Source: Ianthella basta
Lineage: Eukaryota > Porifera > Demospongiae > Verongiida > Ianthellidae
Direction: 5' to 3'
Length of the DNA: 64,000 nt
Assembly: GCA_964019415.1 (NCBI GenBank)
Contig: OZ025872.1
Coordinates: 7,395,322-7,459,321, forward strand
Numbering within the stretch: position 1 is the stretch's first letter; every line of letters begins with the position of its first letter. The position numbers and the translations under genes are program-made. Below are positions 1 to 64,000 of the stretch, piece by piece. The notes beneath the pieces were generated by a model. That model saw only the letters and a program-made list of their open reading frames with translations. It was not told the origin of the DNA and did no database searches.

Positions 1-1328
1 CCTTTGCAGTCACGCAAGAGGCTGATGGTCCGTCTGAATCTCCAATGACTGCCCATATAGGTAGACATGGAAAAACTGAAGGGACCAAACAATTTCTAGG
101 CACTCCTTTTCGATCGTTGAGTACCTAGATTCTCTGGGCAGTAGCTTGCGGCTTGCGAAAGCAACGGGGTGCTCATCTCCTAACTGGTCAACTGGCTCAG
201 GGTTGCCCCAAGCTCCTGATCTGATGCATCAGTTTGGAGGATATATGGTTTTGAAGGATCTGCCACTTGCAGTACGAGGCTATGGACAAGGCTATCCTTC
301 AGCTTCTGAAGCGCACCACCCTGCTGTTTAGTCCAACACACTCGATGAGGCTGACCCTTCCGAGTCAGCTCAGTCATTGGGACAGCGATGGCAGCAAAGT
401 TGGGGACAAACCGTCAGTAGTACCCTGTGAGACCAAGGAATGCATGTACATCCTTCTTTGTTTCTGGATGGGGGTACTCCTTTACAGCCTGTACTTTCCC
501 AGGGTCCGGTTCAAGGTCTCCTCCTCCCACCAAGTGACCCAAGCATTGATCTTCCAAATGGACACTTCTTGATCTTGACGGTCAGCCTAGCTCCCCTCTA
601 ATGAGTGAAGTCTTGGTGAAGGTGATCGAGGTGCTCTTCCCAATTTCTGCTATAAATCACAATGTCATCTATGTATGCTCGTGCGAGCACGTGATTGATC
701 ATTCGTTGGAAAGTGGCCTGGGCACTGTGAAGTCCAAAAGGCATAACGGTGAACTCGAAGAGGCCAAAAGGGGTTGCAAATGCTGTCTTCTCCTGGGACC
801 CCTCAGCCATAGGGATCTGCCAATGTCCACTAGCCAAGTCCAAGGTGGTGATTACGGTGGAAGAGCCAATACTCTCAAACACTTCTTCAATGCATGGCAT
901 GGGGTAGGCATCGAACTATGACAGTTGGTTTAGTCTCCGATAGTCCACACAGATCCGTAGCCCACCATCCTTTTTCTCCATGATCACCATGGGTGAGGCC
1001 CACGGGCTAGTAGGAGGTTGAATCACCCCTGCCTCCAGCATTCCTTCTAACTCTTTCTTCACCTTCTCCCGTACACCCTCTGTCAAACAGGGGCTACCTC
1101 TCCAACATGGATCTCATGTTCTATGACTGCGGTACGCCCAGACTTAGGTTTGAAAACCTCAGGGAACTCATCCACGAGGTCCTGCAGCTGTCGCTGTTGT
1201 CCCTCTGCCAAGTCTGGTGCCACTGCACTCATGTCGACCTTGGCCACCTTGGACACCCGGGGGTACAGATCACCCTCCCCGCACAGGTCTACTATGGGGG
1301 CATTCTCTTCAGCATCGTCATCCTCCAT
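1..1328 (-). pseudogene. Reverse transcriptase and start of RNase H, remnant
   Basis: The pre-RT linker and RT start lie at 1328-1083 (FPEVFKPKSGRTAVIEHEIH). The fingers follow (GGLRICVDYRRLNQ near 960-925), then the palm with TTLDLASGHWQIPM near 840 and the catalytic YIDDIVIYS near 650. RNase H begins near 250 with YILQTDASD and runs off the window. YIDD in place of the usual YLDD or YVDD is within family range. Stops and shifts near 590-380 and near 1080-900 break the frame. Confidence 0.85.
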
Positions 1329-1399
1329 ACTGGGGCACAGAGCTAAGCAAATGCCCCTTGGGTCTGGCTGGGCTGAATGCCATCTCTTGAGGAGATTAA

Positions 1400-2570
1400 C
1401 ATTTTCTTTCTCCCATGTCTGCGGGAGGTCTCAACTTTGTAGGCTACAGGGGTCACCTTCCTCATCACTGTGTAAGGGCCGACTCACTCTAGTTTGAGGC
1501 GGTTGTGCTGCATTGGCAATAGCACTAGCACCTTGCCCCCTACTTCAAAACTTCGATCCTTTGCCTCCCCTGTCATAGAGAGCCTTCTGGGTTCCTTGGG
1601 CTTTCTTTATGCTCTTGTGCACCAAGTCACTCATCTCCTCAAGGCGATCCCTCATCTCAACAACATAGGTCGCTACAGGTCCTTCCTCTTGTTCAGCCGG
1701 GTAACCCGTCCACTTCTCCTTAAGCACATCAAGAGGTCCTCTAACTCTTCTCCCATACAGCAACTCGAACGGAGAGAAGCCAGTGATTTCCTGAGGAACC
1801 TCACGGTATGCGAATAGGAGGTAGGGTAGGCAATCATCCCAGTCCTTCTTGCTACGGCTCACAAACTTCTTTAGCATGGCTTTGAGTGTCCCATTGAATC
1901 TTTCAACGAGGCCATCAGTTTGGGGATGGTACGGGGTTGTGCGAATTCTTCGAATGTCCTAGAGTCTGTACATTTCCCCCAACAAGGCTGACATGAAATT
2001 AAATCCCTGGTCAGTCAAGATTTTATCATGGACTCCCACACATGCAAAGACTGCCACCAGCTCCTTTGCAGTGTGGCAAGCTTCCATGCTGGGGACAGCA
2101 ATTGCCTCAGGATAGTGTGTGGCATAGTCACACAAGGTCAAGATGAACTGGTTCCCATGCTGAGTACATGACAAGGGCCCCACAAAATCTATTGCAATTC
2201 TTTGGAAATGTTTGGAGATGATTGGGCATGGTTACCATCTTCACCCTGGCTGGATGTCGGGGCTGGCTACACCGGCACACTTTGCAAGTATGGCAGTAGT
2301 TGGCTACATCTGCTAAATTTCCCGGCCAGTAGTAGCACTGCAGGACATGAGCCCTTGTCTTGTTTATACCAAGATGTCCAGCCAGTGGGATGTCATGAGC
2401 AAGTCTCAACACGACACTGCGACATTGTCGAGGCAGCACCAACTGCTCACAACTCCGGACGTCACCTTGGTCAGCCCCTGCTGGTCTCCACAGTCGGTAA
2501 AGCAACCCCTCTCGGTACATGAAACACGCTCTGTCATCTGGCTCCTCTGCCTGGTTTTCGCTGGCCAACT
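1400..2570 (-). pseudogene. Retrotransposon integrase remnant (zinc-binding, DDE core, GPY/F)
   Basis: Three modules appear in order on the minus strand. The HHCC zinc-binding module is near 2400-2270 (HDIPLAGHLGINKTR, then CHTCKVC). The DDE core has TLCDYATHYPEAIAV near 2130, ILTDQGFNF near 2015 and HPQTDGLVERFN near 1900, giving D, D and E. After the segment ending FELLYGRRVRGPLDVL near 1730, a GPY/F-like VGPYTVMRKV lies near 1465. Frame shifts separate the modules. The position between gag and reverse transcriptase is the unusual point. Confidence 0.85.
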
Positions 2571-2799
2571 CGTGTGTCTTCTAAAGGTTAGGGTCTTCCT
2601 GCTGCCAGCCTCTCAAGTAAGCTGGATCAGCCTGCAGGATGTCTTGCTTACCTCTGGTCACAGGTACAGCAGTCTCGAGCTCCTTGTCCCGTTGTTGTAG
2701 GCTCTGCTCTATCAGGGGGTTGGTCAATATTGGAATTGGCCTCACTTTCCTGAGGCTTAGTGCCCAGCAGGCTCTCAGCACTTTCCCCATCCCCAGCCA

Positions 2800-3587
2800 A
2801 TGTCCCACCTAGAGGGAACACGTCTTTCTACTGAGGGGGGTCTCTGTCTCTAGTCTCTTCCCTGGCACCCTGCAGAGGTTGGTGCCACACCCAACTGCTT
2901 GCTGGAGGGACTCTGGCTTCCTCTCTTTGAGCCAGACCCTCAGGTCTTCGGGGACACCCCCAAGAAGCTGGTCTAACACCATCAGTTCAGCCGAGGACAT
3001 CTTTTGGTCTTTTGTCCAGTGGTCAAAATGATCCCTCAGGCGGTCCTCCCAGTTTTGGAACAATTCTTCTGGCGACTTCCGGTTGGTCCAGAAGCGTCGA
3101 CAATGCATCTCCTCGTTGACATCATAATGATGCAAAATGGCCTTCTTGACCTCGTAGCGTGCTGCACTCACCGCATTCAGTCCCACGTAAGCAGCCAGTG
3201 CCCTTCCAGTTAAGTGGCCCACCAACTGGGTGGCCCAAACCTAGTCTGGCCACCCCTGCTGCCACGCGATCCTCTCAAATGTGGCCAGGAAGTGCTCCAC
3301 GTTGTTGTCTGGGCCCAACTTCTGCAATGTAGGCTTCGGTAGACGGGCGGTCGTCTTCTCCTCCTGTCGGGCCCTCATCTCCGACATCTCCCGCCGATTC
3401 TGTGCGATCTGTTCTTCTGCTGCTCCACTAGTGTCATTAACAGTCTCTGTTGTTCTTGCTGGGCCTTCTGCTGCTCCAAAAGTAGATCAATCAGGGCCTT
3501 TGATGCACTCCCCGTCTCCCCTGATCTTTGAGGCTGAGAGCTGCTCTCTGCCTCTTTCTCCGATCGTTTTCCACCTCTGTTTGCCAT
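2800..3587 (-). pseudogene. gag remnant with SCAN-like capsid domain
   Basis: The start ATG is at 3587. The first 70 residues are charged and glutamine-rich (coiled-coil-like, with QQKAQQEQQ). After a frame break, codons from 3225 encode a helical capsid segment with EELFQNWEDRLRDHF followed by LMVLDQLLGGVPEDLRVWL and a KPESLQQAV end. This matches the layout of the vertebrate SCAN domain (LxLEQFL, LPxELQxWV, HPESGEEAV). Published work derives SCAN from a Gmr1-like gag, so the match and the gene order support each other. No CCHC knuckle was seen. The frames are interrupted. Confidence 0.75.
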
Positions 3588-3638
3588 ACTGAAATTCGGG
3601 TCTGTCTACAAGCGACTCTGTCTTCAGCACAATGATTC

Positions 3639-3652
3639 CGTCGCTGCCACCA
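3639..3652 (-). other. Probable tRNA primer-binding site
   Basis: On the minus strand TTGGTGGCAGCGAC starts two bases after the CCAACA LTR end. A TGG start just inside the 5' LTR is the expected position and form of a retrotransposon primer-binding site. The tRNA species is not identified. Confidence 0.5.
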
Positions 3653-3654
3653 AT

Positions 3655-4032
3655 TGTTGGGATCCACTATGGGTCTAGCTACCTCCGCTCGTCCTTGACG
3701 TCGGTGAGCAAATTAACAACCGAATTTAACTAAACAAAGGTTCATTAATAACAACAGCACACTTACAACACGTGTCTCTCCTCTCTCTAGTACGCATGCT
3801 CAGTTTCAGCTACACTATAAATACATCAACATAACATTACCAGCAATCACAAACATAATCATTACAAGCAAGCACATCAAACATAATCATTACAAGCAAA
3901 CACATGCCAAACATAATCATTACAAGCAAGCACATCAAGAATACACACACACACCACACAATGCCATGTCTCTGCATGGAGGACAAGTAGGTTCTCCTCA
4001 TTGTGTTATACGTGATAGACATTGTCTACACC
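3655..4032 (-). repeat. Probable 5' LTR of the gypsy element
   Basis: The minus strand runs from a TGTAGACA start near 4032 to a CCAACA end at 3655, directly followed by a primer-binding-like site. A TATTTATAG box lies at 3823-3815 on the minus strand, about 160 nt before the LTR end, a plausible core promoter. The outer boundary is a guess because the partner LTR is not in the window. Confidence 0.45.
3851..3937. repeat. Three-copy 29-bp minisatellite in the LTR
   Basis: The unit AAACATAATCATTACAAGCA plus eight to ten further bases repeats three times (starts near 3851, 3879, 3909) with one or two differences. It lies upstream of the LTR TATA box in the element's orientation, where retrotransposon enhancers are often repeated. 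Confidence 0.75.
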
Positions 4033-4086
4033 TATTGTTGCACATGGTGTGATCTTGCATCGTGTGTGTACCATGCTTATTTGTAG

Positions 4087-7000
4087 ACTGCACACAATAA
4101 AGGAAGGGTTGTGACTGCAGTTGTTGGAACCAAGAGTGATTTGAAGCATGCTGTATCAGCCCAGTGTGCTGACCAAGTTGCTGCTGTAAGTTTATATATT
4201 TTTGTTATATGTTGTACTTTATATGTTTTGTTTTTATGCATTTTTGTCTGTGGGTGACTGAATCTGTCTGGGAATGAGTACGATCTATGGTTTTCTTTGC
4301 TGTATCCAAACTATGTGCACAATGCTGCCACACCTTTGCATGATACAAAATGGCTGCTATTATTACCATTTTATAAGGAGTAGTTTTTTCTTCCTTCGTG
4401 CAAGTGTATGTACGTATATTGTGTTATTGATTATGGCAGTATCATTGTTGATGTCTAATATTTTTACATGTCTGGGAGTAGGCTAGATCACACCATGTCA
4501 ACACCCATACTTACGTACAAGTTTAGGTACAGTTTTATACCCCATACTCAGAAAATGGCGTTAGCTATTTCAATGCAGTACTAGATTAAATCTTCTTCAG
4601 GCATGGGCTTCATCAGGCATAGTATGCCTGATGAAGCCTGTGATGGGCGAATTGTATTGAATTGAATTGAATTGTCAAGTGTTCATGGTGTGCTTGATTG
4701 TCCAAAAGAAGATTTAATCTACTACCCACACGGCATGCCTAATAACTTCCATAAAAGTATCAATGCAGTACTGATAGGATCATTTTGTCCTTGTTACTTC
4801 CACTGTTGTGCAATATTAGCTAAATTAAAATGGCCACCACACAACAGCAACGTGTTGAATGGATTAAAAAACATTTTTTGCATTGAGAGGGTCATTTGCT
4901 TAGATCTTAAGCTGTAAACGAATAGATTTGTGACAACTGTCAGTGTATATGTATGGTACGTGACACAGATAACTTACATTATTTCACAGAAGCTCTGCAC
5001 TGGCAGACCACGGCTTTTCATTCTGTTTTATGTGCCTTGAACATTACAGACATTTTTCTCTCTTGCAGCACTTGCAGGCTCTTCATTTCCATGTCAGTAG
5101 TCACTCAGGTGAAAATGTCACAGATGTTTTGTTGTCTCTTACAAGGTATGTTTATGTCTGTTTCATTATGATATTAGAAGAGCTTGACATCTGCGTAATA
5201 GTTTAATGTCGACCATGTTATGATTGAGATTTGGAGTATGAGACTTGAGGGCATGAAGCACCTGAGTACCGAGTGGTCTAAATCATCAGAGACACTGATT
5301 GGTCAGCATATAACTAGTATAGATCCTGAATGATTTGCTAGCAAATCAAGTTCAAGTCTTGACAATTTCCCCGTCCTTCGTGACGCATTTAGCCCTGAAG
5401 ATGGCAAAGAAAGCCTACAGTGCTGTTACTGCTCTGAAGAGCTCCCATTTCATGGCTGCAAGGTCCCTGAAAAAGCCCACTGCTAACTTGAGAGACAATA
5501 GAGAGTTTTAGTTTTCCATTTTATTGTGCAAATCTCGAACATGTTACGTCTGGAAGTCATGTGATCATTGAGTTTGCTGTTTATTGTACTTGTTTGTATG
5601 TGTAGACCCCTGTCTACATGTTGAAGTTTTTGAAGCTTGTTTTAGTTTGTTCCTTTGCTTCACTACACGTTTGGTGAGCTTCATAACATCTTATACCATA
5701 TAGCGGGAAACATCTGCGTACTCATGTAAAAGCACTTGCTTTCCAAGAAGAGTTCGCTTGCAAGGAAGGCACATCCAGTATTTGGAGCAGCCAACAGCTA
5801 GAGCCAATGTTACCCCTGAAATCAGAAAGAGTTCAGTCTTCTCACATTATGGACAAAGGAGAGGAACATGCTTGCCTGGGAACCTATAGGAATTACAGCA
5901 TGGACCACCGATGGTTAAGCAGTGAAGACAAACTGCAAAAATGGCCAACTTCCTGTAGCTGCTGACTAAATGTCTTTTCTTTCCAGATCACTGAAATTGC
6001 CGACACTAGCTTGGATTTAATTTTAACATAGCCTACTCTGTGAGGATCTTCGTGAATCAACTTGCACATTGCTGTAGGTTTTCATTTTACCACCATTCAG
6101 ATGGTCCTGTGAGCTTTATGTGTTACAGTTTCCCAGCATTCCAGGACAGTAACGAGTTTGGCATAGGTATTGTGGCAGACCCCTTCTTGTCTGCACATGA
6201 CATCACAATTGAATGGCTGGTGAGTGGGTGGGTTCTGGGTATGAGCTAGGATGAGTGAAAGAGCCATTACTAGCATCTCTGGTGACATAGGTAGCATCTT
6301 GTTGGTGGTCCTAGCATGTTCCTGTACTGCATTGACAAACTGGGTGATTGATGTAGCAGAATTAACTTCCTTCAAACGACAGGACATGAACAGTACATTC
6401 TTGCTTAGAAGACTCTCCATTTGATGTCAAAATGGAATGACAACACCTCCAACTTCTTATAAATCTCCTTTATGGTAGCAAGGAACAATTGGCTGGCAAG
6501 GTCAGGAAATTACTATTTGGCTCAACTTTGCCTTGACCAAAACAAAGCCAAGGTCATGGGCAATGACTGGATATCACGTGAGTAAATGGGATATAACTGG
6601 CTTACATCCAATTTAATTAATTGGACATGCACGCGTTTGAGTCATGTTCTATAAGTGATGTCAATCTTCATCAAGCACCATTGGAGATGTGCCTCCTGCT
6701 TAGGGACGAGCTAGATCAGTTTCTGCTGTTGTTGGCAAACACTACTGTTGCTAAGAATGACGCTGGACACCAACAGAAATTCCCATGGGGCCTTGACAAG
6801 ATTCCAGCTGGTCTAAGGATGCATGCAAGCTGTTTTAGAGGGATATGTAAGGTAAAATGCGGGACATCAAACAAGATTGGGTGTCCAATGCAGAGCACTG
6901 ATATCCGCCTCTATGTGAAGTGAAACCCAGTCTGTCGTCACATTGCCACCTGCACTTAATGTGTACAAACACAGAAACTGTTCTGTCATGTACAGGTGAT

Positions 7001-8840
7001 GCACGGCACACCATGTTATGAAACCTAGTCTTGTTAGGATTCGTATACTTTACTTTATCTTTTTTGTGCCAGCACTCCACTGCTGTTACACGTCAATTGA
7101 TTAGTCAATACTATCTGGACTAGGAGACGCTCTGTCACAATAATTATTAGCTAATTATTGTACAATAGTCATACAGAGGACAACAATCAATAGCACATGG
7201 CACCTCGCTGCCATCTTGGTTCAGATCACACATGTTCCATATAACTGTCACCTCTTGACCATCATGTCAGGTTGGATGACAGACAACTGGAGGTCAAGAG
7301 GTGACAGATGACAACTATCACCTACTTTTCCATCACTAGGTGACTCCGGGTTATTGCTGGGTAATAGCTATTTTAGCGTACACTAGATTGTGTTTGATGT
7401 TACCATCCATTGGGATATAAATAAGAGATACATTATTGCCGAGCAGCGAGTGTAAGCGAGCGAAGCGAGGCCATTGATTGCTGTCTATTTGAGTTTTGGC
7501 GATATATATATATATATATATCCGATATATGTATCGCACAGCACGTGACTGTGCATGTGACTCCATCACGTGATGGCTCGTCTTTCAGGGGGTGCTGATG
7601 CTCCTGTTCGGCCCCTCATCTTTGCAGAGATGTGTCTAGCACGCCGAGGGGGCACGCTGCAAGAGGGTGCGCATGACTTGACACGAAGACAGTGGGCAAA
7701 GAGAGGCCAGACTCAAAGCGAATGCGGCAGAATGGCGCACGGCTACTGGCCTTAGCGACGGACGAGCAGCTGCAGTCCAAGCTTGTGGAGCTTTGGCAGT
7801 AACAAACAAGGCGCTTGGCTACTAAGACAGCTCCAGTCTGTAATATCACATTACACTTGTCTACTGGCCACGTACTATTCATGCTGCGAGGCAATTCTTA
7901 TGCGCTTAGCGTATGCCTAGTATGTGAAGATACATGATCCAACTACTGGAGCACTACGGCATGAAGAGCCTTAGTGTGAGTGAAATAGGAAACATATAGG
8001 CTGGCTTAGTGTACTATAATTTGTGTATTGTCTCAAAGAAGCATTGCTTATTCGCTAAACCCTGAAACGTTTTGTTGCCAAGCATATACCAAATTATCAG
8101 GAATGCTCAAGAGCTCAGAAGGAGTCATTTTGTAGAAGCACTGCTCTTGATTTCACTGCAAACAGAGGAATGAGTGCTTTCAACAGAAATGAGAACAATG
8201 CGACTATGTGAAGGGCTATTCAGTGTAGCAAGTAGCAACACCATGATTTCGACATCATTGATCTCTGAAGCTATTGCCACTGCATGTATGTAAGTGTGTA
8301 GTGTAAGGCCACATTTACACAGAGTTGCTTTTGCTTCTTGCAGTGCTGTGCAGTAGTGTAGCTAAGCCCTGTTCTACTAAGTAGGGAAAGGGACACTTCG
8401 TATTTGTACAAGGCATTTTTTGCTAATAATGAACCCAACATGCACACAAGCAGGTCATGCAATCATAGCTTGTCATGAGCATACACCGCAACAATATCAT
8501 GCTTTGACAAAGTGACACATGCGCATTTTGCGAAAAAGTGACACATGCAGTGTGCATAGCAGCTTTTGACACAGAAGGTCTGAGAAATGAACAATTTTAA
8601 CTGAAGTTATGATAGTAAAATATGAAGTTGATTGGCTAAAAAAAGAGCTCAGTAGCTTCTGGGCAATACCCCGCTAGTTTGAGTTGATGTTTCTGGTGTT
8701 GCCACGGGCAACCAACAATGAATACTTATAATCTTTCTCTGTATAGACTTTTAATGGAACAGGAGGATGAGTGCATTGATGAGACGAAGTTACAGCTGCA
8801 AGGCGAAAGGAGAGTTACAGACTCCAAGTGTTCCTGTTGA
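4087..8840 (+). CDS. Rab-family small GTPase, 3' exons only
   Basis: Three exons join in phase: 4087-4185, 5069-5145 and 8747-8840. The first encodes VVTAVVGTKSDLKHAV, where TKSD is the guanine-binding NKxD motif. The second encodes LHFHVSSHSGENVTDVLLSL, which lines up with the SAK/SAx region and the last helix of Rab proteins (ETSAKTGxNVxExF). The last encodes LLMEQEDECIDETK and ends in KCSC then TGA, a CxC end typical of doubly geranylgeranylated Rabs. The acceptor at 8746 follows a good polypyrimidine tract. Exons with the P-loop and switch regions are absent and would lie before position 1, beyond the gypsy insertion. I could not assign a subfamily; HVSSHSG is a divergent form of the SAK motif. 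Membrane-traffic function is inferred from family. Confidence 0.7.
4579..4724. mobile_element. Short MITE with 19-bp inverted ends and nested hairpin
   Basis: The ends TACTAGATTAAATCTTCTT (4579-4597) and its near-perfect reverse complement (4706-4724, one mismatch) enclose 146 bp. Inside is a perfect 15-bp-arm hairpin (4606-4638, three-base loop) and a short ATTGA pentamer run at 4652-4674. It lies in an intron of the Rab-like gene. No coding capacity. Confidence 0.65.
5256..5375 (+). mobile_element. tRNA-derived SINE fragment
   Basis: TACCGAGTGGTCTAA at 5267-5281 resembles the A box of leucine or serine tRNAs, and GTTCAAGTC at 5350-5358 is a B box. The 70-80 bp spacing suits a long-variable-arm tRNA, but the acceptor stem is not conserved, so this is a SINE head or tRNA pseudogene and not a functional tRNA. 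It lies in an intron. Confidence 0.45.
5704..5965 (+). other. Possible alternative last exon of the Rab-like gene
   Basis: After an acceptor at 5703 the frame that continues exon 5069-5145 stays open for 87 codons and stops at TGA 5963-5965. The last residues are PTSCSC, so this alternative tail also ends in CxC, as the 8840 exon does. The tail (GKHLRTHVKALAFQEEF and onward) is not recognised as a Rab sequence. It may be a real alternative terminal exon, or a chance open frame; the matching CSC end is the only positive argument. Confidence 0.3.
5966..8746. other. Intronic stretch of the Rab-like gene without recognised genes
   Basis: No convincing coding exon is visible. It holds a 20-bp AT run at 7502-7521 next to a GCGAGCGAAGCGAG block (7454-7468), a perfect 12-bp palindrome CATCACGTGATG at 7565-7576, and an inverted repeat at 7245-7307. 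Short open frames at 6097-6420 (minus) and 6621-6923 (plus) match nothing I recognise. Confidence 0.5.
7245..7307. repeat. Inverted repeat, 16-bp perfect arms
   Basis: CTGTCACCTCTTGACC at 7245-7260 is matched by its exact reverse complement at 7292-7307, with a 31-bp spacer. It is probably a MITE remnant; no target duplication was found. Confidence 0.7.
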
Positions 8841-9539
8841 GGAAGAGCAAACATGTATGATATGCACTCAAATGACTTTTTATGATCCCTTTCAATGTGC
8901 AAGAATGCTAATGTAATTTTTCTTCATGTAATATTCTATAATGTGTAACATTCTCCCTGTTAAGAAGACATACGTACACATTTCATTATTATTATTTGTA
9001 TTTCATTATTCATCAACTATGACCTGGTTGCAAAGCTGACTTTTATTCAAAATGATCAAATCAGCCATGATTTGCATCAGGGGAAGTAGATCACATACAC
9101 TTGCATGAAGTGACAACATTGAACTGGCTATGGTTGAGGACCAGTTCAAGTCCTGACTAATCACAGGCTTGACTCATCTTCATTACTATCGTGGTTCTAT
9201 TACTGAGATTGTGAGCTATGTAACATTATTATTAATTATTGTGTGTATTTATATAATAATTTTACATTACTTTAGTATTATGGTAACTGCAATTATTCCT
9301 TTGAGAACTGCAAGAGTTTTATGACAAAAAGAAGACACACAAATTGCTTTGATATTAATTGTAACAGCCCAGTTTTAGTAGTACATCATACACTGCATTC
9401 ACAGCTGCCATCACACGATCTACTGGAAATTTAAAATTGTCCAATTATGGCAGTCCAGTCCATAGCCACCTTTATATAAGGCTACTGTGAAAGCTAAGCG
9501 TTTGAGGAACAATTATTTGAAAGCCAGAGCAGGGTACTC
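8841..9539. other. Intergenic, AT-rich, no gene seen
   Basis: The stretch between the Rab-like stop and the LINE fossil is AT-rich with ATT runs near 8985-9010 and 9222-9260. A B-box-like GTTCAAGTCC sits at 9144-9153 without a clear A box. Confidence 0.5.
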
Positions 9540-10916
9540 CAAGATGGTAAGAAGTGCAAAGAGGTCTCATCTTTAGAGAAGACGAGAACAGCTGGAGCAA
9601 CATTTGCAATGTCCAAAGAAGTTCTGGAGGGCACTAGTACTAAAGAAAATGAATGTGGGCAAAGTGAAGAATCAAGGTTGGAATCTGCTTTGTGTCTATG
9701 ATGGAGGAGGCTGTGTGAAATCAGGCGAGGATGCATTGGCAGTTTGGAAGAGTCATTTTGAAACAGTTTTTGGTGGTGGCGGGGAAGAAGGGGGTGTGGA
9801 GCCAGTTGCAATAGGGTGGACACAGACAAGAGTATGCCTGAATCAAGTGAGTGCCTTTGTGAGCAGATCTCCAGAGAGGAGATTTCATGGGCTTGTAGTG
9901 AGAAAGGATGCATCCCCAGGCATGGATGGTGTTGTGATGGACATGACGGGGTCAGAGAGGCTGTTTGAAGTATGGGTAGCTCTGTTTGGAGTTTGCTGGC
10001 AGTATGGAAGAGTGCCTTTCTTGTGGAGAGAAAGCATCATTATACCAGTGCCAAAGAAACAAGGATGGGGGGTATGTGATGTGAGATTTCGAGGTATTTT
10101 TCTCACCTCTGTGGTCAGCAAGGTATTATGTAAGATCCTAGAAAGTAGATTGAGTGCTGAGGCATACGAGGGCAGGTTACTGAGGAAGATCGCTAGACAC
10201 TCTGTGGGATGTGGTAAGGGTGCCTGGGTGAAGAACATGGCTAAGTGTGTTGGTGACTTTGGGTGGAGTGGTATGGGAGTGAATGCGGTGAAGAATCTGT
10301 CTGATTCAGAGATTCAGGAGATGTTGGAGAGTGTTGCATGGAGGAGGGTGACGTCAATGATGAAAGAGGACATGGAGAACAAGCCAAAGCTGAGTATACT
10401 CAAAGATATTGCCGATCTTAAGCTAGAATTGAGTTGTGCATTGGTGAAGGAGAAGAGGGAGAGGACAATGTTAACGAAATTAAGAGGAGGAACAGCAGCA
10501 TTTCAGATCGAGGTTGGGAGATGGCAAGGAGTGATGAGGGATGACAGAGTTTGCAAAGAGTGTCAGAGTGGAGAAATTGAGGATGTCTGCCATTGGCTGC
10601 TACCAATGCCCTGCCTGGGACCACATCAGATGGCCCCTGCTTACACAGCCTGGGATGGACATCTGGCCACAGAAGAAGCAGACTGCCATCATTCTTTCCG
10701 CAACTTGTACCAACACTAGTATTATGAAATGCATCAGATCCATGTGGTGTGACCGTTTTGGTCTATGACTCTATTATTCATGTAACAACCTCCTTCACAT
10801 GTCCATGTTTAGTCTATGTACCTTTGTGATAGTGCTACATTGGACCTATCTGTGTCCTAGCACCTCCTTGTGCAGTGCACTCTAATAATGATTGATCGAT
10901 CGATTGATTGATTGAA
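9540..10916 (+). mobile_element. LINE (non-LTR retrotransposon) fossil, internally deleted
   Basis: The frame from 9604 encodes a pre-RT segment (FWRALVLKKM, AVWKSHFETVF), then the first RT motifs (SIIIPVPKK near 10045 and VSKVLCKILESRLS near 10120). The RT catalytic YxDD region is missing: the sequence jumps to a C-terminal zinc-knuckle segment with CKECQSGEIEDVCHWLL near 10550-10600. A frame shift directly after it moves the following CPAWDH into the next frame, completing a C-x2-C-x8-H-x4-C pattern. The 3' end carries a short GATT/GATC array at 10887-10914, a typical LINE tail. A mutated, inactive copy. Confidence 0.75.
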
Positions 10917-11422
10917 TATGAGACTTTGCCTCATATATATGCCCAGACTCCATGAGAGGTGATCTGGAATTGTTGCTCAATAATGATGAGATGCTGATCG
11001 TGCCTGTGACAACTTGTCACACACCTCCCATAGCCTTGCAATGTGGGTCATGGCATTGCATCTCTAGATCTCATTGATATCTCTATTTGATTATGGCTGT
11101 GCATCAAATGAACTAAATTGAGTATTCTTCATGTTCTAACAAACCCCTAGGGAGTGGATTGTGAAGATCTTATTATTTTAGCTATTCCAACTTCAAATCT
11201 TAGCTACTATTCTATAGAGATGTTTCAGCCATGCCTGGTAGGGCTTTTTAAGTATTTGGGAATTAAGGCTAGGTTTGTCAAGGACTCGCAACCAGGGCTA
11301 TCCAAAGGGGTACAGTAGTACACCTTGGAGCAGCACAATCCTGCACTTGCCTATTTTAGCGCCCCGGACACGCCACGGGGCGCTTATTCGGGAACAAGCG
11401 CCCGGGGCGGAGTAGGTAACGC
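10917..11422. promoter_or_regulatory. Upstream region of LMF2
   Basis: No gene is seen. Just before the LMF2 start the sequence becomes GC-rich. A perfect hairpin GCGCCCCG/CGGGGCGC lies at 11359-11383 and a related GCGCCCGGGGCG block at 11398-11409, some 15-75 bp before the first ATG, so they fall in the likely core promoter or 5' leader. No TATA box is evident. Confidence 0.4.
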
Positions 11423-14400
11423 ATGCTGGGTGAAATGGCGAACGTAAAGCAGTTGTTTTTAAGGGCTTTGTCCTTTGTATACCTATTTGCGTTCTCTTCG
11501 CTTTACCCTCAAATTAGTGGTAAGAAGCATTGTTCCTCTTCAGGCCTGACCATGTGTGTTGTATTCATGTTGCGAACTTGTGGTGATTCAACTCCACTTT
11601 CTGTCCAGGTCTATATGGCCGAAGCGGACTGACACCGGTGCACACCTTAGTGGCAAAATATATCGGTGGGTGAGCATTTGGGGTCAATGGCTGTACTACA
11701 ATGTTGAAGTCAGTTGTATAACACGTGCTTGAATATTACGTTGAATCCATTGTATATGGAAGTACTTAGCTACCACTAATCTCGCGGGGCCAGACCCTTT
11801 TCCAGTATTGCGCAAGCGCCCGAGAAGGGTCTGGGAGTTAGCTCGACTGTTGTCGTGTAATATCCGTGGGAACGCCGGACTAGGTGCTTTATAACACCTC
11901 TTTGTTGTGGACCAAGTTTAAACTGAGGTGGTATGGCGGTGTGCGAAGAGATGCAAGAGTGGCTGCTGCGGCAGGATTTCAGAGCTTAGCAGGAGCACGT
12001 GCAAGCAGTGGTTGAATTCGTACGTAGGCGTGATGTTTTCGTCTCCCTTCCCACTGGCTACGGCAAATCACTCATCTATCGGGTTTTACCTGTGGTAATA
12101 GAGCTAGCGCGGGGTCGTCCACCAAAGACGTCGATCGCTCTAGTTATTAGCCCCTTGTTGACGCCCAAAACAGCAGTGTTCTATCTCTATTGTACGTCAA
12201 TAAGCCAGAAAAGCATAGCTGACGAAGCTGATTGCTAGCAACACTTCGAATTTTGCACGATAAGGAGGCTTTGATTGGTAATCGAAGTTTGGAGCCTCCA
12301 CGGCTTCCACATAGGCTAACTCTCAGACCCTATTCTTCGGGCGGGCGGGTTATGCAAGACCGGAAAAAAGGGTCTGGCCCCGCGAGACTAAGCTACCACG
12401 TATACGACCATAGACCCTATATACAACAAACAGACTGGAAAGTAGGTGGTATTAAGTAGAGCTGAGCGGTACTTACTTCCAGAACTCTATAATGACATTC
12501 ATATTATATAAATATATTCATTCTCTGTGTAACTATAATTCTTGGCATTGAATACTAAACCCTCCATCGAGCCTTCCATAGTACTGTGGTGTGATGGAGA
12601 CATCCGGTGTTGCGGTTTTGTAATTTTTACAGTGCATTACGCTATAGTATGTACATTAATTATATGCAACTAGCTGCAAGGCCCCCGCCTTCGGCAGGCC
12701 CTGTAGGAGGGTAAACTGTAAAGTGGTCGAGTGCTTCCTGTAAGGGGTTTAGTAGTTCTCTGTAGTATCTATATTGTTTCTGTAGGGGGTCTTTGGGCGG
12801 GTCTCTCCGCGTGCTTGGCGTATGCCAGCTGGTCGGACACAGGCTGGTAATGCCATTGCTACTCAGGCCCCAGCTAGTAATGCACTGGCTGGTCATGCAT
12901 GCTCTGCATGGCAAAGGATAGTCCAGGCTGGCCTGGTGATGTCAGTGTGACTGACCTACCATGTGTGCATGCAATTTATATGGAAGATCACCGTAGACAA
13001 ATAATGGATAGTTGTAAGAAGCTGATGGTTCCTGTGTGTATATATGCAGACTTTCTGCAATAGAAAGCTATATAATGTACAAAGGAATGCTATAATTATA
13101 TGTACAAAGGAAGCTCTATGTGTACAAAGAATCTGTGTGTAGCTACATGCTGATGGTTATAGCTATAGTACTTCTCTATAAACAACATTCCTTATCTCAC
13201 CACCAGGTGCATAAATAAAAAAGGTTGTTACGACAGCCAACTTTAGAGCAACACACATAGAACTGACTATGAGCAAAGCAGGGTGGTTCAAGGTATAGCC
13301 CAGCGACTATCAAACTGTGGCCTTGGGCTTTGTTGATCGACATGGCAGAACAACGCGAACGCCTAGGATACGGCATACTTTTTCTTCCAAGGGGTTCAGC
13401 AAGCCCTGTAGGAGGGTCCAGTGTATACTGTAAAGTGGTCGAGTGCTTCCTGTAAGGGGCCCTAGTGCATTCTGTAGAGGGGCCCTGTACGTTTTTCGCA
13501 GATCCAAGATGGCCGACGGTCAGTTCATCCTGGGTTATCACCACGCGCTCCTCGGCAGCAGCTTATTTTAGCACGTCTACCACCTTATATTGTGGACACG
13601 TTGGTGGCCCCAAACCGCTGTAACTTGCACTGGTAGTGGTTTTGCCTATCAATTAGCACATGAATCTAGATCCAGAAATATGTACGTATACACTACCTTC
13701 GGGCGGGTCTCTCCGCGTGCTCGGCGTATGCCAGTTGGTCGGATACAGGCTGGTAATGCCATTGCTACTCAGGCCCCAGCTAGTAATGCACTGGATTGTT
13801 ATGCACGCTCTGGCAAAGGATAGTCCAGGTGATGTCAGTGTGACTGACCTACCATGTGTGCATGCAATTTACATGGAAGATCACCGTAGACAAACAACGG
13901 ATAGTTGTAAGAAGCTCATGGTTTCTGTGTGTGAGACAGCCCCCTTTCCTTTTTGTCCGCTTCAGCATCGCGCTAGCTGGGATGCGCGAACGCCTAGGAT
14001 ACGGCATAGTTTCTTCCAAGAGATCCAAGATGGCCGACGGTCGGTTCCTCCTGGGTTATCGCCGCGCGCTCCTTGGTAGCAGCTTATGTTAGCACGTCTA
14101 CCACCTTATATTGATGTGAGGTACAGCGTGCGACAGCTGGGAACGTTTGGGCGCGTTTCGTCGACGTTCGCGGGAGGAGTTCGCGAACAACGGTTGGGGC
14201 TCCTCTTTTGTATTGGCAGCATAGGAGCGTGCCCGGAAAACCGTATATTTCTTCCGTAAATCCACGATGGCGGACGGCCGTTCAGAGGTTTTTCGCCGCG
14301 CGCTCCTCGACAGGAGCTTCTTCGCGCACGTCGCCCCCCTTAGATCGAGACCGGGTGTGGCGTCCATAACCTGGGAAAGTTTGGTCTCAATTGGCAGCCG

Positions 14401-17400
14401 CTCGCGGGAGCACTTCGCGGACAACCGTTCTGCTCATTACCTCTTTATATATATAGATACTAGGTGTTTCCAGTCCATTTGTTGTAGGGTCTATGATGTG
14501 ACCAGGAGAGTGAATTACATGGTAGCCCAAACATTGTAGCTACACTCAAATACCTGATTTATTTCCTCTGTGCAACTAGCTTGTAGTTACTTCAGATTCA
14601 GGTGCATTCTTCTGCTGCCTTGGAGCAGACATGGACATGGCTTTCGTGATAACAGCTTCTGGAAGCTTCCTTGGTGTGGATAATAATTACACTTTCACTT
14701 GTAGTGGACAAACGTCTCTTAGCATGACTCTAGTTAAGCTGCACTGTAGTGGAATCTGTCTAAGATGGTTACTGTGTTAGGCAGCCACCTCTCTGGCCTC
14801 AAATAGCACTAAATCATTGCAATCTAACTCTGGAAAGCAGCCACCTTTACGTATATAGGTCAGTTAGAACTGGCCCACAGGTGGCTGTTTTAGACAGGCT
14901 TCACTGCACTCTGGAAAATATTGAAGACTGTTGGCCATACATCTACATATAATCATCTGTGCATCATTGTAGTATTATAGGTCCTGACACATTCAATAAC
15001 TGCCAACCCCCGTTGTTTTGGTAAGTTTAAGAGGTAGCTTGGATTATACTTTTGAACACATGTATACCTTCAAGGATTTCTTATCAAAATGTCACTTAAT
15101 TTCTTGCAGGAATGAATGCTTCTACCTTACTTGAGCACATTCAAAGGAAGCCTATTCTTCTTGTGATTTCTGACTACTCAAACCTTTCACCTGAAACTAC
15201 AATGGAAGTCATCACCTTGATGGGAATCGTTGTCTCTGTCTTTGTTATCATATTTCCATCTTTGAGATCAGCTTTCTTCTTTGCTTTGTTGTGCTTGTTG
15301 TACACCTCTTTGCATCAGGTAAGTCAAAATAGTAATGAGACAATTCTGTACCTTATGCATTGTTGTTGGTGTGTTGGTATGCAATGTGCATACACTTTGG
15401 TTTCATCATCTAAATTTTTATATTGATTTTCATAACCTTTGCTGTTTGTGTAGGTTGGACAGGTATTTCTCTGGTTTCAGTGGTGAGTTATAATAGCTTT
15501 ATTATTCCTGCACTGTTCCTGTCATACTAACTACGGAGGTACTACTCCTAATTGTGCACAGGGATTCGCTATTACTGGAAGCAGGGTTTCTTGCTATCCT
15601 TTTGTCTCCTTTTGCCATTTTTGGGCTTCCCTCTAAGGATTCAAAGGAACCAAAGCATGGAGTTATGATGTTTCTACTGCAGTGGCTACTGTTTCGACTT
15701 ATGTTTGCTTCTGGAGTTGTGAAGCTCACAAGTGGTTGTCCAACTTGGTGGTCACTTACAGCTCTCAATTACCACTATGAAAGTCAATGCATCCCTACGC
15801 CCCTATCATGGTTTGCTCATCATTTGCCTGACTGGTTTCAGAAGCTGTCTGTTGTGTCTACCTACTATATTGAAGGAATTGTGCCCTTCTTCTTCTTTTC
15901 TCCACTACGCCCACTGAAACTGTTTGGATGCTTCTGTCAAGTGCTTTTTCAGCTGAGCATTTTTGCCACAGGAAATTACAATTTCTTCAATATCCTAACT
16001 GTCGTTTTGTGTATTTCTTTACTGGACAATGGCAGCATGCAGTGTTGGTGTTTGAAGTCAGTCAGCAAGCATCGGACCTTCAGCTTTCTAACAAGGAGTT
16101 TGTCACTCTGTCTTTCACTAGCTATAGTTGCAGTTTCTATGTATTACACATGTGTCTACTTTGATGTGCATTTCAAGAACTGGACTGTCCTGTCAAATGT
16201 GGAGTTCAGTATGAAAGCCTTTTCTATCTGGGTTGCGTATGCCACAAGAATAGCTGTTCTAGTGGCAAGTATGGCTTTCATCTGGAATAGTTTGAGGGCA
16301 TTTTACACGTGAGTGTTATTTGTATCACTGACCTGTGGTGTAGGAGTTGTTCAGTGACAGATGTACTGCTGTGGTTTTGAGCATACGTACATACTCTGTA
16401 CTTGGTTATGAGTGCTGTTCTTGTAAACTTGACAATCTTCACTTTGATATTTTGTACTTTTACAGTACAGTATTAGACACAATCATGTTGAGGAATAATA
16501 GACCTATTGCAATTCCAAATAGCATTCTTGATATAGCAGGGTTCTATCTAGAATGCAATTTTGGGAGGAGGGGGGGGGGGGGGGGGGGGTTGGAAGCTAA
16601 AGTGTGTGGACCCCAGGTAGTAAAGGGGTCTATGGGCATGCCCCCAAGAAAGTTTTGCGGCTTAGGCCAACTGAGATCGATTGCAATGCAATCTGAGAAG
16701 CAATTAATCACTTTTCTAAAACAATGTTTGTATACTCTCTATCTAATCTCTCTAATCTTTCTCTATTCAATTTTTTTGGCTGCCAATGGCAACATTTTGG
16801 GGGAGAAGCTGGAGTGTTTGGGGGGGGGGGGGGGGGGAGCTTCCACCCTGCCCCCCCCCCCCCCCCCCAGTAGATTGAACCCTGTATAATAGTTTCTTGA
16901 TGTGAAGAGTAATTCCTAAGCATAATTTGCTGTACCTGTCTATGTCAAATAGTGCACTGCAGGTTGAAGGAGTCACTGCTCGACTGTGGAAAGTGCTTCC
17001 TACAATATTTTGGGTTGCTATTGCTGGAACAATGTTCACTGTTTCCATTGTAAGTGCGACTTTGTTGTTCAACAGGCACGAGTTTGTTTGTGCTTTTTCA
17101 TGTATCGTGACTGGTGAATCAGATTTACTGTGGAAGTAACTATTGATATAGGCACATGCATGTACAGGTGCCCACTGTCTGGTTGTTTTTTGGGGTGCTG
17201 AAGGTGCCCCCATATTGTTTTCACTTTTAGGTATTTGCATGGCTTCATGTTTGTAATGCAGTATAATTATATACAGTATTTCAGGTAATTCAAGATGGCA
17301 TCGCTCGAGGTCTACAGTTTACAAGGCAATCATCTTTGTTCGCATTTTGCTGTCTATCTATCAAGCGAAATTGGGACTTAGGTATTTGTTTGCATGGTAA

Positions 17401-19519
17401 TGCTAGTAAGAAGCCTATTGAATACCTCTCTTGTGAGATACAGCTCCAAATATTGTGAAGGTCGAGCAATGGGCATTTAAGACGGCGGCACTGTGAAATT
17501 AATCTATAGACTTACTATGTTTCAACTCCCTCTCTTGCGTAGTACTTCAGTTGGTTTAAGGGGAATTAGAACCATTAATTTGTTCATTGTAATACACCAA
17601 TGCAAAGAGATTCCTTGGTTGAATTGGCTTGAGTTTCAGTCGAAAAGCCTGATATTGCGCATGTTCTCAATTTTTTCACCACCAATTGCCTCACACTTAA
17701 TTTCTGGTTGATGCAGCTCTTCTTCCTCCAGAACGCTCCCTGTGTTGTAAAAAGAACTTTTAGTAATGAGTGTGTGTATGTTTGTGTGTTATACATACAG
17801 TATAAGCTCATCCTTATCACAATTAAAGCGATTAGTTGTTGTCATGATAGGAAGTTTGCTGTGATATTGATACTATTACTGTAGACTATCCAAAAGCACT
17901 TACTTTGTACCTTTTAGCCAGGGAGTATTGGTCTGGTAGCCTTCCTCCATTGCTCCTTGTACTCCTGAATCCCAAGTCTTTACCTAGTGCACTTTCAGCA
18001 CTTGTCTACCTCCTCTTCATACCTAGGTACCTCACTCAGCTGTTGATGCCCCAATGTATCATTCACTTCCAGAGGAAGTGAAAGGGCTGTATCACGTCTT
18101 GACCGATGTATCATTCTGCAACTCTTATGGGTTATTTCGGAGAATGACTGGAGTTGGGGGTAGACCTGAAGTAATAATTGAAGGGAGTAATGACCTAAAG
18201 GAAGGCTGGAAAGAGTATGAATTCCTTTACAAGCCTGGGGACCTCTATAGGGCTACATCTTTTATTGGTAAGTTAATGATGAAATTAATTGTGCGTACAT
18301 ATCAGATAGAGATTTATGGGATTATGGTTTGAAGCCTGAGTTACAAAGCTATACCAACGGCTCAACATTAATCACAAAGCCCACTACACCACTGTAAGCT
18401 TGCCTATCACATTTATTGGTCTATCTTTTTCATAGCTCCACACCAGCCACGCTTGGACTGGCAGATGTGGTTCGCTGCCTTGGGTAGCTATAAGCAGAAC
18501 CCATGGCTTATCCATCTGATGTATCGACTTCTCATTGGTCAGCCAGAGGTCCTGCAGTTGTTGGACCACCCACCTTTTGACAAACCTCCTTTGTATGTTC
18601 GGGCTCAGTTGTACACTTACCATTACACATCTCTGGGCTGCCAACCTAGCAGGTATGTCTACCTGTGTGTTTATGATAGGGTTCATACAACATACAACAC
18701 TCTGCTGGATGTTAAACTGATTTCATTGTTGAGCTACTTTATGCTTGTGATTGAGCTTGACTTAGCCTGCTCCTTTGTCATACATGTATCAGTATGATTG
18801 TGCTGCTATTCTTTTGGGGCATTACCTCAGGAATGCAGAGTGTTCAAAACACGACTGGTTGTGAACAGAGATCCTCCATTCGCACGGCCAAATTGGCGAT
18901 GTTCGTGGTCACATGATTGCGTTTTCCAAGCAGATACCCACTTCTAATGACCCTGTACACGAATATGCAAACGAACAGACTGGAAAACATTATATATACG
19001 TATTAGGGATTAAATCTTAAGTCACATCAATGAAATTGGCACACGTGCACTGCCTCACATGGTTCCATTAGTGATACTGATATGTTAAGCTGAATGATAG
19101 TGTTACAAGTGCAGTACATTAGTCCCTAGTGTATTACACATTTTTTTCATCGACTATTCCCTACCTGAACAGTCTACAAAATAGCCTGCTGAGACCTGCA
19201 TGATTATTTGTTGAATTGCTTCTTTTGAGTAAAAAATGAGCTGCTGGAATTATCTGTATTACTCAGATGCAACAGCACAAGCCAATGGTGGACTAGAGAG
19301 TTTGTGCAGGAATATGTCCCTACACTGACTAGGAATGAGTCTACTTTGATTGAGTTCCTTTCCCATCATGGATACTTGTCTGAAGATGACTACAAGCCTA
19401 CTAAGAACATGGTCAGTGATGTGCTAGAAGTGGTCAGAATGGCAACACATCACTGCTCCCCACACGTATTTGTGTGGATTGTATTCCTTGTGGTAGCAGC
19501 ACTGTCTGTAGTACTGTAG
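11423..19519 (+). CDS. LMF2: Lipase maturation factor 2
   Basis: Nine exons join in phase: 11423-11519, 11609-11665, 15110-15318, 15454-15482, 15562-16308, 16953-17049, 18027-18267, 18436-18652, 19267-19519, giving 648 residues. The family (LMF1/LMF2) is an ER multi-pass membrane protein needed for folding and export of lipases. Hallmarks seen are FAFSSLYPQISGLYG at the N-terminus, QVGQVFLWFQWDSLLLEAGF, LLFRLMFASGVVKLTSGCP, YHYESQCIPTPLSWFAHHLP, TGNYNFFN, and in the lumenal half YGLFRRMTGVGGRPEV and PRLDWQMWFAALG. A hydrophobic C-terminal segment (FVWIVFLVVAALSVVL) ends the protein. GLFRRMTG favours LMF2 over LMF1. An in-frame ATG at 11435 is an alternative start. Intron 2 carries two DNA transposons. 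Human LMF2 is about 60 residues longer. Confidence 0.93.
11777..12390. mobile_element. 614-bp terminal-inverted-repeat transposon carrying a RecQ fragment
   Basis: The ends share TA(A/G)TCTCGCGGGGCCAG and continue as imperfect inverted repeats for about 80 bp (11777-11850 against 12390-12311). Each end is also a hairpin by itself: on the left CCAGACCCTT pairs with AAGGGTCTGG across about 25 bases. The element is flanked by a perfect 9-bp direct repeat, AGCTACCAC, at 11768-11776 and 12391-12399. Long TIRs with a 9-bp duplication resemble Mutator-like elements; no transposase is present, so it is non-autonomous. The interior carries a truncated helicase reading frame. It lies in LMF2 intron 2. 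Confidence 0.85.
11933..12163 (+). pseudogene. RecQ-type DNA helicase fragment inside the TIR element
   Basis: From ATG 11933 the frame reads to a TAG at 11987 and continues with QEHVQAVVEFVRRRDVFVS, the Walker A motif LPTGYGKS, then ALVISPLL (motif Ia). FRAxQ before it corresponds to RecQ motif 0. Nothing after motif Ia remains, so helicase activity is impossible. The frame could be a captured host gene piece or, more likely, the relic of the parent element's own helicase; helicase genes are known in some eukaryotic DNA transposons. Confidence 0.75.
12690..14320. repeat. Internal direct duplications of the Helitron
   Basis: Four blocks recur in the same orientation: 12690-12758 with 13403-13458; 12792-13040 with 13693-13937 (about 250 bp, over 90 percent alike by eye); 13351-13372 with 13983-14008; and 13503-13582 with 14022-14115 and, weaker, 14262-14320. 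The order suggests a tandem duplication or one copy nested in another, followed by deletions. Confidence 0.8.
13197..13345 (-). pseudogene. C-terminal PIF1-type helicase fragment of a Helitron
   Basis: The minus-strand frame has MSINKAQGHSL (helicase motif VI region, like TINKSQGQT in Helitron RepHel proteins) followed by PCFAHSQFYVCCSKVG, matching the conserved FSHGQLYVALSRV ending. Everything upstream in the helicase is lost. This confirms the Helitron identity deduced from the ends. Confidence 0.8.
16537..16884. mobile_element. MITE with G-homopolymer ends
   Basis: CAGGGTTCTATCTA at 16537 is mirrored by the reverse complement CAGGGTTCAATCTA at 16884. Just inside lie long G runs (about 16570-16589 and 16819-16837) and a C run (about 16852-16868), so the right end is itself a G/C hairpin. 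Flanks TGATATAG and TATAATAG agree at five of eight positions, a weak hint of an 8-bp hAT-like duplication. It lies in LMF2 intron 5. Confidence 0.55.
17190..17262 (+). repeat. Copy of the repeat also found at 63.4 kb
   Basis: The segment with GTTTTCA, then AGGTATTTGCATGGCTTCAT and GTTTGTAATG resembles the left arm of the long hairpin at 63396-63530. It is therefore a single-arm copy of the same dispersed element, in LMF2 intron 6. Confidence 0.5.
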
Positions 19520-19749
19520 CTTAGAGACTTAGTCAAGGTACAGTTTTGTAGGTTTTCTCTTTAACATAGTACTATGTTCTTCTAATGTGATGATACTTAC
19601 AGTACAATATGTTTAATGCACTGTGTCCTATTCGTACCACAACTGATGGACAGTGTTTTAGAGTGACTGTATTTGATGAGTGCAGTAGCTATGTAGTTTG
19701 TTGTGTTCATGTATGTAGCTCACTATAATTATGCATGATGGGGTATGCT

Positions 19750-19755
19750 AATAAA
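19750..19755 (+). terminator. LMF2 polyadenylation signal
   Basis: AATAAA lies 231 bp after the LMF2 stop, a usual 3' UTR distance. Confidence 0.6.
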
Positions 19756-20017
19756 GGTATTCATGTGACTCAGTAGATACTATGGTATCAGCACCAGTGG
19801 TGGGTGTACTGTATAAGGCCAAATATTTGAGGGTTAATATGGCATTACCTTGCATGAGTTTTTTGCCATGAAGTGCTTCCTATTCTGAAATCCACTCAGC
19901 ATTTCTGCTCAGTCTGGTTTGCTGTTGCTGGGAGCATGCATGCTTTTTTAAGTTATGCAGATAAAGTTGTGAGTCAAATATTCTGCTCATGACAGCAAAA
20001 TATTATATAGCACAGAT

Positions 20018-20061
20018 AGTGAGACAATCCTAAACTGTGCACAGTTTAGGATTGTCTCACT
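20018..20061. repeat. 44-bp perfect palindrome between convergent genes
   Basis: The arm AGTGAGACAATCCTAAACTG and its exact reverse complement meet at TGCA with no spacer, giving a 44-bp uninterrupted palindrome. It lies in the 990-bp gap between the LMF2 stop and the stop of the convergent GT41 gene, beyond the LMF2 poly(A) signal. The rest of the gap shows no gene. Confidence 0.9.
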
Positions 20062-20511
20062 GCCTCATGATCACAAGTTTTATATTCATTGGCATATTCT
20101 AGGAAGCCAGCTAATAGCTGTGTTAATTGGATAGGCATTTGATCTAGAACGCATACATGTAACCGGTGACTGCAGACAGGAGGGGTTGCAAAACAATGGT
20201 TTTGGAAGCAGGTCATGTATAGTTAACAGAAGACGGTAATATGGATTCATGTTCTGTGTGTTGATGTTGTTAGATTAGGGTTCAATTAGGGGTCAAGAGG
20301 CAAATTACTACATGCATTACAGTATACCATGCAATACAGTACTGTACAGGTACAGTGCATTACAGTAGTCTTTGTACTACATAACTATCAAAGTAAAATG
20401 TAGTGGGAAACAACCAATATAATTATACGTAATACAGGATGTTTCGGTTGTAACTACCATTTCAGCTTTATAGTGGCTACTTAATGCAGGACCTTTAATA
20501 CGATCAATGCA

Positions 20512-23500
20512 TTACAGGTCCTCTTTTGGCCTAGACTGGGAAATGTTTGATAGCGGTGACATAACTTTCCGTGACCAAGTTGAAGTGAGAAGCTGAAAGA
20601 AAGTTTCAGAAAACAACTGAGCATTGTAACCAGGAGCTTGTTTACTCATTGCCTTTCCCAACAGTGTGTCCTTTATTCTCTTGTATGTCCTGTCATTAGC
20701 TTGCAATTCTAGTGCCTTGCCAATGTAATCCTGCTCACTAGCTGCTATCAGGTCTTCTTCCAAATCGAGACTCTTGACTAAGCTGAAAGCCACCCTGGAA
20801 GCCATGGATGTACCAGGCAATGTTAGGATAGGAAGTCCTCTGTACAGCATTTCAGCTGCCACTGTATGTGCATTGTAGGGGTGTGTATCAAGGAATAGAT
20901 GGCATAATTGTGGTGCTGCAGACAAGTACTGCAAGAGGAAAGACAAGGAAAATGTACAGTAGATGAATGTATCCTGGGCTACGTTAATGGACGCTCAACT
21001 AAGGTACACTATCTAGGATAGTAGAAGTATATATGGTCAAAATAGGAGGTCCTATTAAGACAGCATTAAGCAATTTTATGTCATGTACGTATATACAGTA
21101 GCTATTCCAGAATATGACTGAACATGGCCACTATATACTGCAAACCTAAATCAATGACATCTAAACTGACTCTTGAATACATACCTGCTGAAGTAATGGG
21201 CAACTTTACTTCAAAAAGTGTGTCACGATCTATATAGTATTTCACTAGTGACTGATTCTTTATGGCTGCTGAATATTCTTATCTGTCCATAATTACGTAT
21301 TACAACCAAGCAGACAAGGTACACAGCAATTGAAGTCAGCGTAATAGGTCTTTTAATTCTCAGGCTTCACAATTATCACAGTAGCCAGTACTATACTGTA
21401 CATGCAGTATAGGTGATCGTATATATCGGAGTAGCAGTAAAGTGGCCTTCACTTATCCTACAGTACTAGATTCAGTGTAAGAAGAATATGGTGAATACCA
21501 TTCTTAAAAACGAAACATGCAATTCATGCACGCTTCTACACAACAACAGCACTGACGCCTTTATCTGGGTCATGGCACAAATGAAGACAAGCCTAAACAT
21601 TTGCAATGTTTCTCATTAATTTTAAGAGGGGTGCACCAGAACAGAGAGCAAAACGGTAGAGTTTGAGATCCATGCTATGCATCTGCATCATGGTTATCGA
21701 ACAGGAACTTAATATGCACTCAAATTGCAACAGCGTAATAACTAGAACTATTGATATGCTCACTTTGCTTCTCTCCATTTTGTCTGTGAAGTGTATTTTT
21801 TGTTTTAGTGCCTCGTCCTCCACTGACTGTAGAATATTTCTTTCTATAGCAGAGTGACAAACATATAATATGAAGGTACTGGTATAATGTGAAGCTATAT
21901 TCTCGGCTACATACATACTTCAGTTGCAAAATGACAGTTTCACATGAAGTACATAAGAGTCAACAAATGTGAATACTCCACCAGAGGTAATGACATACTG
22001 TATGACGATGCCATTAACCATGACATATAATTAATATACTGAATTCTAGAGACTGGCTGACCAATTCAGATACAGTAAATCACTCACCTGCTTCAGGTGG
22101 TGATCTAATTAGCCAAAGTATGGAATTCGATGAAGCTCTAAGAATCCTCAACCACAAGGAGAACATGCGCAGGGTCAGCTTTCCTAGCTAGAAAAGGAGA
22201 TACAGTGCAAATATTAAGGTTTAGAATCATTTTCTCCAAGAAGACCCTCACCTGTGATAAGCAACAGTAAACAAACTTGCCCTTTGGTATTCCCGTAATT
22301 TCATGCCAATCTGAGAAGGAAGAAGGGACAAGCTGTACTTATCACAAGTGACTGGTGCAAGACTGATCAGTTAGTTAGTCCTGTAAATTGCGGTATACAT
22401 ACTTGCAACATGCAGAGTACATAAGTACACTGTTACACACATTGGGCCTCCACCACAGACCAGTACAACACTACAGTTGCATCTACAACCCTGTCTACTT
22501 CAGGAATGTTCTAGTATACATCGTCAGTAATGAAACTGTGACACGTCTAGTTGCACAGCTGTATGTATGTACACATCACAATTAAAACAACTGACATGCA
22601 ATGGTGCCCACATACCTCTTGAACTATCTTCACTATCCACATCTGTTGGAGCCATGAAGTAAGGTTCAGGCAGATATAAAACATCCTCAACAAATTGCAC
22701 ATCAGCTGAAGCAGGGTCACATGCAGTGTGATCACATATAATGCAGTCCATGAAAGGAGCACCACTTGTTCCTAAAAGACACAGAAAGATGCACTACGAG
22801 TGTGCACAGGTGTGCAAGTCAAAAGCTACTGTTAAAGTAGAAAGCAGCCAAAAGCTGAAATAAATACTCTTGGTGTGATGAATGACACTGCAGCAACACT
22901 ATCAACATCGAATAATATGCAGTACATTGATCCATAACCAAGGGACCAAAGTTCTATGGGTGGCAAAACCAGTGATTGCCTTCCAGTCATTGAACAAAGA
23001 TGAATGAACCACAGACAGCTTTCAGTTATTGACAGGAAAAAAAACGTTTTGAGCGATGGATTTAGCATAGGTTCAATGAACAGGACCTTTTGGCTACATA
23101 GACTGTGGTCAGCGAAACTGATAGAATACAGGTGAGAAGATGCTGTTTATACTCTATATTCAGGTGGTTGTGTTATAACATCATAGTAGTGGTGTGAAGT
23201 GACATCATGTGGAGCAAATATTGGGATAGATGAAGGTAAATTAAAAAAAAATAGTAAATACAGTTGAAGTCAAGTAGAGACAAGTGAGTTCAGAGGTTGT
23301 GTCCAGCAGTGGATTCCAGACAGAGGAAATGTGGAGACCACAGTCCAAGTTCATTGGATGGTGTTCACTGCAGATCTGCATTGCCTCCAGAGATCTCCTA
23401 CAGTATCAGTGTGCTGTCATCCACACCCTGGCTAATCCCCAGCCAATTCTGTGTTGGTTTGTGCATATGCAATGCAATACCATTCCACTCATCACCTCTG

Positions 23501-26500
23501 CAAACTGCATGCTTATGCTCTGTCATTCTGGTATTCAGGCTTCTTGTGGTTTTGTTAATGTACGTACGTATTTCTGTTCACACACTTTGTACACTATTAC
23601 CTTCTGATTTTCTCTATGTATTTGGAAATCACAAACCTGGAAATCCAAGGTAACTGACTTGAAGTGGCGCAGGTTGAAGGGCAAACACCTCTAGGCGTCC
23701 TCCATCTGTGAAACCCATTAGATCAACCAGAATACCTATGCGATCTTTAACAATTTGCTCTGCAATGCTGAAACTGGATAGGGTAGATACTCGTCTAAAG
23801 ACTGCAGCTACACGTTCAACCTGCACATATGGTGTAACACACAGCATACAGATGATGAATACATGGCAAAAGGAACATCTTAATTATATGCATTGGCTAT
23901 ATAAGGTAAGCTATTTAGTACCACCTAAACTCACCTCCTTTGTCCACTTATCCTCAAAGGAATTCAGGTAATAGCAATATACCACCACATTAGTCATCCT
24001 TGGTATATTCTTGAATACATTCAACATAATATGAGTTGCCTGTACACAGACAGTGCAATGAAGAATACATTCTATTTCATCTTTCTACACGTTTCATTCA
24101 TTATGTTCATCATGCTGGAGTATCATGTACTCACAGGGTGGTTGTTATAGTTGTAGCTAACAAAACCAATTCTCAGCTTTCCATCAGGGTTGAGTCTATA
24201 CCAATCTTTTACTTTGGTAACTTCATTGCTTAGTCTTTGTCGCTGAGTCTCAACTGCCCTCCACACTGAAACAGAATGCAGGTAGGAAACACCCTGATGC
24301 TGCAAAATAAAGCAATGTAACTATCGTTATCAACTATAATTTCCAAATGGCACCACATTGTCAAGCATATGTGGGTATGAAATAGCATTTTTGGTAGTGC
24401 ACATGATCTCTCTGCTCACTGACTGTCATGTCAGAAACAGATAGGGAACAATAAGTTTGTGAAGGCCATCACACAGGCACCAATACATGTATAGCACATG
24501 TTTAATACTGTTGAGTCATGGTTCAGCACGGTGGCTTACAGAGTGTTTGATTAATAAAAAATGTTCAAATCAGTAATCAGCTGCTAAAACAGCTGGTAAA
24601 ATCAAACCTTTGGCTAGTGACTTCCAAGAGAACTACCAGTGATGCTACCTAGCAGAGCAAGCTACTTTAATTTACTCAACTGTATGCATAGGTAAATGGT
24701 AGGCACAGCACCTCATCAATGATGACGATGATGAAACCATCTTTAGTGCAAAAACACTTGCATTCAATTTCCTACATTTCAACTGACTTGCTCAAGGGTC
24801 AGTGGGAAGTGGAGAAGATTGCCAGGTGAATGGCAAGGCAGCTGTCCTGACTGTAGGAACTCTTCACTGTGAGATATCTGTTGCTGCACAATGTCTTTCA
24901 AGGTCCAAATGTCATCCTCATAATGTGTCCAATCACATAATAATCGGCGCAGATTAATTTGCTTGCACCTAGTGAATGGAATGCCACAAAACATGTAAGA
25001 GGCTCTCTAAATATACAGCACTGCATTTCTCTGTGTGGAAATGCATACAACACACTACCTTGCAAGGGAATCTGAGGGTCTCAAAGCCAAAGCTTGGTCC
25101 AGTGCTGGTACTGCCTCTTGATAGCGCTTCATTGAAATCAAAGATGATGCCAGGGTGACATGAGCCTAAGTATGAATAGAGGGCATCTTACAGTACCACA
25201 TAATACGTATATGCTTGGGGTGACTACAGAAGCTTCATTATCAAACACTGCCACAACATACAAGCAGTTCATCTCACTTTGCCAATGTTCCCTTCATCCA
25301 GAACCAAATACCACCAAATTCTGTACAATTCGATCATGCCTCACCACTGTGACTCAGTATGAAACTGCTGAGCACATTCAGCTCAAACTGGCTACTCAGT
25401 TGTCAACCTATTCATCTATTCAGATAAAAGGCTCATGGCAATACCCTGTCTCCTAGCATTACCTCCACATTTAATGTCATTATTGCAGTCCCAGTGTTAT
25501 ATTTACATACAGTATTTTATCGTGACATACACTAATAAGCAACAGCTTTCATACAATCCCTTCCTCCAGGGGAAAACATTATTGCAAATTCACACAGTAC
25601 AACAAGATGTTTTATGACATTTGCAAAGCTGCAGTCTGCTCTTACAATTGACATGTGGAATAAACAGGAGTGGTAGTCCTCTTGGAAGTCACTAGCCAAA
25701 GATTTGATTCTTTACAAATGCTTTGGCAGCTGACTGCTGCCTTCATAACCACCACACACTTTGTAAGCCATTACCACAGAAGAAGGCAGTAGTCAGCTGC
25801 TGAAAAGATTGGTAAAGAGTCTAATCTTTGGCTAGTGACTTCCGAGAGGACCACCAATGATGCAACCTAGCCAGACAAGCTTCTACAATATACAAGGATG
25901 TAATGAAGTTGGTAAGATAGCTTTCAACATCAACAGTCATGCAAGAAAGAGGTCACAATTGACTAAATTTACTGCAAAAACAGAAGGATCCCAAGAGGGG
26001 GCAAAACAGGGACTCTTATGCAAATTTCCGACTATTCTCCATGAAGTGAACTGGCCCAGGGTAGGGGTAATAATTGGGTAAATGTGTTGAACACAAATCT
26101 ATTTTGAATGCTGCTCTAGCTGAAACCAGATGCTTTAGTCATATTCCATTGCTGAAACATCTGACTGGAGTGGAAGTTCGCTACACATTATAAAAATTTC
26201 TATTCATAATGTATAACACACCAGGTTGCCATGAATCCATTGTAAAGATACATAACTATTACACCATTTAGCCACAAGTTTGTGCATACTCTTGTAGCAT
26301 GCACACAGGAGCTTGCCATACCTCTTGCAATGTGGGTTGCTCCAGGATAGCTCTATTTGAATAACTGGCAGCATCAGAGTGGTTGCCCAGGGCATTTAGG
26401 ATAACTGCAGCGTTCACTAAAGCAGCTGGGTTCCTTGGCTCCAGAGACAATGCTTTCTCATAGTATGTCAAACTGTTCAGTTTCTGTTGCATTTGAAACA

Positions 26501-27311
26501 GAGCACTGGCCACATGTAAGTAGGCTGCCACATCTGTTGGGTGGTGTTCCACCCATTTGTACCCAAATTTCAAGCTTTTCTCATACTTTCTTTGCATATA
26601 TGCATTAGTGAAAGACGCCTTCAGTACAGCAGCGCTAACTGGATCCAGCACCCGTGCTTTCTTTAAATAGTACTCTGCTTCATTAAATTGGTTGGTGGCT
26701 GTGTAGACTACAGCTGCATAAACAACAAGTTTGCAATGATGGTTACAGAATAAGCAGGCAATACACAGCAAGAACCTATTAAATAACACTATGCAGCAAA
26801 TAATATATATAAGCAAAGCTGCTTACCTAGTTGGCTTCTATAATGCTAACATGTGGCTACGTAAATGAACTCAAAGTGAAGATGGAATGAAGATAAAGTA
26901 CAAACACAAATGAACATACCCATATTGACCAACGTTAGGGTATTTTGGTCATGCTCAACAGCAGCTTCCAAGCATGCTATTGCAGCTTCTACATCTCCAC
27001 TCTCATATAACCGCTTTCCAATCGTTCTGCAGAACAGTGGAACATCATCTGTAAATCTTCAGCGGCGTATAGGCATAGACTCTATATAGAGAACTTGGTT
27101 GATTGCCGAAAAGGAGAGGTACGTAAGAAGCGTATCACAGAATCACGATCAGACTCACGTAAACTTTTCGTTTTGGGCTGCTTGGGGACACTTGGCCTGT
27201 AGCTTGCTGTTTGCTTGTCTAGCCCCGCGCCCGGGAGCCAGTAGAAGTTGCACAAGCAGGAGAAACACACCAGCATACATTTGTATGGAAGCCCACATTT
27301 CAGCTGGAAAA

Positions 27312-27333
<22 letters not shown>
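20512..27333 (-). CDS. GT41 glycosyltransferase, O-GlcNAc transferase/SPINDLY-like, divergent
   Basis: Thirteen exons (27333-27159, 27048-26920, 26713-26322, 25165-25059, 24968-24788, 24299-24135, 24039-23935, 23820-23637, 22771-22616, 22310-22252, 22187-22088, 21229-21185, 20915-20512) sum to 733 codons plus stop. A hydrophobic patch (CMLVCFSCLCNFYWL) lies near residues 19-33. TPR repeats follow to about residue 270 (KRLYESGDVEAAIACLEAA, NQFNEAEYYLKKA, KRYQEAVPALDQAL). The catalytic part has LLCDWTHYED, KLRIGFVSYNYNNHP then ATHIM, ILVDLMGFTDGGR, QVSYLGFPGTSGAPFMD, LFLDTHPYNAHT and MASRVAFS. The histidines of NNHP and YNAHT match conserved OGT catalytic-domain histidines. UDP-GlcNAc transfer to Ser/Thr is the family role, but sugar and target are unproven here. 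It has fewer TPRs than metazoan OGT (11-13), so it is probably a second GT41 paralogue. Confidence 0.88.
24575..24645. repeat. Partial second copy of the 25.7-kb MITE
   Basis: A block with CAGCTGCTAAAACAGCTGGT, then TTTGGCTAGTGACTTCCAAG and AACTACC, is a diverged copy of the right arm of the element at 25672-25855. It lies in the next GT41 intron. Confidence 0.6.
25672..25855. mobile_element. Fold-back MITE in a GT41 intron
   Basis: Arms of about 75 bp are inverted copies: GGTAGTCCTCTTGGAAGTCA at 25672 against its near reverse complement ending at 25855, both including CACTAGCCAAAGATT and a GCAGCTGACT block. No coding capacity. Confidence 0.75.
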
Positions 27334-48510
<21,177 letters not shown>

Positions 48511-48784
48511 AGTATTGGAACATTTGTTTCATTCCATAATTTTGTGCCTATAATAGTATTACGTATATTGCTTTCTTACATGCATACATGGTATAACACT
48601 GCCTGATAAATTTGGTTGTATGCTTACAACTCGTATTGGACTGCAAGCTACATGTGGTATAATTATATATAGAGATTCCGAATCCACTACTCAGATCTGT
48701 TTGCTGTACATGCACTAAGCAGCTATAATTTGTAGCGTTGTGCAAAGCAGTCGGGTTCATTAACTTTGGACATGCATATCTAGC

Positions 48785-51172
48785 TCTCCACCCTCAAAGA
48801 GATTGCAAACCTTATGCGAAGAGCTAAGCCTCTCTCAGATGACAATGGAGCCAACCAAAGTGACTCAGACCTCCACAACCCTAATTGACCACTTCTGTGC
48901 ATCTAACCCTTGCAGCTTCCTTAAGTCTGGTTGTCTTGATGTGGGAGTGAGTGACCGCCTGATGGTGTTTGTGGTTAGATGGGGGAGACAGTTTCAAGGT
49001 CATAAGATAAAGAAAGTTAGGGCATTTAAGAAGTGCAATGTAGATTCCTCATTGGCAGATCTTGAACGTGCATCTTGGCAAATGATTTGGACATTGACAG
49101 CAGATGGAACAACTGGAAGAGTGTATTCTTGGAATTCTTGACAGACATGTTCCCATCATCAACTGCCAGGTTCGAAGGATTATCCTGCCATGGATTGATG
49201 CAGATGTCTGAAAGCTAATGAGACAGAGGAATTGACTGTGCAACTTAGCAAGTAGAACATAGAATGATGATGCAAGGAACTGTTACAGGAATATCAGAAA
49301 TGTCGTCACAGGGACTCTGAGGCAGGCCAAGCATGCTTACTTTGAGTCGCTAGCTTCAAAGTCCTGACAACAAGGGATCAGTTGCGAAAGTTACCGGGCA
49401 GAGGAATGAGGCAGTCAGTACCTGGTGGTATTGAGCATTGTGGTAATGTTGCTGATAGCTTCAGCAAACACTTCACCAGGACTGCTGCTTCTGAATCCGC
49501 AGTACAATCCCCGCACATTCCAGCTTACTCAAGCTCTTTCCAGTTTGAGCCCATTTCTGAGGAAGATGTTGTACGTGCACTAGCTGGGCTCAACACCACC
49601 AAGGCCACCAGTGTAGACACCATCAGTGCAAGGTTGCTCAAGACAACTGCCCCTGCAATTTGCAGCAGTCTTTGTGTGCTTTTCAACTACAGCCTGAGGA
49701 CAGCATCGATTCCTGCAGAATGGAAGGCTGCAAACGTCATTCCTATTAATCCCTAAATCATCTCAGTCCAAGTGTGTGGATCAGTATCGTCTGATTTCCA
49801 TCCTTCCGGCTGTAGCAAAGGTGTTTGAATCCCTGGTATATGCACAGGTTTACGGGTATCTCCATCAGCATGGTATCCTTAATGAAGCACAGTCGGGTTT
49901 AGGCCCAAGCACATGCACCACACAAGATGTCATCAGATCAGTTGATGACTGGAGGTGCAGCTTAGAGAGAAATGAGATAGTTGGAGCAGCGTTCATTGAC
50001 CTCACAAAGGCGTTCGACTCCATCTCCCATGCTTTGCTGCTGGAGAAGCTGTCACAGTACGGCTTCAGGGACAACTCTTTGCGGTGGTTCCAGAGCTACT
50101 TGTCTGGCAGGAAGTAGAGGGTGGTGGTTGATGATGAGACGTCTGAGCGGTCTGCAGTTTGCGCTGGTGTTCCACAGGGATCCGTTCTTGGACCGCTCCT
50201 CTTCAGTATCTTTGTCAATGGCCTTGTTATGGTGCAAGGTAATGCTATACGCAGATGATACCACAGTGTACTATTCTGATTCAAGTGTTAACAACATACA
50301 GGAAGTGCTCACAGAGGATTTTGGTCAGCTGTCATCATGGATTAGTTGTAATGGACTGAAGATGAACCTGCAGAAGATGCAGTTTGTGTTTCTGTCCAGA
50401 AGGTGCCGGGAGAAAGAAGCTGATAGCCTGCAGGTATGTATGAATGGTGAAGTATTAAAGAGATGTGATCAGGTTAAGTACCTGGGGGTTATTGTAGACA
50501 AACAGTTGAACTGGAAGAGGCATATAGAGCAGGTTAGAAAGAAATGCCTCTCTGCCCTAGCAATACTGTACGAAGTTAGAAGAGCACTGCGACCCAAGTT
50601 GAAGTCACTTTTGTACCTAACAATTGTACAACCCCACCTCGATTACTGTTCAGTCGTATGGATGGAATGCTGCAAACATGACGCCATCAAATTGGAAAGG
50701 ATTCAGAAAAGTGGAATGAGGATGATACTGAACGAAACCTGGTACTGCCCTTCTGCAGACATGAGGTCTAGGCTAGGGTGGATGTCCTTGAGCAACAGAA
50801 GGAGAATGCTGAAAGCTATCTGTACAAGACAATATATGAGAGGCGATGGTCCAGCGTACATGACAAACCTATTTAGAGCACATAAGGACTTAGGACTACA
50901 TAGTGTCAAAAGAGAGAATGATATATATCTGACCACTCCTAGGTCAAACTGGATGGTAAAGGCATTAGCTACAAAGCAGGTATTGATTAGAACTCTTTAC
51001 CTATCACCATCAAAAATGCAAGCAATTATACTTTTAGGAGCAGTATTATATGTACTAAATTATAACACTCTTTAATGAACAATTTACCAATGATTTGAAC
51101 AGCCAGCTATATGTTGTATGTGTTTGTGAGTTGGGTCCCCCATTCATACCAGCGTTGGGCTGATGGGGTACC

Positions 51173-51270
<98 letters not shown>
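48785..51270 (+). mobile_element. LINE (Jockey/CR1/L2/I-type), 5'-truncated, broken
   Basis: It begins inside the endonuclease: PTKVTQTSTTLIDHF and SGCLDVGVSDRLMVFVVR near 48850-48980 form the C-terminal end of an EEP endonuclease. RT follows with YRLISILPAVAKVFE (near 49785), AAFIDLTKAFDSISH (near 49990), GVPQGSVLGPLLFSIFVNG (near 50170) and the catalytic YADDTTVYYSD (near 50250), then a C-terminal region ending near 51075. A TAG at 50116, a shift before YADD and an earlier shift near 49755 make it inactive. The AAT array at the 3' end fits the I/L2-type tail. It starts 275 bp after the focadhesin stop. Confidence 0.88.
51174..51270. repeat. (AAT)n tail of the LINE
   Basis: TAA/AAT triplets fill 97 bp with two single-base interruptions (AAAAAT). 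It ends the LINE and was probably templated during its insertion. Confidence 0.9.
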
Positions 51271-52870
51271 TTCTATTGGGCACATTCCTAATAGACGTCA
51301 TGAGTGTGACGTTTATGGGGCACCGTTTGTACCAAAACGCATGGAAATAGGAACCGTGGTGTTGAACTGACACAATTTACTATAATTGGTCAGTGACGAT
51401 TCACTGTGTCTAGCTTACGAACTTGTTGTGCGTGCTCTTTCCTCTACTCCTGCAAGATCTATGTGATAGAAGGAAAAATACCAGATAAGAGCATTGCATG
51501 CACAGTGCAAGGCAGTCTGATGTGCATTGTGTATTTCTAGTATAATTATATATTTAGACAAACTCCTGTCAACTGTAACAAGAAAGACGTGGCTAGACCA
51601 ACCCCATGCTTGATCGTCACCTCTATGTAAGGTGGCAACAACATCACCGCGAAAGTGTCCAAGTGCCATCTGGTCCCATGAAGGGCGCAACAGTAGTCAC
51701 TCTCAACTCCTGTCACTCACAGCTAAGTGTCGTGCAGCTTCATAGAATGATGAGTGCCGTAGACCTTGCAATGTCCGAGGGTCGGGTGGAGCGCAATTAA
51801 CTAACGATTTCCTGACAATACATCATCTTGTCATTTGCTATTTCTTGTCACTTTCATTAGTATTTACTCTGTTTAATCATGTTGCACCACAATTTCTCTC
51901 TGTGTTTGCTTGTCGATTGTGTTCATTATAATATTAATTTGTCATTATGCATTTATTAGAACTTTGTATAAATAAACCAACTCCAATAGAGTTCTTGAGC
52001 CCCCTCTCCCCATGCATTCTAAAAATAATTATAATGCATAATACTTAGAGATCATTGTTATGGAAGGGTCACTACAAGGATTAGTAGGAAAGAAGCCCAT
52101 GCACGATTGCCAGTGGTCTCCAAAGCAAGCTTCAGTGAAGTTGTAGAGGCTCATTGCTACGTTAGGTCGAATCAGAGATCTCATAATTTACTTCTCTGAT
52201 TCAAGCTTCAGTCTTGCAACTTTGTATACAAACTGATTGACAGGTCACCCATTAGATATGTACATTTGTAGTCATTAAGTAGAAGAAGTGATTCCAAGAG
52301 CTGCAGCAATAGTATAGTGATCACCCTCTTTCTCTAAATACGTATGTATGATATAGATATCCCTACACATGCAGTGCATAATCACGGGTGTGACCTCTCT
52401 ATGCCCCAATGTTTACTGGACTATACGTCATGCTTTGCATGGAAATAGAATGTCATGATTAGCAAACAGGGATATAGTAATGACTTCAAGATATCCTTTC
52501 ATCAACTGTATAATGAATGGACAAATCTTCATTGCAGACTGGATACTACTGTATTAATTGCTCCTTTGATATAGGTAAACCACTATTATAATCTTCTGCA
52601 ATATTGTGCACTGTTAGTGGTACAAAGAATGCAGATCACATTCACTGTGCACTCCTTTGAGAAACTCAGAAACTATAATCTCTAACTATTTCTATCCTGG
52701 CAGACTGTCATACCAATCCACAACATGCCTCATACAAATATACTATAATGTCAGTCTGAACTGAATGCATTCTAATCTTGCTGCCATAAACACTGTGGAT
52801 GTACGTACAAGATCTATTGAGGTATCAAGTATGTAACTATGTGTACATGGGTTGGCAGCCATTTAAAAAA
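51271..52870. other. Intergenic, no gene seen
   Basis: Between the LINE tail and the end of the minus-strand gene. Short open frames here (for example 51415-51690 minus, 51606-51800 plus) show no domain. AT-rich. Confidence 0.5.
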
Positions 52871-55800
52871 TTAAGATTTGCGGAACACAGTTAGATCCAT
52901 TCTGACATAACCAGATTCAGACTTGACTGTCTGATAGGTACACGTCAGCAGAATTGGCCTCTTGAAAGCTGCAATTGGCTGTCCATCTGCTTTAGCAACT
53001 CCAGCTGCACTTCTGAAGTCTTCAAAGTCCCACAAATCCATTGTGACATACTTTGAATCAAACTTGTCCAAAGTTATGGATGGAATAATTGGATTTGGCG
53101 ACAGGAGCATATCCACCAAAACGTTAACTGAGGTATTGATGAACTTCTCTTGAATGTCCAAAGTATGTGTGCTGTATCTTTTGGGTCGTGATAAATTGGG
53201 TTGTAACAGAGGACGTAGCTGTTTTTCTGCAAGCTGTGTGCAAATGTACAGAACAGAAGTCATTTTAAACATAACTTTGAATCATGAAGCCAAATGTTAC
53301 CAAAGCAAGCTTGCAAAAGTGAGTGTATTGTGAAGCAACCATCTGCCATAGTGAGAATATCTATTCATACTCTGGCATGCATTCGCTACCTAATGTAGGG
53401 CTAGGGAACAGTTTATTCTATTTCTATTACATTGAGGGTGGGTTTAATGCTGCAATGGTGGTAGAAAAGCTGGTCAGGAACTGAAAAAAGTACTGAATGT
53501 AGTGCTGATGGAGTGTATTATAACAATGCACATTTGCAGCAACATCACGTAATAAGTACTGGTTACTGCAACTCAGTAGTAACTATTTAATGCCCCCAAT
53601 GGAGCATTTAAGTTGAGTGCCATAATTCACACTTTGAATGTATCTTTCTGGACGTATATAGGCCAGAATGGCGAAGCAAAATCAGATCATCTTTCTCAGA
53701 CTTAAAGACAATGCAATATCACTGATGAAGGTTTCAAAGGATTACTTGAAGTTTTGTTTCTGAGAAACATGCTTGGTGACACTCAGAAGTGTGTTCAACT
53801 TTTATGTTTGCTGATGCCAATCAGCAGACAGAAAATGGAACAATGGCAATACTTTACCAACACAGACTCTGTGCCTACGACATCAGCAAACGTTTTCGGG
53901 CCAACCTACCTAAAAAGTTGATGATGGAGAGAAGCAGTCCCCACTCCAGTGAAGGAATTTGACTGCACGAACGAACTGATGACCCAAGTCTGTGACTAGT
54001 CAGGTGTCGCTTGACCCCTCCCCACAAGAGAGTCAGGTACCAATGCGTACATTGACTTGTGCATAGTACAACTATAGTTACACTCCAATCAAATTGCAGG
54101 ACAGTTTATTAACACCTCAATTTTGTTATAATGAATGTAAAATTCTGGAAATACACATTCAGTTTTCATGGTAGGAATACAGGATGGCATTATGAGGGTA
54201 ACAGGGATGCGTTGAAATTTGGTATGAAATAGCTCTGTTCTGGTTCTTTTATGGTCACTGCAATATCTAGAACATAGGGTAAAGATTGTGCTTGGTAGAG
54301 CATGAAATCCTCCTTTTGTCACTTCACTGCAAACGGTACACCACTGCACATTGTTGTTCAACCTGTTACCCACAATTAGCTGTGAATGGAGCTTTGCAGC
54401 TTTTGGTCTATTTTCAACTACATGTAGTACACGGCATGCATGCACATCAAGTACAAATCCAGGTGCAAATAATTGCATTCCAGAGTGACAAGTCCATGTT
54501 AGTGACAGTATTGACCCAACCCCCATTGTAGGGAGGGAACAAGTGATGCCTGCCTAGTCTGCAACATTCTTGTGAACGGAAAGGAGTCTCAGATTAGCTG
54601 TCCAGAAAACCAATCCTAGTCTTTTTGTACCTGGTCATTCTGTCAGTGGTGGCTACAAAGTTGGTAGTGGAATGCATGTATCTCAGAGTGTCCACACATA
54701 TGCATATAGCATGCATGCTGACAACGGTTGCACAGTTGTAATTGTATACGTACCCCATTACTATGGCAACCATGGGTTGAGCAATCTCGCATTACCTAAG
54801 AGCCCAGGGCTGGTAGTTTGACCTGAGTGATATTCTCAATATTGCACAGGTCAAATTCTCCTATCACTCAGGTCAACCAGAGGGAGCTGCAGCTGTCAAT
54901 ACAAGACAGTGGTGGAGTAAACAATATCTAGACATAGATCCCGTTACCATGGTAACGTGCGTCTAAACGATGATTCTAAATCGCAGAGAAGCTTCGCGCG
55001 TGATTATAAATCCCGTAGACATACGTGGCAGGCAGAGTGCACGTGATGATAAATCCCATACACGTACGTGGCGGGCAGAGTGCGCGTGACGATAAATCCC
55101 ATACACGTACGTGGCGGGCAGAGTGCGCGTGAAGTGTATAATGACATCATCACTGCCATTTTGTATCTGCTGTGATACGAGCTTGTCGCTGCAAGTTTTT
55201 CCTTCAGTTCTCGCCGAATGGCCTCCCTACGAAGCAGGAGTAAGGGCAGACGGTGAAGGAGTGTAAGGAGAAAGATTACGGGTGCTGTTGAGTTCTTTTA
55301 TTGAGCTTCCGCATCGTCATCCGTTGCCAATGACGCGGGCGTCGTCAAGAGGAGCTAGTGGAGAGGATTTTCATTGGATTAGTGAACAGTGTTTGGATCT
55401 ATATTACTTAAATGCCGACCAATCGGTGTCTGCGAAGATTTAGACCACTCAGCACTCGGGCGCTTCGTGCCCTCGAGCTTCGTGCTCTAAATCCTGCAGA
55501 CACCTCTTGGGCGGCATTTAACTATTACATAACACAGGCCATCAAAGAAAGCTGAAGCTGTCCATGAAGATATGAAATACATGTCAGCAAGCTAAGGGGA
55601 ATAGGTAAACATGGAAAAGGCATCAAGCAGGTGCGTTACAACAAAGGCATATGAGCACACGCATGCTTTGAATACTGCAGACTTGTTCCTAGGCCGTCCG
55701 CATTAAAATAGGGCCTTGCACTAGTACTACAGTCTGGTAACAAGCCTTGAAGGACAGAACTAGCTAGTAGCTACAGTAATTTCAGAGGTTGCTTTCTGCA

Positions 55801-57706
55801 ATTCAAACTTGGTATGGCCTGGTATATGTAACTACCTACTGCACACTTGTATTCTGTTGCTGAATAGCTTCAGAGACCCAACACATCAGAATGGTAGTGT
55901 TGCTATGCTGAAATGCCTTTTGTGTAGGTCTCAGTGCAGACAAGATAGCTACGTAGTTACTAGTTCCTGTGGCCACAGCAACAACAAGAGCAGCACTTCT
56001 ATAAAAAGCTACTCAGTGAGTTTTGCGCATTCCTTCTGATCCCCCCACGCGCTTGGCAATGAAACGTTTGAGGGTTCAGTGAATTGTTTACGTTCTTCTG
56101 AACGCTTTGAAGCAGGCACAGGATGACTCCAATCAGCAAATAGCCAGTCAGGAAGACCAACTTACATGATTTCAGTATTATTCTATCTTATTTATTCCCA
56201 ATATATCTGTAACTACTCAATAGAATGGGTTTATTTTAAGTTAGTTATCCATTGATATCTTATTATTCTTACAAATTAATGACTATCAAAAGGAAGTTTC
56301 TGACATTTGGTTAGTGATTAGTTGATTTAGCTTTCTCCAGCCCAGGATTGGTGGCTGAGACAAAATGTGTGAGAAACTCAAATTTCTGTAAAATGGATTC
56401 TATGACAGTACTCAAACATACAGGTAGTCAATTTGTGTTGCTTTTGCAACTTCTGCTTGATGAGTTGCATAGAATATAACCTTGCTTGCTGTGATTGGGA
56501 TGTGAATTGAGTGTGGAATCAAAAGTGACATACAGGGGGCAACTTTGACTGACTCGCTGATGCTGATGCAACTTACATCATGTACGAATCCCTTGATAGT
56601 TTCCTGTGGCTGAGAAAGTCTCAAAGTTAGGGATTTCAGAAAGATAACCTTCTGGAATAGCTGCCATTCTGTAGTGGAAAGTTTTTTCCCTTCTCTGTCC
56701 ATATAGAAAGGAGGACTGTGAACAGCAACCACAAGTTGAAACAGTCCTCTCTGCATAGGCGAGTAGAACATAGTCATTAATGTAAATATTGCAACAAATC
56801 CTCTTAGATACCCTATGCATGGGATATATGTATGTTCCTGTGAAATATTGTGGCTTTCCTGTTTACCAAACACATTAAAATTTCCTCAGTTTCTCTTACA
56901 GATTGCATAGGGAAGCAAATTGTGCATGAAACTGAAGCTACAACTTTATGCTTTCCATGACTACATTAACTGTACCATCAGCTGCTCCCTAGAGATGGAG
57001 TAGTGCAAGCCACACAGACGGCACCTATGACAACACACTAAATCCTTGTGTAGGAGTACAGGAAAAGGTTGAGAGTGACTCAGAGAGCACAGAATGACAC
57101 CAAGACATATGCTCAAACTTTTCCATGTGACTGCTGTTGATCTTAAGAGTTACACTTCGAAAACTATATTCACAGGTAGGAAGGAAAGTAGTTTCTTTAG
57201 ATGTAACTTTGGAATGGTTTCACAGATCAACGGTGTGCACATGGAAATGCTGAGCATGTGCCTGTGTTCCTATTATTGCTAGGTGCAGTTGGTGGTTCTC
57301 CATCTAGGAAGCAGCTGTTGGAACAGTTCTTACAGTAGAGAGAAAGCACAACCATGTAGGTTTTATTTCATGCACAACATGCTTTACTAAAATGCCAACT
57401 AAATGAGAAAGCAAGGGGAATGCTCCATTGTGTAACAGCCTTTCTTGTTTCTGTACTTTTATGCCATCCCTACATCTTTACTATTAGTGTATATTGAATA
57501 TTTTTATTATTTCTAGTATTAATGTACCATTGTCACTCTGAGGTACTTTAGTGGAAAGGCTAAAATACGTACCTTTTCCAATTGACTCCTAGTCTATTGT
57601 ACAATAACTGTTATTAATATGAATATTATCATATTACTATTTATAGCCATGTGTTCATTTGTAATGTTGGGCTACCTCCTGACAAAAGGACAAAGCCATC
57701 TCATGA

Positions 57707-57754
<48 letters not shown>

Positions 57755-60700
57755 TTTAATAGGCTGATACAAAAATGTCAGAGGCCAGAAGCCTTTTGGG
57801 ATTCACAATCTGTAATGTACATACATGATATTATACACCCTTTGCAGCAGCACCTAGTGATGATGGTGCTAATACAGCATGTGTGGATTCTCCTAAGTTT
57901 CTAATGCCTCTCTTTCCCTACATTTGATGTACTATTGCACCTGCTAGCATTACCTTATTAGCCTGTGGTTCTAACTGTGCAATACAGCTCAGAGCATCAG
58001 TGACATCTCGTTCTTTTTGAAACTCTACAGTGAAGCGATCTACCACTTCAGCAATTTTCTTTGTACTTTCTTCATACATTACCTGTGTGTTTGGACAATA
58101 CAGTGTGAATACATTGCTAATTAACAGTCTAACAATAGGCATTGCATTGAACAGACTTACAACAAAAGCCTTTATTAAATTTTCTAACTTTGCAGGGTCA
58201 TCACCATCTGCCAAGGTCCACAAGGTGTCTTTGAAATATCCCTGCACTTCTCTAGTTAGTTTGTCCCTTGCAGCTGTGTTCTGAATGTTTCCACTCATCT
58301 CAGATCGATCAAATTTGTCATCAATGTCCCTATGAGAGAAATGTGTAATGAAGAGAGTTGCATTGGTTGCAATAGACATGCATAATATCAATGAGTTACA
58401 TGCGAGTACCCACTGCATGGTGAATATGAATGCAATCTCAGGAATTAAGTTGTTGCATTGGTATCCTTGGTAACACTATTAGCTATACTGATACAAATGC
58501 AGGTGGTATTACATAATTATAATGAATATTTCAACCACAAAGTAACTATTACTCAGAGAGTTCATACACATTTACAGTAGTGATTCAAAGTACTGAGCCA
58601 GGAAATTGCATCTGGCATGCAGGTAGCACATGGGCGACTAAGTACACACATGTTTAAAGCATGCGTTTAACACATGGTGGTGTACAATGGATGGTGCAAA
58701 ATCACACAATGAGATCAAAATGTCTAGGAAGCCAAACAAAATTGCTATGGAGTGGTTGGAATTGAAGGATGCTAAAATAGGCACCAAGTCAATGTGAAAT
58801 ATCCTTTTGGAAAGCTTCATGAGGTATGCGTTGCAGTTGGAAGCGAAATAGTCGTTATGCTCAATTCATAATACTACTATGTGACGGTGGTGGAGCTACT
58901 GGACTGGGCCCCTCCCCAAAGGAAGGAGAAGGCAGTGAAGAAGAAGCACCTAGTGATAAGAATCTACAAAGTATGTCAACAGCATAGATACTGTAAGAGC
59001 TTGTAAACTGCTGTAAACATTTACAAATATTTGTACATTGTACTGATGTCGCTTTATAACATCCTCCTGACTTCTAGGACAAAACTTCTTTTTGGATGGG
59101 GAATGATGCACTATCATCATCAGAGGAGGAGGAGAAGGAAAACTCCCAACATCCTGCAATCATCATCATGTTACTTGAACTAGGGGAAGACAGCAGCAGC
59201 TAGTCTGAGGAACAACTACATACCATTGTAGGATAACAGAAACAGCAAACTGGAGCCCCATTCTGCTGCGATTCTTTAGGAGTCCCCATTGTATATAGGT
59301 GGATCCCAGAAATTGGTCTTCTCAAGACAGGTCAAGAATTCTTGACCTGTCTTGTGAAGACTAGCACAGTAGGCGAGATCAAGGTAACACAATAACAGTT
59401 TTCTTTGCATTCTTTCTGTTCTTGTACAATGCCTGAGCCACCAGGAAATGCTGGAATGCTTAAGCTGCTATGAACATATCTGCAACTCTCACCTTGCTTT
59501 CCATAATGCAATGGGTGATGTTGCCACCCATTACAGGAATATCCAGGCTACCCCAGAGATACGTAAACTGCAGTATCTCTGAACCAGTTACGTCACTGTC
59601 CTTAACTGTGTCAGCAGAATAATCATTGTGTTTATTGTTACCCTCTGCTCTCTGTGGCAATTCCTCTCCAATGACTGGAGTCAATACTACCTTGTACATA
59701 GGGTGCCCTCTAAAAATGCTCACTTTCTTGACAGAACTAGGTGTATGCAAACCTTGAGCCGCCATGCTGCTAATGCAGGCACAATGTTACAAAACAGATT
59801 TTACATTCAATTCAAGACTAGGTATCAGACAAAATGCAGTAATTTTATAGAAGCGAAATATAGGCCTGGGGCTTTTTCGAACAAACTTTGTATTCTGTAA
59901 GCACACATGCAGTGTTTGTGATTATTTTCTGCTTAAATACCTGGGCTTCAGGTCTTTTTCCTTAGATACCACAGGTGATACTGCTCTTCCTTCAGCCTCA
60001 GGGTTTGCTGTTGTGACCACCTTAGAAGCCTGGTCTTGTTTTGGTACCTTATGTTCATCTTGGTGTTCTCTGTGGATCTTGACTTCAATGTGCCTTTCAT
60101 CTCTCTGAAGCTCAGTGATGCTTTTCTCACTGTAGGGATAATACATTGCATATAAGTGCCAAGATCACATTAAGGCATCCTTAGATTGTATAGTGATATC
60201 TGATGCTGATGCTTGCCTTTTGCGTAGCACATCTTTCTCCCTATTTTCAGGTGATAGTGCTTTTGTTTCAACTTTATGTCTTGTCATGGCGCCTAACTTT
60301 GCTTGCTCTTCTCTTGACACCTTTCGTAAATCTTCACGTTGATGCTCCATGCGTTTCTTGTCTTCAGCTTCCTTCTCATCTCTCTGTTGTCCACTAAAGC
60401 TTCTCTTACTGCATGCACATGCACATGAATACCAATCAGTGATTTAGGTTTCATCAATATGTAGCACTGTGAAGTACACTTACTGGCTCCAGTAGTCCAA
60501 TGCATCCAGCTGCATTCCCAGATGTTGCTGCCTGCAAAGTATGAAGAGTCAACTCAAATCAGTACTATGGTTAACTGAAGAAAACAATGCATGTACCTTA
60601 AACCAAACTATAGGCAATATGGGATGAAAAGTTTAGAGAACAGTGCAATATCAAACTGAAATATGTATTTTCTGATTGCAATTCACTTTGTGGTTACATT

Positions 60701-62149
60701 TCTTGCATCACAGGCCAATAATTATGCAATTAATCATGGATTGAAACATAATTCCTGCTGTGGTGTTACAGTTGTAATGTCACTAATGTAAAACTGGATT
60801 CATTACAACTTGCACTTTGCATGAAGCTGGAGAACTGGGTACCACTCTGCAATAAAGACACAGCCACTTCCAAAAATGCTGACTGTGCTTTCAACCGAAG
60901 AGTAAAAGTCCTAGCGGAAATATCACTATACTCTCATTGCATTAGGAATACTTGCTGAATCTGGGTAGACTTTAGCCAGGAGACTAGTTTTCAAGGCACC
61001 CAGGTATAAGCAATGAACAGTAATCTGTCAGTGATCAGTTCTTGAATCAGTTCATAAATCTGTTCATATCTCATGGTAGCTATGGTGGTAAGGAGGGCTG
61101 TGAACAGAAAACTGACGTGTGTACTGAAATCCTCATAATTGCATGGTTTTGCATCTTCAATCTCATGATTGTGTCCCAAACCACCAGCACTTCCATTGGC
61201 CACACTGTTGTTATAATTATGTTAATGCACTATTCATAAGTGTACGTAGGTACGCAAACTGGTCTAAATTGACAATAGTGATCATGGATAGAAAGTCCAG
61301 TTACTCTGAAAGAAGTTAGTTCTGCATTGCCTACACGGTATCAGCCAAGTACAGTGTATCAAGAGAAGCATACCTATGCCTACCTTCCTTAGTAATCAAT
61401 GGCATTATACTTTAAGTGATTCCAGTACACAGTGCATTTCCTTTCCACTCACATGGCTGCAATCAAATGGTACTTCTCCCTCTTGTCAGCCAAATTGTTG
61501 TACATTGCGTCGTAAGCCTCCACTACCTCGGTCCTTGTTGTAACAGGTGGTGGTGCTGTTGCATAAAACCTATTGTGGCATGAGTAAATATTATCACTTC
61601 ATTTATATGATAACACAAATTCTGGGGTGCCTTGCACTGGAGCAAGTACACAAACTATAATACTTCCTGCGTACTTCTTGGTCCATTCCACAAGTGATTG
61701 CTTTGGTTTTTTCGGAACACTGACAGAGAAGAGATTAACATATTAGTAACAAAACTTCAAGGATATCACCAAGTGGCCACACACCTAGGTTTTGCAGTCT
61801 CGACGACATGTCTTGGTACAGGGCTTTTCGGTCGGAATAGATTAGCCACCCGTGACCTACTTCCTTGTTCTGCCTTTGGTTTCTGCGTCTCCTGTCTGCG
61901 GTAAGCAGTGTAATTTCGCAGTTGCACGTATAAATGTATTTCTGCGCTTTTACTAAGGTTTATCGTAAAGCTCAAACCTGCAGATAGAACGGAAGCGATC
62001 ATTGTATGTACTTACTCGGATGTAACTTCCGTACTGGGTGGGCCGAGCTCTTTAGCGTTCCCTGTATGAGCAATAAAACCTTCTATGTGAAGGGAAGATA
62101 TATCCCCTCGCAGGTAACTGAACAAACCTTTTGGACGGGTCCTCCACAT
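52871..62149 (-). CDS. Unrecognised multi-exon protein with charged central region
   Basis: Exons that join in phase: 62149-62128 (ATG, MWRTRPK), 62061-62016, 61895-61785, 61719-61675, 61569-61453, 61204-about 61100 (end unclear), 60531-60484, 60408-60217, 60129-59941, 59766-59493, 58329-58161, 58082-57954, 56750-56577, 53233-52871. At least one exon between 59492 and 58330 is missing from this model by phase. The N-terminus is basic and proline-rich; VVEAYDAMYNNLADKREKYH and LGMQLDALDYWS flank the start of a Lys/Glu/Arg-rich, probably coiled or disordered stretch of about 130 residues. The C-terminal half looks globular (FTYLWGSLDIPVMGG, KLENLIKAFV, KYVTMDLWDFEDF, GYVRMDLTVFRKS). The intron after 60217 uses a GC donor (AAAAG/GCAAGC). 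I do not recognise the family. It could be two genes. Confidence 0.6.
54942..54957. promoter_or_regulatory. Perfect RFX X-box palindrome
   Basis: CGTTACCATGGTAACG is a 16-bp perfect palindrome matching the RFX consensus GTTRCCATGGYAAC on both halves. A weaker half-site, TATGGCAACC, lies about 190 bp upstream (54764-54773). RFX factors drive ciliary and other genes. Here it lies in the last intron of the minus-strand gene, beside a minisatellite, so its target is unclear. Confidence 0.5.
55002..55130. repeat. 43-bp minisatellite, three copies plus a diverged fourth
   Basis: The unit GATGATAAATCCCATACACG plus 23 bases starts at 55002, 55045 and 55088, with a degraded copy from about 54971. Units carry the palindrome CACGTACGTG and GCGCGTGA. 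It is more GC-rich than its surroundings. Confidence 0.9.
55410..55519. mobile_element. Fold-back MITE, about 110 bp
   Basis: Left arm AAATGCCGACCAATCGGTGT then CTGCGAAGATTTAGA is matched by the reverse complement of the right arm with about six mismatches in 34 bases. The centre has GGGCGCTTCGTGCCC and GAGCTTCGTGCTC, themselves short hairpins. Confidence 0.7.
57706..57754. repeat. (ATG)n microsatellite
   Basis: About 16 uninterrupted GAT/ATG triplets in an intron of the minus-strand gene. Confidence 0.97.
58870..59203 (+). other. Two plus-strand exon-like acidic stretches nested in an intron
   Basis: At 58882-58968 the plus strand reads LGPSPKEGEGSEEEAPSDKN before a GTATGT donor. After an acceptor at 59080 it reads DKTSFWMGNDALSSSEEEEK and continues to HPAIIIMLLELGEDSSS and a TAG at 59201. 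Both look like acidic protein tails, but they are short, purine-rich and have no recognised relative. Upstream ATG 58720 opens only 25 codons. This may be a fossil transposon end or chance. Confidence 0.2.
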
Positions 62150-62323
62150 GGCTTGTGATGCAAGTCACTGGCTAAGCTAATATTTCGACTCCCGCACAAC
62201 CACCATCCAATCACTTGGTGCGCAAACGTTTATATTGTAGTAGCTAACTGAATAATTTGGCGGTAGTTAGTATAAAAGGGCACAGTAGATTATCACACTA
62301 TGCGTATTCAAGTAGCGTCAGAC
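62150..62323. promoter_or_regulatory. Bidirectional promoter of the HSPA12-like and minus-strand genes
   Basis: The two start codons are 62149 (minus) and 62324 (plus), about 175 bp apart. On the plus side TATAAAAG lies at 62271-62278, placing transcription start near 62300. ATCCAATCAC (a CCAAT box) is at 62207-62216, usable in either direction. No heat-shock element (nGAAn arrays) was seen. Confidence 0.6.
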
Positions 62324-62953
62324 ATGGCAGCTTCGGTGCGTACTAGCTCTTCCTTTTCTGGGAGCCTTCTGAAGACTGTTGGTGCTATTGACTTCGGAAC
62401 TTGTAATACACGAATAGCGTTTGGAATGAGACCTGTAGCTTCCGCAAAACAAACGGGAACTTTTAGAGTACAATTGATGACTGAGTGGGAAGAAAGCAAA
62501 GGCAACCCCGACATGGCGCCTACGTCTATCCTTTTTAACAAAGCTAAGGAAGTGGTTGCGTACGGTTTTGCAGCTGAAAATATGTTTAAGCACCTTGGCG
62601 ATGGAGGGGACGAGCATTATTTTTTTCGAAACTTCAAGATGGATTTGCACGGCCGTGAGGTATGTAAGCTTTCGAGTACAATTGATATATTATGCTATAA
62701 CTTGGATACCCTACCCCTTATACAGACATTTAGTCCGGACCAACCCCTCAGAGCTTCCAACAAAGGCACAATGCCAGCTATCCAGGTTTTCTCTGCAGCG
62801 CTGAGGTATCTATCAAGGAAATTGGTCAAATTCATCAAGAATACAGTCGAAAACTCAGGAGTGGAAAATGTTGAAGATATTCTATGGGTTCTGACTGTTC
62901 CAGCCATTTGGAAACCAGGTGCAAGGCATTTCATGAGAAAGGCAGCTTTTGAG
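62324..62953 (+). CDS. HSPA12-like Hsp70 ATPase, first two exons
   Basis: Exons 62324-62659 and 62726-62953 join in phase 0; more exons lie beyond the window. The first has the Hsp70/actin phosphate-1 loop as VGAIDFGTCNTRIAFG, and KMDLHGRE before the donor. The second has ALRYLSRKLVKFI and WVLTVPAIWKPGARHFMRKA, the signature of the HSPA12A/B branch. This atypical Hsp70 branch has an actin-like ATPase and lacks a normal substrate-binding domain; it is expanded in many invertebrates. Cys replaces the usual Thr after DFGT (DFGTCN), a possible change at the nucleotide site. An ATG at 62300 is in frame but lies at or before the expected transcription start set by the TATA box, so 62324 is preferred. 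Confidence 0.85.
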
Positions 62954-63395
62954 GTATGCAAAGAATGGGGCAGACAGGTTTGAGACAATGAATGTTAATA
63001 GCATAGCTAGTTCACATCTCTCAGGTTTATAAAACCTTGACTTGGAACAGTCAACAGCGGAGTGTGATGGCAATGATACCTAGTGTGTTACTTACAATTA
63101 GTATATAGTCACTATTCAGTATCAGTCAAGTGCATCATGTGTTAAGCACCTTAGGACAACTGTCCTACAGTTAGAGGAATTGACTGTGTGAGGTATGTAT
63201 GCGCTGAGACACCCAGTACTAGGTAGTGATTAAATTGAAATAGGTGAAACTGAGTATCGAGAAGCAAAGTATTGTGTAGTTGTTCATCCAGTGTATTTAC
63301 GCATTCATGGAGTGATATTAGTCGGCATGGTTAATGGCATCTTTCACTTCCTATAGGTACCACTATTGCTACCACTTTTGGGGCGCTATATACAT

Positions 63396-63530
63396 AGTTT
63401 TCAGATGTAGGCATTTGTAAGGCTTCATGTGTGTAATGATGTATATTTGTATAATATAATTAATTAATATATTATACAAATATACATCATTATACACATG
63501 AAACCTTACAAATGCCTACATCTGAAAACT
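63396..63530. mobile_element. Long fold-back element, about 65-bp arms
   Basis: The left arm starting AGTTTTCAGATGTAGGCATT pairs with the right arm ending at 63530 with only a few mismatches; the centre is AT-rich. The left arm resembles a sequence in LMF2 intron 6 (17190-17262), so it is a dispersed family. Confidence 0.8.
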
Positions 63531-63564
63531 GTGCAAACAACAATATTATTGTTGTTTGCACAGT
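63528..63564. repeat. 37-bp perfect hairpin abutting the long fold-back
   Basis: ACTGTGCAAACAACAATA and its exact reverse complement flank a single T. It shares its first three bases with the end of the preceding element, making a double-hairpin structure. Confidence 0.9.
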
Positions 63565-64000
63565 ATAATTATATAGTGTTACCAGGAAACCATGTTTTCT
63601 CAGTCATATATCTCCTAATCGGACATGGTTTCTTTGGTAAAGGTAAATATATTTATATACCATACTTTTAGGGGATGCATTGGTGATATATACCCTTCAA
63701 GTGTGGTGTATATCAGTCAGCACTGTAGTGCTGTCTATGTATGGATGGTGGTGGTTGTGTGTATGCTGTAATGCAAACAAAAAGTAGCACTATTACCGTA
63801 TGGGGTTGAAAACTGGCAAAAAAGGCTGCCCATGTTGAAGTATCAGTTGTACATTACGCAGGACTAACCTTACTTCCACTCGAAAGTGCTTGCTCCCACA
63901 GAACATGACCTCGACATTTTTGTGTTTCGTCTTCTACTGCTTCAGTTTCTTCTTCTCTGACAGCAGTAGCACACGAACTATAGTGAGTACAAGAACGCTT

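Follow-up and report, generated by a model that had tools for sequence, protein, structure and literature searches.

A RecQ-bearing element of the sponge Ianthella basta, very probably an internally deleted transposon copy of the AcademH lineage

Introduction

AcademH transposons are reportedly present in animals and fungi, to go by the title of Kojima 2020 (Mob DNA 11:15). In the accessible part of PMC10045372, AcademH duplications are printed as 9 or 10 bp and those of AcademX, a member of the same superfamily, as only 3 or 4 bp, a difference that seems tied to helicase versus nuclease; the same text gives 4 to 10 bp for IS256/MuDR. A RecQ helicase is listed in Academ in the available text of PMC3627910, and helicases of AcademH are cited in fungi in that of PMC10799480. 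KolobokH is likewise a RecQ-bearing transposon, which the available portion of PMC9587614 places in fungi only; Kolobok duplications are TTAA, 4 bp.

We analyzed a 64,000-nucleotide stretch of DNA from I. basta (referred to as the window; G000:C5:7395322-7459321 of a 209-Mb, 96-contig assembly). An initial annotation had noticed in it an element with inverted ends and a RecQ fragment, for which a Mutator relationship was considered, Academ was set aside on account of shorter duplications, and an undescribed helicase-bearing family was suggested. Since AcademH is printed with 9- or 10-bp duplications (PMC10045372, accessible part), the ground for excluding Academ fails, and with a helicase-bearing group already in print the family can hardly be called undescribed. 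The lineage of the window element has in common with AcademH, as far as the printed text goes, the helicase and duplications of 9 or 10 bp; the window copy differs from full AcademH elements in that nothing is retained besides its two ends and the beginning of RecQ. We are confident that the window element is an internally deleted, non-autonomous copy of a cut-and-paste DNA transposon of the AcademH lineage, an assignment made by printed description, i.e., by helicase type and duplication length. Most likely, it is a fairly ordinary remnant of an already described kind of transposon.

Results

The Window Element and Its Ends

The features of the window element and of related elements are collected in Table 1. 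The duplication that flanks the window element, AGCTACCAC, is perfect, as had been claimed. Beyond the outer repeats, a longer match between the inverted ends can be followed (66/76 bp, 77.6% identity). Both ends had been described as internally self-complementary. This holds for the left end, where the stem arms are 13 nt long and 92% complementary, and where the stem-loop layout (with a different stem sequence) recurs in other end-families. The stem-loop of the right end is eroded in the window copy and is intact in the corresponding end of a sister copy (in L031). When the two ends of the window element were folded singly, z values relative to shuffles were −0.74 and −1.08 with DNA parameters, and −1.98 and −1.33 with RNA parameters; as single folds, the two ends are thus not clearly beyond shuffles. 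The stretch between the RecQ fragment and the right end comes from the far side of the internal deletion, and probably from the side of a second, opposite-strand gene, any coding role being putative.

Elsewhere in the window, frames at 9577-10719 and 49981-51075 resemble, by eye, fragments of LINE reverse transcriptase, and a minus-strand frame at 2128-2580 resembles, also by eye, the zinc-finger portion of an integrase from a Gypsy-type retrotransposon.

Table 1. Coordinates of the window element, its parts, and related elements bearing the RecQ start. Plain numbers are window positions.
Feature	Position	Strand	Remarks
Non-autonomous element, very probably AcademH-like	11777..12390	+	614 bp; 40 places scored genome-wide; ends 110+94 matches vs 0 in reversed control
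Left target-site duplication, AGCTACCAC	11768..11776	+	9 bp; read in sequence
Right target-site duplication, AGCTACCAC	12391..12399	+	9 bp; read in sequence
Outer terminal inverted repeat, left, TAATCTCGCGGGGCCAGACCCTTTT	11777..11801	+	25 nt; 96% complementary to right repeat
Outer terminal inverted repeat, right, TAGTCTCGCGGGGCCAGACCC read inward	12366..12390	-	25 nt; 96% complementary to left repeat
Stem-loop in left end	11790..11834	+	arms 11790-11802 (CCAGACCC) and 11822-11834 (GGGTCTGG)
RecQ helicase gene, 5' part	11933..12160	+	ATG 11933; in-frame TAG 11987-11989; RecQ segment 11990-12160
Internal stretch by right end	12161..12314	-	DNA similarity only: common to the family's other subfamily, partly to L057:7742-9924
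Extended right end	12315..12390	-	76 bp; stem-loop eroded in window copy
E54, V-ended, RecQ start	L054:226-1262		frame broken; no clear duplication
E71, V-ended, RecQ start	L071:101-1637		exact duplication GCATTCCAA
E70, own end variant, RecQ start	L070:2257-2867		duplication with 2 mismatches in 9 bp
C9-ended element, RecQ start	L057:659-1441		783 bp; exact 9-bp duplication GGAACACCC

Copies of the Element in the Genome and Their Duplications

A genome-wide DNA search with the window element returned 113 matching pieces from the 40 places scored out of 157 candidates, and the family thus has at least 40 copies in the 209-Mb genome. The end motif, at no more than two mismatches, is matched at 110+94 places; the reversed control gave none. 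Together, the 40 scored places and the excess of end motifs over the control show that the element is not a chance arrangement.

Thirty of the 40 fetched copies are two-ended. When copies with shared flanks were collapsed and the best copy of each was kept, 23 independent insertions remained. Exact 9-bp duplications flank 15 of these and 9-bp duplications with one mismatch another four, while two have exact 10-bp duplications, one has 10 bp with one mismatch, and one has none. Thus, allowing one mismatch, 22/23 insertions are flanked by 9 bp (19 cases) or 10 bp (three cases), which bears out a constant duplication across copies; when flanks from different insertions were paired as a control, a duplication was seen in 1 of 506 pairs. 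The sequence of the duplications varies between insertions. This bears directly on the reading of the element as KolobokH-like, i.e., as one combining a Kolobok transposase with a RecQ helicase. KolobokH does encode RecQ, but a 4-bp TTAA duplication would be expected of it, and the group is stated to be confined to fungi (PMC9587614, available portion). KolobokH was rejected on duplication length, and we give this reading next to no chance.

One family member of greater length (L027) contains a nested 70-bp hairpin element with C9-like ends (see below) and a perfect 9-bp duplication; the window copy represents the empty site for this insertion. We also observed 13 elements of 77-131 bp (in L050, L053, L055, L058, and L060-L068) that consist of little beyond two window-type ends placed back to back. 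A 9-bp duplication with at most one mismatch is present in 7/13 of them; those in L067 and L068 have common flanks, and that in L058 lies in a GT repeat.

The RecQ Fragment in the Window Element and in Its Family

The peptide encoded by the RecQ segment of the window element, QEHVQAVVEF...LPTGYGKS...LVISPL, matches Pfam DEAD (4.5e-6) and NCBIfam recQ_fam (1.4e-5), in agreement with the RecQ sequence initially noticed there. The in-frame TAG separates the ATG from the RecQ stretch. In L027, the RecQ frame continues through ISPLSALMLDQ, the match to recQ_fam improves to 2.7e-10, and the best PDB match is a RecQ protein (4tmu, 2.5e-6).

Presence of RecQ in related copies turned out to be partial. 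The segment is found in 17/30 two-ended copies of the window family, and also in other end-families. It is absent from 13/30 copies, in which the ends and side regions are kept and the middle is different or missing; these 13 look like separate deletion products of the same parent. Genome-wide, 563 candidate places were found for the RecQ start, and all 150 that were scored matched. Lookalikes of the RecQ start in the genome far outnumber the transposon copies found, and many of them lie in frames of ~99 aa.

Among the window family, E71, and E70, pN over the RecQ start (36 codons) is 0.18-0.29 vs pS of 0.66-0.83. Within the window family, no codon-position bias is seen in four copy pairs (e.g., differences of 5, 4, and 4). 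These substitution patterns are the signature expected of selection on RecQ between end-families and of neutral decay within the window family. RecQ was thus a working gene at the time the families diverged and is now dead weight in the short copies; selection between families together with decay within one shows that RecQ is a resident gene of the lineage and not a one-off capture. The latter was rejected, as the segment recurs in several end-families and has been under selection.

Other End-Families with the Same RecQ Start

Other families with TAGTCTCG ends bear the same RecQ start close to one end (Table 1). The V-type end, TAGTCTCGCGTAGCCAGACC, has 588+531 genome matches at no more than two mismatches (0 in the control); since it differs from the window end at two places, this count includes window-family ends. 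The C9-type end, TAGTCTCGTTCCCAGCCCAC, has 907+892 matches at no more than three mismatches (3+5 in the control). V-type RecQ at 90% identity or more is found at three places, one of which is E71 itself, and none is at a DUF6589 locus (see below). A peptide from the opposite strand of the V elements has 12 genome matches, six of them at 82% or more, three weak ones in RecQ-less copies of the window family (E 0.007-0.07), and three elsewhere; none of the 12 is near a DUF6589 locus.

The stems in the ends of the window family and of the V, E70, E56, and C9 sets have different sequences, and yet begin with CCAG and finish with CTGG, or with close variants of these. When 16 ends of eight elements were folded, z was −2 or lower for 12/16; the remaining ends are both ends of the window copy and both ends of the L054:5945-6065 variant. 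In several terminal stem-loops (that of L054:226-310, and those at either end of L071:101-1637 and L056:9304-9939), the loop contains TGACGTCA, which we take to be the CRE/ATF palindrome.

A 5,732-bp V-ended element, L069:201-5932, with an 8-bp duplication (AGCACATC), was considered as a full-length relative and rejected; its 1,184-aa minus-strand frame looks, when judged by eye, like a LINE endonuclease/reverse transcriptase. Another element, L053:6651-9192 (2,542 bp), has unrelated ends (TAGTCAGG...CCTGACTA), inner inverted repeats of ~400 bp, and a perfect 9-bp duplication, TTCCTGTAC; it possibly represents another transposon family with 9-bp duplications.

A Complete Relative, and the Search for a Parent

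That the window element is an internally deleted copy of a helicase-bearing transposon is supported by one verified full-length RecQ-encoding relative, with ends related but not identical to those of the window family. This 6,240-bp element, C9:536642-542881, has TAGTCTCG ends and a perfect 9-bp duplication; its two ends were read as sequence, and its genes are known from search matches, so that a third gene may also be present. The RecQ gene (541220-542482, minus strand) lies in a 588-aa frame and scores 227.8 bits against an NCBI family cut-off of 219.8. A DUF6589 gene (539304-540574, plus strand) is on the opposite strand, tail-to-tail with RecQ. In the flank outside RecQ, TAGTCTCGTTCCCAGCCCAC, with a stem-loop, ends at 542881. 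The left end was predicted, from the nine bases beyond the right end, to read GTCCGACCC-TAGTCTCG, and a whole-genome search located it exactly at C9:536633-536649. There were two other exact matches, on C13 and C14, and when up to two mismatches were allowed, the matches did not outnumber those of the control (17 vs 22). Across an alignment of 190 bp, the left-end inverted repeat hardly differs from the right end. At the ends of the C9 element, TAGTCTCG is followed by a stem-loop that opens with CCAG and closes with CTGG; TAGTCTCG and the layout are thus common to the C9 element and the window family, while the end sequence diverges from base 9 on.

A second two-gene locus, on C5, has a right flank nearly the same as that of C9 (L076 vs L072) and, from this resemblance, is probably a segmental copy; its left end is absent from the predicted place (L077). 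The RecQ-side flanks on C13 and C10 (L073 and L074) contain no clear TAGTCTCG end within ~560 bp, so that among the three RecQ-side flanks read over this distance, a clear end is present in that of C9 only.

The expectation of full-length elements was therefore borne out by the C9 relative, which has RecQ and DUF6589, and not for elements with the window's own ends: among the first 100 of the 204 end matches, no full-length element with TAGTCTCGCGGGGCCAGACCC ends was found. Unpartnered matches among these 100 were followed outward over twenty 10-kb stretches, 13 of which held the double-ended elements of 77-131 bp. The longest parent candidate, L057:7742-9924, is 2,183 bp long and has two mismatches in its 9-bp duplication; its translated frames contain nothing recognisable, as judged by eye. 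RecQ matches of at least 74% identity are all in the fetched short copies, with the exception of C9:3452667. We infer that at some time there was a parent bearing the same ends as the window element.

Linkage of DUF6589 to RecQ

The genome contains 58 matches to DUF6589 (PF20231), which we assigned to 40 loci; 14 prokaryotic control genomes contained no match. A W-type RecQ match (150 scored) is found within 5 kb at ten of the 40 loci, while 0.29 would be expected under uniform placement. With TIGR00614 pieces added, RecQ is within 5 kb of at least 24/40 loci, a number that may be an undercount, as 29 of 633 TIGR00614 candidates were scored. The two genes are convergent (tail-to-tail) in 19 pairs and on the same strand in five; at the other 16 loci, no scored RecQ match occurs within this distance. 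Scores and gaps coincide at several of the 24 loci, which are probably mutual copies, and the 24 should thus not be counted as independent cases. We take DUF6589 to be the Academ transposase, and the DUF6589 protein is most likely the DDE transposase of this lineage. The literature searched contained no mention of DUF6589 and no paper joining RecQ, Amphimedon, and "transpos".

Proximity to RecQ also bears on the Mutator reading, in which the element would be a MULE with a captured RecQ fragment, in the style of Pack-MULEs, moved by a MuDR-type transposase that makes 9-bp duplications. Both duplication length and inverted ends are alike in MuDR/Mutator-like elements, the 4 to 10 bp printed for IS256/MuDR accommodating the 9 bp seen here (PMC10045372, accessible part), and the genome contains 13 loci matching the MULE transposase (PF10551). 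But duplications of ~9 bp are not specific to MULEs, and a scored RecQ match is found within 5 kb at 0/13 MULE loci, against at least 24/40 DUF6589 loci. In addition, a RecQ positioned near one end in several end-families, and under selection there, does not fit a one-off capture. A MULE origin was rejected on co-location, and we consider it very unlikely.

Discussion

Assignment of the window element to the AcademH lineage has one further competitor, a lineage separate from Academ that would combine DUF6589 and RecQ with TAGTCTCG hairpin ends and be AcademH-like in helicase and duplication length. In its favor, AcademH membership is judged here by printed descriptions of helicase and duplication, and DUF6589 is a putative Academ transposase. 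Yet the helicase type and the duplication of 9 or 10 bp are both as printed for Academ/AcademH in the available texts, and we regard a separate lineage as unlikely.

For the AcademH-lineage element, the following course of events can be envisaged. In the complete C9 relative, RecQ starts some hundreds of bases in from one end, and DUF6589 is read from the opposite side. A transposase acting in trans, and most likely being the DUF6589 protein, would recognize and cut the ends, with a stagger of 9 and sometimes 10 bases. The window copy has retained its two ends together with the beginning of RecQ, whereas its middle, with any DUF6589 gene that it had, is gone; mobilized in trans by the proteins of a relative, it very probably inserted at a 9-base staggered cut of the target, which duplicated AGCTACCAC. 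RecQ, a resident accessory gene, would have a part in transposition, possibly through the opening of the terminal stem-loops. Given that z stays above −2 for four of the ends, the window copy's own pair among them, and that single DNA-parameter folds of the window ends are within shuffles, this role of the stem-loops is one that we infer.

A more far-reaching proposal can be made, which we put forward tentatively and hold to be rather improbable as a whole: that the stem-loop ends, next to a resident RecQ, are conserved, their stems having been rewritten yet kept complementary in several end-families, that RecQ opens these hairpins during transposition, and that the orphan domain DUF6589 is the transposase. 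If true, it would define a substrate for the accessory helicase of a cut-and-paste transposon.

In a single genome, matches to related ends of a cut-and-paste lineage that bears a helicase number well over a thousand. The short copies of several of its end-families retain the start of the helicase gene, which explains some of the many orphan RecQ fragments found here. With the complete C9 element, there are now concrete genes and ends with which to ask why a cut-and-paste transposon carries RecQ.
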